The notes under the pieces are model-generated. The model was not told the origin of the DNA, searched no databases, and saw only the letters and a list, made by a program, of their open reading frames with translations. Positions 1 to 64,000 of a DNA stretch of 64,000 nt are shown here, piece by piece (within the stretch, counting starts at the first letter, position 1; the number at the start of each line of letters is the position of its first letter). The stretch is from Spongiibacter thalassae. Its GTDB lineage: Bacteria > Pseudomonadota > Gammaproteobacteria > Pseudomonadales > Spongiibacteraceae. Where the stretch lies: positions 1-64,000 of the forward strand of contig NZ_JAAWWK010000004.1 in assembly GCF_012272835.1 (NCBI RefSeq), given 5' to 3'. A program made the position numbers and the translations under genes.

Positions 1-92
1 TTTACTCACCCCGAAGGGCTTTCGCGCTCGACTTGCATGTGTTAGGCCTGCCGCCAGCGTTCAATCTGAGCCATGATCAAACTCTTCAGTTT
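1..92 (-). rRNA. rrs: 16S ribosomal RNA, 5' end (partial)
   Basis: Read on the minus strand this is the conserved start of 16S rRNA: AGAGTTTGATCATGGCTCAG, then the gammaproteobacterial stretch leading to ACACATGCAAGTCGAGCG. The mature 5' end is placed at about 92 by analogy with the E. coli start (AAATTGAAGAG; here AAACTGAAGAG). Only about 92 nt lie inside the window; the rest of the rrn operon runs off the left edge. The gene is transcribed away from tyrS, in the same direction, an arrangement also found in Pseudomonas. Confidence 0.97.
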
Positions 93-349
93 AATCTTTT
101 ACATCAGCCTTTCGACATGATGGGATGATTACGCAAAACCTGCTTTATCATCCAAAATCTCGGCTCAGAAACTGTTAATCGATATAACCAAATTCATGAA
201 TTATACGAGTCACTTGTTTCTGAATATTGTTGTCGCAATATCCACCAACAAGTACCCACACGAATTATCTAATCTCGTCTTGTTAAATAACTCAAAACCG
301 CCAGGGTTTTGATATCGCCAAAAGGTCAGCCCCTTTAGCGAGGAGGCGT
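93..349 (-). other. rrn operon leader (5' external transcribed region)
   Basis: AT-rich untranslated leader between the rRNA P2 promoter and the 16S gene. Near 281-293 the minus strand reads GAGTTATTTAACA, which resembles the boxA antitermination element TGCTCTTTAACA of gammaproteobacterial rrn leaders. No open reading frame of note. The boxA assignment is by similarity only. Confidence 0.6.
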
Positions 350-377
350 ATTATAAACACTTCAGCCCCCAGAGCAA
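350..377 (-). promoter_or_regulatory. rrn promoter P2
   Basis: On the minus strand -35 TTGCTC (372-377), 16 bp spacer and a perfect -10 TATAAT (350-355), followed by a GC-rich discriminator ACGCCTCC. The -10 plus discriminator is nearly identical to that of P1 (18 of 19 bases), suggesting duplication of one promoter core. A GC-rich discriminator is the known hallmark of ppGpp/DksA-sensitive rRNA promoters; dksA itself lies at 14.4 kb. Confidence 0.75.
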
Positions 378-497
378 GGTGTTTTTTTAAAGTCTTTTTA
401 CAAGACCGCAACACCGAACTCCCTCACCCGTATCACCAACTCACCGCACCGTTGCCTCAGCAACCGCACCGGTCTGTCTCCCCGAGCGAGGAGGCGC

Positions 498-525
498 ATT
501 ATAGAGACACCCGATGGAGAGTCAA
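498..525 (-). promoter_or_regulatory. rrn promoter P1
   Basis: Minus strand -35 TTGACT (520-525), 16 bp spacer, -10 TATAAT (498-503), then discriminator GCGCCTCC. Upstream (about 526-560) lies an A/T-rich tract typical of an UP element. This is the classic strong, stringently controlled rRNA promoter architecture. It starts about 90 bp beyond the tyrS stop codon. Confidence 0.85.
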
Positions 526-612
526 CAACTCTTGAGAAATAAATGTAAGTTTTATTTCAACCGCTCAAATAGCAACCAATACGCCTAGAAATCAACCAGT
601 TATCCCACAACG

Positions 613-1917
613 TTAACGAACAACTAGCATCTGGTAGCTTTTCTTTCCAAGACGGACAATGTAATAAATGCCTGCCCGAGCATTCGGCTCAGCGAACACT
701 TCACCGGCCTTCATATTCGCATCAGCGCCAATGGCAACACCATTAACCCATACGGCGTTACGACCCAGGGCATCCTTAACCTGCTTGCCCGAAGACGCAA
801 GACCGACGTCGGCAAAAATCTGGGTCAACGGCAATTCAGCCAGCTGCGAGCGCTGGAGCTCTGCGCAGGGCAAGCCATCAAGCCGCAACTGCTCAAGATC
901 CTGCTCTGACAGATCACCCAGCTCGCCGGAGAACAACGCATCGGTAATGCGCTGGGCTGCCTCCAGGCCATCGCGCCCATGGATCAGCTCGGTCATCTGT
1001 TCGGCGAGATGGCGCTGCCCCTGTGGACGACCACCCTGCCTGTCCGCTTCTTCTATCGCAGCAATCTCTTCCAACGACAAAAAAGTAAAATAGCGAAGAA
1101 ATTTGTACACATCCGCGTCCGCGGTGCGCAGCCAGAATTGATAGAAAGCATAGGGTGACGTTTTCGCCGGATCCAGCCATACCGTACCCGACTCTGTCTT
1201 GCCAAACTTGGTGCCATCAGCTTTCGTCACCAGAGGCATGGTCAGCCCGTGCACGGCCCCACCGTGCATACGCCGCGCCAGATCAATACCAGCGGTGATA
1301 TTCCCCCACTGGTCAGACCCGCCAAGCTGTAAAGTACAGTCGTGCCGCTTATACAGTTCAGCAAAATCCAGTGCTTGCAACAGCGAGTAGCTGAACTCGG
1401 TAAAGGATATTCCAGAGCCCTCTCTATCTATACGCTGCTTGACCGACTCCTTGGCAATCATATTGTTGACCGAGAAGTGCTTGCCAATGTCGCGCAAAAA
1501 TTCCAGCGCCGTCATCGGACCAAACCAATCCAGATTATTCGCCACTACGGCGGAGTTCTCGCCGCAATCAAAATCGATAAAGCGCGACACCTGCCCTTTC
1601 AACCTATCTACCCAACCGGCTACCACATCCGGCGTATTTAGCTGGCGCTCCTGGGCCTTGAAACTGGGGTCGCCGATCAAGCCCGTAGCACCACCGACCA
1701 GAGCAATGGGCTTGTGGCCGGCCTGCTGAAAACGCCGAAGCGCTAACAACGGCACCAGATGTCCGATGTGCAGGCTGTCGGCGGTAGGGTCAAACCCACA
1801 ATAAAGGGTACGCGGCGCCTCTTTGAGGTAATCCGCCAACCCATTCTCACCTGTCATCTGGGCTACCAGCCCGCGAGACTCCAAGTCAGCCAGCAAGTCG
1901 CCATTCAGCCCTGTCAT
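613..1917 (-). CDS. tyrS: Tyrosyl-tRNA synthetase
   Basis: Class I aminoacyl-tRNA synthetase that charges tRNA-Tyr with tyrosine in the cytoplasm. The 434-residue protein has the HIGH signature (residues 50-53, LHIGH), the nearby GDPS segment, a KFGKT version of the KMSKS loop around residue 235, and an S4-like RNA-binding C-terminus ending in VRLGKKSYQ. Length fits the bacterial TyrS type (about 400-430). The ATG at 1917 has an AAGG ribosome site 7 nt upstream. It is divergent from the M23 peptidase gene and codirectional with the rrn operon just downstream, as in Pseudomonas. Confidence 0.97.
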
Positions 1918-2120
1918 AGTTCAACCTTTGTGTAATTTTGGAATTTTTGTCCTGCTTCAGCGTCTGTATGGACGCGGAGCGTCGCGCAGGAGCGTCAAGG
2001 CCCCGCAAGATACAACATGACCAAAAAAAATGAAACGCGAGACAGCTGACAGCGCCCCGTACAGAAGCTAGAATCTACATTAACTATCGGTGAATACGGA
2101 CTTTTGCCACAGGCGTTCCT

Positions 2121-2129
2121 TGCTATAAT
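2121..2129 (+). promoter_or_regulatory. Extended -10 promoter for the M23 peptidase-anmK pair
   Basis: TGCTATAAT, a consensus -10 with the TG extension, lies about 40 bp before the peptidase start codon. No good -35 is seen at 16-18 bp (TTTTGC at best), which is usual for extended -10 promoters. The rest of the tyrS/peptidase gap (1918-2168) shows nothing else recognisable. Confidence 0.55.
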
Positions 2130-2168
2130 GATCAAAAATCAACCAGTCGACCACAGCCAGGCCAGTAA

Positions 2169-3497
2169 ATGTTTAACCGATCCGCTCGCAGACACGCAGA
2201 ATACAAGTCAAAGGCGCAATTCCCTCGCCGCCATTTGGCTATCGCCGCGTCTACGTTAATCGCTTTGGGCGTTTCGCTGGTATTGCTACCGGGCGAAGAC
2301 GCCCAGGCCAAGCGCACGGCTATTCCATTGGATCTGGAACTCACGCCAATCAGCCCCATACCGGAAGAAGACGCGCTGGTTGTCGAAGCACAGCAAGAGT
2401 GGCTGGATATAGAAGTGCGCAGCGGTGACTCCCTGTCGGCGATCTTTGCCCGCGCCAAACTCAGCCCTCAAGACCTGCACGAGCTGCTTACCACCGCCAA
2501 AAAGACGAAGGCACTGAACACCATCAAGCCCGGCCAAAAGCTCAGTTTCCAGATCAACGACAATGGCAAGCTCGACGCCATGAGCCTGCGCGTCGATAAG
2601 CTCAGCAGCCTGGTTTTCGAGCGAGGCGTGACCGGCTTCAATACCACCGAAGTCACCGAAACCCCTGAAATTCGCCAGCGGGTTGCCAGCGCGACTATCA
2701 CCAGCTCTCTCTACAAAGCCGCCCAGGAAGCCGGGGTCAGTCAGAGCATTATTATGGAGCTGGCGAATATCTTCGGCGGCGTCCTCGACTTTGTCTATGA
2801 CGTGCGCAAGAACGACCATTTTATTGTGATTTACGAAGAGCTCTACCTGAATGGCGAGCACCTGGGCAGCGGACAGATTCTAGCCGCCTTGTACCACAAC
2901 CAGGGGCAGAGCTTTCAGGCATATCGTTATATTAACGATGAAGGCGACGTAGACTACTTTTCCGAGGCCGGTGAAAGCATGCGCAAAGCGTTTTTGCGGG
3001 CGCCCCTGGACTTTACCCGCATCAGCTCCAAATTCGACCCGAAACGTCTGCACCCCGTCTTCAAGACTGTGCGTCCCCACCGCGGGGTTGATTACGCCGC
3101 TGCACGGGGCACCCCGGTTTACGCTGCGGGCGATGGCAGGGTGCTGGAGGCCGGCTATTCAAAAGCCAATGGCAACTACGTGTTCATCAAACACGGTGAA
3201 GCCTACGTGACCAAATACCTCCACCTGCATAAGCGCGCGGTATCAAAGGGCGAACGTGTTAAACAGCGGGAAACCATCGGCTGGGTGGGTTCGACCGGCT
3301 ACGCCACTGGCCCCCACTTGCATTACGAATTTCTGATGAATGGCGTCCACCGCAACCCCGCCACCATTATCGACAAGCTGCCGCCACCAAAACGGGTCAG
3401 CGGCAAAGACATGCCCAGGTTCCAGCAGCAGATCAGCGGCATGCAGTTACAGCTTCGCACCTACGCTGCACAGCGCAATTACAGCAGCGAAGGCTGA
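2169..3497 (+). CDS. M23-family murein endopeptidase (MepM/OapA-like)
   Basis: Probable periplasmic or inner-membrane-anchored peptidoglycan endopeptidase. The 442-residue protein has a basic N-terminus and one hydrophobic segment (about residues 22-42) serving as signal anchor, an OapA/LysM-like domain (about 75-150, with SGDSLSAIFARAKLS), and a C-terminal M23 (LytM) domain with the zinc ligands in HRGVDYAA, KHGEAY..KYLHLH and GPHLHYEF. Members cleave D-Ala-mDAP cross-links so that the wall can expand. Its stop codon overlaps the anmK start by 1 base (TGATG), so the two are translationally coupled: wall turnover and muropeptide recycling in one transcript. The substrate bond is inferred from family. 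Confidence 0.9.
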   Translation: MFNRSARRHAEYKSKAQFPRRHLAIAASTLIALGVSLVLLPGEDAQAKRTAIPLDLELTPISPIPEEDALVVEAQQEWLDIEVRSGDSLSAIFARAKLSPQDLHELLTTAKKTKALNTIKPGQKLSFQINDNGKLDAMSLRVDKLSSLVFERGVTGFNTTEVTETPEIRQRVASATITSSLYKAAQEAGVSQSIIMELANIFGGVLDFVYDVRKNDHFIVIYEELYLNGEHLGSGQILAALYHNQGQSFQAYRYINDEGDVDYFSEAGESMRKAFLRAPLDFTRISSKFDPKRLHPVFKTVRPHRGVDYAAARGTPVYAAGDGRVLEAGYSKANGNYVFIKHGEAYVTKYLHLHKRAVSKGERVKQRETIGWVGSTGYATGPHLHYEFLMNGVHRNPATIIDKLPPPKRVSGKDMPRFQQQISGMQLQLRTYAAQRNYSSEG

Positions 3498-4612
3498 TGT
3501 ATTACGTTGGCCTGATGTCAGGCACTAGTCTGGACGCCATCGACGCCGCATTGGTTCACATCGACGACGATCGCTGCACTCTTAAAAAAGGTCTGGAATT
3601 CCCCTTCCCCAACGCACTGCGTGCCGAGCTGCTTGATCTTTGCCAGCCCGGCAGCGACGAAATAGAGCGAATGGGCCGCGCCGACCGCCATCTTGGCCTG
3701 GCCCTCGCTACTGCCGTTAATCAATTGCTTCACGTAGCCGGACTGGCCGCCAGTGATATTGCGGCCATTGGCAGCCACGGCCAGACCATTCGCCATCGCC
3801 CTACCGACGGTGCGCGGGCGGCTACCGACGCATTCAGCCTTCAGATCGGTGACCCCAACACCATTGCCGAGCACACCGGCATCACCACCGTCGCAGACTT
3901 TCGTCGCCGCGACATTGCCGCGGGGGGCCAGGGCGCACCACTGGTGCCGGCCTTCCACCAGACAGTGTTTGGCAGCGCCAATGAAAACAGGGTGATTATT
4001 AATATTGGCGGCATGGCAAACATCAGCCTGCTTCCGGCAAATAGGCCCGCCCACGGTTACGATACTGGACCCGGCAATGTCCTGATGGATGCCTGGATAC
4101 AGCATAGACGCGGCGAGAACTTCGATCGCGATGGTCGCTGGGCGGCATCTGGCCGCTGCCACCAAGCCCTTCTCGCAAAGCTACTCGACACACCCTTCTT
4201 CTCAGTAAGCGGCCCGAAAAGCACTGGGCGCGAGTGTTTCAATCTGGATTTTGTGCGCGAGGCACTGACACACTTCAGCGATATCAGCGACGAGGATGTG
4301 CAGGCAACACTACTTGAATTTACCGCACAGAGCATTGCCCAGGCAATTGCAAAGGAAGACTTGAAAGAGTCGCAGTGGCACCTCTGCGGCGGCGGGGCGG
4401 CCAATGCCGCACTGCGCCAGCGCCTGACAGAACTGAATACCAACGGCAGCGTCGACGACACCGACGCCCTCGGCATCCACCCCGACTGGGTGGAAGCTGC
4501 CGCCTTTGCCTGGCTGGCCATGCGTTGCTTGCACGACCTGCCCGGCAACTTGCCCTCTGCGACAGGCGCCAGCGGGCCGCGAATTCTTGGCGGAATTTAT
4601 CCGGCGCGCTAA
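3497..4612 (+). CDS. anmK: Anhydro-N-acetylmuramic acid kinase
   Basis: Phosphorylates 1,6-anhydro-MurNAc from wall turnover, with ring opening, to MurNAc-6-phosphate; cytoplasmic recycling enzyme. The 371-residue protein begins YYVGLMSGTSLDAIDAAL, the family's nucleotide-binding signature (GTSxDGxD type), followed by IGSHGQTIRH, VADFRRRDIAAGGQGAPL and INIGGMANIS, then DTGPGN, all diagnostic of AnmK. Length is as expected (about 365-375). Coupled to the M23 peptidase gene upstream; in Pseudomonas the same neighbours occur beside tyrS. Confidence 0.97.
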   Translation: MYYVGLMSGTSLDAIDAALVHIDDDRCTLKKGLEFPFPNALRAELLDLCQPGSDEIERMGRADRHLGLALATAVNQLLHVAGLAASDIAAIGSHGQTIRHRPTDGARAATDAFSLQIGDPNTIAEHTGITTVADFRRRDIAAGGQGAPLVPAFHQTVFGSANENRVIINIGGMANISLLPANRPAHGYDTGPGNVLMDAWIQHRRGENFDRDGRWAASGRCHQALLAKLLDTPFFSVSGPKSTGRECFNLDFVREALTHFSDISDEDVQATLLEFTAQSIAQAIAKEDLKESQWHLCGGGAANAALRQRLTELNTNGSVDDTDALGIHPDWVEAAAFAWLAMRCLHDLPGNLPSATGASGPRILGGIYPAR

Positions 4613-4685
4613 ACGCTGAATCGAGAGTGGCAATCAGTAAGCATCAAAACTGGAAAGCGAAAACGGCGCTGAACAGACCGCTTTC

Positions 4686-4701
4686 GCCGAAGATCTTCGG
4701 C
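4686..4701. terminator. Palindromic hairpin between convergent anmK and erpA
   Basis: Perfect 16-bp palindrome GCCGAAGATCTTCGGC that abuts the erpA stop codon. It can fold on either strand but neither side has a clear run of Ts, so Rho-independent termination is only tentative. Confidence 0.4.
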
Positions 4702-5055
4702 TCACACCGAGAACGATGAGCCGCATCCACAGGTAGTGGTGGCATTGGGGTTGGTGACGACGAACCGTGAGCCCTCAAGACCTTCAGTATAATCCAGCTG
4801 GGCACCTTCGATGTACTGATAGCTCAGTGGATCAACCAGCACCACCACGCCGTCTTTCTCCACCAGGGTATCATCTTCCTCGGCCAATTCATCGAAGGTA
4901 AAGCCGTACTGGAACCCCGAACAGCCGCCACCGGTGACAAATACGCGCAATTTCAGCTCGTTATTTGCCTCGTCTTCCATCAGGTGCTTAACCTTGGCTA
5001 CGGCCTTTTCGGTTAGCTGTAATACTGACGGTGTATATTCCTCAACCGCTGACAT
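4702..5055 (-). CDS. erpA: Iron-sulfur cluster insertion protein ErpA
   Basis: A-type carrier that delivers Fe-S clusters to apo-proteins such as those of isoprenoid synthesis and respiration. The 117-residue protein shows the three conserved cysteines of the family: [11 protein letters not shown] near residue 45 and the C-terminal CGCGSSFSV. Length and the GFTFDE segment match ErpA rather than IscA. Start ATG at 5055 has GAGGTG upstream. It lies downstream of argC on the same strand (87 bp gap), as in Pseudomonas. Confidence 0.95.
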
Positions 5056-5142
5056 TGTTCACCTCACTACTTCGCCCACAGGGGTAGGCGTCAATTATCC
5101 GCTTATCCGACCAAAACAGTCAAGAATTACCCCCGCCACCCG

Positions 5143-6183
5143 TCAGGGCAGCAGGGCGACCGCTTCCAGTCCCATGGTTTCCGGCAGGCCAAACATCAGG
5201 TTCATATTCTGTATCGCCTGGCCCGAGGCCCCTTTTACGAGGTTATCAATCACCGACAGCACAACGATGGTGTCGCGATTCTGGGGCCGGTGCAACGCAA
5301 TGCGGCACATATTGGAACCGCGTACGGTGCGGGTCTGAGGCAAGCTGCCCAGGGGCATCACATCCACAAAAGGCTCATTGGCGAAGCGCTTTTCAAACAA
5401 AAACTGCAATTCATCCAAGCCCACCGCCGAGTCGAGAATCTGCGAATAAAGTGTTGCGTGGATGCCGCGCACCTGGGGCAGCAAATGGGGGGTGAAAGTC
5501 AAACCGACTGGACCACCGGCCGCCAGCGCCAGCTCCTGCTCGATCTCCGGCAAATGGCGGTGACCCGACACACCGTAGGCCTTGAAGCTACCGTCCAGCT
5601 CAGCCAGCAGATTATCGATCTTGGCCTGACGCCCGGCGCCACTCACACCGGAGGCAGCGCTGGCGATAAGCTGCTGGGGGTTGACCAGTTTCTCTTCCAG
5701 CAAGGGCAAAAAGCCCAGCTCGACCGCCGTCGGATAACAGCCAGCGCAGGCTACGAGCCGTGCAGTGGTGATGGCTTCTTTATGGGTTTCCGGCAAACCG
5801 TAAACCGCCTCGGCCAACAGGTCGGGACACAAATGCTCCTCGTGATACCACTCTGACCAGAGCTTGGCATCGCGGATACGGAAATCCGCCGACAGATCCA
5901 CCACACGGGTGCCCGCAGCCAGCAACTCGGGAACCAACTTCATCGCAACATTGTGGGGGGTGGCGAAAAATACCACATCACAGCTGGCCAGCTTATCAAC
6001 CTCTGGCACGGAAAAACGCAGATTGGTCGTACCGCGCAAACTCGGGAACAATTCATCTACCGGCAGCCCATCCTCGGCACGGGAGGTAATCATTGCCACC
6101 TCAGCCTCCGGGTGTGTTGCTATCAAGCGCAACAGCTCCGCGCCGGTATAACCGGTTCCACCTACAATCCCAACCTTTAACAC
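5143..6183 (-). CDS. argC: N-acetyl-gamma-glutamyl-phosphate reductase
   Basis: NADPH-dependent third step of arginine synthesis, making N-acetylglutamate semialdehyde. The 346-residue protein has the N-terminal [13 protein letters not shown] nucleotide-binding loop, the catalytic cysteine in [10 protein letters not shown] (about residue 148) and the HRHLPEI segment with the catalytic histidine. It starts with GTG at 6183, preceded by AGGGGA. Length is standard for type 1 ArgC. Confidence 0.97.
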
Positions 6184-6328
6184 GTTATGTCCCCTGCCAG
6201 ATTCATCATGTCGTTACATTCTCCGCGCATCGCCCCAATTAGGTCTATCGCGCCACGGCCCTTATAATACGTTATTTGCCGGAAGCACGCGAAGCGGATA
6301 TGCACCCTACCTCCCAGCTCTTGGCGCC

Positions 6329-8065
6329 ATGTCGCTAACCAGCCTCACCAATTTTCGCCGGCGGCTCGCCAGCCCCGAAGCGGCCCTGCCCTATGCCATT
6401 CTGGGGCTTGGCGCTGGCGCAATCACAGCGGTGCTGATGATCGCCTTTCGCCTTGCATTGGAGCTGCCGCTGGAGCACTGGTTGCCCGGCGGCTCATCAG
6501 AAAACTTCGAGGGCCTTGAGCGGCATTGGTATTTTCTGCTGCCCGTAACAGGGGGACTCCTGCTCGGCCTTATCACCAGCCTGGTTCGCCCCGTCCACCG
6601 CTTTACCGGCATCCCCCACGTTATCGCCGCCCTGCACAATGGCAGGGGACGACTGCCGCTAAAGAATGTGCTGATGCAATTTGTTTGCGGTCTTACTGCC
6701 CTGCTTAGCGGCCAGTCCGGAGGGCGCGAGGGGCCGGCCGTCCATATCGGCGCAGCGGCCAGCAGCCAGTGCGGAACACTGATGCGCCTGCCCAATAACA
6801 GTCTGCGGGTGATGGCGGCCTGTGGCACCGCCGCCGCCATTGCCGCTTCGTTTAACACTCCCATTGCAGGAGTCATTTTTGCAATGGAAGTGGTCATGCT
6901 GGAGTACACCGTTGCAGGATTTATACCGGTTATTCTCGCTGCGGTAACAGCCACTACCCTGTCACAGGCTGTATTCGGCGCGGTGGTGTTTCTACCCTCG
7001 AGCCAAGTGAGCATGGTATCGCTGTGGGAACTGCCCTTTATCGCCCTGCTCGGCTGTATTGCCGGCGGACTGTCCAGCGCCTTTGTGATAATCCAGAAAC
7101 AGTGCCTGCGGCTGGCAAGCCGACCACCCTGGTTGCGACTTCCCTTGGCGGGGCTGGTCACAGGCCTCTGCGCTCTGTTCGCCCCCGAGGTTATGGGTAT
7201 CGGCTACGACAGCCTGCAAAACACCCTATCAGGCAACTACGGCCTGCACATGCTGGCGCTGTTAATGGCGGCGAAATTACTGGCTACAGCGGTGTCCTGC
7301 GGGCTGGGTATGCCCATCGGCATTATTGGCCCAAGTTTGCTGGTCGGGGCCTTCGCCGGAGGCGCCATCGGCGGAGTGGGGATACAATTATTTCCAGATC
7401 TCGCGGCGGAACCCAGCTTTTATGTACTGCTCGGCATGGCCGCGGTAATGGCCGCGATCCTCAATGCCCCGCTCGCCGCCTTGTTGGCCATTATCGAATT
7501 AACCCACAACCTCAATATTATTTTTCCCGCAATGCTGGCGGTCACTGCAGCCCATCTAGTGCACAAGGAGCTGTTCGGGCTGCAGGCCTCTCACCAGGCA
7601 ACACTTCAGGCCATGCAGCAGGCCGTGCGCGCCAACCCGTTGACCCTCGCCCTGCTGCGCACCAGTGCCGCCGCGGTCATGGACCGCAATCTTCGCCACG
7701 TTCCCCAGCACCTTGGCCACAGCGACCAGGCACTGCTGCTCGATACCCCGCCTCGGTGGCTGGTGATTACCAATGCCGAGGGCCAGCGTATAATTGTCCA
7801 CCGCGAACACTGGTTTCCATTGATCAGCACCGCTGAGCTGACCGACGATGCCACCCTCGACCTGCTGGCGGAGCTGGAACATCGACGCCGGGCGGCAATT
7901 TTCGATATTAACGGCACGTTGATGGAGGCACTGGAAACCATGAACCAGGAAGGACTGGACAGCCTGTTTGTGCGCAGCCCCTACCAGCGCCAGGGGCCGC
8001 CGGACGAAGGCATCGTCACCCGCGAAGCCCTGTCTGACCACTACAATCTGCCAATCAGATTCTGA
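6329..8065 (+). CDS. ClC-family chloride channel/transporter with C-terminal CBS-like region
   Basis: Inner-membrane chloride channel or Cl-/H+ antiporter. The 578-residue protein has multiple hydrophobic helices to about residue 420 and the three anion-filter signatures: the GxGxP-equivalent GQSGGREGPAVHIGAA (about 129-144), a GMPIGIIGPSLLVGA stretch (about 328-342) and NAPLAALLAIIELT (about 380). The selectivity-filter glutamate is present in GREGP. The last 140 residues, without membrane helices, resemble a CBS regulatory region. A TATAAT at 6263-6268 may serve as -10. Next gene hemJ begins 16 bp after its stop. Whether it is a channel or an exchanger cannot be decided from sequence here. 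Confidence 0.92.
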   Translation: MSLTSLTNFRRRLASPEAALPYAILGLGAGAITAVLMIAFRLALELPLEHWLPGGSSENFEGLERHWYFLLPVTGGLLLGLITSLVRPVHRFTGIPHVIAALHNGRGRLPLKNVLMQFVCGLTALLSGQSGGREGPAVHIGAAASSQCGTLMRLPNNSLRVMAACGTAAAIAASFNTPIAGVIFAMEVVMLEYTVAGFIPVILAAVTATTLSQAVFGAVVFLPSSQVSMVSLWELPFIALLGCIAGGLSSAFVIIQKQCLRLASRPPWLRLPLAGLVTGLCALFAPEVMGIGYDSLQNTLSGNYGLHMLALLMAAKLLATAVSCGLGMPIGIIGPSLLVGAFAGGAIGGVGIQLFPDLAAEPSFYVLLGMAAVMAAILNAPLAALLAIIELTHNLNIIFPAMLAVTAAHLVHKELFGLQASHQATLQAMQQAVRANPLTLALLRTSAAAVMDRNLRHVPQHLGHSDQALLLDTPPRWLVITNAEGQRIIVHREHWFPLISTAELTDDATLDLLAELEHRRRAAIFDINGTLMEALETMNQEGLDSLFVRSPYQRQGPPDEGIVTREALSDHYNLPIRF

Positions 8066-8081
8066 CCGCAATGGACCCACT

Positions 8082-8501
8082 ATGCTCTGGCTGAAAGCGC
8101 TACATATTATTGCAATGGTTTGCTGGTTTGCCGGCATTTTTTATCTACCGCGCCTGTTTGTCTACCACGCCATGGCCGAGGACGCCGCTACCCAGGCCCA
8201 TCTCGCGATCATGGAGCACAAGCTATATCGGTTTATCAGCCCCTTCGCGGTGCTGACCGTGGCATTCGGCGTGGCAATGATCTCGCTGGCTCCAGCCTAT
8301 TACCTCGGCAGCGGGTGGCTGTGGATCAAGCTGGCATTCGTTGCCGGTCTGATCGCCTACCACCTCTACTGCGGCAAGCTGGTGAAGATCTTCGGCGCCC
8401 AGCAAAATCAGCGCAGCCATGTATTTTACCGGTGGTTTAACGAAGCCCCGGTCATCGCCCTGTTCGCCATTGTATTGTTAGCAGTGCTGAAGCCTTTTTA
8501 G
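8082..8501 (+). CDS. hemJ: Protoporphyrinogen oxidase HemJ-type membrane protein
   Basis: Oxidises protoporphyrinogen IX to protoporphyrin IX at the inner membrane. The 139-residue protein starts MLWLKALHIIAMVCWFAGI, with the family histidine (H8) and W-F-AG motif, then PRLFVYHA, and three further hydrophobic helices; KLYRFI and KL..F are also characteristic. The ATG at 8082 was chosen because family members begin exactly at this MLWLKALH segment; the reading frame extends upstream without homology. It sits before hemL and hemB, giving a small haem gene group. Confidence 0.9.
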   Translation: MLWLKALHIIAMVCWFAGIFYLPRLFVYHAMAEDAATQAHLAIMEHKLYRFISPFAVLTVAFGVAMISLAPAYYLGSGWLWIKLAFVAGLIAYHLYCGKLVKIFGAQQNQRSHVFYRWFNEAPVIALFAIVLLAVLKPF

Positions 8502-8594
8502 AGCTAACCGCAGCCAACACTGGCGACAGCCACATCAAGTCTGGATAATGCTGTTCAGACAACTGACCGGCCCCGCAAGGAATTCACCACTACT

Positions 8595-10902
<2,308 letters not shown>

Positions 10903-10914
10903 CACAGGCCTTTA

Positions 10915-10931
10915 CCCTGTCATACACAGGG
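10915..10931 (+). terminator. Possible terminator after hemB
   Basis: Six-base-pair hairpin CCCTGT-CATAC-ACAGGG followed by CTTATTGTTCTT. The T-rich tail is interrupted, so termination is likely only partial. Confidence 0.4.
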
Positions 10932-10977
10932 CTTATTGTTCTTCAGGAAAAAACGACCACAACAGGGGATGCACAAC

Positions 10978-11715
10978 ATGAAAAAGATTTCTCTGGCCGT
11001 AGCGATGATCGCTGCCAGCGCCGCCGCTAGCACTCAGGCCGACATCATCGGCGCGTCCGCCGGCGCCTACGCCTGGCAGCAAAGCTGGGACGGTGACGTC
11101 CAGTCCGGTGGCAATGCCATCGACTTTAACAACGACCTCGGTTACGACGACGATAACGGCACCAGCTTTTATGTCGCACTGGAGCACCCCGTACCACTGC
11201 TGCCCAATCTGCGCCTGCAGCGCACCTCGCTGGAAATCGACGGCCAGGGCACACTGACCCGCGACTACACCTACGACGGCAAAACCTACTCCGCCGGTGA
11301 GTCAGTGCAGTCCAGCACCGACCTGAGCCACACCGACGCCACCATGTACTACGAAATCCTCGACAACTGGGTCAACCTGGATGTCGGCCTGAGCGTGCGC
11401 CTGTTCGACGGCGAGATCAGCATTACCGGTGCCAACGGCGAGGGTTCAGTGGAATTTGACGCCCCTCTGCCGATGCTCTACGGCAACGCTCGCTTTAACC
11501 TGCCCTTCACCGGTCTTTACGCCCACGCCCTGGCCAATGTCATCAGCGTTGGCGACAACACCGTGAGCGATATGACTGTGGGCCTCGGCTACGAGGTTGC
11601 GGTAGTGGCGCTGGAGCTGGGTTACCGCACCTTTGACGTATCACTGGAAGACGATGACGACGAAGCCAATATCACTGTTGACGGCCTGTATATCGGCGTG
11701 AACATCGACATCTGA
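10978..11715 (+). CDS. TIGR04219-type outer membrane beta-barrel protein
   Basis: Secreted outer-membrane protein of 245 residues. It has a signal peptide (MKKISLAVAMIAASAAASTQA, cleavage near ADI), then alternating amphipathic strands, an acidic DDDNGTSFYVALEHPVPLLPNLRLQ segment and a C-terminus ending VDGLYIGVNIDI, typical of small barrel proteins. The GASAGAYAW start of the mature part and PLLPNLRLQ match the TIGR04219 family as I remember it; its function is unknown. The ATG at 10978 is preferred to the in-frame ATG at 10969 because the AGGGG ribosome site is 9 nt before it. Followed by a strong terminator. Confidence 0.8.
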   Translation: MKKISLAVAMIAASAAASTQADIIGASAGAYAWQQSWDGDVQSGGNAIDFNNDLGYDDDNGTSFYVALEHPVPLLPNLRLQRTSLEIDGQGTLTRDYTYDGKTYSAGESVQSSTDLSHTDATMYYEILDNWVNLDVGLSVRLFDGEISITGANGEGSVEFDAPLPMLYGNARFNLPFTGLYAHALANVISVGDNTVSDMTVGLGYEVAVVALELGYRTFDVSLEDDDDEANITVDGLYIGVNIDI

Positions 11716-11730
11716 CAGTCTGTCACCCCA

Positions 11731-11766
11731 CAGAAAGCGCAGCCCCGTGCTGCGCTTTCTGCTTTT
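11731..11766 (+). terminator. Rho-independent terminator of the outer membrane protein gene
   Basis: Twelve-base-pair perfect stem CAGAAAGCGCAG / CTGCGCTTTCTG (11731-11742 and 11750-11761) with a 7-nt loop, then CTTTT. Confidence 0.85.
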
Positions 11767-11845
11767 AGCCTCCCGCCCCTTGAAAGCACACTTCTCAACG
11801 TCGTACATTTCCATCATTCAACCACGCAGAGATTGAATACACCCT

Positions 11846-12493
11846 ATGTACGGACGCCTGCTCGCCATTGCACTTTTTTTTCACAGCGGCCTTGGACTGG
11901 CCTGTAGCTGCCTCTGGCAAGGCCCCTTCAACGAGGTTTACCCCGACAGCGACCTGCTGGTCTACGCAGAGGTCAGCAGCACTCGCGGCAACAGTTTCGA
12001 CGTCGACATTATTCAAAAACTCGACGGACAGGAATTTCGCGAATCACTGCGCGTGTGGGGGAAAACCGACGATCTCTGCCGCCCGGAGGTCAGCAACTTT
12101 GCACCTGGCAGTCAGTGGATACTGGCCTTGCAACGTCTCGACGAGGTGCCCGACAACGGCTTTAACCCGTTCAAGCCCAATATCAGTTTTGGCAGAAAAG
12201 GGGACTATGCCCTGTCCAGCTGTGGGGTGAACTGGCTGCAAGTAAAGGGTGGCCGGGTCACCGGCAATATTCTCGATGCGACCCGCTGGCAGTACCTCGA
12301 CCCCAAGAAAACCCCGGTACTGCTGACCCTGTTTTTTGACTGGCTGCGTGGCGACCTCAGTGACGCGGCACTGGCGGAAGCCGCACGGCCACAGGGCGCC
12401 GCTCGGGAAATGCTCAACAACACCAAGATGTTTCTATGGCAGCTTGAGCGGGATAGCCGCGACGCCGAGGAGCTCATCGAGCATAGCCAGTGA
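11846..12493 (+). CDS. Secreted cysteine-containing protein of unknown function
   Basis: 215 residues with a short signal peptide (YGRLLAIALFFHSGLGLA) and a mature N-terminus that starts at once with CSCLWQGPF. A CxC at the mature N-terminus followed by a beta-rich domain is reminiscent of TIMP/netrin-like folds, in which an N-terminal cysteine caps a metalloprotease active site, but I cannot establish that here. Further cysteines occur in DDLCRPEV and LSSCGVNW. C-terminal third is helical and charged. No clear ribosome site. Its last 60 bp overlap the 3' end of the convergent NUDIX gene, so the two cannot be changed independently there. Confidence 0.7.
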   Translation: MYGRLLAIALFFHSGLGLACSCLWQGPFNEVYPDSDLLVYAEVSSTRGNSFDVDIIQKLDGQEFRESLRVWGKTDDLCRPEVSNFAPGSQWILALQRLDEVPDNGFNPFKPNISFGRKGDYALSSCGVNWLQVKGGRVTGNILDATRWQYLDPKKTPVLLTLFFDWLRGDLSDAALAEAARPQGAAREMLNNTKMFLWQLERDSRDAEELIEHSQ

Positions 12494-13057
12494 CATGCCC
12501 CAGATTTCCTTTTTACCCAAATAGTAACAGGGCAAATCCAGCGAAAAACGCCCTCGGGTTCGGGTGACCGTTACCCGGTTGCCGTGGTCAGCAATAAAGC
12601 TGATTGGCACCCACACTGCCTCGGCAACCTCGTGATTGGGTACCGGCGACACCGGCCCATGAATGCGAAACACATAGGGCGACACCACCATAGGGCGACG
12701 ACCGGAATGGGGCCGCGACACCAGATCCGACAGACGGCCAATACAGTGGCCCACCTTCTCCAGGTCAATCGACAATTCTTCCAGGGTTTCCCGCTGTGCG
12801 GTGCGCACTCCAGTGTTATCACCAGGGTCCATGCGCCCGCCTGGAAAGGCCATATGCCCCGACCAGGGGTCTCCATCCCGATCTGCCCGTTTAATCATCA
12901 ACACCTGTAACTCGGCGTCTGCCTCGCGCAGTATCAACGCCACCGACGACCGCTTGACCCAACGTCGCCACCAGCGGCGGCGGGGCCGAAAATGCTTCAG
13001 CGCCTCGCCGACGCGCTGTAGGTCGTAGTGTTTTATCTCTTCCAACCGCTCTGTCAC
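12434..13057 (-). CDS. NUDIX hydrolase, CoA pyrophosphatase-like
   Basis: 207-residue cytosolic hydrolase of a nucleoside diphosphate linked to another group. The NUDIX box begins at GGRMDPGD and continues through TAQRETLEEL (about residues 72-95); the first conserved glutamate position is aspartate. A long basic N-terminus (HFRPRRRWWRRWVKRSSVALIL) and the LSDLVSRPHSGRRPMVVSPYVF segment recall the NudL/YeaB CoA pyrophosphatases, but the exact substrate is not determined. Start is GTG at 13057 with GGGGAA upstream. Tail-to-tail overlap of 60 bp with the secreted protein gene. Confidence 0.8.
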   Translation of the reverse strand: MTERLEEIKHYDLQRVGEALKHFRPRRRWWRRWVKRSSVALILREADAELQVLMIKRADRDGDPWSGHMAFPGGRMDPGDNTGVRTAQRETLEELSIDLEKVGHCIGRLSDLVSRPHSGRRPMVVSPYVFRIHGPVSPVPNHEVAEAVWVPISFIADHGNRVTVTRTRGRFSLDLPCYYLGKKEIWGMSLAMLDELLGVAAIPLKLP

Positions 13058-13085
13058 GTATTCCCCAACTCACTGCAATCCGGCA

Positions 13086-14246
13086 TCAAGTATACAGCTT
13101 GCGCAGGCGTTCAACGGCCAATTCCAACCGATCCAGACCGGTTGTATACGCAAAACGCACATGGGTATCGGCGCGATAGCGGCCAAAGTCTGCACCGGGT
13201 GTAATCGCAATACCGTGCTCCTCAAGCAGGCGTAGGCAAAACTGCTGGCTGTCGGAGGAAAATTTTTCAATACCTGCGTAGAGATACAGGGCCCCATCCG
13301 GACAATGGGGAATGGTAAAGCCCATTTCTGTCAGCGCGGGATACAGAAAATCCCGCCGCTGTGCAAACGCGTCCCGACGCGCGTCGAGTATCGACCGACA
13401 TTCGGGCGTAAACGCCGCCAATGCCCCGTACTGACCCATCGTAGACATGGAAATAAACAAATTTTGCGCGAGTTTTTCCAGCAGCGGCACTGCCCATTCC
13501 GGGGCCACCAACCAACCCAGGCGCCAGCCAGTCATACCGAAATACTTGGAAAAACTGTTAATCACAAAGGCTTCGTCGGTGATCGACAGCACCGACGGTG
13601 CATCGACGCCGTAGCTCAGCCCATGATAAATTTCGTCGACAATCAAATGGCCATTGCGCGCTACACACAGCTCGTGCAAATCGCGCAACTGTCCGGCACT
13701 GAGGATTTCACCACTGGGATTGGCCGGAGACGCCACCATTACCCCTCGAGTGTTACTCTGCCAATGGGCCTCGGCAAGCGTGGCATCGAGCTGGTATCGC
13801 TGCTCCGGCCCCACCGGCACCAACTGCCCCTCGCCCTCAACCAAACGCAGAAAGTGACGGTTGCAGGGATAGCCGGGATCGGTCATCAACATGCCATCGC
13901 CGGGGTTTATCAGCAGCCCCGCCAACAGCAGCAGTGCGCCGCTGGCCCCGGGGGTAACCATAATCCGGCTCGGTGAAATCTCCAGCCCGTGCTCACTGCG
14001 ATAAAAGTCGGCGATCGCCTGGCGCAACTCGGGTATTCCTGCGGCGGGGCTATATTGTGTTTCGCCACGCCCCAGCGCCGCCTGCGCCGCACGAACAATC
14101 GGCTCGGCACTGGTAAAGTCCGGCTCGCCAGCGGCCATATGCACAATATCCCGCCCCTGAGCCGCCAGGGCGTTGGCCCGGGTCAGTACCTCTACTACGC
14201 GAAAGGGCTCGATATCCCCCAGTCGCTCCGCCACCAAATTGCCCAC
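13086..14246 (-). CDS. PLP-dependent class I/II aminotransferase
   Basis: Fold-type I aminotransferase of 386 residues related to aspartate/aromatic aminotransferases. Visible motifs are AAGEPDFTSAEP (substrate/arginine region), SPANPSGEI, the pyridine-binding DEIYHGLSYG and the PLP lysine in NSFSKYFGMTGWRLGW. The C-terminal VRFAYTTGLDRLELAVERL contains the substrate-carboxylate arginine. I place the start at GTG 14246, with GGGGGC just upstream, because the 33 residues before it (from ATG 14345) contain CRRC and no family similarity. Substrate unknown; it lies between a NUDIX gene and dksA and forms no evident operon. Confidence 0.85.
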   Translation of the reverse strand: MGNLVAERLGDIEPFRVVEVLTRANALAAQGRDIVHMAAGEPDFTSAEPIVRAAQAALGRGETQYSPAAGIPELRQAIADFYRSEHGLEISPSRIMVTPGASGALLLLAGLLINPGDGMLMTDPGYPCNRHFLRLVEGEGQLVPVGPEQRYQLDATLAEAHWQSNTRGVMVASPANPSGEILSAGQLRDLHELCVARNGHLIVDEIYHGLSYGVDAPSVLSITDEAFVINSFSKYFGMTGWRLGWLVAPEWAVPLLEKLAQNLFISMSTMGQYGALAAFTPECRSILDARRDAFAQRRDFLYPALTEMGFTIPHCPDGALYLYAGIEKFSSDSQQFCLRLLEEHGIAITPGADFGRYRADTHVRFAYTTGLDRLELAVERLRKLYT

Positions 14247-14442
14247 TGCGCCCCCATATTCCTCAGCAAAGGCGACAGTGTAGCAGCGCCGGCAGGGGCC
14301 GCCATATCCTATAAACAGCCGAAGCGGCGTTTTTGTATGGCACAAGCTACACTTATCTGGTAGTTTTGCCCGTTTGGCGGCACAGCGTCGCCCGCAAATC
14401 CGCGGTTTGCGGTTAACGGCTTGTTAATAAAGAGGGCCAAGC

Positions 14443-14880
14443 ATGCCTGCAAAGGACACATCTACAGAAAGTCTGAAAACCTTCACCCCTTATGTTCCCA
14501 AAAAGGGTGAAGAGTACATGAACGATGCGCAGAAGGATCACTTCCGTCAGATTCTGCGCAACTGGAAGGCTGAGCTCATGGAAGAGGTTGACCGCACGGT
14601 CAGCCATATGAAAGACGAAGCGGCAAATTTCCCCGACCCCGCTGACCGAGCGACACAGGAAGAAGAGTTTAGTCTGGAGCTGCGCACCCGTGACCGCGAG
14701 CGCAAACTCATCAAAAAGATCGACGCCACCCTCGATCTTATCGATGAGGACGACTACGGCTACTGCAACACCTGTGGCGTCGATATCGGCATCAAGCGCC
14801 TGGAAGCACGCCCCACCGCCACGCTTTGCATCGACTGCAAAACGCTGGATGAAATCAAGGAGCGTCAGGAGCGCGGCTGA
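14443..14880 (+). CDS. dksA: RNA polymerase-binding transcription factor DksA
   Basis: Binds the RNA polymerase secondary channel and, with ppGpp, represses rRNA promoters and activates amino acid genes. The 145-residue protein has the coiled coil with the conserved DxxDxA tip ([14 protein letters not shown], about residues 64-77) and the four-cysteine zinc finger CNTCGVDI...LCIDCK. GAGGG ribosome site before ATG 14443. It heads the conserved dksA-gluQ-cbrX-cbrA-cbrB block. Confidence 0.98.
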
Positions 14881-14886
14881 TACCCA

Positions 14887-14912
14887 CTGGCGGCCTCGTG
14901 CCGCCAGCTTTC
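14887..14912 (+). terminator. Terminator between dksA and gluQ
   Basis: Eight-base-pair stem CTGGCGGC / GCCGCCAG (14887-14894 and 14900-14907) with loop CTCGT, followed by CTTTCCC. It sits within the 35-bp gap and ends just before the gluQ ATG. A terminator in this position that limits gluQ expression has been reported for Shigella, to my memory, so partial read-through is a reasonable model. Confidence 0.65.
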
Positions 14913-14915
14913 CCT

Positions 14916-15788
14916 ATGACCCACAACGGTATCTATGTCGGCCGATTTGCGCCTTCGCCCACCGGCCCCCTTCACCTCGGCTCCCTGTGCACGGCACTCG
15001 GCAGTTATCTTGACGCCCGCGCCAAAGGCGGCCAGTGGCTACTCCGCATTGAAAATATCGACCCGCCACGGGAACAACCCGGTGCGGCAGAGGCTATTAT
15101 TCGCTCGCTGCAGGCCCACCAGCTGCACTGGGACGGCGAAATCCTCTGGCAAAGCCAGCGCAGCGACGCCTACAATCACGCCCTGCACCAGCTGTTGAAC
15201 AACAGCGCGGCCTTCTATTGCAGCTGTTCACGCTCGCAACTCAGCACCGTTGGCGGCGTGCATCGCGGCGACTGCATTGCCCCCCTCGACCGCAGCGATG
15301 CTGCGATTCGCCTGCGGGTGGCCGACGACGACATCCACTTTCACGACCGCCTGCTCGGCCCCATCACTCAACACCCGGCCAACGATGGCGATGTTGTGCT
15401 GCGCCGTCGCGATGGACTGTTTGCCTACCAGCTCGCGGTTGTCGTCGACGACGAGCACCAGGGGGTGACGGATATTGTCAGGGGCTATGACCTGGTCAGT
15501 TCGACCGGCTGGCAACTACTGCTGCAACGGGCACTCGGCTACCACCAGCCTCATTATTTGCACCTGCCACTGCTCGTCGATGAACACGGCGACAAACTGA
15601 GCAAGCGCAGTTATGCGCCCCCCCTCGACGACCTGCAACCGGAGCACAATATCCGTCAGGTGCTCGGCTATCTCAACCAGCCATCGCCGCCACCGGAACT
15701 ATCACTGACAGAAACATTGAACTGGGCGGTGGCCCACTACCAACCCAATAGTATTCCTAGCCAGCCTATCGCCATTAACCCTAAATAA
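14916..15788 (+). CDS. gluQ: Glutamyl-Q tRNA(Asp) synthetase
   Basis: Truncated glutamyl-tRNA synthetase paralogue that attaches glutamate to queuosine in the anticodon of tRNA-Asp. The 290-residue protein has GRFAPSPTGPLHLGSL (HIGH region), the zinc-site cysteines in FYCSCSRSQL and HRGDC, and the KMSKS equivalent GDKLSKRS. It lacks the anticodon-binding domain of full GluRS, as expected. ATG 14916 is preferred over GTG 14898, which would lie in the loop of the preceding terminator. Confidence 0.96.
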   Translation: MTHNGIYVGRFAPSPTGPLHLGSLCTALGSYLDARAKGGQWLLRIENIDPPREQPGAAEAIIRSLQAHQLHWDGEILWQSQRSDAYNHALHQLLNNSAAFYCSCSRSQLSTVGGVHRGDCIAPLDRSDAAIRLRVADDDIHFHDRLLGPITQHPANDGDVVLRRRDGLFAYQLAVVVDDEHQGVTDIVRGYDLVSSTGWQLLLQRALGYHQPHYLHLPLLVDEHGDKLSKRSYAPPLDDLQPEHNIRQVLGYLNQPSPPPELSLTETLNWAVAHYQPNSIPSQPIAINPK

Positions 15789-15867
15789 TCGAGAGGGGAC
15801 AGACCCCACCCCGCGCATTCACCGGCAATGCTCGCTACAATGGGGCCTTCTGCTCCACGGGCCCGGT

Positions 15868-16050
15868 ATGACCATGAGTGCACGCTCCCCACTTTTGCTA
15901 TTGCTTTGTTCGCTATTTGTTTTCAGCCCTACACTGGCCCAGTGGCTCGATGCCGCGGGCACCGCCTGGTACCGCCATCATCTGGTGTGGTTCGCCATTA
16001 TTATTTTTATCTACCTGGCAGCACGAAAGCGGGACAACCATGGCGTTTGA
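15868..16050 (+). CDS. cbrX: CbrX-like small membrane protein
   Basis: Sixty-residue protein with two hydrophobic segments (about residues 8-25, a signal-like stretch ending TLAQW, and 39-52, HLVWFAIIIFIYLAA) and a basic tail AARKRDNHGV. Its last 11 bases overlap the cbrA start. The same position, size and overlap are described for CbrX in Pseudomonas, where the small gene is translationally coupled to cbrA. Identification rests on position and topology more than on residues. Confidence 0.75.
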   Translation: MTMSARSPLLLLLCSLFVFSPTLAQWLDAAGTAWYRHHLVWFAIIIFIYLAARKRDNHGV

Positions 16051-19030
16051 TATCAATACCCTGTTATTTCTCGGGCTTCTTTACCTGTTATTGCTGTTCG
16101 CCATTGCCTTTGCCACGGAAAAGCAGCTGCTGCCACAGGCGCTGATCGAACACCCAGCTGTATATGTGCTGTCACTTGGCGTGTATGCCAGCGCCTTTGC
16201 CTACTACGGCGTCACCGGCCTGGCCAAGGCCTATGGCATGAGCTACCTGAATTATTATCTGGGCATATCCGCTGCCCTGTTTCTGCTGCCGGTACTGATC
16301 GCACCATTGCATCATGTGTGTAAAAGCTACCGCTTGAATTCCATCGCCGATATCCTCAGCTTTCGCTTTCGCAGCCAATGGGTTGGCTCCCTCAGCACGA
16401 TCATTAGCGGACTCGCTATTACCCCCATTCTCGCCGTACAGATCCAGACCGTCTCCAACGCAGCGTCGACGCTCACTACCGCCGATCCCCTGAGCGATGA
16501 GGGCAGCATTTTCCGACGCTTAACCGGCATCGCCTTTTGCGTAATTATCAGTGTATTCACGATTTTATTCGGCTCCCGCAGCCTGTCCTCCAAGGACAGC
16601 CATCGCGGCTTGGTCACTGCGCTCGCCTTTGAGTCTCTGGTCAAGCTCATCGCCTTTCTGGTCCTGGGCGTTGTCGCGGTTGTCAGTATTTTCGGCGGTT
16701 TCAGCGACATGCAAGCATGGTTAGCGGCTAACCCGCAGCTGATTACCAGCATGGCTGAGGCAAATGCCAACGACAGCGGCAGAATGATGCTGTTACTGTT
16801 TTTTGCAGCGGCGATCTGCATGCCCCACGTTTTTCACATGCTGTTTGCCGAGAATTCCAGCTCACGCAATCTGGTTTCTGCCAGCTGGGGCCTACCCCTT
16901 TACCTGTTCCTCATCAGCCTGCCGGTACTCCCCTTGTTGTGGAGTAACGCCGCCATCGGCGCCGATATGAATGGCGACTACGCCGCATTAAACGTGCTCA
17001 ACCATCTCGACAGCCCAGCGCTGACACTGCTGGTCTTTATTGGCGGCATCTCCGCCGCCAGCGGCGTGATTATTGTGTCAACGCTGGCTCTGGCTTCTAT
17101 GTGGCTTAACCATCTGGTTCTCCCGTGGCAAACACCGCAAAAACGGGACATCAACATCTACAACTGGCTGCTGTTGACCCGCCAGTGCCTGATTGTGGCC
17201 GCAATTTTCACCAGCTACCTGCTCTACGAGATCATTCCCGACCGCAAGCTCCTCAGCGACCTTGCCCTGGTGTCTGTCGCAGGCTGCGCGCAGCTGCTGC
17301 CCGGCTTACTTGCCACCCTGTATTGGCCCAATGCCAACCGCAACGGTTTTATCGCGGGCCTACTGACCGGGCTGACACTGTGGATCACCGGCACCCTGCT
17401 ACCAATACTGGGGCTAGCTCCCCCCGCCATTATTCAATCACTGCTCGACGCCAGCGCACCGGAGACCTGGCTCAGTTTCGCAGGTATTACTCTCGCGCTG
17501 AACGGAATCGTCTTCGTGGGGGTTTCCCTGCTCACCGAAACCTCCAAAGAGGAGCGCAGCGCTGCCGAAGCCTGCACCGTCGATGACCTGAATCGCCCCA
17601 GCCGCCAGGCACTTAACCTGAAAAGCGCCATGGAAATGCGCTCGCGCCTGGCCGAAACCATTGGCCACACTGTGGCCAAGCAGGAGGTCAACCGCGCCCT
17701 CAACGAGCTGCAGCTCAGCATCAATGAAACGCGACCCTATGCACTGCGACGACTGCGCGACCGCATAGAAATCAATCTGTCGGCGCTGGTGGGGCCATCG
17801 AATGCCCGCCGAGTCATTGATCGCAGCCTACCCTACACTGGCGACATCGCCGGTGACGGCGAGGACATCAATTACATTGAGGACCGCCTGGAGCGCTACC
17901 AAACCCACTTGACCGGTCTTGCCGCCGACCTCGACGGCCTGCGCCGCTACCACCGACAAACACTGGAAAACCTGCCTACCGGGGTGTGCGCACTGGGTGC
18001 CGACTCGGAAATTCTGCTGTGGAACAAGAGCATGGCGAGCATCACCGGCATTCACAGTGCCGAGATTACCGGCTCTGCCCTGGGCGGTCTGCCCAACGCC
18101 TGGCGCGAGCTGCTGGTCAGCTTCTGCGCCAGCCCCGACGACCACTGGAATAAATACAGCCTCGAGCTGGAGGGCACGCCGCGCTGGCTAAACCTGCACA
18201 AAACCGAATCGAAAATGCTCGGCCGCAACGAGCTGATTGTGGTTATCGAAGACATCACCGACACCCAACTACTGGAAAAGGAGCTGGGACATCAGGAGCG
18301 CCTCGCTTCTATCGGTCGCCTCGCCGCCGGCGTTGCCCACGAGATCGGCAACCCGGTCACCGGCATCGCCAGTCTCGCGCAAAACCTGCGCTACGAGACG
18401 GAAGACCCTGCATTACTGGAAACCGCCGAGCAGATCGTCAAGCAAACCCGGCGCATCAGCACCATTGTGCAAAGTCTGGTTAACTTCGCCCACAATGGCC
18501 GCGACGATCCCACCCGGGCGAAGGAAGCCGTTTCAGTGGCCCAATGTGTGAACGAAGCCATTCAACTGCTGAGCTTCGACAAGGAAGCCAAAAAAGTTCA
18601 CTATGACAATGCCTGCGACCCGTGCATTGCCGTTGCCGGCGACTATCAGCGGCTGACCCAGGTGTTTATCAATTTGTTGACCAACGCCCGTGACGCCAGC
18701 CCCGAGGGCAGCACCATCCGCATCGACGCGGATAGCCTCGACACCAATGCACTGATCCGCGTCGTCGACCAGGGGGAAGGCATCCCTCCCGACATTGCCG
18801 AACATATCTTCGAGCCCTTTTTCACCACCAAGGAACCGGGCAAGGGTACCGGCCTCGGGCTCGCCCTGGTGTATCGTATTATCAACGACCTGAACGGTGA
18901 TATTTCCGTGAAAAGCCCAGTCAGCGACAATGGGGCCAGCGGCAGCTGTTTTCAGTTGCAACTACCGCTGGCCTGCCATATTCAACCGCCACTACCGACC
19001 AGCAGCAACCGGGCGTTTCTGGAATTATGA
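16040..19030 (+). CDS. cbrA: Sensor histidine kinase CbrA with sodium/solute symporter domain
   Basis: Membrane sensor of the CbrAB two-component system controlling carbon/nitrogen use; in Pseudomonas it also supports histidine transport. The 996-residue protein has about 13 membrane helices in an SSS-type transporter domain (residues 1 to about 500), a linker and PAS region (about 640-740, LPTGVCALGADSEILLWN), then a kinase core: H-box GVAHEIGNP with His767, N-box around INLLTNARDAS, and G-boxes VDQGEGIPPDIAE and GKGTGLGLAL. Length is close to Pseudomonas CbrA (about 980). The ATG at 16040 lies inside cbrX; the frame extends upstream without similarity. cbrB follows after 60 bp. Confidence 0.95.
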   Translation: MAFDINTLLFLGLLYLLLLFAIAFATEKQLLPQALIEHPAVYVLSLGVYASAFAYYGVTGLAKAYGMSYLNYYLGISAALFLLPVLIAPLHHVCKSYRLNSIADILSFRFRSQWVGSLSTIISGLAITPILAVQIQTVSNAASTLTTADPLSDEGSIFRRLTGIAFCVIISVFTILFGSRSLSSKDSHRGLVTALAFESLVKLIAFLVLGVVAVVSIFGGFSDMQAWLAANPQLITSMAEANANDSGRMMLLLFFAAAICMPHVFHMLFAENSSSRNLVSASWGLPLYLFLISLPVLPLLWSNAAIGADMNGDYAALNVLNHLDSPALTLLVFIGGISAASGVIIVSTLALASMWLNHLVLPWQTPQKRDINIYNWLLLTRQCLIVAAIFTSYLLYEIIPDRKLLSDLALVSVAGCAQLLPGLLATLYWPNANRNGFIAGLLTGLTLWITGTLLPILGLAPPAIIQSLLDASAPETWLSFAGITLALNGIVFVGVSLLTETSKEERSAAEACTVDDLNRPSRQALNLKSAMEMRSRLAETIGHTVAKQEVNRALNELQLSINETRPYALRRLRDRIEINLSALVGPSNARRVIDRSLPYTGDIAGDGEDINYIEDRLERYQTHLTGLAADLDGLRRYHRQTLENLPTGVCALGADSEILLWNKSMASITGIHSAEITGSALGGLPNAWRELLVSFCASPDDHWNKYSLELEGTPRWLNLHKTESKMLGRNELIVVIEDITDTQLLEKELGHQERLASIGRLAAGVAHEIGNPVTGIASLAQNLRYETEDPALLETAEQIVKQTRRISTIVQSLVNFAHNGRDDPTRAKEAVSVAQCVNEAIQLLSFDKEAKKVHYDNACDPCIAVAGDYQRLTQVFINLLTNARDASPEGSTIRIDADSLDTNALIRVVDQGEGIPPDIAEHIFEPFFTTKEPGKGTGLGLALVYRIINDLNGDISVKSPVSDNGASGSCFQLQLPLACHIQPPLPTSSNRAFLEL

Positions 19031-19090
19031 CCGCTAACGCGTTATGTTGTCCGGCTGTGTTCGGCAAGCCGACATCCGATGGAGCGAAAT

Positions 19091-20530
19091 ATGCCGCGAA
19101 TATTAATCGTTGAAGACGAAGATGTTATCCGCCTCGCCCTCCGGCGACTTCTGGAGCGCAATGACTATCTAGTGGATGAAGTAGGCTCGGTACAGGATGC
19201 CATCAGCCGCTTCGATCTCGACAGCTATTCATTGATTATCAGTGACCTGCGTCTTCCCGGCGCGCCCGGCACCGAATTAATCAGCAAGACCGATCGGCCA
19301 GTACTGATCATGACCAGCTACGCCAGCTTGAAATCAGCGGTCGATTCAATGAAAAAAGGGGCCATCGACTACATCGCCAAGCCTTTTGACCACGACGATA
19401 TGCTCGATACTGTCGCGCGCATCATCAGCAACCACGAGCAGGATCCACCGACACCTCTTAGCAGCAGCCGCCAGCGCCGGGACACCGCGGCGAGCAATGG
19501 TATGATCGGCAGCTGCAAACCCATGCAGCGTCTGTACGACCATATTCGCCGCGTGGCGCCCACCGACACCACCGTGTTGATCCACGGCGAAACCGGCACC
19601 GGCAAGGAACTGGTTGCCCGAGCCCTGCACTCACAAAGCAAGCGTGCGACGAAGAACATCGTCTGTGTAAACTGTGCCGCCATACCGGAAACACTGATTG
19701 AGTCCGAATTATTCGGCTACGAAAAGGGCGCCTTCACCGGCGCCAACGCCAACCGAATCGGCCTGATCGAAGCCGCCGACGGCGGCACCCTGTTCCTCGA
19801 CGAAATCGGCGAGCTACCGCTCGAAGCCCAGGCGCGGCTGCTGCGCTTTATTCAGGAAGACGAAATCCGCCGCATTGGCGCCGTAGAGTCCAACAAGGTC
19901 GATGTCCGCTTGATCTGCGCCACCCACCGCGACCTGAAAGACATGGCCCACCAGGGACGCTTTCGGGAGGATTTGTACTACCGCATCAACGTCATGAAGC
20001 TGGAACTACCGCCGCTGCGTGAACGCGGTAAAGATATTCTGGAAATTGCCGAAACCCTGCTCAAGCGCCGCTGTGAAGCCTTGGGCCGGGAGCCACTGAA
20101 ACTCAGCCCGAGGGCCATTCAGGCGATCACCACCTATATCTGGCCGGGCAATATTCGCGAGCTGGAAAACGCCATTGAGCGCGCCGTCATCCTCTGCGAA
20201 GGCGACGAAATCGACAACGAGCTGCTGGATATCGACCTTGAGCTGGTGGACATCAGCCAAATTCGCGGTCGCCGCACAGAGCCGCGCCCCCGCTACCCCC
20301 AGCAACAGATTCCCGAGCGCAAGGAATCCCGGCCACGCACCCGCAACGCCGACCCCGCCGAAGATCTGTCACTGGAGGATTATTTTCAGCGCTTTGTTCT
20401 CGAACACCAGGACAGCATGAGCGAAACCGAACTCGCGCAAAAACTGGGAGTCAGCAGAAAATGCCTGTGGGAGCGCCGGCAGCGACTTGGCATTCCGCGC
20501 AAAAAATCAGCGCGCAGTGGAAGCAACTAA
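19091..20530 (+). CDS. cbrB: Sigma-54-dependent response regulator CbrB
   Basis: NtrC-family activator, partner of CbrA. The 479-residue protein has a receiver domain (RILIVEDED; phospho-acceptor Asp52 in ISDLRLPG; conserved Lys in YIAKPFDHDD), an AAA+ domain with Walker A GETGTGKE, the sigma-54 contact loop GAFTGA at 213-218 and Walker B LFLDEIGEL, and a C-terminal Fis-type helix-turn-helix (ETELAQKLGVSRKCLWERRQ). GGAG lies 6 nt before ATG 19091, so this start is preferred to ATG 19079. The next gene in the conserved order is the putative crcZ, which has a matching sigma-54 promoter. Confidence 0.96.
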   Translation: MPRILIVEDEDVIRLALRRLLERNDYLVDEVGSVQDAISRFDLDSYSLIISDLRLPGAPGTELISKTDRPVLIMTSYASLKSAVDSMKKGAIDYIAKPFDHDDMLDTVARIISNHEQDPPTPLSSSRQRRDTAASNGMIGSCKPMQRLYDHIRRVAPTDTTVLIHGETGTGKELVARALHSQSKRATKNIVCVNCAAIPETLIESELFGYEKGAFTGANANRIGLIEAADGGTLFLDEIGELPLEAQARLLRFIQEDEIRRIGAVESNKVDVRLICATHRDLKDMAHQGRFREDLYYRINVMKLELPPLRERGKDILEIAETLLKRRCEALGREPLKLSPRAIQAITTYIWPGNIRELENAIERAVILCEGDEIDNELLDIDLELVDISQIRGRRTEPRPRYPQQQIPERKESRPRTRNADPAEDLSLEDYFQRFVLEHQDSMSETELAQKLGVSRKCLWERRQRLGIPRKKSARSGSN

Positions 20531-20544
20531 GCCCACTATGACAC

Positions 20545-20593
20545 CGTTACCCAAAAATGATTCGCGTAACACATGGCGTTTATATAGGTAACA
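20545..20593 (+). promoter_or_regulatory. Candidate CbrB upstream activating sites
   Basis: Three related half-sites lie 75-125 bp before the sigma-54 promoter: CGTTAC at 20545-20550, GTAACA at 20566-20571 and GTAACA at 20588-20593. Starts of successive sites are about 20-22 bp apart, so they face the same side of the helix. They resemble the TGTTAC/GTAACA inverted half-sites reported, to my memory, for CbrB at Pseudomonas crcZ. Spacing between the first two (15 nt) is close but possibly not identical. Confidence 0.6.
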
Positions 20594-20667
20594 ATACACA
20601 TAAATGCAACAACCCCCAAAACCCCTAAAACACAACAAGTCATTGAAAAATATAGAAATTCAAAAGT

Positions 20668-20683
20668 TGGCACAAGGGATGCA
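20668..20683 (+). promoter_or_regulatory. Sigma-54 promoter
   Basis: TGGCACAAGGGATGCA matches the -24/-12 consensus TGGCAC-N5-TTGCW with correct GG-to-GC spacing (20669-20670 and 20681-20682); the only departure in the core is A for T in the -12 element. Transcription should begin near 20694. It lies in the cbrB-pcnB gap, downstream of a sigma-54 activator gene and of repeated CbrB-like half-sites. Confidence 0.8.
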
Positions 20684-20693
20684 ATCCTAAGGG

Positions 20694-20807
20694 GCAAAAG
20701 AAGAATAAAACCACACAATAAAAATAATAGAGATCGGACCAATAACAATAACAGACGAAGCAAAGAGACCTGGGTGGGGAAGACATTGTTTTCCCCTTCT
20801 TCGTTTT
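20694..20807 (+). ncRNA. crcZ: Putative CrcZ-like decoy small RNA
   Basis: Predicted transcript of about 114 nt from the sigma-54 promoter to a hairpin terminator. It is rich in the AAnAAnAA (CA) motifs that Hfq with Crc binds: an AAAAGAAGAATAAAA block (20696-20710), ACAATAAAAATAATAG (20715-20730) and AATAACAATAACA (20741-20753), all in unpaired-looking sequence. Position between cbrB and pcnB is exactly that of crcZ in Pseudomonas, where the RNA sequesters Hfq/Crc to relieve catabolite repression. It is much shorter than the Pseudomonas RNA (about 350-400 nt). No plausible coding sequence exists on either strand. Start and end are inferred, not measured. Confidence 0.7.
20776..20807 (+). terminator. 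Terminator of the crcZ-like RNA
   Basis: Stem GGGGAAGAC / GTTTTCCCC (20776-20784 and 20788-20796; nine pairs including one G-U) with loop ATT, followed by the T-rich TTCTTCGTTTT. Confidence 0.75.
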
Positions 20808-20861
20808 AGCCCCCCTGAAATGAGCTAACCCCCCCTTTTGACCCGCGAAGCATTTCCCTTG

Positions 20862-20870
20862 TGCTAGAAT
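20862..20870 (+). promoter_or_regulatory. Extended -10 promoter for pcnB
   Basis: TGCTAGAAT (TG-N-TAGAAT) lies 36 bp before the pcnB ATG and after the crcZ-like terminator. A TTGACC at 20838-20843 is too far (21 bp spacer) to be a normal -35. It overlaps an upstream GTG of the pcnB frame, which argues for the downstream start. Confidence 0.5.
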
Positions 20871-20905
20871 GCCGCATTTGCCAATCTGGGCTGATACTGA
20901 GACCA

Positions 20906-22285
20906 ATGAGCGCCAATACTGTTTCCGGGCTATGGAAAAAGCTGACCGGCAAGCTGAACATGAGCAAGCCAGACATTCATATGCCAACAATTATCCAGCG
21001 CGATGACCACTGCGTTTCACGCAGCCTGATCAGCGATAGCGCGTTGAAGGTGATGCACCGACTCAACCAGGGCGGCTATCAAGCCTATCTGGTGGGTGGC
21101 GGTGTACGCGACATTCTGCTCGGCGGCCAACCCAAAGACTTCGACGTTGCCACCGACGCCACTCCCGAACAGGTGCGCGGCCTGTTTCGCAACAGCCGGA
21201 TTATCGGGCGGCGCTTTCGCATCGTACACGTGCGCTTTGGCCGGGACGTTATCGAGGTCACCACCTTCCGTGGCAGTCACGACGCTCCCGAGACCCAAAC
21301 CAACCCGCGCAGCAAACGCTCCGCGCGCAATGAATCCGGCATGCTGCTGCGCGACAATGTGTTTGGCAGCATGGATGAAGACGCCCTGCGCCGCGACCTC
21401 AGCATTAACGCCCTCTATTATTCCAGCAAAGACTTTGCCATTTACGACTTTGCCGACGGCCTTGAAGACCTCAAGCGCCGCCTGATACGCGTGATCGGCG
21501 ACCCGGAGACCCGCTACCGCGAGGACCCGGTGAGAATGCTGCGCGTGGTGCGTTTTGCCGCGAAGCTCGACTTCGACATCGAGCCCGCCACCGAGGCGCC
21601 GCTGAAAAACCTCAGCCCCCTGCTCAGCGATATCGCGGCAGCACGCATGTTCGACGAAGTGCTCAAGCTATTGATGAATGGGCGCGCCCTGCAAACCTAC
21701 GCACTGATGCAACGCTACGGCCTGTTTGCCCCCCTTTTCCCCGCCACCCAGAAATTGCTAGATCGCGGCGTACCCCACGCCTATGAGCTGATACAGCAGG
21801 GCCTGGCCAATACTGATGCCCGCATCTCTGAGGACAAGCCAGTCACTCCTGCGTTTTTATATGCGGTTCTGCTGTGGCCAGTGGTGAAAGAGATACACGC
21901 CGAACTGGTTGCCGAAGGTGTGCCGGAAATACCCGCACTCCACCAGGCCTCGGAGCGGGTACTGCACAAGCAGCAGCAAACTGTGGCCATCCCCAAGCGT
22001 TTTTCACTGCCCATGCGCGACATCTGGGAATTACAGCTGCGCTTTGCACGACAGTCGGGTAAACGCGCCACCCAAGTGGTGGAAAACCGCTATTTCCGCG
22101 CCGGCTACGACTTTCTATTGTTACGCGAGCAAGCAGGCGAGATCGACAACAGCCTCAGTCAGTGGTGGCAAGCCTATTACGAAGCTCAGCCCGAAACCCG
22201 CGAGGGGATGGGCCGACCCCGCGAAGACAACGATCGACCACGGCGCCCCCGCCGCCGTCGGCGCGGACCACGGAAAGACACATGA
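20906..22285 (+). CDS. pcnB: Poly(A) polymerase I
   Basis: Adds 3' poly(A) tails to RNA and so promotes decay. The 459-residue protein has the nucleotidyltransferase signature GGVRDILLGGQPKDFDVATDATPEQV with the catalytic aspartates, GRRFRIVHVRFG, and RRDLSINALYY, and a long basic tail (RPRRPRRRRRGPRKDT) common in PcnB. Start ATG 20906 chosen because the frame upstream overlaps its promoter. Its stop overlaps folK by 4 bases (ATGA). Confidence 0.95.
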   Translation: MSANTVSGLWKKLTGKLNMSKPDIHMPTIIQRDDHCVSRSLISDSALKVMHRLNQGGYQAYLVGGGVRDILLGGQPKDFDVATDATPEQVRGLFRNSRIIGRRFRIVHVRFGRDVIEVTTFRGSHDAPETQTNPRSKRSARNESGMLLRDNVFGSMDEDALRRDLSINALYYSSKDFAIYDFADGLEDLKRRLIRVIGDPETRYREDPVRMLRVVRFAAKLDFDIEPATEAPLKNLSPLLSDIAAARMFDEVLKLLMNGRALQTYALMQRYGLFAPLFPATQKLLDRGVPHAYELIQQGLANTDARISEDKPVTPAFLYAVLLWPVVKEIHAELVAEGVPEIPALHQASERVLHKQQQTVAIPKRFSLPMRDIWELQLRFARQSGKRATQVVENRYFRAGYDFLLLREQAGEIDNSLSQWWQAYYEAQPETREGMGRPREDNDRPRRPRRRRRGPRKDT

Positions 22286-22785
22286 TTCGAAGCTATATCG
22301 CGCTTGGCAGCAACCAGGGGTCGCCACTGGCACAGATTTATGGCGCCCTTAATGCATTGAAACGACTCCCTGGCAGTCGCCTCGTTGGCCAATCTCGCCT
22401 GTACGGCACCCGTGCTGTCGGACCGGGCCAACAAGAGGATTACATCAATGCCGTCGTTGCCATCGACACCGCACTGAGCGCCGACGAGTTGCTCACAGCC
22501 CTGCAGCGCATTGAAAGCCACCACGGCCGTCAGCGCGATATTCGCTGGGGACCCCGCACCCTGGATCTGGATATTCTGCTGTACGGCGACCATCGCATCG
22601 ACAGCCCACGCCTGAGCATTCCCCACCCACGACTCGGGGAGCGCCGCTTCGTATTGCAGCCGCTGGCTGACCTCGACGCCGAGCTCGCCCGCCAACACAG
22701 CAAGCTCGACAGCGCCGATATCGACGCCCTCGACGATGATATTTGGCTCCTCGACCCGGACCAGCTCGCCAGCCATGCCGAATGA
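22282..22785 (+). CDS. folK: 6-hydroxymethyl-7,8-dihydropterin pyrophosphokinase
   Basis: Folate synthesis enzyme that transfers pyrophosphate from ATP to the pterin. The 167-residue protein shows YIALGSNQGSPLAQI, ALQRIESHHGRQRDIRWGPRTLDLDILLYG, the diagnostic FolK signature with the metal-binding DxD, and IPHPRLGERRFVLQPL. It overlaps pcnB by 4 bp and the next kinase gene by 11 bp, so the three are coupled. Confidence 0.97.
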   Translation: MIRSYIALGSNQGSPLAQIYGALNALKRLPGSRLVGQSRLYGTRAVGPGQQEDYINAVVAIDTALSADELLTALQRIESHHGRQRDIRWGPRTLDLDILLYGDHRIDSPRLSIPHPRLGERRFVLQPLADLDAELARQHSKLDSADIDALDDDIWLLDPDQLASHAE

Positions 22786-23440
22786 ACGCCTGTTTACCCG
22801 CGACACCCCTCCACGCCATATCGCTATAGAGGGCCCGATCGGCGTGGGCAAGAGCACCCTCGCCAAACGGCTCGCCGAATCGCTCAATTACACCCCGGTG
22901 TTCGAGCAGGCCGAGGAAAATCCGTTTCTGGAACAGTTTTACAGCAAGCAGGCCAACAGCGCCCTCGCCACCCAATTGTTCTTTCTGTTTCAGCGGGTGC
23001 AGCAACTCGACAGCCTGGGTGACGGCGACCTGTTCAGCGGCGGCTATGTGGCCGACTACCTGTTCGCCAAAGATCCGCTCTTTGCCTCCATTACATTGGA
23101 CAGCAATGAGCTGGCCCTCTACCGAAAGGTCTACGAACAACTGGCCCCCAACCCGCCCCCGGTGGATCTGGTGATCTATCTACAGGCACCGGTGAAAGTG
23201 CTGAGAGAGCGCGTGATTCAACGGGGAGTGCGCTTTGAGCGTCATATCAGCGGCGACTACCTTGAAGCGCTGAATGAAGCCTACAGCGAGTTCTTTTTGC
23301 GCTATGACTCCAGTCCCCTGGTGATCGTTAACGCGGCGGAAATTGACTTTGCCCACAATGAGCAACACTATCAGCAACTTCTCGAGTATTTACTGGATAT
23401 TCGCGGCGGCCGCCATTATTTTAACCCCACATTTTTTTGA
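22775..23440 (+). CDS. Deoxynucleoside kinase family protein
   Basis: 221-residue kinase with an N-terminal P-loop (IAIEGPIGVGKSTLAKRLAE, residues about 16-35), the VADYLFAKD segment, where most relatives have a DR-containing motif, and an arginine-rich lid RERVIQRGVRFER. It belongs to the dNK/dGK-like family that sits between folK and panB in many gammaproteobacteria; its natural substrate there is not settled. ATG 22775 lies 11 bases before the folK stop. panB follows after 18 bp. Confidence 0.88.
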   Translation: MPNERLFTRDTPPRHIAIEGPIGVGKSTLAKRLAESLNYTPVFEQAEENPFLEQFYSKQANSALATQLFFLFQRVQQLDSLGDGDLFSGGYVADYLFAKDPLFASITLDSNELALYRKVYEQLAPNPPPVDLVIYLQAPVKVLRERVIQRGVRFERHISGDYLEALNEAYSEFFLRYDSSPLVIVNAAEIDFAHNEQHYQQLLEYLLDIRGGRHYFNPTFF

Positions 23441-23458
23441 GTCTCAGCGAGGCAAAGC

Positions 23459-24250
23459 ATGAGCAATGTCAGCATTACCACCCTGATGCAGAAAAAACAG
23501 GCTGGTGAAAAATTCGCCGTGGTCACCTGCTACGACGCGAGTTTCGCCCAACTGGTAGAAAAGGCCGGCATCGAAGCCATCCTGGTTGGCGACTCCCTTG
23601 GCATGGTGTTGCAGGGTCACGACTCCACCCTGCCCGTAACCGTGGCTGATATGGCCTACCACACCGCCGCGGTGGCCCGCGGCTGCAAAGCCCCCCTGGT
23701 AATTGCCGATATGCCCTTTGGCAGCTACCACAGCCTTGAACCTTGCCTGAACGGAGCCACCGAGCTAATGCGCGCCGGTGCACAGATGGTCAAACTCGAA
23801 GGAGGCACCTGGCTGTGCGACAGTATTCAGCAACTGGTGCGCGCCGGTATCCCCGTGTGCGGCCACCTCGGCCTAACCCCCCAGTCGGTCAATGTCCTCG
23901 GTGGCTACCGCGTACAGGGTCGTGAAGAGAGCCAGGCGGCGGTCATCATGAAAGACGCCAAGGCCCTTCAGGCCGCCGGTGCTTCTATGTTGGTGCTGGA
24001 ATGTGTCCCGACAGCCCTGGCAGCGGACATCAGCGCCGAACTGGAAATACCGGTGATCGGCATCGGCGCCGGGCCGGCCACTGACGCCCAGGTGTTGGTG
24101 CTCCATGACCTGCTTGGAGTTACCCAGAAAACCGCGCGCTTTGTACGGAATTTCGCTGCAGACGGCGTCAGCATTGAAGAAGCGCTTTGCCTGTACCGTC
24201 AATCGGTTATCGACGGAAGCTTCCCCGCAGCCGAGCACTGCTTTGACTAG
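23459..24250 (+). CDS. panB: 3-methyl-2-oxobutanoate hydroxymethyltransferase
   Basis: Transfers a hydroxymethyl group from methylene-THF to alpha-ketoisovalerate, the first committed step of pantothenate synthesis. The 263-residue TIM-barrel protein has VTCYDASFAQL, the metal site VGDSLGMVLQGHDSTLPVT, ADMPFGSY and GHLGLTPQSV, then IGIGAGPATDAQVLV. Length is normal. Panthothenate genes panC and panD follow, but after an unusual 268-bp gap. Confidence 0.97.
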   Translation: MSNVSITTLMQKKQAGEKFAVVTCYDASFAQLVEKAGIEAILVGDSLGMVLQGHDSTLPVTVADMAYHTAAVARGCKAPLVIADMPFGSYHSLEPCLNGATELMRAGAQMVKLEGGTWLCDSIQQLVRAGIPVCGHLGLTPQSVNVLGGYRVQGREESQAAVIMKDAKALQAAGASMLVLECVPTALAADISAELEIPVIGIGAGPATDAQVLVLHDLLGVTQKTARFVRNFAADGVSIEEALCLYRQSVIDGSFPAAEHCFD

Positions 24251-24270
24251 AGCAGAAAATCGGAGGAAAC

Positions 24271-24326
24271 TGTTACCCGTAGAAACACTTATTCGCGGGT
24301 AACAAAGTTGTGAATTTTTTGTTACC
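24271..24326. repeat. Three alternately inverted GGTAACA copies before panC
   Basis: TGTTACCCG at 24271-24279 pairs perfectly with CGGGTAACA at 24296-24304 (9 bp). GGTAACAAA at 24298-24306 in turn is the perfect inverse of TTTGTTACC at 24318-24326. The middle arm can therefore pair with either outer arm, giving two mutually exclusive hairpins in RNA, or a triple operator in DNA. The hexamer is the same as the candidate CbrB half-site near 20.55 kb. Function unknown. Confidence 0.7.
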
Positions 24327-24332
24327 AAGGCA

Positions 24333-24361
24333 TTGAACGGCCATTATGATTGGGGCATACT
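24333..24361 (+). promoter_or_regulatory. Possible sigma-70 promoter of panC
   Basis: TTGAAC (24333-24338), 17-bp spacer, CATACT (24356-24361); each box matches consensus at four of six. It begins 6 bp after the GGTAACA repeats, a position where a bound protein could affect it. About 157 nt of leader would precede panC, in which I see nothing else. Confidence 0.45.
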
Positions 24362-24518
24362 TGCCCGCCACTGAAGAAACTGCTCAGAATATGACCAATT
24401 TTGTCACTCATTTTGAGCATCGGTGGACAGGTCGCCAGCCCGCAGATGGAGCGGACTGACTTCACAGCAAACTGCCTTCGTTATTCCAACGAAGATCGAG
24501 ATTGGGAAGTTGGGTGGT

Positions 24519-25403
24519 ATGAAAACATACAGCACAGCCACAGCACTCCGGGCCGCGATTTCCGCAGCACGCCGCGCAGGAAAAACTGTTGCCTTCGTCC
24601 CGACGATGGGAAATCTCCACGAAGGTCATATTGAACTTGTGCGCCGCGCCCGCCGTGAAGCTGACGTCGTTGTCGTCAGTATTTTCATCAACCCGCTGCA
24701 ATTCTCTGCCAGCGAGGATTTGAGCACCTACCCCCGCACGCTTTCCGCTGACAAGGAAAAGCTGTTTGCCGAGGGTGTTCAGTTTTTATTCCAGCCGCCG
24801 GTTGAGGAAATCTATCCCGAAGGGATGGACAGCCACAGCAAGGTTTCAGTTCCGGCGATTTCGGAAAAACATTGCGGAGCCAGCCGACCCGGCCACTTCA
24901 CCGGCGTCGCCACCATCGTCAATAAACTGTTCAACATCGTCCAGCCCGATGTTGCCGTGTTTGGCGAGAAAGATTTCCAGCAACTCAGCGTCATCCGCAA
25001 GATGGCCCGAGACCTGTGCATGCCGATCAATATTATTGGTGTTGCCACCGCCCGTGCCGAAGATGGCCTGGCCCTCAGCTCGCGCAATGGCTACCTAAGC
25101 GAGGAGCAACGGCAAATTGCACCGGTATTGCACCGCATTCTGCAAGAGACTCGCGAGGCCATCGCCTGCGACTATGACAGTTACAGCGTGCTTGAAGCAC
25201 ACGCCGAACAGGTATTGCGGGACGCCGGCTTTGAGCCCGACTACTTCAATATCTGCGACGCCCGCAGTCTTGGCGAAGTTAGCCCGGACACCGAGGAAGT
25301 CGTGATTCTGGCCGCCGCCAAACTTGGCAGCACCAGACTCATCGACAATGTCACCCTGACCATGAATCCCAGCGCAGACTGGGGTATGCTGGCGGCTAAT
25401 TAA
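24519..25403 (+). CDS. panC: Pantothenate synthetase
   Basis: ATP-dependent condensation of pantoate and beta-alanine. The 294-residue protein shows the family landmarks PTMGNLHEGHIELVRRAR (HIGH-like), SIFINPLQFSASEDL, RPGHFTGVATIVNKLFNIVQPD, FGEKDFQQL and the KMSKS-like LALSSRNGYLS. The start is ATG 24519, at MKTYSTATALR, where homologues begin; the frame stays open 96 bp upstream without similarity. panD lies 36 bp downstream. Confidence 0.96.
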   Translation: MKTYSTATALRAAISAARRAGKTVAFVPTMGNLHEGHIELVRRARREADVVVVSIFINPLQFSASEDLSTYPRTLSADKEKLFAEGVQFLFQPPVEEIYPEGMDSHSKVSVPAISEKHCGASRPGHFTGVATIVNKLFNIVQPDVAVFGEKDFQQLSVIRKMARDLCMPINIIGVATARAEDGLALSSRNGYLSEEQRQIAPVLHRILQETREAIACDYDSYSVLEAHAEQVLRDAGFEPDYFNICDARSLGEVSPDTEEVVILAAAKLGSTRLIDNVTLTMNPSADWGMLAAN

Positions 25404-25439
25404 GCCCGCTACTGAGACCGAAGAGAAAGGAACAGCGTT

Positions 25440-25820
25440 ATGCAGTCCGTTATGCTGAAAGCCAAACTCCATAAAGCTCGTGTAACCCACGCCGTATTGG
25501 ATTATGAAGGCTCCTGCGCCATAGATGGAAAACTGCTCGACATGTCGGGTATCCGTGAGTTCGAGCAGATCCAGATCTACAACGTCACCAATGGCGAGCG
25601 GTTTACCACCTATGCTATTCGCGGCGAAGACAACAGCGGGATTATTTCGATCAATGGCGCAGCGGCACACAAGGCCGGCGTCGATGACACGATCATTATC
25701 TGCGCCTATGCCAGTTACACCGAGGCCGAGTTGATCAACTTCAAGCCGCGCTTGATCTACATGAACCCCGACAATACCGTCAGCCACTCCAGCAACGCCA
25801 TTCCCGTTCAAGTCGCCTGA
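25440..25820 (+). CDS. panD: Aspartate 1-decarboxylase
   Basis: Pyruvoyl enzyme that makes beta-alanine for pantothenate. The 126-residue proenzyme has the self-cleavage site Gly24-Ser25 in DYEGSCAID, which generates the pyruvoyl group, plus [14 protein letters not shown] and [18 protein letters not shown] ribosome site before ATG 25440. Last gene of the pan cluster. Confidence 0.97.
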
Positions 25821-25827
25821 CGCAAGT

Positions 25828-25848
25828 GCGGCCGGCTTTGCCGGTCGC
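25828..25848 (+). terminator. Hairpin after panD
   Basis: GCGGCCGGC-TTT-GCCGGTCGC, a nine-pair stem with one mismatch or wobble, 8 bp after the panD stop. No T tract follows, so it may stabilise the 3' end rather than terminate. Confidence 0.35.
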
Positions 25849-25981
25849 GCCTCCTCCCTCCCGATACAGAACCAACCCCCTGCCGATACGGTCTTTATCC
25901 CAAAGGTCGTCAGCGTTATGCTGAGCGTCACCCATTGGCAGTGCGCCTCAACAAAATTCATAAATCGCGACAGGATGCTCT

Positions 25982-27919
25982 ATGACAAGCTTCACGCCCC
26001 ACCCCGTGCCCAGCGAATTTGCCCGCCACGCGCATGTCGACAAGGCGCGTTATGACGACATGTACCAGCGCTCTCTTAACGACCCTGACAATTTCTGGGC
26101 AGAGCAGGCGAAGACCTTTCTGAGCTGGGACACCCCCTGGCACACCGTATGTGACTACGATTTTCCCAAAGGCGAAGCGCGCTGGTTCGACGGCGCAAAG
26201 CTCAATGTCAGCTACAACTGCATTGACCGCCACCTCGCGACCCGCGCCGATCAAGTCGCCATAATCTGGGAGGGCGACGACCCCGCCCACAGCCACAACA
26301 TTACCTACCGTCAGCTCCACGAGGCCGTATGCCGCCTGGCCAATGTGCTGAAAACCCAGGGCGTCGGTGCCGGAGACCGGGTATGTATCTACATGCCCAT
26401 GATCCCTGAAGCCGCCTATGCCATGCTCGCCTGTGCCCGCATTGGCGCCATACACTCTGTCGTATTTGGCGGCTTCTCTCCCGAGGCCTTGAAGGACCGT
26501 ATTCAGAACGCTGAATGCAAGTTACTGATTACTGCGGACGAAGGCATACGCGGCGGTAAAAAAGTGCCGCTGAAGGCTAACGCCGATGTCGCGCTGGCCG
26601 AATGCCCCAGCGTGGAAAAGTGCCTGGTCGTATCCCGCACCGGCGCCGACATTGAATGGCAACAGGGCCGCGACCTCCGCTACGACGTGGAAATGGCTGC
26701 GGCAAGCAACGACTGCCCAGCGGAGGCCTTCGACAGCGAACACCCGCTGTTCATCCTCTACACCTCCGGCTCCACCGGCAAGCCCAAGGGTGTGTTGCAT
26801 ACCAGCGGCGGTTATTTGCTGCACTCGGCAATGAGCCACAAATACGTTTTCGACTACAAGGACGGCGAAGTCTTCTGGTGTACCGCCGACGTTGGCTGGA
26901 TCACCGGCCATAGCTACATTGTGTACGGCCCGCTGGCAAACGGCGGGACCACCCTGCTGTTTGAAGGTGTGCCAACCTACCCTGACGCCTCCCGTTGCTG
27001 GCAGGTGGTGGACAAACACGACGTGAGCATTTTTTACACCGCCCCCACCGCCCTGCGCGCCTTGATGGGCGCCGGCGATGACTACGTGCAGCGCTGCTCT
27101 CGCAGCAGCTTGCGCCTGCTCGGCACCGTAGGCGAGCCCATCAACCCCGAGGCCTGGGAGTGGTATCACCGCGTCGTGGGCGATGGACGCTGCCCCATTG
27201 TCGACACCTGGTGGCAAACTGAAACCGGTGCCCATATGCTCACCCCCCTGCCCGGCGCAACAGCAATGAAACCCGGCGCAGCCACCAAGCCCTTCTTCGG
27301 CGTGGAGCCGGTGCTGCTCGACAATGAAGGCAACGAACTGGAGGGTGCCGCCGAGGGTCTACTGGCCATCAAGCGCTCCTGGCCCGGCCAGATTCGCAGC
27401 GTCTACGGCGATCACCAACGAATGATCGACACTTATTTCAGCACTTACCCCGGCTACTACTTTACCGGTGACGGCGCCCGTCGCGACGCCGACGGCGACT
27501 ACTGGATCACTGGCCGGGTCGATGATGTACTCAATGTGTCCGGCCACCGCATGGGCACCGCAGAGGTCGAAAGTGCGTTAGTGCTTCACGACAAGGTCGC
27601 CGAAGCGGCTGTGGTCGGCTTTCCCCACGACATCAAGGGCCAGGGAATTTACGCCTACGTGACCTTGATGAATGGCGTTGACGGCGACGACGCGCTCATC
27701 GCCGAGTTGATTGCCCTGTGTACCAGAGAGATTGGCCCCATTGCCAAACCCGACCAGATCCAGTGGGCGCCGGGACTGCCGAAAACCCGCTCAGGTAAAA
27801 TTATGCGCCGGATTCTACGCAAGATCGCCGCGAACGAACTGGATACCCTGGGGGACACCTCTACTCTGGCCGACCCTTCGGTGGTGGAAGACCTGATCGC
27901 CCAGCGCAAAAATACCTGA
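25982..27919 (+). CDS. acsA: Acetyl-CoA synthetase
   Basis: Activates acetate to acetyl-CoA through acetyl-AMP. The 645-residue protein has the AMP-binding P-loop [15 protein letters not shown] (about residue 262), [50 protein letters not shown] and the C-terminal [13 protein letters not shown] with the lysine that is acetylated in regulation. Length is typical. An A-rich patch CAACAAAATTCATAAA sits about 20-35 nt before the start and resembles a Crc/Hfq site imperfectly. The neighbour order panD then acs-type gene is near that in Pseudomonas. Confidence 0.97.
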
Positions 27920-27931
27920 GAAACAAACCCT

Positions 27932-27953
27932 CCGCCGCACTCAGTGGCGGCGG
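27932..27953. terminator. Hairpin shared by the convergent acsA and phosphorylase genes
   Basis: CCGCCGC / GCGGCGG stem (27932-27938, 27947-27953) lying over the stop codon of the minus-strand gene and 13 bp past the acsA stop. No T tract on either side; a two-way 3' structure is likely but termination is unproven. Confidence 0.35.
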
Positions 27954-29707
27954 GGATAGCGCGCCTGAAACCAGCAATACGCATAGGGGGGCAGATTTAA
28001 AACGCCCTGCTCCCCGACTACCTCGCTACCACTGAGCAGCTCTGTCCAGGTCAACTCCGCGTCGAGGTTCAGCTCCGACAGCGATATCCGCTGTGGCTCG
28101 CCGCTGATGTTGTATACCGCGACAATCGTCTGCGGATCGCGCAAATCCTTGCTGCGACTTTCGCGGCGAATACCGAACACCTGCTCGCCAAGGTGCAGAG
28201 GGTATTGGGCGGCATTGGGATGGAAAGCAGGTTGTTGGCCTCGAAGCGCAATCAGTGCCTTCAGCTCATCCAGAATGCGTCGGTGATGGTTGTCCTGCGA
28301 CAAAGTATCGCGCAAGGTATCAAGCTGCCACTGATGGCGATTGATAGCGCGATTGTGGCCGGTATGTTCCAACCGCTTTTCATCGTTTTCAGTGCTGAGC
28401 AGGCTGTGAATATAAAAGGCAGGCAAGCCCTGCACTGCCAGCATCAGCGCATGGGCGCAGACAAAGCGCGCCTCCTGAAAACCGTCCTCTCCCCGCTTAT
28501 TACTGCGGCGCATGGCGTCGAATAGACTGATATTGATTTCGTAGGGGCGGTTTTCGCCATTGCCCAAGGCCCGCCACGACACCCGCCCGCCGCTCTGCTG
28601 CATCAATGCCACCAGCTCGTCAATTTCGCCGTCGCTCAGCAAGCCCTCCGCCGGGCGCAAACCAATACCGTCGTGGGAGGCGATAAAATTAAAGTAAGTA
28701 GTGCCGTCCTGCGCCGCCGGCATACCCATCATCCAGTTTTTCAGAGCGTGGCAGTTCTCCGTGACCATTGTGTTGAGCAACAACGGCGGCAGCGAAAAGT
28801 TGTAGACCATATGGGCCTCATTGGCATTGCCGAAGTACGCCAGGTTTTCGCGCAGGGGAATATTGGTCTCGGTGATTATGATGGCGTCGGGTACCGCGTG
28901 TTCAATCACGCTGCGCAACAGGCGCACCACCTCGTGGGTCTGCTCCAGGTTAAGACAACTGGTGCCCACGTCTTTCCACAGAAATGCCACCGCATCCAGG
29001 CGGAAGATTTTGACCCCGTGGTCGAGGTAGTGGCGCACAATACGAATAAACTCCAGTAACACCTCCGGATTGCGAAAATTCAGATCGACCTGATCGTGAC
29101 TGAAGGTACACCAGACATGTTTTTTCCCCTCCAGCGTTTGCACTTCCGCCAACAGCGGACTGGTGCGAGGCCTGACCACCGCCGACAGATCTGTGTCGGG
29201 GCTTTCCTCAACAAAGTAGTTCAGCCCTGGGTGTTTTCGCTGTTTGAAATTTTCGAACCACTGACTGCGCGCCGAGCAGTGATTAATCACCAGGTCCGCC
29301 ATCAAATCAAAGTCACGCGAAATAGCGGTGATGTCCTGCCACTCACCCAGTGACGGATTGACCTCGACATAGTTGATAACCGAAAAGCCGTCGTCGGAAC
29401 TCCACGGATAGAACGGCAGTATATGCACACCGCTGACCAGCCCCTTCAGCTCCTCACGCAAAAAGGTATGCAGGGTATGCAGCGGCCATTCGCCCTCTTT
29501 GATCAATGAGTCGCCGTAGGTAATGACCAGACAGTCGCTCTCGTCCCACAGATTTTTATGGGCCTCGGGAAGAAAGCAGCGCTGCTCCAGTCGCATAATC
29601 TGCTCGATAGCATCCACCAATGCAGCGTTGTCCTGAGCGGGATATATCACCGCCAGATGACCCGCCAGGCGTTGCTGTAAATGCTCCCGCGCGGCGACAT
29701 CACTCAT
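27941..29707 (-). CDS. GH13_18 phosphorylase, probable glucosylglycerate phosphorylase
   Basis: 588-residue member of the sucrose-phosphorylase-like GH13 subfamily 18. Catalytic motifs are present: nucleophile in GVKIFRLDAVAFLW, acid/base glutamate in IIITETNIPL, and the transition-state aspartate in ASHDGIGLRP. The longer N-terminus and FRLDAVAFLWKD context resemble YcjM-type enzymes, which reversibly cleave 2-O-glucosyl-D-glycerate with phosphate to glucose-1-phosphate and glycerate. Context agrees: the ATG overlaps the gpgS stop by 4 bases, and phosphatase and glycerate kinase genes precede. The alternative is sucrose phosphorylase, less likely here because no sucrose genes are near. Confidence 0.82.
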   Translation of the reverse strand: MSDVAAREHLQQRLAGHLAVIYPAQDNAALVDAIEQIMRLEQRCFLPEAHKNLWDESDCLVITYGDSLIKEGEWPLHTLHTFLREELKGLVSGVHILPFYPWSSDDGFSVINYVEVNPSLGEWQDITAISRDFDLMADLVINHCSARSQWFENFKQRKHPGLNYFVEESPDTDLSAVVRPRTSPLLAEVQTLEGKKHVWCTFSHDQVDLNFRNPEVLLEFIRIVRHYLDHGVKIFRLDAVAFLWKDVGTSCLNLEQTHEVVRLLRSVIEHAVPDAIIITETNIPLRENLAYFGNANEAHMVYNFSLPPLLLNTMVTENCHALKNWMMGMPAAQDGTTYFNFIASHDGIGLRPAEGLLSDGEIDELVALMQQSGGRVSWRALGNGENRPYEINISLFDAMRRSNKRGEDGFQEARFVCAHALMLAVQGLPAFYIHSLLSTENDEKRLEHTGHNRAINRHQWQLDTLRDTLSQDNHHRRILDELKALIALRGQQPAFHPNAAQYPLHLGEQVFGIRRESRSKDLRDPQTIVAVYNISGEPQRISLSELNLDAELTWTELLSGSEVVGEQGVLNLPPYAYCWFQARYPRRH

Positions 29708-30927
29708 TGGCTGTACTCTTCACAGTCGGCCGCCACCGCCAGCATCAGGTCGTCCTGCAAACCCGGCTCGGCGCTGGCCACCCGGTTCCAGCTGGGAATA
29801 AAAGGGGTTTCCATGGGGTTGTCCAGAAAGGTGTTACCGGCCTTGACGATATTGCCTGCAAACAGCTCTACCGCCTGTTCCTCGCCGTGCAAATCCAGCT
29901 CAAGGCCATTCATCACCGCATCGTTGCGGTAACTCTCGATAAAATCCAGCGCCACGCGATAATAGGTGGCTTTGATCGAACGGAAGGTTTCATTGGTAAA
30001 CACCACCCCGTTGGTCGCCAGCTTGCGAAAAATGGCCTTGCTGATATCAATCGACATTTTCGACAGGCCGCCGCTGTCGTCTCCCGCCGACAGAGATTGG
30101 TGCTTGTGGTCATAAGCGTCGGCAATATCCACCTGGCACAGACGGTTGGTCGAATAGTTGCGATACATTTCCGACAACACGCCGATTTCCAGGCCCCAGT
30201 CACTGGGAATTCGCAGATCGTTCAATACATCCTTGCGCATGGAGAACTCCCCCGACAGGGGGTAGCGATAGCTGTCGAGGTACTCCAGATATTCCAGGTC
30301 GCCAAAGATTTTCTTCAACGAACGAATCAGGGGAGTCACCAGCAAGCGACTCACCCGACCGTTTACCCGACCGTCGGCAACACGGGAGTAATAGCCCTTG
30401 CAGAACTCATAGTTAAAACCGGGGTTGGCGATGGGATAAAACAGTTGCGCCAGCAGACGGCGATCGTAGGTGAGAATATCGCAGTCGTGCAGGGCAATAG
30501 CCTCGGCTCTGCCCGAACCCAGCACATAGCCCAGGCAATACCAGACATTGCGCCCCTTGCCGGCCTCCAGTGGCGCCAAACCCCGCTCCTGCAAACGCTG
30601 GTCTATCGCCTTGAGTCGCGGTCCGTCGTTCCACAATACGCGGTGACGCTGGGGAAGCCGCGAGAAAAAGTGAAGGGCGTGTCGATACTGCTCCTCGTTG
30701 GCCTGGTCCAGACCGATGACAATTTCGTCGATGTAGGTGACCTTGGCCAACTCATCAATAATATGGTTCAGAGCAGGCCCTTCCAGCTCCGAATACAGTG
30801 ACGGCAGCACCAGCGCCATAGGTCGCCGCAGCGAAAAAGCCTCCAGCTCCGCCTCAAGCTGCTCAATCGGTCGGTCGACCAAATTGTGCAGTGTCGTAAT
30901 AATGCCGTTTTGGTAGAAATCACCCAT
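29704..30927 (-). CDS. gpgS: Glucosyl-3-phosphoglycerate synthase
   Basis: Retaining GT81-type glucosyltransferase that joins NDP-glucose to 3-phosphoglycerate, first step of glucosylglycerate synthesis. The 407-residue protein has PSLYSELEGPALNHI, a DEIVIGLDQAN sugar-nucleotide region, the metal-binding DCD in IALHDCDIL (about residue 150), and PLSGEFSMRKDVL with GLEIGVL. Length and these motifs match bacterial GpgS. It is the third gene of a four-gene operon and overlaps the phosphorylase gene by ATGA. Confidence 0.9.
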   Translation of the reverse strand: MGDFYQNGIITTLHNLVDRPIEQLEAELEAFSLRRPMALVLPSLYSELEGPALNHIIDELAKVTYIDEIVIGLDQANEEQYRHALHFFSRLPQRHRVLWNDGPRLKAIDQRLQERGLAPLEAGKGRNVWYCLGYVLGSGRAEAIALHDCDILTYDRRLLAQLFYPIANPGFNYEFCKGYYSRVADGRVNGRVSRLLVTPLIRSLKKIFGDLEYLEYLDSYRYPLSGEFSMRKDVLNDLRIPSDWGLEIGVLSEMYRNYSTNRLCQVDIADAYDHKHQSLSAGDDSGGLSKMSIDISKAIFRKLATNGVVFTNETFRSIKATYYRVALDFIESYRNDAVMNGLELDLHGEEQAVELFAGNIVKAGNTFLDNPMETPFIPSWNRVASAEPGLQDDLMLAVAADCEEYSQ

Positions 30928-30979
30928 CGCAGTTGCGCTTCCTTAATTCATTGTTATAGATCGTTAAACGCCCAAATAT

Positions 30980-31789
30980 TCAGGGCGATAAAATGGCCCG
31001 CAGCGCCTCATTCCAGCCGGAGGGGCCATAGCCTTCGGTGATAATAACCTCGCCACTTGGCGACTTGATGACCGGCGGAACATGGTGTGGCGAACGCACC
31101 ACCACGGCAATATCGGCGGCTTGTAGCATTGCCACATCGTTGTGACTGTCTCCCAGTGCCACCGTTAGCGCTTCACCCTCAGGATCCAGCACTGCTGCCA
31201 GCCACTGCATCGCGGCGCCTTTGTCCGCTGCGCCCATAATATGGATAAAGCGCCCTCCTTTGAGCGCCTGTAAACCGCTATTGGCCAAGCCTTCGGCAAA
31301 GCGCTGCCAGTTGTCGTCGCTGTCCTGCCACAGAATTGGTTCCGAGAAATGCCGATCCAAGGCCAGGCTCGCTTCATTTTGGTGCAGACCACAGACTTCA
31401 CTCAGCTCCTGCGCCGTCATATCGGCAAATCCCCGAAAACGAAACCCGTAGACTTCCCGCCACCGAGCCAGCAGGGCGAGGATATCGCCCCGTTCCGGGG
31501 CAAAACGCTTGCAGCGCATACCATCGACCCATTCCAGTGCAATATCGTTTCTCCCACAGCCCTCGGGGAAAAACACCGCTGCGCCGTTTTCGACAATAAA
31601 GGGGTGGGGATTGCCCAGTTGTTCCCGCAGTACCGCCAACTCCGCCCGGGTTTTGCTGGTATTGAATACCCAGGGAATTTCCCTTGCTGCCAGCAGACGC
31701 ATGGCCTCGGCAGCGGGCGCGAAGGAATAAGTGTCGTGATCCAGCAGGGTGCCATCCAGATCAGTAAATACGAGATAGGAATCGCTCAC
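30980..31789 (-). CDS. Glucosyl/mannosyl-3-phosphoglycerate phosphatase (HAD-IIB)
   Basis: Removes phosphate from glucosyl-3-phosphoglycerate to give glucosylglycerate. The 269-residue HAD-IIB protein has motif I FTDLDGTLLDHDTYSF, motif II NTSKTRAEL, the cap-domain FIVENGAAVFFPEG and motif III/IV GDSHNDVAMLQ. The DHDTYSF and IVENGAA segments match the MpgP/GpgP family rather than sugar phosphatases in general. I place the start at GTG 31789 since AGGGG is 5-6 nt before it; the TTG at 31792 is too close. The ribosome site begins right after the glycerate kinase stop codon, suggesting coupling. Confidence 0.87.
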   Translation of the reverse strand: MSDSYLVFTDLDGTLLDHDTYSFAPAAEAMRLLAAREIPWVFNTSKTRAELAVLREQLGNPHPFIVENGAAVFFPEGCGRNDIALEWVDGMRCKRFAPERGDILALLARWREVYGFRFRGFADMTAQELSEVCGLHQNEASLALDRHFSEPILWQDSDDNWQRFAEGLANSGLQALKGGRFIHIMGAADKGAAMQWLAAVLDPEGEALTVALGDSHNDVAMLQAADIAVVVRSPHHVPPVIKSPSGEVIITEGYGPSGWNEALRAILSP

Positions 31790-31798
31790 CAATACCCC

Positions 31799-32683
31799 TT
31801 ATTGCCGCGTTCGCATTTCGACCACATTGCGGTCAACATCCAGTCTCATCACACCGTCAGCCGTAATCGGCAGCTCACGTAAACTGTGCTCGGTCAGCCG
31901 CTGATAGTAACTGACAAAGCGGCCCACAGCCTCGGCATCCATTGCGGCGGCCTGCCCACGACGCGCGGCAAGGCGCTGCTCCTGCTCCAGCCGCCACTCA
32001 GCCACACAGGCGAAGCCCGGCGCCTCCAGCATCAACAGGTAGTCAATGTGGGCGAACCATCGCTGGTACTCGTGGGCCAGCATGTCGTTCACCCGCTGGC
32101 GCCAGCGCCCCTCAGCGTCTTCCAGTCGCTCCAGTTCATTCACCGGCGGCACAAGCTCATCGTCACTCTGCGGCAGCGCGCCAACGCACCAGCCTTCAAA
32201 AATTACCACGTCCACTGGCCCCTGCAGACGACTCCACTTTTCCTCGGCGAAGCGGTCGTCGGCCAATTTATCGAAGCGGGGCACCGGCAAGCTCTCGCCT
32301 GCCCTCAGAGCCAACAGCTGCTGCAAGGTCTCCACACCCAACCGAACATCGTGGGTACCCGGCACTCCCCGGGTCGCGAATAGTGGGTGCACCAGCTCGG
32401 CCATCTCCTCGCGCTCGGCGCGGCGCAGATAAAAATCGTCCAGAGACACCACCGCCACCGACAGTCCCCGCCGCCGCAGATACCAGGCGAAATACCCCGC
32501 CAATGTTGATTTTCCGCTTCCCTGGGCACCGTGAATGCCCAGCACCCGCAAATCACCACTGCGCATCGGCTTTTCCAGGGCGGAGATAAAGGGCTGAAAA
32601 TACGCCGAGACCTGCTCGGAATAACTCGCGGGCAGCCGTTCTTCGGCTAGAAATTCTTCAATACCATCAATTACTTCGGCCAA
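31799..32683 (-). CDS. D-glycerate kinase (P-loop, GLYK-like)
   Basis: 294-residue kinase with Walker A GIHGAQGSGKST (about residues 48-59), the SLDDFYLRRAERE segment, HPLFATRGVPGTHD and IFEGWCVG, matching the plant/fungal-type glycerate 3-kinase family. It would return glycerate freed by the phosphorylase to phosphoglycerate, the acceptor for GpgS. A perfect AGGAGG (32690-32695) lies 6 nt before TTG 32683, and the -10 box at 32708-32713 leaves no room for the GTG at 32701; I therefore choose the TTG start. First gene of the operon. Confidence 0.82.
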   Translation of the reverse strand: MAEVIDGIEEFLAEERLPASYSEQVSAYFQPFISALEKPMRSGDLRVLGIHGAQGSGKSTLAGYFAWYLRRRGLSVAVVSLDDFYLRRAEREEMAELVHPLFATRGVPGTHDVRLGVETLQQLLALRAGESLPVPRFDKLADDRFAEEKWSRLQGPVDVVIFEGWCVGALPQSDDELVPPVNELERLEDAEGRWRQRVNDMLAHEYQRWFAHIDYLLMLEAPGFACVAEWRLEQEQRLAARRGQAAAMDAEAVGRFVSYYQRLTEHSLRELPITADGVMRLDVDRNVVEMRTRQ

Positions 32684-32707
32684 TTTCAGCCTCCTCAGCA
32701 CTCTCTT

Positions 32708-32713
32708 ATTATA
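32708..32713 (-). promoter_or_regulatory. Promoter -10 of the glucosylglycerate operon
   Basis: Minus strand TATAAT in the context TTACTATAAT; a TTGGCA lies only 14 bp upstream, so the -35 is poor. The predicted transcript would start near 32701 and have a leader of about 17 nt with AGGAGG. The gap 32714-32923 shows nothing else clear. Confidence 0.5.
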
Positions 32714-32923
32714 GTAAGCAGGTTTCTTGCCAACCCAGGTTTTCCGCCGAAACCAACAGGCTCAGCGGCAAAGCGATGCAGCTTTTGCTTCAGCGCTATA
32801 AAAATAGCGTAGCAGCAAAATCCCGCCGACGGCGGCAGGTAACTAATTTCTTATGGCGCGAAGAAGGCGACAGAATGCCTGTCAGGCATGAGGGAAGGAA
32901 TAACGGGGATAAGTAAGGGATAT

Positions 32924-32946
32924 TTAAGGGGTCTACGACCCCTTAA
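32924..32946 (-). terminator. Hairpin after slyD
   Basis: Ten-pair perfect stem TTAAGGGGTC / GACCCCTTAA with loop TAC, 21 bp beyond the slyD stop on the minus strand. The downstream bases are AT-rich (ATATCC) without a full T run. Confidence 0.6.
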
Positions 32947-32967
32947 GGGTATCGAGCACTTATGCGA

Positions 32968-33453
32968 TCAGTGCTGATGTCCGCCGGCACCGTGAACGTG
33001 GCCGTGCTCAAGTTCTTCTGCGCTGGCTGCACGCACCGAGTCAATAGCAACGTCAAAGTGCAACACCTGACCCGCCAGAGGGTGGTTGGCGTCAACAGTG
33101 ACAGTTTCATCGGTCACTTCCTTGACCACAACCATCTGAACCTGACCGCCCTGACCCTGAGCCTGAAACTGCATACCCACTTCGATCTGGTCTACACCCT
33201 GGAAGGCCTCACGGGGCACTGCCTGGATCAGTTCCGGATTCAGCTCGCCATAGGCTTCACCTGGCTGAACGGTTACTTTAAGTGCATCGCCTGCGGCTTT
33301 GCCCGACAGCTCGTTTTCCAGACCTGGAATGATGCCGCCGTGGCCATGCAGATACGCCAAAGGCTCCTGGCCTTTGGACGAATCAATTTCCACCCCATTG
33401 TCATCGGTTAGGGTGTAGTGAAACGCCACCACGCAATCATTGGCAATATTCAT
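32968..33453 (-). CDS. slyD: FKBP-type peptidyl-prolyl isomerase SlyD
   Basis: Cytosolic prolyl isomerase and chaperone with metal binding. The 161-residue protein has the FKBP halves (VVAFHYTLTDDNG; PLAYLHGHGGIIPGLENEL) split by the chaperone IF domain (about residues 75-130), ending in GEAYGELNPELI and NHPLAGQVLHFDV. The C-terminal metal-binding tail is short, with a few histidines (HGHVHGAGGHQH), unlike the long Cys/His tail of E. coli. GGGAGG ribosome site upstream of ATG 33453. Confidence 0.95.
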   Translation of the reverse strand: MNIANDCVVAFHYTLTDDNGVEIDSSKGQEPLAYLHGHGGIIPGLENELSGKAAGDALKVTVQPGEAYGELNPELIQAVPREAFQGVDQIEVGMQFQAQGQGGQVQMVVVKEVTDETVTVDANHPLAGQVLHFDVAIDSVRAASAEELEHGHVHGAGGHQH

Positions 33454-33552
33454 GGGAACCTCCCGTTAAAATGAACCGGTAAGCATGACAGCTTTATATG
33501 ACGAGGTCACGTTCGCGGGCGAAATTGACGCGGATTATCGCGATTTTCGCCC

Positions 33553-34500
33553 CTAGCCGTGGGCGATCATTTCCTGCCCCATCTCGACGATTCTGCGGCG
33601 CAGCCAGATATGCCCCGGATCATGCTGCAACAGCGGGCTCCAGGCCAGTTTCAGCTCGATGGGAATAATCATAAAGGGCGGCTTGCGCACGGCCAGTCGA
33701 GGGTCGTCCACGTAGAGTTTGGCCACCTGAGTCGGCAGTGTCGCGATCAGATCGGGGTGGCGCGCCAACAGCGCCGCCACCTGATAATGGCGGGTAAACA
33801 CGCGAATCTGCCTCTCGTGGCCGACCTCCGCCAGCGCTTCATCCACCCAACCCAGGCGCTGGCTGTCGCGATGGCTCATACCGCGACCTACACCCATACC
33901 GGTCTTGCTCACCCAAATATGGGGAGCCGCCAGAAAGGCGTCCATATCAAAGTTTTCCAGCGCTTTATTCTCGCTGCTCATCAAGCAGGAAAAGCTGTCG
34001 CGCCACACGGTGGCCTGGTGAAAGGACTGGGGCAAGCGGTCGAAGCGGTTCACCGCCATATCGATTTTGCCCTGCTCCAGGTCCTGAAAGGTCACATCGG
34101 AAGGGGTCAGAATATCCAGGGTAATATTGGGGGCCTCGTCCCGCAGCTTGAACAACAGCCGGGTCAATAACGTGGATTCCGCATAGTCACTGGCCATAAT
34201 GCGAAATACTCGGCTGCTTTCCGTCACCTCAAAGTCCGACACCGGCAATACCGCCTGCTCCACCGAGGCCAGAATATTGCGGACCTGGGGCTGCAATTCC
34301 AGCGCCCGCTCCGTCGGCGTCATGCCCTCGCTGGTACGCACCAACAGCGGATCATTGAACAAATCCCGCAGTCGGCGCAGGCCGTTGCTCAATGCTGGCT
34401 GGGTAATACCCAATTGCTCCGCCGCACGGGTCACATTCTTCTCCCGCAGCAGCACATCGAGATAAACCAGAAGATTGAGATCGATGCGCGACAAATTCAT
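33553..34500 (-). CDS. LysR-family transcriptional regulator
   Basis: 315-residue activator/repressor with N-terminal winged helix (DLNLLVYLDVLLREKNVTRAAEQLGITQPALSNGLRRLRDLF) of the NodD/PcpR-like branch and a periplasmic-binding-type effector domain. I choose ATG 34500; an in-frame ATG at 34521 lacks a ribosome site and overlaps the region next to a palindrome. It lies downstream of, and on the same strand as, an SDR/DUF1214/sulfotransferase group that it may regulate. Effector unknown. Confidence 0.88.
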   Translation of the reverse strand: MNLSRIDLNLLVYLDVLLREKNVTRAAEQLGITQPALSNGLRRLRDLFNDPLLVRTSEGMTPTERALELQPQVRNILASVEQAVLPVSDFEVTESSRVFRIMASDYAESTLLTRLLFKLRDEAPNITLDILTPSDVTFQDLEQGKIDMAVNRFDRLPQSFHQATVWRDSFSCLMSSENKALENFDMDAFLAAPHIWVSKTGMGVGRGMSHRDSQRLGWVDEALAEVGHERQIRVFTRHYQVAALLARHPDLIATLPTQVAKLYVDDPRLAVRKPPFMIIPIELKLAWSPLLQHDPGHIWLRRRIVEMGQEMIAHG

Positions 34501-34514
34501 GACCGAAATACCCC

Positions 34515-34532
34515 TACCCATTTAAATAGGTA
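34515..34532. promoter_or_regulatory. Palindromic operator candidate before the lysR gene
   Basis: TACCCATTTAAATAGGTA is an 18-bp near-perfect palindrome (one mismatched pair) 15 bp before the LysR start codon; such sites commonly bind the regulator itself. No copy was noticed in front of the neighbouring genes. Confidence 0.45.
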
Positions 34533-34640
34533 TGAATTATGACGGTTTATTGTTCATTCGGCCAGTGTTTGCGCAGATAACATTCTCCGCGACGAGCCCG
34601 GGCAACCGGCGTCACATTCCGGCTGTCCGAGCCGTTGAGC

Positions 34641-35417
34641 TTAAGCCAACATAATATTGTGGCCGTAATCGACGGGGAGCACAGCACCGTTGATAAAACT
34701 TGAGGCCTCACTGCACAGCAGCAACAGCGCCCCCTCAAGCTCTTTGACATCACCGATGCGCTGGGAGGGTAGCCGCGCTACTTCCGCCTTGCCCTGCTCC
34801 GTCTCAAAATACCAATCCACCATTTCGGTCATAAAATAACCCGGCGCGATCGCATTGCAGCGAATGCCGGTGCCAAACAGGTCCGCGGCAACTTGCTTGG
34901 TCAGCTGATTCAGCGCTGCTTTCACGCTGCCGTAACAGGGCACATTTTTCAGTGTCTGCATACCGGTGATGGAGGTGACATTGACGATGCTGCCGGTTTT
35001 GCCCGCCGCTATGCGCCGCTTGGCAAACTCCCTGGACATGCGCATGGTGCCGGTGAGGTTGACGTTCACCAGATTATTCCACTCATCATCCTCGACATCG
35101 GGGAAGGGCTTGAATTGAATCTGTCCGGCGTTGTTCACCAAAATATCCACACCGCCGTATATTTCAGCGGCCTGTTCAAACACATTATGAACACTTTCGG
35201 TGTCGCCGATATCCAGCGCCAGAGCAACCGCCTCTCCGCCCGCCGCCACAATCTCCGCAGCAACTTTTTCAATATGCTCAACACGCCGCGCGGCGCAAAT
35301 CACCTTCGCCCCGGATTTTGCCAGTGCGTGTGCAAAGGCGACCCCCATTCCACTACCAGACCCGGTGACCAGGGCAACTTTGCCCTCATTGCTAAACAGT
35401 TCGTTTAAGTATGACAT
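34641..35417 (-). CDS. SDR-family oxidoreductase
   Basis: 258-residue classical short-chain dehydrogenase with cofactor loop TGSGSGMGVAFA (TGxxxGxG), NNAG motif in ILVNNAGQIQF, catalytic Ser in NVTSITGMQ and the Tyr-x3-Lys in CYGSVKAAL. The C-terminal half (NAIAPGYFMTEM) is of the type that acts on alcohols or 3-ketoacyl compounds. Start ATG 35417 with AAGGA 8-9 nt upstream; the frame continues 63 bp upstream. Substrate unknown. It is in line with the DUF1214-like and sulfotransferase genes. Confidence 0.88.
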   Translation of the reverse strand: MSYLNELFSNEGKVALVTGSGSGMGVAFAHALAKSGAKVICAARRVEHIEKVAAEIVAAGGEAVALALDIGDTESVHNVFEQAAEIYGGVDILVNNAGQIQFKPFPDVEDDEWNNLVNVNLTGTMRMSREFAKRRIAAGKTGSIVNVTSITGMQTLKNVPCYGSVKAALNQLTKQVAADLFGTGIRCNAIAPGYFMTEMVDWYFETEQGKAEVARLPSQRIGDVKELEGALLLLCSEASSFINGAVLPVDYGHNIMLA

Positions 35418-35517
35418 GTCATGTTCCTTTGGTTTTAACGTTATTGTGTTTCGGCAGAAGTCGCCGCGGTGACTATTCACGGCCTGACTTTATTACCTGC
35501 TCATTAATTGAGTCTGC

Positions 35518-36714
35518 TTATAAACAGCCGCGTCGAATCACCGACTCGTGCCGACGACGCAACTGTTCACTGCGCTGCTCAGCGGAAATGCTCCGTTCGT
35601 GTTCGGAAAAATATTCAGCGATGTCAGCCAGTTTTACCCGCTTCACACTAGGCACAGGTACCGTCTTCGCTCGGAAGTAACGCGCCGACAGCAGCCCAGT
35701 CACATGCCCCGCCAGATCAAGCCAATTGTCCACACCCGGGTCGCGATGGCTAAGTACTGCGCGAAACACGCCCTCGCTATCGAGCACCGCCTGGTGGCCG
35801 TTGATCGAGGTCTGGCGCAGAGCCCAGTCTCTGGCGTCCCAGTAATGGCTGTATAGCTGTACGCTCCAATACTCAGCCTTCGGCGGCACTACTTCGATGA
35901 TCAAAGCCTCATCTTCGGCACACTCATAGGCCATTTTTCCATAACGCAGTTCAGCCCAACCGATAGATACCTCATCAAAGACCATCGTATTGCCGGGATT
36001 GGCGTAATAACTCTTCACCTGTTCAGCAAAGAAATCCGGCAAATTTCTCAGCCAGTCAAGCAACAAACGGCTGCGCAGCGCCAGACTTTCAGCTGTACAG
36101 GGTGGCGCCGGATAGCGCGCGTGATCCCTGCTGATAATCACCTCAGCGGGCGATTCCGTGGCCCAGTCGTAGAAGTACTGCCGGAAAATAATATCGCCGT
36201 AACCTTGGGGAATTTTTACCCAGTTTCCCGGCTGTTCCCGGTGGCTCAGGACGATCTCGATAGTGCCATCGTCGTCGACGGCAAAATCGCCGCAGCGGTC
36301 GTAAATTTGCCAATCACCGATATGGGCGAAGTGGCCGACACGGGTTTCAATATCCAGCATATGGGCTGAGCCACGCCGCCCCTTGATGCGATAAACATAG
36401 TCACCGTGAACCGGCGCCCACTGATACAGGGCGTCAGCCGCGGGCAGGCCATATTGAATACGCGACGACAGGAATTTGAACAGTGTCGGGTATTCCACAT
36501 CCCAGCACTCCATCGTCATCGGAATCGCCCCGGCGATCAGCCGGGTTAAATAGCGCACACCTTCGGCGCGGGTCAGGTCGTCAGTCACTCTGGGGTCAGC
36601 CCACACAATGCCTTCCAGCTCGCTGACCGCCTGACTCAATGCCCGCCAGATTTCAGGGGTGTGACCGCTTACGGCAGGCGTATTCTGCCACGCCGCCAAT
36701 ATTGTGTTTGTCAT
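35518..36714 (-). CDS. DUF1214-like domain protein
   Basis: 398-residue cytosolic protein without signal peptide. Its second half (AEYWSVQLYSHYWDARDW, then INGHQAVLDSEGVFRAVLSHRDPGVDNWLD) resembles the DUF1214 beta-sandwich, in which W-x-LT-like segments recur; function of the family is unknown. It begins 14 bp after the sulfotransferase gene stop, so the two are very probably cotranscribed. Such a pair with SDR enzymes recurs in lipid- or steroid-degrading bacteria as I recall it, but no reaction can be assigned. Confidence 0.7.
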   Translation of the reverse strand: MTNTILAAWQNTPAVSGHTPEIWRALSQAVSELEGIVWADPRVTDDLTRAEGVRYLTRLIAGAIPMTMECWDVEYPTLFKFLSSRIQYGLPAADALYQWAPVHGDYVYRIKGRRGSAHMLDIETRVGHFAHIGDWQIYDRCGDFAVDDDGTIEIVLSHREQPGNWVKIPQGYGDIIFRQYFYDWATESPAEVIISRDHARYPAPPCTAESLALRSRLLLDWLRNLPDFFAEQVKSYYANPGNTMVFDEVSIGWAELRYGKMAYECAEDEALIIEVVPPKAEYWSVQLYSHYWDARDWALRQTSINGHQAVLDSEGVFRAVLSHRDPGVDNWLDLAGHVTGLLSARYFRAKTVPVPSVKRVKLADIAEYFSEHERSISAEQRSEQLRRRHESVIRRGCL

Positions 36715-36728
36715 GGTCAGCCCACCTG

Positions 36729-37922
36729 TTAACCGAACAATTTCAGGTATTCGGCAAAGCGCCGACGGATCTCCCCAGCCTCCAGACCATACTCCTCCAG
36801 GGTGTAGTCATAGGCCCCCCAGTGATTGGCCGGGCGTCGATTGTCGTAATCCCGACATCCGGCAATCGCATCTTCGGTAAGCTCCCGACCGGCCTTTTCA
36901 TAAACTCTGCCAATAACCGCGATGGGGTCAGCACAGATTTCCTCAAAGGTGGCATTAACGATTTGATCCAGCGGCAGCGTGTCGCGCACTTGCAAGTACC
37001 GATCGGTCAATCGCGCCCAGTAGTCAAACCATTCGCGGCCTACCTCAACCGGGTCGATTTCGTCGGTGGTGGTCCGGCGCAGCTCGTGAATCGTGGTTGC
37101 AAAGGACGGCACCGTTTTCACCGGATCGCGATGGCAATGCACTACTGTGGCGTCGGGGAAGAACTCAAACAGGGTGTCGAGATAGCCAACATGTACCGGC
37201 GATTTCATAATCCAGGGGCGGCCCCGCGCTCCGCCATCCTGCCACTGCAGGTACTGCATCATTTCAAACAGAATTTTATAGGTGGGCCGAGGATCACAGG
37301 ACATGGAGAATTCACGGAAGGTCGGCGCGCGGGCGAGCATCGCCGACACCGAACTTTCGAAGGACATCTCCATAATGAACAGCTCTTCGTCCGGCTCTTC
37401 CGCTTCCATGGGATGTCTGGCCATCCAACCGGGAAACTGGGTTCTGAAGGTGTCTTCCACCACTTTGGCAAAGGCGATACGGCCCTCAGGCTTGCCCGGA
37501 ATTTCATCGGGAAAAGGTGCCGGGTTCAACAAGCGCCAGACTTCCAGACGCTGTACACCGGGGTCGCCGGACATCACTCGCTGCAGCTTGGAGGTACCGG
37601 TGCGGGGTAATCCCACCACAACAATCGGAGCCACGATTTTTTCATCGCGAATTTCCGGGTGTTTTTTTACATCGTCGATATAGCGCAGTCGGTTCACCAG
37701 CAGGCGGAGAATTTCCTGCGACTGACCAATGACACCGCCTTCGTGCAAATTCGCCTCTTCGCGCAACGAGGCCGCGAGCACTTCCAATCCATTAACAAAA
37801 CCCAGGTCACCAAAGTCGCTGAGCCCGGTGGCGTCAGTGGCCGCCGCCATCAGATCATCAACGTAAAAGGGAATGGGTTCCGGCATTGCGTCAACAGCTA
37901 CCTGTTCAGCATTATTTGTCAT
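36729..37922 (-). CDS. Sulfotransferase family protein (copy 1)
   Basis: 397-residue PAPS-type sulfotransferase homologue. The 5'-phosphosulfate loop is VVVGLPRTGTSKLQRVM (about residues 103-119), and the 3'-phosphate region is VHCHRDPVKTVPSF (about 265). The C-terminus WGAYDYTLEEYGLEAGEI is shared in form with the second copy at 40.1 kb. It may transfer sulfate to a hydroxylated lipid or alcohol; the acceptor is unknown. ATG 37922 chosen over ATG 37934 because GGA lies at suitable distance. It heads the minus-strand group sulfotransferase-DUF1214-SDR-LysR. Confidence 0.82.
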   Translation of the reverse strand: MTNNAEQVAVDAMPEPIPFYVDDLMAAATDATGLSDFGDLGFVNGLEVLAASLREEANLHEGGVIGQSQEILRLLVNRLRYIDDVKKHPEIRDEKIVAPIVVVGLPRTGTSKLQRVMSGDPGVQRLEVWRLLNPAPFPDEIPGKPEGRIAFAKVVEDTFRTQFPGWMARHPMEAEEPDEELFIMEMSFESSVSAMLARAPTFREFSMSCDPRPTYKILFEMMQYLQWQDGGARGRPWIMKSPVHVGYLDTLFEFFPDATVVHCHRDPVKTVPSFATTIHELRRTTTDEIDPVEVGREWFDYWARLTDRYLQVRDTLPLDQIVNATFEEICADPIAVIGRVYEKAGRELTEDAIAGCRDYDNRRPANHWGAYDYTLEEYGLEAGEIRRRFAEYLKLFG

Positions 37923-38284
37923 AGCTAATTCCATCGTTATCGTTAGTAGTAGGAAATATTTTTATAAAAATTCAAACAGGGATTATTGGCGCGCGCTGGC
38001 GCCGCTACGTCAGCAAATACTTTCAGTCCCTGTACACCACTAAATATTGCAGCAGCATACCGATGACAACAAGGAGATTCAGGTCAGCTTTGAAACCCCC
38101 GAAAAATCATCGCAAGCAATTGAATAAAAACGATTTTTATGGAGATTAAAATCAGCGTTTATATTTTTAATGATACCGAAGCGGAAAAATCGAAGCTTTC
38201 CATTAAGCATTGGCACTTTGCGACTGGATTTGCGATTTTATATTGAGTAAGTTATCGATAAATACAAAACAAGAATGAGCAGAG
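37923..38284. other. Intergenic region between sulfotransferase and tetR genes
   Basis: AT-rich 362 bp upstream of the minus-strand sulfotransferase group. It holds a GC-rich inverted patch TTGGCGCGCGCTGGCGCC near 37988-38005 and AT-rich tracts that could hold a promoter, but no box pair or operator is clear enough to call. No coding sequence is apparent. Confidence 0.4.
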
Positions 38285-38953
38285 TTAGCCTTCTACCGAA
38301 AAAATTGCGCAACACATTCTTGCCAGCATTTCACGAAAGCTATCGTCGTCAATGAAATCGGCATTATCGGAGACCAGCGAGTACACCATGAGTTGCGCAG
38401 CGCGACCGAGGGCATGTACATGCATCATGTCGTGCGCAGACGGAATAAAATCAGAGCAGGACTTTAGCCTGTCGTAGATAAATTTTTCAGTGGAGTCGTT
38501 CGGTGCCAGATTGTTATCCAGCTCTTGCCATGCGTCCCAGAAGCCCTTGTGCTCGAGCAGCAGCGTGCGATCAATTTCGAGAACTCGCCGATGAATCTCT
38601 ATCGACCAGTCGAGCAGCCAATACACAAAGGACTTGACCGTATGCTCCTGCTCGCCGGGAAATTCCCGATAACCTTTAATGTGCATGTCTCGAATAACCA
38701 CTCGATAGACCTCAAATACGATGGCATCGAGATTGGGAAAGTATTGATAAATAGACGACTTGGGTATGCCGGAAACCAGTTCAAGAGAGGTTGTCGACAG
38801 ACCACTGCGACCGTGCTCCAGCAAAATCTGATGGGCCGCATCGACAATGGCATCGACAACTTTTTTCGACCTGTCCTGCTTGGGTCTACGGCGCATGGCC
38901 TCACTGGGGCGAATCAGTTCGTGCTGTTCAACGGTGTCATTTTTGTCGTACAT
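38285..38953 (-). CDS. TetR-family transcriptional regulator
   Basis: 222-residue repressor-type protein. The N-terminal helix-turn-helix is visible in RSKKVVDAIVDAAHQILLEHGRSGLSTTSLELVSGIPKSSIYQYFPNLDAIVFEV, split here only for reading (residues about 27-82: GLSTTSLE then SSIYQYFPN are the DNA-contact parts). The C-terminal ligand domain has no recognisable specificity. It is divergent from the DapB-like gene (61 bp gap) and upstream of the sulfotransferase group, thus placed to control both. Confidence 0.88.
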   Translation of the reverse strand: MYDKNDTVEQHELIRPSEAMRRRPKQDRSKKVVDAIVDAAHQILLEHGRSGLSTTSLELVSGIPKSSIYQYFPNLDAIVFEVYRVVIRDMHIKGYREFPGEQEHTVKSFVYWLLDWSIEIHRRVLEIDRTLLLEHKGFWDAWQELDNNLAPNDSTEKFIYDRLKSCSDFIPSAHDMMHVHALGRAAQLMVYSLVSDNADFIDDDSFREMLARMCCAIFSVEG

Positions 38954-39014
38954 GCCTGTTTTCAGCCTTTTTTATTAATAGTTATATCAACGAAAACCAC
39001 CGGGAAATACTACC

Positions 39015-40034
39015 ATGAATTCATCAGAAATTTCGCCGCGCATCGCCATCTATGGGCTTGGCTTTGTCGGCCAGCAACTGGCCGGCTTTGCGCTGGACCG
39101 CGGCTGGCCGATCGTCGGCGCCTATAACCGCGCCGGAGACAAAGTCGGGCAAGATCTGGGACGCTTGTTGGGTCGCGAGGCAATAGGATTACAGGTTGAA
39201 GACTGCGACCTCGCCGACTACAGCCGACTGAATGCCGACGTCGCCTTTGTCGCGGTATCTGACCGGCTGGAGGTTAACCTTCCCGCCTACCAGCGCTTGA
39301 TGGGCAGCGGTGCCAACATTCTTTGCCACGGCGCCGAGTCCTGTAACCCCTTTCGCTGCAACCAAGAGATCGCCCAGCAGATTCAAGCTCTGGCACTGGC
39401 CAAGGGCGTGACCTTCACCGGCGGAGGCATCTGGGACATGACGCGGATCTGGGCGGGCATTCTGTCGGTCGGCCCCAATACCCATATCGAGTCGATGACC
39501 CATACCTCTCATACCGACATTGGCCGCCAGGGCGTGCACTTGCTTCGCTTTTGCGGTGCGGGCCTGTCGCTAGAGGAGTTTGCCCGCAGCGACGTTGCCG
39601 GTGCCGGCGGTTTGGGCGGCATCGCCACCATCCCCCCGCTCTGTGTCGTCGATGCCCTTGGACTGGAGGTCACCCGGATCGACGAACAGGTGGAAGCCAT
39701 CGTGTGGGACGAGGATCACTACAGCCATTGGCTGGAGAAAACCCTACGCGCCGGCACCGTAGTGGGGACGCGAATGAAAGTGGACATTGCCACTCGTCAA
39801 GGCATTACCGTAAACGCCTGCCTGGAGTACAGAGACTTCAAGGAGGGTGAAGCCGAGCACATGGCGTGGAAGGTTCAAGGCAAGCCCAGCATGGAGGTCC
39901 GCGTCACCCGCGAGGTGTCTCACATGGCCTCGGCCAGCAGCCTGTTCAACCGCACACCGGATGTTATCGCCGCCGCACCCGGCATCACCGAATTGTGGAA
40001 GTACCGCCCCCTCAGCCCGAGCGCACTCACTTGA
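39015..40034 (+). CDS. DapB-like NAD(P)-binding reductase (diaminopentanoate dehydrogenase-like)
   Basis: 339-residue protein with an N-terminal Rossmann loop IAIYGLGFVGQQLAGFAL and a C-terminal dihydrodipicolinate-reductase-like half (GGGIWDMTRIWAGIL; TSHTDIGRQGVHLL). It is longer than DapB (about 270) and lacks DapB's lysine synthesis signature, so it belongs to the related group annotated as 2,4-diaminopentanoate dehydrogenase or dihydrodipicolinate reductase-like. True substrate unknown. A second sulfotransferase follows after 37 bp on the same strand. Confidence 0.72.
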   Translation: MNSSEISPRIAIYGLGFVGQQLAGFALDRGWPIVGAYNRAGDKVGQDLGRLLGREAIGLQVEDCDLADYSRLNADVAFVAVSDRLEVNLPAYQRLMGSGANILCHGAESCNPFRCNQEIAQQIQALALAKGVTFTGGGIWDMTRIWAGILSVGPNTHIESMTHTSHTDIGRQGVHLLRFCGAGLSLEEFARSDVAGAGGLGGIATIPPLCVVDALGLEVTRIDEQVEAIVWDEDHYSHWLEKTLRAGTVVGTRMKVDIATRQGITVNACLEYRDFKEGEAEHMAWKVQGKPSMEVRVTREVSHMASASSLFNRTPDVIAAAPGITELWKYRPLSPSALT

Positions 40035-40071
40035 AATTGAATACCTGAAATTGCATAAACGGAGTTTGACT

Positions 40072-41256
40072 ATGAATGCACCATCGGTGGAATTGACCCA
40101 GGCCCTGAGCGCCGACGCGCTCATCGCCGAGGCCCGGCAACTGGCAGGTCTCAATGATTTCGGCAGTAACGAGTTTTACGAGCCCCTGAAAAAGTTGCTG
40201 GAGTGTGTACCCCTTGGGATGACTCCCCACCCGGAGGGGCTGGCCAGTATCCAGGCAGATATCGTCCGTTGTCTGGTCAATCGCCTGCGTTTTCAGGCCG
40301 ACCTCACCACCCACCCGGAGATTCTCGACGAGGATGTGGAAGATCCCATTATCGTGCTGGGCCTCGGTCGCTCCGGGACCACCAAAATGCAGAAGATTCT
40401 TTCCTCCCCCGACAATGTTCAAAAGGCCCTGTTTTGGCGTTTATGGAACCCCGCTCGCTTTCCGGGCAACAATGCGCACTCAGCCAGTGCTGACCCGCGA
40501 ATTGCCGCTGCGGGCACCTCCAATCTGGTCGCCACCGACGACCCGAATATTCACGCCGCCCACCATATGGAAGAGAAAGAAGTCGATGAAGAATGGCTGC
40601 TGTATACGCTCACCTTCGACGACTGGATATGGAACCAACTGCTGTTTATGCCGGAATACTTCGACTGGGTTCGACAGCGACCCCGTGAGCAACCCTTTGC
40701 CTATGTCAAATCACTGCTCCAGTATCTGCAATGGCAGGATGGTGGCAAACAGGATCGCCCCTGGGTGATGAAGGCCGTTGGCTACCTCGCTGACATGGAG
40801 CCACTGATGGCCTGCTACCCCCGCGCCACTCTCCTGCATACCCATCGCGACCCGCTGCAAACCATTCCCTCCTGGGCCAAGTTTGTCAGCGCAATGTGGG
40901 CAATGCGCGGTGACCCCATCGACAAGGAGCGCGTGGGTCAGGAAGTGTTGCGCTACTGGGGAATGGCAATGGATCGATACCTGGACTCACGGCGACGTCT
41001 GCAACTGGATGAGCGCATTGTCGATGCCCGCTACGAAGATGTCCGCAGCAATCCTATGAGTATCGTCGAGCGGGTCTACCAACGCGCCGGGCGCAACATA
41101 ACGCCCGCGGCGGCCACGGCAATGGCCCAGTGGCACAATACCAATGAGCAGGGCCGCTTTGGCGTGCACCGCTACTCGCTGGAGGAGTTTGGCTTGAGTG
41201 AAGCGATTATCAATGATCGTTTTGCCGAGTACATCGACCGCTTCATTCAGCGGTAG
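40072..41256 (+). CDS. Sulfotransferase family protein (copy 2)
   Basis: 394-residue paralogue of copy 1. PAPS loop IIVLGLGRSGTTKMQKIL, 3'-phosphate region LHTHRDPLQTIPSW, and C-terminal VHRYSLEEFGLSEAIINDRF correspond to the same positions. Start ATG 40072 preceded by ACGGAG; the frame is open for 225 bp upstream but that part overlaps the preceding gene. The two copies flank the TetR gene in opposite orientation. Acceptor unknown. Confidence 0.82.
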   Translation: MNAPSVELTQALSADALIAEARQLAGLNDFGSNEFYEPLKKLLECVPLGMTPHPEGLASIQADIVRCLVNRLRFQADLTTHPEILDEDVEDPIIVLGLGRSGTTKMQKILSSPDNVQKALFWRLWNPARFPGNNAHSASADPRIAAAGTSNLVATDDPNIHAAHHMEEKEVDEEWLLYTLTFDDWIWNQLLFMPEYFDWVRQRPREQPFAYVKSLLQYLQWQDGGKQDRPWVMKAVGYLADMEPLMACYPRATLLHTHRDPLQTIPSWAKFVSAMWAMRGDPIDKERVGQEVLRYWGMAMDRYLDSRRRLQLDERIVDARYEDVRSNPMSIVERVYQRAGRNITPAAATAMAQWHNTNEQGRFGVHRYSLEEFGLSEAIINDRFAEYIDRFIQR

Positions 41257-41268
41257 TGCACCTCTGGC

Positions 41269-42033
41269 TCAGGTCATTTTGGCCACCACCGACAGCGGCA
41301 GGACTTTCATCAGGCCACCCATTAGCACCCAGGGCCAAGCGGGTACCATTGCCTCACCGGGCTCCCGCTCAATGGCCTTGATCAGCGCTCGACAACCGGT
41401 ATCGAGATCAACCCGCAGCGGCGCGCGCTTTAAATCGCGATTGATGTCGGTAAGGATAAAGCCGGGCAACATACAGCTCACCGCAATGGGCGTGCCGAGG
41501 ACGTCGGCACGCAGCCCCTCGGTCAGAGTGCGCAAACCCGCCTTGGTTGCCGCGTAGATATTAATCGAGCGGGGCATACCGCGCAGGGCACTCATCGACG
41601 AAATGGTGACCAGGTGGCCACTGTTTTGCGCGCGAAGGATCTCCATCGCCGCCTCACATTGCGCCAGGGCAGCAACGAAATTGGTTTCAGCGGTACGCAG
41701 GTTGGCTTTGAAGTGGCCGGTGCCCATAGACGCCCCCTTACCCATCCCCGCATTGACAATCACCCGATCAAGGCTTCCCAGCTCGTCACGGAACTCGCCA
41801 AACACCTGAAACACCTGCTCGTAATTGCAGACATCCAATTCCTTTACCAACACCGTCACCGAGGGATGGGCCGCTTCTATGTCAGCCTTTATGCGCTGAA
41901 GGTTGTCGGTGCGCCGAGCGCACAGAGCAAGATTGCAGCCCTTGGCGGCAAAGGCTCTGGCCATACCCTCGCCCAGACCAGAGCTGGCACCGGTAATTAA
42001 TATATTCTTGCGATAAATGGCTTTTCTGAACAT
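41269..42033 (-). CDS. SDR-family oxidoreductase
   Basis: 254-residue short-chain dehydrogenase with TGASSGLGEGMARAFA, the NAG motif (IVNAGMGKG), catalytic serine in TISSMSALRG and YAATKAGLRTL (Tyr-x3-Lys). The ending PAWPWVLMGGLMKVLPLSVV suggests membrane association, as in lipid-active SDRs. GGGGAA ribosome site before ATG 42033; the frame continues upstream to 42081. Converges within 12 bp on sulfotransferase copy 2. Confidence 0.88.
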   Translation of the reverse strand: MFRKAIYRKNILITGASSGLGEGMARAFAAKGCNLALCARRTDNLQRIKADIEAAHPSVTVLVKELDVCNYEQVFQVFGEFRDELGSLDRVIVNAGMGKGASMGTGHFKANLRTAETNFVAALAQCEAAMEILRAQNSGHLVTISSMSALRGMPRSINIYAATKAGLRTLTEGLRADVLGTPIAVSCMLPGFILTDINRDLKRAPLRVDLDTGCRALIKAIEREPGEAMVPAWPWVLMGGLMKVLPLSVVAKMT

Positions 42034-42124
42034 GTCTTCCCCGTTATTAAAAATAGTGTTCCAGTTGCTTTTCATCGCCAATCCCGCCTAGCATCAACAC
42101 ACCAATAAAAGCAGGAGATTCACC

Positions 42125-42547
42125 ATGTCGAACTCAGCAATGATCGCCCCGATTTTCACTCTGGTTATCTGGAGCCTGGTGGTACTGGTCTGGATGGCCA
42201 CCGTGCGACTACCGGCCATTAAAAAAGCTCGCCTCGGCCCCACCGCCGGAGAGCGCACCAGCGAACTGGGCAATCTTCTCGACAAGCGCATACAGTGGAA
42301 GGCGGATAACTATAACCACCTGATGGAGCAACCCACTATTTTCTATGCCACCTGTCTTGCGCTGATCGTCATCGGACAGGACAGTGGCCTGAACCTCTAC
42401 CTCGCCTGGTTCTACGTTGGCTGCCGCGTCGTCCACAGCCTGATCCACTGCACCAGCAATATTGTTATGGCGCGCTTCAGTGTGTTTCTAATCAGCAGCA
42501 TCGCCCTCACAGTGCTCGCGGTGCGTGGTTTACTGGCCGTGGTATAA
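42125..42547 (+). CDS. MAPEG-family membrane protein
   Basis: 140-residue integral membrane protein with four hydrophobic helices and the family segment LDKRIQWKADNYNHLMEQPTIF (residues about 50-71; key bases of the motif are R, N, H and EQP), also GCRVVHSLIHC. MAPEG proteins include membrane glutathione transferases and peroxidases; role here is unknown. Divergent from the SDR gene at 41269-42033. Confidence 0.88.
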   Translation: MSNSAMIAPIFTLVIWSLVVLVWMATVRLPAIKKARLGPTAGERTSELGNLLDKRIQWKADNYNHLMEQPTIFYATCLALIVIGQDSGLNLYLAWFYVGCRVVHSLIHCTSNIVMARFSVFLISSIALTVLAVRGLLAVV

Positions 42548-42565
42548 CCCCCCGGCTGCGCGGCC

Positions 42566-43375
42566 TCAACTGCGGTCGCGCATCATGCCCTGTGTCTGTT
42601 TAAGCATCAGTGCCCGATAGTGCCGGAACGGCAACAAACGCTTCAGTCGAAACAGCCGACGACTATCGGCGTGGGGCAGAATATGAAAGTCCCTGCGCAC
42701 CACTCCCTTGTAAACTCTGCGAGCAATTTCCTCCGCGCCAAGCTTTGCCTTGTTCACCAGCTTGCGCGTCATCAATTCGCTGCCGGCATCCGAAGCCCGC
42801 ACCGATTCCGCCAGATTCGTGCGGAAAAAACTCGGACAGACCACCGACACAGCGATATTATCGCGATCCAGCTCAATGCTCAGGGTTTCCGACAAGGCCA
42901 CAACTGCGGCCTTGGTCGCGCAGTAAGAAGACATCTTTGGCGGATGGATCAAACCCGCCAACGAGGCGATATTCACCAACTGACCACCCCCCTGCTCCCG
43001 TAATAACGGGGTGAACACCTTGCAGCCGCGCACTACCCCCAGCACATTGATATCCATTACCCACTGCCAGTCATCCAGAGAGAAGCCGTCGATAGTGCCC
43101 GCGGTAGCCACCCCCGCGTTGTTGATGACAATATCGACACCCCCCCATTCCTGCTTAAGCCAGTCAGCGGCACTTTGCAGGTCGCTCTCCTGCTGGACAT
43201 TGCAATGGAGATACTTGGCTTTGCCGAGTTGCAACAACTCCGTTTCGGCCTCCAGGCCGCGCTCGTCGTTGATATCGCCGATACATACGGCGTAACCTTC
43301 TTTGGCGAAACATTCCGCCAGGGCTTTGCCCAGCCCGGAGGCGCCACCGGTTATAAACACACGTTTTTCAGACAT
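42566..43375 (-). CDS. SDR-family oxidoreductase
   Basis: 269-residue short-chain dehydrogenase: TGGASGLGKALAECFA, NNAG in IVINNAGVATA, Ser in NIASLAGLIHPPKMSS and YCATKAAVVAL. C-terminus LKRLLPFRHYRALMLKQTQGMM is typical of the SDRs in lipid-metabolising marine bacteria. It lies tail to tail with the MAPEG gene (18 bp gap). Substrate unknown. Confidence 0.88.
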   Translation of the reverse strand: MSEKRVFITGGASGLGKALAECFAKEGYAVCIGDINDERGLEAETELLQLGKAKYLHCNVQQESDLQSAADWLKQEWGGVDIVINNAGVATAGTIDGFSLDDWQWVMDINVLGVVRGCKVFTPLLREQGGGQLVNIASLAGLIHPPKMSSYCATKAAVVALSETLSIELDRDNIAVSVVCPSFFRTNLAESVRASDAGSELMTRKLVNKAKLGAEEIARRVYKGVVRRDFHILPHADSRRLFRLKRLLPFRHYRALMLKQTQGMMRDRS

Positions 43376-43498
43376 AGCACTCCCGATACTTTTGCGAATG
43401 ATAATGGGGCATTGGCCACCATACCGCCGACGAATTTTTCATCCTAATTTATTTAACGACCCTCTGTTATTTAGCAGATGAATGCGCAGCGCGGCGGG

Positions 43499-44029
43499 TC
43501 AGTGCAAGGCCGCGTTGCTGTGCTCGACAAAAATCAACCCCCGTGTATCGAAGCCCAGCTCCCCCGCCGACATCCTGAACCGTTCGATCACCTCCGGCGG
43601 CACACTCGGCGTACGCGACAACAGCCACAAATAATTTGTGTTTGGCCCGGAGACAAAAGCGTAGTCGTAGTTCTCCCGCTCCAGCTCAAACACAACATAG
43701 GAACCATAGAACGGGCCGAAGAAGGACACTTTCAAATATCCCTCGTCGGCCTTATCAACCAAAAAGGCCTTGCCCTCGGCACTTTGCCACTGCTGGTCCG
43801 CCGCAGAATAGCCGCGATTCACTACCTCAACCCTCCCGCCGCTGCCCAGCGTGTATTCGGCCGTTACCTGCTCAAGCCCCCGCTCGAAGGAGTGATCCAA
43901 CCGGGCGATTTCATACCACTTGCCCATATAGCGATGAATATCGAAGCCCTTCACCGGGGTGACACCCTCAGGCATACCCAGGCACCCCGCCAACAACAGT
44001 GACACCAACCCAACCACACTTCTTCTCAT
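43499..44029 (-). CDS. blc: Outer membrane lipocalin (Blc-like lipoprotein)
   Basis: 176-residue lipocalin. It has a lipoprotein signal with lipobox LLAGC (Cys16), then the lipocalin signature FDIHRYMGKWYEIARLDHSFERGL, and strands through YLKVSFFGPFYGSYVVFEL and NYLWLLSRTP. Family members bind fatty acids or lysophospholipids at the outer membrane and are induced by membrane stress. Divergent from the osmolyte gene at 44.4 kb. Confidence 0.93.
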   Translation of the reverse strand: MRRSVVGLVSLLLAGCLGMPEGVTPVKGFDIHRYMGKWYEIARLDHSFERGLEQVTAEYTLGSGGRVEVVNRGYSAADQQWQSAEGKAFLVDKADEGYLKVSFFGPFYGSYVVFELERENYDYAFVSGPNTNYLWLLSRTPSVPPEVIERFRMSAGELGFDTRGLIFVEHSNAALH

Positions 44030-44387
44030 TATTGCTTGCCCTCATGGTGAACCCTGCCCTCTCGCCATTTTAGTGCATCAGGCAATAACTGGCCTCAAAG
44101 CTGTGCACAAGGACAGGCCAACACGTGCTTTCTCCCCTGGCGCGCCGATGAATATCACTGGTACACATCTTGCGTTCACTCGAGTACAGGAAAAAAAACG
44201 TCAACAGGCACTTCAGTGCATGTGCTGTTTCCTGGACGGTACGCTAAACCTTCACTCCGAAGTGGTTGATTGGCAATGCGAGCGTGGCCCTGCTGGGTCA
44301 GGGTCACTGGATCTCGCAGAATCAAGGGCCATCCGGCTGGTGCTATCACGCTGTGCCGGAGGCTCACATCACCACAGGGAGCCATGA
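44030..44387. other. Divergent intergenic region, lipocalin and glucosylglycerol genes
   Basis: 358 bp between two divergent stress-type genes. Frames open across it but they overlap the neighbours' regulatory space and show no similarity to a protein I know. A CAGGGAG ribosome site at 44375-44381 precedes the downstream gene by 6 nt. No promoter pair is convincing; a repeated GTGCA/CTGTGC flavour near 44090-44230 is noted but unexplained. Confidence 0.4.
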
Positions 44388-46670
44388 ATGTTACTCGCCA
44401 CCGATCTCGATGGTACTTTTCTCGCAGGGGACGCCGACAGCCGCGCCACACTGTATCAACTTATCGCCTCGCACCCGGAAATCGATCTGGTATTTGTCAC
44501 CGGCAGGGGATTGGAGTCGGTAATGCCACTGCTCTCCGACCCCTCTATTCCCAAACCAAGCTATATCATTTGCGACGTGGGCTGCACCGTTGTCGATGGC
44601 GAAAGCCTGCAGCCCATCCACACACTGCACACTGCCATAGATAAACGCTGGCCGGGTGAACATGTAGTAGAAAAAGCCCTGCAACATATTCCGAATATTT
44701 CCCGGCAAGAGGTGCCTCAGGAGCGGCGTTGTTCCTATTTCTGTGATCCCGGCGCGGTTACCAACGAGGTACGCGCCATTGTCGAAAATCTCGATTGCGA
44801 CCTGCTTTACTCCGCAGGGCATTACCTGGACGTGCTGCCCAGGGGCATCAACAAAGGCCGAACACTCACCGCCCTGGTCGACTTTCTGAACATCGAGCGC
44901 GAACGGGTACTGGTCGCCGGCGACACCCTCAACGACCTGTCCATGTTCCAGCAGAATTTTAACGGCGTATGCGTGGGTGAGTCGGAATCGCTGCTACTTT
45001 CCGCCACTACCGACTTGCCCCGCACCTATCATGCCACTGGCCCGGGTTGCAGTGGCATTCTCGAAGCGATTTCCTATTTCGGCTATCTCGGCCCCGTCAG
45101 CATCGCCAATGAAATAGGTGAAGCCAGTGAAACCGGCAAGTCCGACCTGGTGATTGTATACCACCGCCTGCCCTATGAAGAATACGACGACAAGGGCATC
45201 ATTCGGCGGCGGCGCCCCCGGTCCCCCAACGGCATCATTCCAACCCTGCTGAGTTTTTTCGCTGACAACCAAAAGGGCTCCTGGGTAGCCTGGTCACAAC
45301 ACGATGCTGACGAAGACAGCTTTGAAATACACACCGACGTTGACCGCGATGCCTACCCCAATTTGAGCGCCGCACGGGTGCCACTCTCTGCCACTGAGGT
45401 GGATATTTTCTACAAGAAATTTTCCAAGGAAGCCTTCTGGCCGACACTGCATACCTTTTGGGAGCGGGCAACCTTTCACGAAGAACACTGGGAAGTGTTT
45501 CTGGAGGTGAATCGCAAATTCGCCGAACGCACCGCCGCAGAAGCCGCCGAGAGTGCCACGGTATGGATCCACGATTACAACCTGTGGATGGTGCCCGCTT
45601 ATTTGCGCGAGCTTCGCCCCGACGTCACCATCGCCTTTTTCCACCACACCTACTTCCCCTCAGCGGATGTGTTCAATGTACTGCCCTGGCGACGGGAAAT
45701 CGTCGGCAGCCTGCTGCAATGTGACTACATTGGCTTTCATATACCGCGGCAGGCAGAGAATTTTGTCGATGTTGCCCGGGGTGTCATGCCCATTGAAATC
45801 GTGGAGCGCATGAACTGCGCACCGCGCTTTTTCACCTACGGCTGCGCCGTTGGTCTCGACGAAATGTCGACCCGGATCAAGGTCAACGACCGCATTATCG
45901 GCCTCGGTGCCCATCCGGTCGGCTTGGACATTCAGCGCGTCGAAAACGTATTGGGCCAACCCGATGCACAGCAGCGCATGTCCACCCTGCGCAACGAGCT
46001 GCAAGGCAAGCGACTGGTGTTGTCAGTGGAGCGACTCGACTTCACCAAGGGCATACTGGAAAAGCTGGGGGCCTTTGAACGCCTGCTCACCGACCACGGC
46101 GAATTAAGGGAGAAGGTGACGCTGATGATGATCTGCGTTCCCGCCGCCCGGGGCATGACGATCTACGAAGAGCTACAGGTGCAGATCGAACAGACGGTTG
46201 GGCGCATCAATGGACGTTTTGCCACCATGGGCTGGACGCCAGTGCAATTCTTCTTTCGCGCCCTGCCCTTTAATGATCTGGTCACGTATTACGCCATGGC
46301 TGACGTGATGTGGATTACCCCCCTGCGGGATGGTCTTAATCTGGTCGCCAAGGAGTACATCGCCACACAGGGCCTTACCCAGGGGTGCGGTGTGTTGGTG
46401 CTCTCGGAATTCGCCGGTGCCGCCGCAGAGCTTCGCGGCGCGATTTTGGCCAACCCCCACGACCCACGGGAACTGGCCAACACCTGCTATTTCGCGCTGT
46501 CGATAAGCCGCGATGAGGCCAGAAGCCGACTGGCCGAGGGTTTCGACATCGTAAAACGCTATGACATCGCCTATTGGGCCAACGACTTTCTCGACTCGGT
46601 ACAGCGCTGTGCCGATGGCCTCGACGCCGCCACCAGTCCAGCGGCCACGAACAACAAACAGGTTGCTTAA
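44388..46670 (+). CDS. Fused glucosylglycerol-phosphate phosphatase/synthase
   Basis: 760-residue two-domain protein. Residues 1 to about 235 form a HAD-type phosphatase (DLDGTFLAGD at 6-15, VTGRG, RGINKGRTL, GDTLNDLSM). Residues from about 250 on are a GT20 glycosyltransferase with HDYNLWMVPAYLRE, RLDFTKGILEKL and RDGLNLVAKEYIATQ. The NLVAKEY form is typical of glucosylglycerol-phosphate synthase, while trehalose-6-phosphate synthase normally has NLVxxE(F/Y). The enzyme would make glucosylglycerol, an osmolyte, from ADP-glucose and glycerol-3-phosphate in one polypeptide; such fusions are known from other heterotrophs. A GH13_18 phosphorylase follows. Confidence 0.87.
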   Translation: MLLATDLDGTFLAGDADSRATLYQLIASHPEIDLVFVTGRGLESVMPLLSDPSIPKPSYIICDVGCTVVDGESLQPIHTLHTAIDKRWPGEHVVEKALQHIPNISRQEVPQERRCSYFCDPGAVTNEVRAIVENLDCDLLYSAGHYLDVLPRGINKGRTLTALVDFLNIERERVLVAGDTLNDLSMFQQNFNGVCVGESESLLLSATTDLPRTYHATGPGCSGILEAISYFGYLGPVSIANEIGEASETGKSDLVIVYHRLPYEEYDDKGIIRRRRPRSPNGIIPTLLSFFADNQKGSWVAWSQHDADEDSFEIHTDVDRDAYPNLSAARVPLSATEVDIFYKKFSKEAFWPTLHTFWERATFHEEHWEVFLEVNRKFAERTAAEAAESATVWIHDYNLWMVPAYLRELRPDVTIAFFHHTYFPSADVFNVLPWRREIVGSLLQCDYIGFHIPRQAENFVDVARGVMPIEIVERMNCAPRFFTYGCAVGLDEMSTRIKVNDRIIGLGAHPVGLDIQRVENVLGQPDAQQRMSTLRNELQGKRLVLSVERLDFTKGILEKLGAFERLLTDHGELREKVTLMMICVPAARGMTIYEELQVQIEQTVGRINGRFATMGWTPVQFFFRALPFNDLVTYYAMADVMWITPLRDGLNLVAKEYIATQGLTQGCGVLVLSEFAGAAAELRGAILANPHDPRELANTCYFALSISRDEARSRLAEGFDIVKRYDIAYWANDFLDSVQRCADGLDAATSPAATNNKQVA

Positions 46671-46709
46671 GCTACGCGGGGATCGAGCAGGCTCCTGCCA
46701 CAGTATCGA

Positions 46710-46733
46710 CAAGGGGCTTGCCACAGCCCCTTG
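46710..46733 (+). other. Hairpin between the glucosylglycerol genes
   Basis: CAAGGGGC / GCCCCTTG eight-pair stem with loop TTGCCACA in the 86-bp gap. No T tract; may moderate read-through or protect RNA. Confidence 0.4.
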
Positions 46734-46756
46734 CCAACACCATCAAAGAGGCCACT

Positions 46757-48202
46757 ATGTCACTGCGTAACACTATTCAGCTTATCTGTTATCCCAACCG
46801 CCTCGGCGACAATCTGGCGGATCTTTACACCGTGCTCGAAACTCATTTTCACGACGCCGTGGGCGGTGTGCATATTTTGCCCTTCTACCCGTCAAACGCC
46901 GACGCGGGTTTTTCACCGCTGACTCACCACGAAGTCGATCCCGTTTACGGCGACTGGGATGACATCGAACGCATCGCCGCGAAGTATGATATTTGCGCCG
47001 ACCTCACCGTGAACCATATCTCCGATGCGTCCCCGGAGTTTAGCGACTTCGTCGCCAAGGGCTTTGCTTCGGAATACGCCGACCTATTCGTCAACGTTGA
47101 CAGGTTTGGCGACATCAGCCCCGACAACATGGCAAAGATCCATATCCGCAAGGAGAAGGAACCCTTCCGCACCGTCAACTTTGCCAGCGGCGGCAGTTGC
47201 CGTGTGTGGTGCACCTTTACCGAAAACCAGATCGACCTGAATTACGACTCACCGCTAACCTACACTTTGCTTGAAAGTTATATACGCACGCTAACCAGCC
47301 ACGGGGTAAAGTTGCTGCGCCTGGACGCTTTTGGGTATACCACCAAGGAAATTGGCACCAGCTGCTTTCTGGTCGAGCCTCAGGTGTATCGAAATCTGGA
47401 GTGGATCAACGAAGTCGCCTTTAAATACGGTGCCGAGTGTTTGCCCGAAGTTCACGACCACACCAGCTATCAATACGCCATCAGCCGACGCAATATGTAT
47501 TGCTACGGCTTCGCCCTGCCGCCGCTCCTGCTGTACTCCCTACTCGATGCCAACAGTGTCTATTTGAAAAACTGGCTGCGTATGTGTCCGCGCAATATGG
47601 TGACCGTACTCGACACCCACGATGGCATTTGTATTCCCGATGTCGAGGGCGTCTTACCCGACGACCGGATTCGCATACTGATCGACAATATCGACGCCCG
47701 CAGTGCCGATCCGATACTGCGGCGTTCGGCGGCAAATATTCACAGTGTCGGCGCCATTTACCAACTCACCTGCACCTTCTACGACGCATTGATGCAAAAC
47801 GACGATGCCTATATCGCCGCCCGCGCCATACAGTTTTTCGCCCCCGGTATTCCCCAGGTGTACTACGTGGGCTTGCTGGCTGGCTGTAACGACAACGAAC
47901 TTATGGCCGCAACCGGCGAACTGCGCGACATCAACCGTCACTATTACAGCTTGCAGGAGGTCGCCGACGCGGTGCAAACCCCGGTAGTACAGCGACTACT
48001 TACCCTGATGCGTTTTCGTTGCAGCTACCCGGCCTTCGATGGCCACTTTGAATTGAATTATTCCAACGACAGCAGCGTCGCCATGGCCTGGCGCCACGGC
48101 GACTACTACTGCCGATTATTTGTCGATCTCAACTTCAACACCACCCAGGTGAGTTACCGCGATGTGGAGAACGCCATTGACCGGGATCTGGAGATCGCGT
48201 GA
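46757..48202 (+). CDS. GH13_18 phosphorylase, probable glucosylglycerol phosphorylase
   Basis: 481-residue sucrose-phosphorylase-like enzyme starting QLICYPNRLGDNLADLY. Catalytic motifs are LLRLDAFGYTTKEIG (nucleophile Asp), LPEVHDHTSYQYA (acid/base Glu) and VLDTHDGICIPD. Phosphorolysis of 2-O-glucosylglycerol would yield glucose-1-phosphate and glycerol. A glucosylglycerol phosphorylase of this subfamily is known from Marinobacter, also a marine gammaproteobacterium. The gene order after a GgpPS fusion supports this against plain sucrose phosphorylase. ATG 46757 is the start of homology; the frame extends 183 bp upstream. Confidence 0.83.
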   Translation: MSLRNTIQLICYPNRLGDNLADLYTVLETHFHDAVGGVHILPFYPSNADAGFSPLTHHEVDPVYGDWDDIERIAAKYDICADLTVNHISDASPEFSDFVAKGFASEYADLFVNVDRFGDISPDNMAKIHIRKEKEPFRTVNFASGGSCRVWCTFTENQIDLNYDSPLTYTLLESYIRTLTSHGVKLLRLDAFGYTTKEIGTSCFLVEPQVYRNLEWINEVAFKYGAECLPEVHDHTSYQYAISRRNMYCYGFALPPLLLYSLLDANSVYLKNWLRMCPRNMVTVLDTHDGICIPDVEGVLPDDRIRILIDNIDARSADPILRRSAANIHSVGAIYQLTCTFYDALMQNDDAYIAARAIQFFAPGIPQVYYVGLLAGCNDNELMAATGELRDINRHYYSLQEVADAVQTPVVQRLLTLMRFRCSYPAFDGHFELNYSNDSSVAMAWRHGDYYCRLFVDLNFNTTQVSYRDVENAIDRDLEIA

Positions 48203-48353
48203 TGTCCGTGAAAGCACATCCCGGTCGCAAGGCGACCGACACAAATATGGGCGAGCCCCACGTTAACCTTGACGACATGGAAACAAGGCGTACGCTATAC
48301 CCATTGCCACCCGGCGAACCGTAATTCGCCCATGTTCATTCAAGGAGAGAGCC

Positions 48354-48755
48354 ATGAAAGGAAAATGTCTGTGTGGGAATATTGAAGTCGAAGCGGCTGA
48401 CACCCCCGATCTGGCCCTTTGCCATTGTTCGATGTGTCGGCGCTGGTCTGGTGGGCCAATGTTCGCGGTCCATTGCGGCGCAGACGTAAACTTTCACGGA
48501 AGCACTCCCACTCGGTACAGCTCATCAGACTGGGCTGAACGGGGTTTTTGCCCTAACTGCGGCACCCACTTGTTTTACCACTTGCTTCCGAACAACGACT
48601 ATATTCTACCCGCAGGCCTGTTCCAGGATCAGGGCTTTGAGCTGGCTACAGAGGTTTTCATCGACGAAAAGCCGTCCTACTACGAATTTAGCAACCAGAC
48701 CGAAAAGCTGACCGGGCAACAGGTGTTTGAGCATTTTTCAGCGGAGGGCCAGTAA
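48354..48755 (+). CDS. GFA family (CENP-V-like) zinc protein
   Basis: 133-residue protein with the zinc-binding pattern of the glutathione-dependent formaldehyde-activating family: CLCGNIEVE, CHCSMCRRWSG and FCPNCGTHLFY. Most members have no demonstrated activity with formaldehyde; the true role is unknown. AAGGAGAG ribosome site. A CGGTCGC/GCGACCG hairpin at 48222-48238 lies between it and the phosphorylase gene. Converges on pgi within 12 bp. Confidence 0.9.
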   Translation: MKGKCLCGNIEVEAADTPDLALCHCSMCRRWSGGPMFAVHCGADVNFHGSTPTRYSSSDWAERGFCPNCGTHLFYHLLPNNDYILPAGLFQDQGFELATEVFIDEKPSYYEFSNQTEKLTGQQVFEHFSAEGQ

Positions 48756-48767
48756 CCCCCCGCTCAC

Positions 48768-50417
48768 TCACTTCGATAAACTCTTCACCAGGGCCAGCAG
48801 GCCTTGGGTGGAGCCATCGTGGCAGCCCACCGGCGCCCCTGGGGCCAACTCCGGCAAAATAAGCGATGCCAGCTGCTTACCCAGCTCCACACCCCATTGG
48901 TCGAAGGAATTGATGTTCCAGATATGCCCCTGACAAAATACTTTGTGCTCGTACAGGGCGATAAGACTCCCCAGTACTCCGGGAGTCAGTGAGGCATAGA
49001 CCAGGGTATTACTCGGACGATTGCCGGGAAAGCTTTTATGGGCGAAAAGGCGTTCCTGTTCCGCTCCTTCGATGCCGGCACTTTGCAACTCAGCCCTGAG
49101 CTGCTCATCGGATTTACCGGTCATTAACGCTTCGCTCTGGGCAATGACATTGGCCAACAGAATATTATGGTGCTCGGGGTCGAGGTCGTCCGCACGGGCG
49201 GCCACGAGGAAGTCGCAGGGAATCAATTCCTGACTCTGGTGCAGCAACTGGTAAAAAGCGTGTTGGCCATTGGTGCCCGGCTCGCCCCAGATAATCGGCC
49301 CGGTGGCATAATCGCAAGGGCGACCATCCCGCTGCACCGATTTACCATTGCTTTCCATATCGAGCTGCTGCAAAAAGGCAGGCAGTCGGTCAAGGCGTTG
49401 GCTGTAGGGCAGAATCGCGTAGCTGTTGGCACCGAAGAAATTGCGGTACCAAATACCCAGCAAGGCCATTAGCACCGGCATGTTTTCCTCAAGAGGGGCA
49501 GTGCGAAAATGCTCATCCATGTCGTGGGCACCCTGCAACAGGGCGGTAAAATTATCCATTCCCACCGCCAGGGCAATCGGTAGCCCCACCGCCGACCACA
49601 GTGAGTAGCGCCCACCAACCCAGTCCCAAAAGCCGAATACATTCTGCGGATCAATGCCAAATTCCGCCGCCAACTCAGGCTTGCTGCTCACCGCAACAAA
49701 ATGGCTGGCCACTGCGCTCTGATCCTTTAAGGCCGCCAACAACCAACGCCGGGCTGTTCTGGCATTGGTCAGGGTTTCCTGGGTGGTAAAGGTTTTCGAG
49801 GCGACGACGAACAGCGTTGTCTCGGGGTCGAGGGTCGCTAGAATATCCTTGCTGTGGGCGCCGTCGATATTGGAAATAAAATAGCTGCTCAGCTCTGGCG
49901 ACTGGTAGGCCTGCAGCGCCCGGGTGACCATGACCGGGCCGAGGTCGGAACCGCCAATGCCGATATTCACCACGCTGCGTATTGCCTTGCCGGTGTGACC
50001 GCGCCACTCGCCACTGCGCACGGCGTTGCAGAACACCCCCATGCGCGCCAATACGTCACGCACCTCAGGCATCACATCGTGGCCATTGACCCGCACCGGG
50101 TTTCCGGAAACATTGCGCAAGGCGGTATGCAAGACTGCCCGCTTTTCGGTGCAGTTGATTTCCTCTCCGGCGAACATGGCATCTCTGCCCGCTTCGAGCC
50201 CGGTCCTCCGGGCCAGTTCCAGCAACAACGACAGTCCCCGCTCATCCAACCGGTTTTTCGAGTAGTCGAGGAACAGGCCACAGGCCTGTAAGGAAAAACG
50301 GTCGAAGCGTGTCGCGTCTTCGGCGAACATTGCCGTCATCGTACGTGTTGCCAGTTCCTGCTGATGGGCGGCAAGCTGTTGCCAAACCGTGGAATCAGTG
50401 AGATTCGCCATCGTCAT
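48768..50417 (-). CDS. pgi: Glucose-6-phosphate isomerase
   Basis: Interconverts glucose-6-phosphate and fructose-6-phosphate. The 549-residue protein has [41 protein letters not shown] and the terminal signature [13 protein letters not shown]; all standard. Start ATG 50417 gives the usual 549 residues and has GGA upstream; ATG 50411 is an alternative and the frame reaches 50453. It lies downstream of glk on the same strand after a 168-bp gap with no clear feature. Confidence 0.97.
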
Positions 50418-50585
50418 TATGATGTCCTTGTTTATATTCCGCAGCCCTGTCACGCCGCGTGTCCGTGCTTAAGCCGTTATTCCTCGGCATTTTCATTTTT
50501 CGTGCGTTCCGGCGCTCCATAGCCGCGCCTCGCAAATCCGCACTCGGGTTTTACGTCGCTCAGTGCCCTGCCGATGGATTTTTCG

Positions 50586-51554
50586 CTACGCCATTGAATT
50601 ACGGCTCAGTGCCCGGGCGCAGCCGATCAGCCCCGGTTCCTCAGCCAACACTACCGCAAGGGGTATTTTTTCGCAGTAAGCCTGAAAGCGCCCCTTGGCG
50701 GTAAAGCCGCGATACAGCGCTTTAATGTCGAGTATATCAAGCATCTGCGGCAAAATGCCCCCGGAGAGATAAACGCCGTCCAAGGCGCCGAACGTCAGTG
50801 CCGCATCCCCCGCCACTGCGCCCATTACCGCACTGAAGTCGGCAACGGCGCGCAAACAGTGCGGGTCCCCCGCTCGCGCCCCGGCCGTCACCTCCGCCGC
50901 ACTCAGTTCGCCCTGCACCCCGGCCAATCGGCAATTTGCCCAATACAAATTCGCAAGTCCCATGCCAGACAGCAGTCGCTCTGCGGACACACGGGGAAAG
51001 CGTTGCCACAACTGCTCGAGCAGTTGAGCCTGATGGCCATTGGCAGGCGCAAAGCTCACGTGGCCACCCTCGGAGGGCAGAATGTACCCGTCCGGAGTGA
51101 GTGCTGCCACTCCGAGGCCGGTACCCGCACCGAGCACCGCAAGGGGGTATCTGCGCACGATCGTGGGGCGAACATCGCCAACCCATAGAAATTGATCAGG
51201 GCCGAGCCCGTCAATACTGAGCACCTGCGCACTGAAATCGTTGATAACCTCCACCGGAATCGTCAACTCACGGCTGAGCATCGACGGATTTACCCGCCAG
51301 GTGCTGTTCGGCAGGCGAATATCACTCTGCTCAACCGGCCCTGCCACCGCCAGACAGATTCGGGTAAAGCGCAATAATTGATGCTGAGCCATGTAGGTAC
51401 GCAGCGCGTCGGCAAGGTCTGCAAAGCGGTCGCAGCGGTATTTTTCAAGCCCCTGTAACGGCCCCTGGTCGCCGACAAAATAGGCAAACCGCGCGTGGGT
51501 ACCGCCAATATCCGCGACCAGCTTCGCGCCTGTATTTGCGTCTATAGCGGTCAC
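50586..51554 (-). CDS. glk: Glucokinase
   Basis: ATP-dependent glucose phosphorylation. The 322-residue protein starts with LVADIGGTHARFAYF (phosphate loop), then AVAGPVEQSDIRLPNSTW, VINDFSAQVLSI and GAGTGLGVAAL, matching the Glk (not ROK) family. GTG start at 51554 overlaps the eda stop (GTGA). Last gene of the edd-zwf-pgl-eda-glk chain. Confidence 0.95.
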   Translation of the reverse strand: MTAIDANTGAKLVADIGGTHARFAYFVGDQGPLQGLEKYRCDRFADLADALRTYMAQHQLLRFTRICLAVAGPVEQSDIRLPNSTWRVNPSMLSRELTIPVEVINDFSAQVLSIDGLGPDQFLWVGDVRPTIVRRYPLAVLGAGTGLGVAALTPDGYILPSEGGHVSFAPANGHQAQLLEQLWQRFPRVSAERLLSGMGLANLYWANCRLAGVQGELSAAEVTAGARAGDPHCLRAVADFSAVMGAVAGDAALTFGALDGVYLSGGILPQMLDILDIKALYRGFTAKGRFQAYCEKIPLAVVLAEEPGLIGCARALSRNSMA

Positions 51555-52180
51555 CGTTTACCCAGTTTCGCCGCCTGCTGAGCCAGCGCTGCGACCGCCC
51601 CCCAGTCCTTTTCCCGAATCGCCGTTTTGTCGAGCATCCAACTGCCGCCCACACAGAGCACATTGGGCAGGCCGAGATAGTCCGCTGCGTTATCCAGATT
51701 AACTCCCCCGGTCGGACAAAAGCGCAGCTCGGGCAGGGGCCCGGCCATCGACTTGAGCATGGCTACGCCCCCCGCAGCTTCGGCAGGAAAAAACTTCATA
51801 TACTTGACCCCCCGCTCGCGTAACAACATAGCCTCGCTGGGGGTATTGACACCGGGCAGCAACGGCAGGTTCGCCGCAATGGCCGCGTCCAGCAGGCGCG
51901 GCGTGCACCCGGGGCTGACCAGAAATTCCGCCCCCGCCGCCTGGGCATTAACGACCTCCTCCGGGGTCGTCACCGTTCCGGCGGCGATAATCGCCTCGGG
52001 AAAGGTCTGGTTGATAATGCTGATGGCGGCCAGACCAAACTCCGTGCGCAGGGTGATCTCCAGCACATGCAGTCCGCCATCCAACAGTGCCTCGGCAATG
52101 GGCACGGCGTCGTCGAGATCGTCGATCACAATCACCGGTATAACCGGACTGGCGCTCATCACTCTTTCCATATTCCACAT
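51551..52180 (-). CDS. eda: KDPG/KHG aldolase
   Basis: Splits 2-keto-3-deoxy-6-phosphogluconate to pyruvate and glyceraldehyde-3-phosphate, the final Entner-Doudoroff step. The 209-residue protein has LEITLRTEFG (catalytic Glu), GAGTVTTPE-like AAGTVTTPEEV, FLVSPGCTP and the Schiff-base lysine in YMKFFPAEAAGGVAML. AGGAGT ribosome site before ATG 52180. Overlaps glk by 4 bp. Confidence 0.97.
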   Translation of the reverse strand: MWNMERVMSASPVIPVIVIDDLDDAVPIAEALLDGGLHVLEITLRTEFGLAAISIINQTFPEAIIAAGTVTTPEEVVNAQAAGAEFLVSPGCTPRLLDAAIAANLPLLPGVNTPSEAMLLRERGVKYMKFFPAEAAGGVAMLKSMAGPLPELRFCPTGGVNLDNAADYLGLPNVLCVGGSWMLDKTAIREKDWGAVAALAQQAAKLGKR

Positions 52181-52193
52181 AGGTTACTCCTGC

Positions 52194-52907
52194 TCAGGGC
52201 GCCCAAAATACACTAACGGAGACTCTCTCCTGGTGAAGCAGGGCGCTGACCGGCACTGCCCTGCGGTTGTCGTTGAGCTTGGCCCGTTCGTAAACCTCAC
52301 GCTTGTCGTCACCGGTCAGTAGCAACCAGATTTGACGCGACTGCAGCAGTGCCGACAGCGTCAGGCTCATACGCTCAAGATTGTCGCCGGTTACCTCACT
52401 GGGCTGAGCCATAATCGGGGCGCAGAACGCCCTATTGTCGAGGTCGAGGGCGGTGTCCAGGCCTTCAGCGAAGGGAAACAGGGATGCCGTGTGGCCATCA
52501 CTCCCCATGCCCAGTATGGTCAGATCGTAGGGTAGCTTAAGGTCGAAGTAGGCTTCATTACAGGCAGGTTGGCCAAGCAGCGCCGAGACCGCCGAATTTT
52601 TCATACCGATAAATCGCGCTGTGGCCGCCCTGTTCTTCAACAGGCTACGACGAATAAAGGCCTCGTTACTGGCGGGGTGGTCAGGCGCAACCCAGCGCTC
52701 GTCTACCAGGCCGACATCCACCTTTTCCCAATCAAGAGGCAGCGCCGACAGCGAGCGGTACAGGGGCTCCGGGGTCGAGCCTCCCGACACCAATAAACTC
52801 GCGTGCAAGCCACTGCTCAACGCCTCCCTGAGCAGTACCTCTGCGCTTTGCGACAGGGTCTGGAACATGGCATCACGATCGGCAAAAAACTGCTCGGTTA
52901 TTGTCAT
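52194..52907 (-). CDS. pgl: 6-phosphogluconolactonase
   Basis: Hydrolyses 6-phosphogluconolactone. The 237-residue DevB-type protein has LLVSGGSTPEPLYRSLS, VDVGLVDERWVAPDHPASNE and ILGMGSDGHTASLFPFA, all family signatures. ATG 52907 overlaps the zwf stop (ATGA). Thirteen bp before eda. Confidence 0.95.
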   Translation of the reverse strand: MTITEQFFADRDAMFQTLSQSAEVLLREALSSGLHASLLVSGGSTPEPLYRSLSALPLDWEKVDVGLVDERWVAPDHPASNEAFIRRSLLKNRAATARFIGMKNSAVSALLGQPACNEAYFDLKLPYDLTILGMGSDGHTASLFPFAEGLDTALDLDNRAFCAPIMAQPSEVTGDNLERMSLTLSALLQSRQIWLLLTGDDKREVYERAKLNDNRRAVPVSALLHQERVSVSVFWAP

Positions 52908-54376
52908 TTCAACGCCTCGCCACTGTTAAACCAGGAAAAACCGTCCTCCGCCAGCAGCTCGTCGGATTCATCTGGCCCCCAGGTTCCGGCCCGATACAGA
53001 TGGGGTGGCTGACTGGCCTGCTGCCAGGCTTCGATAATCGGGTCGATCCATGCCCAGGCGTTGGCCACTTCATCGCGGTGGATAAACAAGCTGGAATTCG
53101 CCGCGACCGCGTCGAGGATCAGGCGCTTATAGGCATCACTTTTGACGTGTTTATAGCTTTCGGAAAAATTCAGGTTGAGGCTGGCGGGCTGCAATTGCAT
53201 GTCCAGAGTATTCAAGTCCTTGGACATCATTATCAGCTGTATGGTCTCCTCCGGCTGCAGGCGAATCACCAGGCGGTTCGGCAATAAGGGCCCCGCCGAC
53301 GGCTCGTAGACCCGATGTGACACCCCTTTGAACTGAATCACTATTTCGGCGCTGCGCTGCTTCATGCGCTTGCCGGTACGCAGATAAAACGGCACCCGCG
53401 CCCAACGCCAGTTATCCACATAGGCGCGCAGGGCCACAAAGGTTTCGGTGGAGGAGTTGGGCTCCCCCAGTTCTTCCAGATACCCCGGCACCAGCTTGCC
53501 ATTGTGGTTGCCCGCCACATACTGCCCCCGAACGGTATGCTTGAACACCTCATCCCCCACCATGGGGCGCAAGGCTTCGAGTACTTTTACCTTTTCCGCG
53601 CGAATGCTGCTCGCCTTCATTTTGTGGGGAGACTCCATCGCCACCAGACACAACAGTTGCAGCAGGTGATTCTGCACCATATCCCGCAGCGCACCGGCCT
53701 CGTTATAAAACCCGGCGCGGCCTTCAAGGCCCACGGTTTCAGATATACTGATCTGCACGTGATCGATGGATTTAGCGTCCCACAACTGCTCGAAAATCAC
53801 ATTGGTAAAGCGCAGCGCCATCAGGTTCTGCACCGTCTCCTTACCCAGATAATGGTCGATGCGATAGATCGCCGTTTCATCGAAGTAACGCGCGATTTCA
53901 TCGTTGATGGCATTCGCGGAGGCCGCGTTATAGCCAAGGGGTTTTTCCACCACCAGACGGCTGTTGGCTGAAACGAGTCCATATTCAGACAGGTGCTGAC
54001 AGCACACGCCAAAGATCGCCGGAGGAATGGCAAGATAAAACACCCTCACCCGATCAGCTGCGGTATTCAGCAAATCTGCCAGGGTCTGCCAGCGCGCATC
54101 GGCGGTTTTGATATCCAGTGCGCACGGAGTAAGGTAGCTACTGAACTCGCTGGCCTGAGCCTGATCGTACTCCCCCTCCAACAAATGTTCGCGCAGCGCA
54201 GCATCTGCCTCGGCAATGTATTCGCTGGCCGTCAGCGCGCCGCGATAGCAGGGCACCACCCGCGAACCCTCAGGCAGTTTTGCCTCACCAAAGGCACGGT
54301 AGAGCGCGGGCACGATCTTGCGAAAGGCCAGGTCGCCGGAACCGCCGAAAATCACGATATCAAAGGGTTCTGCCAT
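52904..54376 (-). CDS. zwf: Glucose-6-phosphate 1-dehydrogenase
   Basis: Oxidises glucose-6-phosphate to the lactone with NADP. The 490-residue protein has the coenzyme loop FGGSGDLAFRKIVPALY near its start, the active-site RIDHYLGKETVQNLMALRF (residues about 178-196) and the RTGKRMKQR segment. Start ATG 54376 has a textbook GGAGGAAACCT before it; the frame extends nine codons more. Thirty-three bp downstream of edd. Confidence 0.97.
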   Translation of the reverse strand: MAEPFDIVIFGGSGDLAFRKIVPALYRAFGEAKLPEGSRVVPCYRGALTASEYIAEADAALREHLLEGEYDQAQASEFSSYLTPCALDIKTADARWQTLADLLNTAADRVRVFYLAIPPAIFGVCCQHLSEYGLVSANSRLVVEKPLGYNAASANAINDEIARYFDETAIYRIDHYLGKETVQNLMALRFTNVIFEQLWDAKSIDHVQISISETVGLEGRAGFYNEAGALRDMVQNHLLQLLCLVAMESPHKMKASSIRAEKVKVLEALRPMVGDEVFKHTVRGQYVAGNHNGKLVPGYLEELGEPNSSTETFVALRAYVDNWRWARVPFYLRTGKRMKQRSAEIVIQFKGVSHRVYEPSAGPLLPNRLVIRLQPEETIQLIMMSKDLNTLDMQLQPASLNLNFSESYKHVKSDAYKRLILDAVAANSSLFIHRDEVANAWAWIDPIIEAWQQASQPPHLYRAGTWGPDESDELLAEDGFSWFNSGEALK

Positions 54377-54409
54377 AGGTTTCCTCCCGGTTGTAGCTGA
54401 CATGGGCCG

Positions 54410-56248
54410 CTACTGCGTAGCCAGGGGGAAGACCGTTGCCCCCTCCTCCGCGCTGGTGACCAACTGCCGAAAACCGCTAAACAGCTCTCGCCCCATACCT
54501 TGCTGACCGGAGCCGGAGAATACCGCCGCCGCTCGGTTCAAGGCCTCGACGTTGAGGGTCCGCAATACCCCCTTGTCAGCATCCAGCTCCAGCATGTCGC
54601 CGTCCTGTATACACGCCATCGGACCACCATCAAGCGCTTCCGGGCTGAGGTGGATCGCAGCGGGCACCTTACCCGAGGCCCCGGACATTCGGCCATCGGT
54701 GACCAGCGCAACGTGAAAGCCCCGGTCCTGCAACACCCCCAGTACCGGGGTCAACTTGTGCAGCTCGGGCATGCCGTTAGCCTTTGGCCCCTGAAAGCGC
54801 ACCACCGCAATAAAGTCCCGCTCCAGCTCACCGGCATCAAAGCGCTGTTTGATTTCATCCTGATGCTCAAACACCACCGCCGGCGCGCACACCCTGCGGT
54901 ATTCCGGTTTGACCGCCGAGGTTTTAATCACCGCCCGACCAAGGTTGCCACGCAATAGTTTCAGACCACCCTCGCGGCTGAACGGCGCAGCGCAGGTGCT
55001 GATAATGTCGCCGTCCAGGCTCGACTCCACGCCAGCGCGCCAGCGTGCTCGCCCCTGTTCGAGATGGGGTTCCTCACAGAATCGACGCATCCCACCCTCG
55101 CCGAGAATCGTCTGCACCTCGTTGTGCAGCAGGCCGTTGTCCAGCAGTTCGCGAATCAACAAGGCCATGCCCCCGGCCGCCTGAAAATGGTTTACGTCGG
55201 CACTACCATTGGGGTAAATCCGGCACAGCAGGGGCACAACATCGGACAAATCCGCCATGTCCTGCCAGTCGATAACGATGCCCGCCGCTCTGGCAATGGC
55301 GATCAGGTGGATGGTGTGATTGGTTGAGCCCCCCGTGGCCAGTAAACCGATAATACCGTTGACGATGGCTTTTTCGTCGATAATTTCCCCCAGAGGCTGG
55401 TAGCCGGGAGACAGGGTTGATATTCGGTCAAGCTGCTCTACCGCTGCCACGGTAAGCGCCTCCCGCAGTGGCGTGCCGGGGTTGATAAATGAACTGCCGG
55501 GCAGCTGCAGCCCCATTATTTCGACCAGCATCTGGTTGCTGTTCGCCGTGCCGTAAAAGGTGCAGGTGCCCGGGCTGTGGTAGGACTGGCTTTCCGCCTC
55601 CAGCAGGGCATCGCGCCCGACCTTGCCCTCGGCGTAGAGTTGCCGCACACGCACCTTTTCCGCGTTCGACAGGCCGCTGAGCATCGGCCCGGCAGGCACA
55701 AACACACAGGGCAAATGACCAAAGGACAAGGCTCCGATCAACAGGCCCGGCACAATTTTGTCACACACCCCCAGACAGAGCATGCCGTCAAACATATCGT
55801 GGGACATAGCGACCGCAGTGGCCATTGCGATGGTATCGCGACTGAACAACGACAGCTCCATCCCCTCGCGCCCCTGGGTCACTCCGTCACACATCGCCGG
55901 CACCCCTCCGGCAAACTGAGCCACCGCTCCGATCTCGCGCGCCGCGCGCTTGATAATTGCAGGGTAGTCTTGCAGGGGCTGATGGGCGGACAGCATGTCG
56001 TTATAGGACGACACAATGGCGAAGTTGGCCGCGCGATCCACCGCCAGCATCGACTTGTCGTGGGCATCTGAGGCGGCAAAACCATGGGCGAGATTGCCGC
56101 AGGACAAATGCTGACGAGACACACCCGGCTGGCGAGCACGGCGAATTTTATCGAGGTAGGCGGCGCGACTGCTGCGACTGCGATCGGCAATACGTTCGGT
56201 GACCTCGATAACCCTGGGGTGCATGGGCTTGGGTGTCGTGGGGAGCAT
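54410..56248 (-). CDS. edd: 6-phosphogluconate dehydratase
   Basis: Fe-S dehydratase making KDPG, the defining Entner-Doudoroff enzyme. The 612-residue IlvD/Edd protein has the cluster-binding cysteines in [34 protein letters not shown] and [16 protein letters not shown], and [15 protein letters not shown] near the end. GGAGG ribosome site before ATG 56248. First gene of the ED operon. Confidence 0.97.
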
Positions 56249-56374
56249 AATGCTTTGGCCTCCTGGCGCAGCTCACTGGCTGCCGCGCTCGCAGTTGATG
56301 GTCAGACGATCAAATTCGCAGTAGGTAGCGACAGCGCCATTGTTTCTTGCTCTGGTGGCTATTGCTCCGCGGCG

Positions 56375-56857
56375 CTAGTTCTTGCCCCTCCAGTCACTAT
56401 AGCGGCCGTGCACACCACGGGAAAAAGTGGTGGAATACTCTTCCAGCAGATCAACCCCACATAGAATTGCCACCACCAGCAGGGACAGTTTTATCGCCAC
56501 AGTCCCGCCAACCACCGGAATACAGCAGCCAATGGCCGCCAGCACCCAGATGGTCGCCGCCGAGGTCACCCCCACTACTACACCGTCTTTTGCAAGCATT
56601 ACGCCAGCTCCCAGAAAGCCGACGCCGGTAACCACCTGACCAATAATGCGCGAGGGGTCTGCCGCCGCGTTGCTGACCTCCATGGAAATGACGATAAACA
56701 CATAGGTGCCGAGCACGATCAGCGACGAGGTACGAATGCCCACGGGCTTGCCCCGCAGCTGGCGCTCAAGGCCGATGATTGCGCCGCACAGCACCGCCGA
56801 ACCAATAGCGTGCCAGTCAAAGGGGGCAATAGATGAAAGGGTCTCCGGGATTTTCAC
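56375..56857 (-). CDS. MgtC/SapB-family membrane protein
   Basis: 160-residue inner-membrane protein with about four to five hydrophobic helices, GAIIGLERQLRGKPVGIRTSSLIVLGTY and VTGVGFLGAGVML, diagnostic of the MgtC/SapB core. It lacks the C-terminal ACT-like domain of Salmonella MgtC, as in many short homologues. Function unknown in such organisms. GTG start at 56857. Located between the ED operon (same strand, 126-bp gap) and rep (divergent). Confidence 0.88.
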   Translation of the reverse strand: MKIPETLSSIAPFDWHAIGSAVLCGAIIGLERQLRGKPVGIRTSSLIVLGTYVFIVISMEVSNAAADPSRIIGQVVTGVGFLGAGVMLAKDGVVVGVTSAATIWVLAAIGCCIPVVGGTVAIKLSLLVVAILCGVDLLEEYSTTFSRGVHGRYSDWRGKN

Positions 56858-57014
56858 TGTTTGACTACCTGTGTGATCGCTTCCCCTTTAGACTAGCTCA
56901 AGCGCCGAAAAATTCGGCACACTTTATTTGTCTATTTGCGGGTCAAGTTCTGTTTAGCCGCTGCGACTGGTACAATTTGCCGCCCCGAAATCCCCATCAC
57001 CCCGCAGGCCCCTT

Positions 57015-59021
<2,007 letters not shown>

Positions 59022-59036
59022 CGCGCCCTTCAGGCC

Positions 59037-59933
59037 TTACAGATCACCCGCCGCCGAAAACTCGTCATAGGCCATCAATGTGACCCCTTGCTGAATAAAG
59101 CCGTGCTGTTTGGCGTAGTTCAGCGCCTTGTTCAGGTTGACCACACCGTTGCGCAAGGGATTGATCGACACCCCCGCCGTTAACACACTGGTCACCGCCA
59201 GCGCTCGCCCTGCGCCGTCGAGCACCGGGCCTCCGCTGTCACCGGGTACCGCAGGTGTATCTGTCACCACGTCATAGGACCAGCGCTCCGGAGAGACACT
59301 GACCACTTCACCTGTCATGGTTTCCAGGTTGCGGTTGCCGCCATGGTTGGAGGAACGACCGTACAAATGTATTACCGTACCCGTGGGTACGACATTGGTC
59401 GCCAGTGATCGCGGCCCGCCGAAGGCACGCACCGCCGGATGAATATTGGCGATATCCGCCACGTTTAACTGAACCAGAGCAAAGTCATTCAGCCGGCAGG
59501 TCTCGCCACCCGGCTCTTCGCCAACCTCTTGCATCGCCCGCCAACTGGTGTACACCAGCACTCCCGGCTTGCTCGCATTTTCGATGGTAATTTGGCTGAA
59601 TCCTATAGGCAGATTATTGGTTTCGCAGGGATCGATATTCTGGTTGGTATCGGGGCTGAAACAGTGAGCAGCCACGCCCAGATACACGGTTGTATCATTA
59701 AGTTTGTAGAGAAAATTACTGGTACAACCGGAGCCGTCGGCACTCACCCGCACACCGGGGCGAATCTGGCTGTTAACGGGGTCGCCAAAGTCGTTGGACG
59801 CCCCACCGGGTGAGCCGCCATCGGCCGGGGTCACTGGCGTGTCGCTGTGTGAAGACTTGGTTGTGCTGGAGTTGCTGGAACCACCACAGGCGACCAGGCA
59901 CAGTGCCAGACTCACTAATAGAAGGGACTTCAT
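59037..59933 (-). CDS. Lipoprotein trypsin-like (S1-type) serine protease
   Basis: 298-residue secreted lipoprotein. The signal peptide ends in a lipobox LVAC (Cys16), then a Ser/Gly-rich linker. The chymotrypsin-like catalytic triad is visible: GVAAHCFSP (His), LNDFALVQLN (Asp) and VPGDSGGPVLDGAG (Ser). Cysteines in GSGCTSNFLY, AHCF and GETCRLND may pair. Anchoring to a membrane through lipid is unusual for an S1 protease in this group. Convergent with rep, 15 bp apart. Substrate unknown. Confidence 0.85.
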   Translation of the reverse strand: MKSLLLVSLALCLVACGGSSNSSTTKSSHSDTPVTPADGGSPGGASNDFGDPVNSQIRPGVRVSADGSGCTSNFLYKLNDTTVYLGVAAHCFSPDTNQNIDPCETNNLPIGFSQITIENASKPGVLVYTSWRAMQEVGEEPGGETCRLNDFALVQLNVADIANIHPAVRAFGGPRSLATNVVPTGTVIHLYGRSSNHGGNRNLETMTGEVVSVSPERWSYDVVTDTPAVPGDSGGPVLDGAGRALAVTSVLTAGVSINPLRNGVVNLNKALNYAKQHGFIQQGVTLMAYDEFSAAGDL

Positions 59934-60080
59934 TGAACCGATACCCGCTGCAAATTGCCAATTAATGTAACGTACTCACTATGGCATATCTACGTAGCAA
60001 TTGTACGTAAGGATCTTTTTGTGCCGCAGTGGCCGCACCGGGGAATGGGTTACAGGGGGCGACGAAGAGAGGGAGCAGAA

Positions 60081-60108
60081 ACAAAAATGCCGCGACAAGC
60101 GCGGCATT
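60081..60108 (-). terminator. Terminator of the cytochrome c5 gene
   Basis: On the minus strand AATGCCGCG / CGCGGCATT (60086-60094, 60100-60108) with loop CTTGT, followed by TTTTTGT. The stem also faces the convergent side (region 59934-60080 has nothing else). Confidence 0.85.
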
Positions 60109-60126
60109 CGACAGCGTTACAGCGTG

Positions 60127-60555
60127 TTACTTGCTGTTTTCAACCATGTAGTCCACAGCTGCGTTGACTTCTTCGTCGGAGCAGCTCATGCACAGGCCCT
60201 TGGCGGGCATCATGCCGATATTGCTGAAACCGTTGATTGCGTTGGCATAGACCTGATCCATGCCTTTCTTGGTGCGCTCGGCCCAGTCAGCCTTATCGCC
60301 CAGTTTCGGTGCGCCGCCGGCGCCTACGCCGTGACAGCCCTGACAGCTGCTTTCATACACTTGCTTGCCGGATTTTGGTTCACCACCTGCTGCCGCCATT
60401 GCTGACCCACAGCTGTTGTCACCCTGCAAACACACCTGGCCTTCGGCACTGATACGCGACTCGACCTCAGCACGCTGCTTGTCAGTCAGTGCCCAGGCAG
60501 ACATACCTGCCATCAGCGCCACTACCACAATCAGCTTTTTAACCATTTGATTCAT
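60127..60555 (-). CDS. Cytochrome c5-family protein
   Basis: 142-residue periplasmic monohaem cytochrome c. A signal peptide (VKKLIVVVALMAGMSAWA) precedes an extra domain with two cysteines (QVCLQGDNSCGSA), then the haem site CQGCH in VYESSCQGCHGVGAGGAPKL, axial Met in NIGMMPAKGLC, and CMSCSDEEV (further Cys pair typical of c5). Role in respiratory electron transfer is likely but partner is unknown. ATG 60555 chosen; GTG 60558 is also possible. Confidence 0.9.
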   Translation of the reverse strand: MNQMVKKLIVVVALMAGMSAWALTDKQRAEVESRISAEGQVCLQGDNSCGSAMAAAGGEPKSGKQVYESSCQGCHGVGAGGAPKLGDKADWAERTKKGMDQVYANAINGFSNIGMMPAKGLCMSCSDEEVNAAVDYMVENSK

Positions 60556-60611
60556 CACTGTTTTTCGCCCTCTCGAAAATAGCGGCCGCTCAGCCTAAAA
60601 TTCTGGCGCGC

Positions 60612-60617
60612 ATTATA
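60612..60617 (-). promoter_or_regulatory. Promoter -10 of the cytochrome c5 gene
   Basis: Minus strand TATAAT followed by GCGCGCCAG; a weak -35 TGGAGT lies at 17 bp. About 55 bp before the start codon. Confidence 0.5.
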
Positions 60618-60681
60618 ACGGGAAGCCCCCCATTACTCCACTGCCTTAGGCCCTGAGGCATTTTTGCCATTTTTTACCGCG

Positions 60682-60707
60682 AAAAAAAGGCCGCGCTGAG
60701 CGCGGCC
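60682..60707 (-). terminator. Terminator of the DUF4785-like gene
   Basis: Minus strand GGCCGCG / CGCGGCC (60689-60695, 60701-60707), five-nt loop CTCAG, then TTTTTTT. Classical Rho-independent form. Confidence 0.88.
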
Positions 60708-60729
60708 CTGTGTGGAGAGGAATCAACCC

Positions 60730-61716
60730 TTACTCGGCGACAATGCCATCCAGCCGGCCAGCCATTTCCAGCAAGTCCTTGCGACCAAAGGGTTTTGCGG
60801 TGAACTGGGTAGGTAAGTAGGGCGCGGTAATCAGCACGTTGCTTTCCACGGCCCCCAGCGCATTAGGCATGCTTCCAGTGGTGCCCAATGTCACAGAACG
60901 CAGTTGCAGAGGGCCGGTCGCCCCCAGTTCGCGGAGGATCAACCCGTAAAACTCCAGATTGATCCAGTGCTCGCCCGGCTCCAGCTCAAAGCTCTGCTGG
61001 GCAAAGGCTACAGGCTGCGAATCCAGTCCTGCCAGCACCCCCGACAGATGGAAGCGACCCGCCTTTTCCACCCGCACCTTGGCGCCAATGCGCAGGTTGC
61101 CATCGGCCAGGCTGTCGCGATAATTACCGGTCAATTGCGCCGCCGGGCGACTCAGCAGAAAGCCGGTCATTGTGCCACGGCGAATTTTACCGTCGGTGGC
61201 GGCGACCTTCAGACCCATATTGCGAGCGGCACCTAGCTCGGGTTGCCAGTCTTCACTGATCACCAGCTGTCCGGTGTAAATGCCATCGCCGGCAGTGACA
61301 TCACCGCCTCGACCATCGTCCTTTAACGGCAGTGAAGCAATCACCGCGTCAGCCGAGGGCATCAGCTCCGCCTCCACCGTCCAGTTATCATGGTTCAACG
61401 GCAATACCGCCGAACTCAGCTGAGCCTGAAGGGTAACGATGTCACCCGCCTCGTAGCGGCTGGCATCGGCCCACACCGTCAGCATGGGGCCATCGCCCCC
61501 ACCCTGACTTACCCGCGCGGGTTCGCGCTCGGATATCAGCGGGTCTACTTCGGTAAGCAATGGCTGCGACCACTCCGGGTAGCGGGCCATGTCTCGATAG
61601 CTGGCGGCGGCCTTTTCCGCGAGGTTGGGCACTGCAGCGGATTGCGCAAACAACGGCCCGGACAGCACAGTCATTAAAGCGCCACTGAGCAGCGAAATTT
61701 TCGTCGTTTTGTTCAT
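60730..61716 (-). CDS. Exported protein with DUF4785-like domain
   Basis: 328-residue protein with a signal peptide (KISLLSGALMTVLSGPLFA). The mature part is beta-rich with repeated aromatic and Ig-like strands, and LPLKDDGRGGDVTAGDGIYTG, a calcium-type acidic loop seen in choice-of-anchor/Ig-like modules. I match it tentatively to DUF4785 and similar proteins of unknown role. It lies 24 bp downstream of the lipase-like gene, so they are one transcript that ends at a strong terminator; both products are exported. Confidence 0.7.
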   Translation of the reverse strand: MNKTTKISLLSGALMTVLSGPLFAQSAAVPNLAEKAAASYRDMARYPEWSQPLLTEVDPLISEREPARVSQGGGDGPMLTVWADASRYEAGDIVTLQAQLSSAVLPLNHDNWTVEAELMPSADAVIASLPLKDDGRGGDVTAGDGIYTGQLVISEDWQPELGAARNMGLKVAATDGKIRRGTMTGFLLSRPAAQLTGNYRDSLADGNLRIGAKVRVEKAGRFHLSGVLAGLDSQPVAFAQQSFELEPGEHWINLEFYGLILRELGATGPLQLRSVTLGTTGSMPNALGAVESNVLITAPYLPTQFTAKPFGRKDLLEMAGRLDGIVAE

Positions 61717-61740
61717 TGTTGTGGTTCTCCAATCGCTGAC

Positions 61741-62748
61741 TTAGTAAAGAATGCTGATGAATTTCGCGGTGGTCATGGAGCTTTGCACCTGGGTGTTAGG
61801 CGCACAGCTCGTTCCGCTGCACGTCCAGATACCATCGGGAATCTGGCGACGGGTGTCAGAATCGCTGTCGTCGCGCTCATCGCCGTGGTTTTCATGAGCA
61901 GCGTCGAGATTGAAGAACCCGGAGACTTCCTGCTTGTAGTTGTTGCCGCAGGCGTTGCTGTTGTTATAGCTGGCACCGGCACTGCCGTCACAGGCAAAAA
62001 TAGAAGCATACTGCACCACCCCGTCGTCCTCACCGCTCAAGCAGGCGCTTGCGCCAAATATGGCCTCATAGCCGCCAGTCAGGTAGATATTCTTCGCCGG
62101 TGCCGAAGCGTAGGTACGCACCTGGACGTCGTTAGAACTACGCAGCCACCAGGTCGCATCGTCACAACTCTGAATCCAGCCTGCAAACCAGTTGCAGCCG
62201 CCGCTGGACTGCCCGCATACCGCGTCCGCCCCTTCAGAGCCACGGTGAGCACCACCGGTCGTAATTGCCATGCTTACGCGGCTGGCGACCAAATCGTAGG
62301 GACCGTTGTAGTTGTAATTGGGATCTGAGCTATCGTTGTTACCCAGAATATAGTCGGTGATGACACCACCCATGCTGTGGGCCACGATCCAGAAAGTGCC
62401 GCCCTGGGCATAGGTTTGAGCACAGCTATTACCGCCGCCGTCGCTACCGCCATTGGTCGCGTTGACGATTTCATTGGCGACTTCGCCCGCCGACTCGGCC
62501 TCCCAATAGGGCTTGGTACCGTTGTAGCCCACCACATAATATGACGCCTGATAATTCTTGGTGGCCGTGCGCACAAAATCATCGGAGCCATTCACCCAGT
62601 AATTTCGGGCAGCGGTATAAGAAGTGTAGGTATTTGTGTCGGTCTGCTTGCCATGGACAAATATCAAACAGGGTGCCGCAAGGGCATCTCCCGCGACCAT
62701 CAACAATAGTACGCCCAGTGCTCGCCGCACTGAAGACAGCTTCTTCAT
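61741..62748 (-). CDS. Secreted alpha/beta hydrolase (lipase/esterase-like)
   Basis: 335-residue exported hydrolase. Signal peptide RRALGVLLLMVAGDALA, then LIFVHGKQ (oxyanion region) and the nucleophile elbow AHSMGG (Ser about 128), with VVGYNGTKPYWEAES before it. Many Cys (about eight to nine), Asn and Gly residues suit an extracellular protein; a His near SAAHENHGDERDD-like segment (DAAHENHGDE, about 280) may be catalytic. It has no close named homologue that I recognise. Cotranscribed with the DUF4785-like gene. Confidence 0.78.
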   Translation of the reverse strand: MKKLSSVRRALGVLLLMVAGDALAAPCLIFVHGKQTDTNTYTSYTAARNYWVNGSDDFVRTATKNYQASYYVVGYNGTKPYWEAESAGEVANEIVNATNGGSDGGGNSCAQTYAQGGTFWIVAHSMGGVITDYILGNNDSSDPNYNYNGPYDLVASRVSMAITTGGAHRGSEGADAVCGQSSGGCNWFAGWIQSCDDATWWLRSSNDVQVRTYASAPAKNIYLTGGYEAIFGASACLSGEDDGVVQYASIFACDGSAGASYNNSNACGNNYKQEVSGFFNLDAAHENHGDERDDSDSDTRRQIPDGIWTCSGTSCAPNTQVQSSMTTAKFISILY

Positions 62749-63051
62749 AGAGTTTTCCCCTTTTTATCAATTATTTGGGCAGTAAACCGCACTGCCTGGA
62801 GGTGCCTTCCACCATGACCACTCAAAAATCGAACACAGCGGACGACAAAGTGAATATAGATTCACATCTTGAACTTACACCAATAGCCGCAGCCTATAGT
62901 CACAATTTAATAAATTTATGAAGTAGTACCGAATTTGGCGGCGAAAATAGTCGAAAAGCGTCGATGCGGCTATAAGGCAGCGCGGAGGAATGTACCTCTC
63001 TGGCGAGTCCTGCATATAATGTGCGCTATAACAACGCCAGGAGGCACCGCA
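62749..63051. other. Divergent intergenic region with a promoter for the last gene
   Basis: 303 bp between the lipase-like gene and the final gene. TATAAT at 63015-63020 on the plus strand lies 31 bp before the ATG at 63052, with a weak TGTACC at 18 bp. AGGAGG is about 8-13 nt before that ATG. No other feature seen. Confidence 0.5.
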
Positions 63052-63960
63052 ATGGATGCGACAAGAACACTCACCCTGCTGGTAGCATGGATAACGCTGA
63101 CACTCCAGCCCTCCTCCGCGTGGACACTGGAGCCTCAGCCCGGGCAGATATACTCCAGCGGCACCACCCTGACCATAACCAGCCTCGGCGTCTCCTTGAA
63201 CATACCGGAGGGCTGGCGCGCCGCCCTTTCCCCCGACGGCGAAGCCCTGCACATGGAACCCCTCAGCGGCGGCGCAATGCTTTTGGTTTTCGCCGACACC
63301 ATGAATCAGGCCAAGGCCCTTGAAACCATGCAGGGGCCTGTCCCGCTGGATTCAGGGCTGCAACTGCACCTTGAAGGGCAAGTTACCCAAGCCAGGAGTG
63401 GAGAGCTATCGGCCAGCTACCGCATTCCCTACCAATCCCACCTGAGCGCCCTTGGCCATGCGCAAACCGACCACAACGGCACAAGCATTGCGCTATTTCT
63501 CATCGCCCCCGTCACAGATTTAGCGGCGCTAAAACCGTCCCTGCAAGCCGCCGCAAACAGCGTCACCTTCAATAAGCGACACACCTCTCCGACCACCAGC
63601 AAGACCGTCACTCAGGAGACGAGCAAAGACCTTTGGGCCGACTACCTGAAAGGCAAACACATCGTGCGTTTCTTTAGCGGCTCCGGCTACACCGAGGAGC
63701 AACATATCTGGCTGTGCAGCGATGGCGGCTACTACCGCAGCTTTAACGGCGGCGGCTGGGGAGGAGGCGCCTCCGGCGCGGCCCAAAGTCACTATACCGG
63801 GAAATGGCGGGCCACAGGTGCCGGCGAACACGGCCAATTACACCTGCATAATCAGAGCGGCGCAGTAAGTACCTACCAACTACGATGGGACTTCGCCAAG
63901 AGCCATCTCTACGTTGATGGCAAGCGGTGGCTGCATGACGAGAACAAGGCTTGCCAATAG
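63052..63960 (+). CDS. Secreted protein of unknown function
   Basis: 302-residue exported protein with a signal peptide (TRTLTLLVAWITLTLQPSSA). First half has a beta-rich domain that starts TLTITSLGVSLNIPEGWRAAL, a form seen in bacterial lipid-interacting or lipoprotein-like domains. The second half has a small lipocalin-like run, HIVRFFSGSGYTEEQHIWLCSDGGYYRSFNGGGWGGG with the Gly-rich stretch, and ends DENKACQ. Two cysteines only. I do not recognise the family. Start ATG 63052 has a strong AGGAGG; a longer frame from 62935 lacks one. Confidence 0.72.
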   Translation: MDATRTLTLLVAWITLTLQPSSAWTLEPQPGQIYSSGTTLTITSLGVSLNIPEGWRAALSPDGEALHMEPLSGGAMLLVFADTMNQAKALETMQGPVPLDSGLQLHLEGQVTQARSGELSASYRIPYQSHLSALGHAQTDHNGTSIALFLIAPVTDLAALKPSLQAAANSVTFNKRHTSPTTSKTVTQETSKDLWADYLKGKHIVRFFSGSGYTEEQHIWLCSDGGYYRSFNGGGWGGGASGAAQSHYTGKWRATGAGEHGQLHLHNQSGAVSTYQLRWDFAKSHLYVDGKRWLHDENKACQ

Positions 63961-64000
63961 CCAGCACTGATGTTGAACAAGAAACCGTCGATAAATGACC

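Follow-up and report, generated by a model that had tools for sequence, protein, structure and literature searches.

The gap between cbrB and pcnB in Spongiibacter thalassae raises the question of whether the CbrAB-CrcZ relay, in which the decoy RNA CrcZ relieves carbon catabolite repression, reaches beyond the pseudomonads. Passages of PMC6296734 and PMC8871633 state that CbrAB is exclusive to Pseudomonads or Pseudomonadaceae, and a passage of PMC7918813 names Pseudomonas species and Azotobacter vinelandii as hosts of CbrA and CbrB. Among the titles listed from the open-licence literature, preprints excluded, none was on crcZ or CbrAB in another family, and nothing was found there on CrcZ with Cellvibrio or with non-Pseudomonas; one paper, PMC5073097, contains both CbrB and Marinobacter. 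We describe here the gap as it stands in the first 64,000 nucleotides of contig NZ_JAAWWK010000004.1 (the window) and the occurrence of its parts in other genomes. The gap very probably encodes a short CrcZ orthologue that acts as a CbrB-controlled, Hfq-titrating RNA.

The gap was read directly between the end of cbrB (20530) and the start of pcnB (20906), and its features are collected in Table 1. It contains an operator, CGTTAC-N15-GTAACA-N16-GTAACA, that is one letter off the published CbrB form (TGTTAC-N12-14-GTAACA-N15-19-GTAACA) and has a first spacer one above the published range. The half-site centres are 21 bp (F1-R1) and 22 bp (R1-R2) apart. The original prediction had claimed three phased TGTTAC/GTAACA half-sites; R1 and R2 are exact, while F1 carries 5 of the 6 letters of TGTTAC. 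The sigma-54 promoter fits its consensus as claimed and lies 74 bp past R2. The spacer holds an IHF-like site one mismatch away from YAANNNNTTGATW, which we take to be the IHF consensus. Such a match is expected by chance in about 1/6 of spacers; this one occupies the place conserved among relatives. The perfect consensus is present in three genomes of the window's genus (G148, G063, and G171). The original prediction had named neither this site nor the conserved 3' element. Just 5' of pcnB, TGTGCTAGAAT is perhaps the extended -10 of pcnB's own sigma-70 promoter.

Table 1. Coordinates of features in the window
Feature	Position	Strand	Basis or remark
cbrA, sensor kinase (long N-terminal region, PAS, HisKA, HATPase)	16040..19030	+	Pfam PAS/HisKA/HATPase_c
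cbrB, NtrC-type sigma-54 activator	19079..20530	+	Pfam Response_reg, Sigma54_activat
CbrB half-site F1, CGTTAC	20545..20550	+	Direct reading, operator-promoter scoring
CbrB half-site R1, GTAACA	20566..20571	+	Operator-promoter scoring, pattern scan
CbrB half-site R2, GTAACA	20588..20593	+	Operator-promoter scoring, pattern scan
IHF-like site CAAGTCATTGAAA, 1 mismatch to YAANNNNTTGATW	20636..20648	.	Spacer motif count
Sigma-54 promoter TGGCACAAGGGATGCA, GG-N10-GC	20668..20683	+	Direct reading, operator-promoter scoring
Predicted compact CrcZ RNA, ~114 nt	20694..20807	+	Ends by rule from promoter/hairpin
AAN x4 run 1, AAGAAGAATAAA, Hfq distal face/Crc motif	20698..20709	+	Predicted unpaired 0.65
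AAN x4 run 2, AATAAAAATAAT	20717..20728	+	Predicted unpaired 0.97
AAN x4 run 3, AATAACAATAAC	20741..20752	+	Predicted unpaired 0.97
3' element GACCTGGGTGGGG of compact class	20767..20779	+	Family alignment, counts in order
Terminator hairpin GGGGAAGACATTGTTTTCCCC, then TTCTTCGTTTT	20776..20796	+	9 bp including one G-T
TGTGCTAGAAT, kept in family	20860..20870	+	Alignment of family gaps
pcnB, poly(A) polymerase	20906..22285	+	TIGR01942, 525.9 bits (cut-off 305.65)

The predicted transcription start (~20694) was set by rule, 12 nt past the -12 C, so that the ~114 nt is likewise a rule-based length; it agrees with the proposal of an RNA far shorter than that of Pseudomonas. At least three A-rich clusters had been expected, and several AANAANAA runs were found: three AAN x4 runs in the 212 bases past the promoter, versus 0.03 in shuffles. 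The first may pair with the 3' tail of the RNA in the predicted fold. The expected terminator was recovered as a hairpin followed by an imperfect U-tract, TTCTTCGTTTT. Four plus-strand open reading frames of at least 12 codons start and stop in the gap, none of which extends into the predicted RNA; the longest (ATG, GTG, or TTG start, stop in the gap) has 28 codons and ends at 20690, 5' of the RNA. The A-rich part shows one-base indels between relatives, and the claim of no coding potential holds. The features of 20545-20807 are real and exceed chance.

Rfam gave a divided answer. At gathering thresholds the window's single match is a 16S fragment, and a 601-base scan with the CrcZ model RF01675 gave 7.9 bits (E 10). 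The model's best match in the whole genome is G000:C8:20696-20838 (window 20696-20838) at 22.4 bits (E 9.7e-4); the next best, on C9 (14.7 bits, E 0.176), was set aside as a crcZ copy for its weak score. The Rfam check proposed in the original prediction therefore placed the genome's top match exactly in this gap but far under the gathering threshold of 95 bits, and the ~114 nt falls short of the model's ~400 nt (398 positions). At a loose E of ≤10, 9 of 14 control genomes also gave matches. At E ≤ 0.01, 50 of the order's 194 genomes gave a match and 0 of the 14 controls did, with 9 of the 194 above the 95-bit threshold; of the seven members of the window's genus, four (G023, G123, G148, and G171) gave no match at this cutoff. 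The match lies within 1500 bases after cbrB in 41 of the 50 and does not in 6, and cbrB was unlisted in 3. G147, G013, and G045 have a better match elsewhere than in the cbrB gap. Three genomes of label f8 (G007, G163, and G185) carry CbrB without a crcZ-like gap and have RF01675 matches of 1e-10 to 1e-11 elsewhere; there, the RNA may have moved to another locus.

The protein partners are encoded in the same genome. The ATG start of cbrA was picked by hand. The N-terminal 560 residues of CbrA align at 36-65% with proteins of the named loci, and Pfam reported no SSF domain in it at 1e-3. Among the best 25 of 82 NCBIfam models for CbrA and the best 25 of 94 for CbrB, none reached its cut-off. 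The helix-turn-helix core of CbrB, LAQKLGVSRKCLWERRQRLGI, is identical at 19 of 21 positions to that of label f21, which we take to be Pseudomonadaceae and whose gap RNA scores above 300 bits with RF01675; at least 9 of the 21 letters are found in 139 of 150 CbrB C-termini. Hfq is also encoded, with P. aeruginosa Hfq as its best PDB match (142 bits).

A Crc-like protein of the ExoIII family (L006, 1447-2229) is encoded between pyrE and rph, both identified from their sequences and by match, and has lost its catalytic residues. Its best PDB match is Crc (197.6 bits), followed by an exonuclease III entry (187.5 bits). It is 39% identical to P. aeruginosa Crc (100 of 258 columns) and shares 99 identities with its own ExoIII paralogue L004, and because these similarities are equal, its identity as Crc turns on location, residues, and tree. 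In each of 22 proteins with pyrE beside them (19 also with rph), two or more of the four catalytic residues (E, D, N, and D) are changed, and all four are kept in five relatives' proteins without an adjacent pyrE and in the paralogues L003 and L004, which have other neighbours. In the tree, the node splitting ExoIII-like rows from the rest has a support of 1.000, and the deep Crc nodes are weak (0.08-0.64). A Crc match of at least 67% identity is present in 21 of 21 genomes of the family, with residues read in five. Among 20 chosen genomes of other labels, all with cbrB, 17 have a nuclease-dead-type Crc; at 1e-35 no Crc match was obtained in G173 or G016, and the only match in G044 is of the intact ExoIII type. 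G173 (f28) and G016 (f17) have the operator, promoter, and AAN runs, and CrcZ without Crc is possible in these two. A passage of PMC6422490 names Crc residues that make RNA or dimer contacts in the Hfq/Crc/RNA structure, and 11 such positions were compared. Three of them are kept here (R137, R140, and R141), three are mildly changed (E142D, R162K, and R229K), and five are changed otherwise (K155N, W161A, R196T, R230P, and F231R), which weakens the case for a Crc that operates just like its P. aeruginosa counterpart. Since most contacts are changed and 3 of the 20 tested genomes lack a Crc match, the safer assumption is that Hfq itself is titrated.

Conservation was followed with the 479-residue CbrB as the query (E ≤ 1e-100), which matched in 165 of the 194 order genomes. 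Of these, 150 were taken, and 149 gave downstream stretches, as G027 runs off its contig end before the stop codon. A PcnB match follows the gap in 123 of 149. The score of a gap was its number of matching promoter letters, GG and GC being obligatory, less two for every mismatch in the operator, with the promoter 40-120 bp past the operator. A score of at least 0 was reached by 89 of 149 gaps versus 0 of 745 dinucleotide-shuffled gaps; the other 60 fail. Up to 450 bases past each of the 89 promoters, 360 AAN x4 runs were counted versus 18.2 in shuffles, with two or more in 84 gaps. The perfect IHF consensus occurs in 27 of the 89 spacers (0.9 expected) and a match with at most one mismatch in 66 (14.9 expected); most of these sites begin 32 bp ahead of the promoter. 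These order-wide counts are not independent events, owing to the relatedness of the genomes.

Counted by family label, the promoter is present in 27 of 41 and the promoter with at least two AAN x4 runs in 26 of 41, which bears out the claim that such a locus exists outside Pseudomonas. Neither the promoter nor two AAN x4 runs were seen in any member examined of f8, f10, f18, and f42; the f42 gap leaves 100 bases to the PcnB match. At the class level, CbrB was found at 1e-100 in 19 of 185 genomes. There are 16 such matches outside the order, of which 15 break off at residues 372-384 and so stop short of the DNA-binding end; the remaining one, in G318, extends to residue 472.

A protein-free scan of named genomes, with one genome for each of 84,980 species, used the pattern GTAACA-N15-17-GTAACA-N70-78-TGGCAC-N6-TGCW and returned 116 sites in 114 stretches, with one to two chance matches expected by hand estimate. 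It is a sample, not a census, because it demands GTAACA at R2, which is GTAACG in 7 of 7 f21 gaps. Ninety-eight sites adjoin cbrB (at least 45% identity, within 1000 bases) and/or pcnB: 85 lie between both, 9 beside cbrB only, and 4 beside pcnB only. cbrB stands beside a site in Spongiibacter, Neomelitea, Zhongshania, Litorivivens, Dasania, Parahaliea, Chromatocurvus, Luminiphilus, Nitrincola, Saccharospirillum, and Halopseudomonas, among others. The nearest named CbrB relatives are those of Neomelitea salexigens (88%, partial protein), Spongiibacter marinus (86%), and Spongiibacter pelagi (81%, partial). Of the 18 sites near neither gene, 11 have two or more AAN x4 runs; the other seven comprise one at a stretch edge and six under unrelated titles, namely Desulfobacteraceae, Peptococcaceae, Lachnoclostridium, Pandoraea (two), and Pseudodesulfovibrio. 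The Peptococcaceae site lies 15 bases past a CbrB-kind activator with 38% identity. A metagenome-assembled genome (MAG) titled Verrucomicrobiaceae (L190) has a CbrB of 72% identity and a crcZ-like site in a gap identical to G029:C52 of the order; the record has probably been given the wrong title.

By position and control, and as far as sequence can tell, the gap is a crcZ orthologue, in compact form with its own 3' element. This orthology, and with it a relay beyond Pseudomonadaceae, follows from the gap features, the order-wide enrichment, and the presence of full-length CbrA and CbrB, Hfq, and a nuclease-dead Crc, and the CrcZ-like reading of the original prediction is supported on these counts; the one-mismatch IHF-like site is present as well.

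In a compact class of gaps, comprising labels f1, f4, f11, f13, f29, f30, f31, f40, f45, and f47, the 3' end of the RNA consists of GRCCTGGRTGGGG leading into a hairpin. All 13 letters of the element are matched at 45 places in the 149 gaps (chance expectation well under one, by hand estimate); the ten labels together have 37 gaps, and 36 of these contain it. Past it, a hairpin of at least six pairs (G-T and one mismatch allowed) follows in 45 of 45 units, with differing stems. It also lies within 500 bases of 59 of the 116 named-scan sites, which were chosen regardless of it. A 15-letter form occurs at 54 places, spread over 37 of 194 genomes, and 34 of these places lie no more than 1500 bases past cbrB; since the reversed pattern gave 2 places, some of the 20 others may be real. 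A model (R1) built from 27 units picked by the element, the window's own included, gave 56 matches in 41 of 194 genomes, 51 of them after cbrB, where 12 genomes have two. A variant in f9, CCTCCAGAGGGG, could form the same small CCT-NNNN-RGG hairpin as GRCCTGGRTGGGG, as read by eye. Binding of CsrA/RsmA by the element was considered and rejected, as the window's genus has GGG where other labels have GGA.

This degree of conservation would also suit a CbrB-controlled small RNA that works mainly through GACCTGGGTGGGG, by mRNA pairing or another protein, with the AAN runs just loading Hfq. The five pairs of the RNAalifold consensus, all within the terminator stem, are compatible with this. However, the AAN runs are kept as well and occur without the element in other labels, the complement pattern is found in the genome at one place besides the element itself, and the alignment (A1) is no proof of conservation because its rows were picked by the element. 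We regard this alternative as unlikely. Still less probable is a sigma-54 transcript that serves chiefly as a leader putting pcnB under CbrB control: pcnB does lie downstream in most gaps, but the hairpins past the element, the extended -10-like sequence directly before pcnB, and the units that in some genomes lie away from pcnB, within the stretches covered, speak against it. That the promoter and runs are an inherited relic, out of use in this lineage, is the least credible reading, for although the Crc contacts have drifted and the family, with 359-478 bases to the pcnB match, has some of the shorter gaps, alignment across relatives, the check originally proposed, found the operator, promoter, three or four AAN x4 runs, and 3' element kept in all 8 family genomes compared, with other parts of the gap much changed.

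Some gaps hold two units. Half-sites and a sigma-54 promoter were read by eye at both units of G127 and G152 (f47), and a TGGCAC/TGC promoter precedes the second unit in G068 and G174; none was found in the 80 bases before the second element in G106, G134, G158, and G180 (f40). HTCC2143 (L200) has two pattern sites in one cbrB-pcnB gap, with a sigma-54 promoter before the second. The tandem loci within one such gap are L020, L024, L026, and L028 (f40), L017, L019, L022, and L059 (f47), and L200. The Spongiibacteraceae MAG CSMAG_2844 (L163 and L219) has two CrcY-like units that lie off cbrB and pcnB within the stretches covered; both carry the 3' element and AAN runs as well as an operator and a sigma-54 promoter. 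In the S. thalassae genome, GTAACAN{14,18}GTAACA occurs at three places (reversed control, seven); the surroundings of the other two contain no TGGCAC/TGC promoter at the right distance, and both were rejected as crcY. Model R1 gave one match there at E ≤ 0.001, to a sequence that was in the model.

On the preferred reading of a short, Hfq-titrating CrcZ, CbrA would activate CbrB when good carbon sources run out. CbrB at the three half-sites, with an IHF bend, would then switch on the sigma-54 promoter to yield the ~114-nt RNA with its three AAN x4 runs. Each run would bind one Hfq hexamer at its distal face, whether Crc takes part or not, and would thereby pull Hfq off the A-rich ribosome-binding sites of catabolic mRNAs, so that translation resumes. 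We infer transcription of the RNA, its dependence on CbrB and IHF, Hfq binding, titration, and its physiology.

As read from these genomes, the CbrAB-CrcZ relay extends across the order, well beyond Pseudomonadaceae and against published statements. The original prediction left it open whether the relay predates Pseudomonas or spread beyond it. The first appears better supported, based on the cbrB-gap-pcnB order, present in at least one genome of 35 of the 41 labels, rather than on a locus tree. Tentatively, and with less than even confidence, we suggest a two-part RNA, with an A-rich Hfq-titrating half and a second working half on GRCCTGGRTGGGG, found in ten labels and, as a unit, duplicated in tandem or transferred to other loci; the relay would then be ancestral to the whole order, and Pseudomonas CrcZ a form of it that grew larger later. 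CbrB and crcZ-like genes occur in many gammaproteobacterial families, with a nuclease-dead Crc in most genomes tested, and the same RNA switch may therefore run carbon choice in them. As a minimal decoy made by nature, the 114-nt form would allow clear tests of how many Hfq sites are needed and of the role of the extra 300 nt of Pseudomonas CrcZ and of the 3' element.

Among known systems, RsmY and RsmZ are RNAs that soak up a global translational repressor. A passage of PMC8871633 draws the parallel between them and CrcZ; the likeness is one of working mode, with another protein and another motif, and no homology is claimed. Compared with P. aeruginosa Crc (4JG3) and the ExoIII nucleases, the protein described here falls on the Crc side of the tree and has the pyrE-rph locus and lost catalytic residues of Crc, and it differs from 4JG3 in having 3 of 11 contact residues identical and 3 more mildly changed. 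CbrA and CbrB stand in the same order before the RNA gene as in the known CbrAB system and share its near-identical HTH core, whereas the host is outside Pseudomonadaceae. With Pseudomonas CrcZ (RF01675; with CrcY and CrcX), the gap shares the cbrB-pcnB site, F1-R1-R2, an IHF-like site (here with one mismatch), the sigma-54 promoter, AAN runs, and a terminator. It differs in the 3' GACCTGGGTGGGG, an element found in 0 of 7 f21 gaps (one incomplete), and in its ~114 nt with three runs, versus 407 nt with six A-rich stretches in PAO1, as given in a passage of PMC4063720. According to the same source, P. aeruginosa CrcZ titrates Hfq itself, and its first 151 nt, with three A-rich stretches, give three shifted bands with Hfq. 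As the make-up of that piece is about that of the ~114-nt RNA, this result supports the decoy reading.
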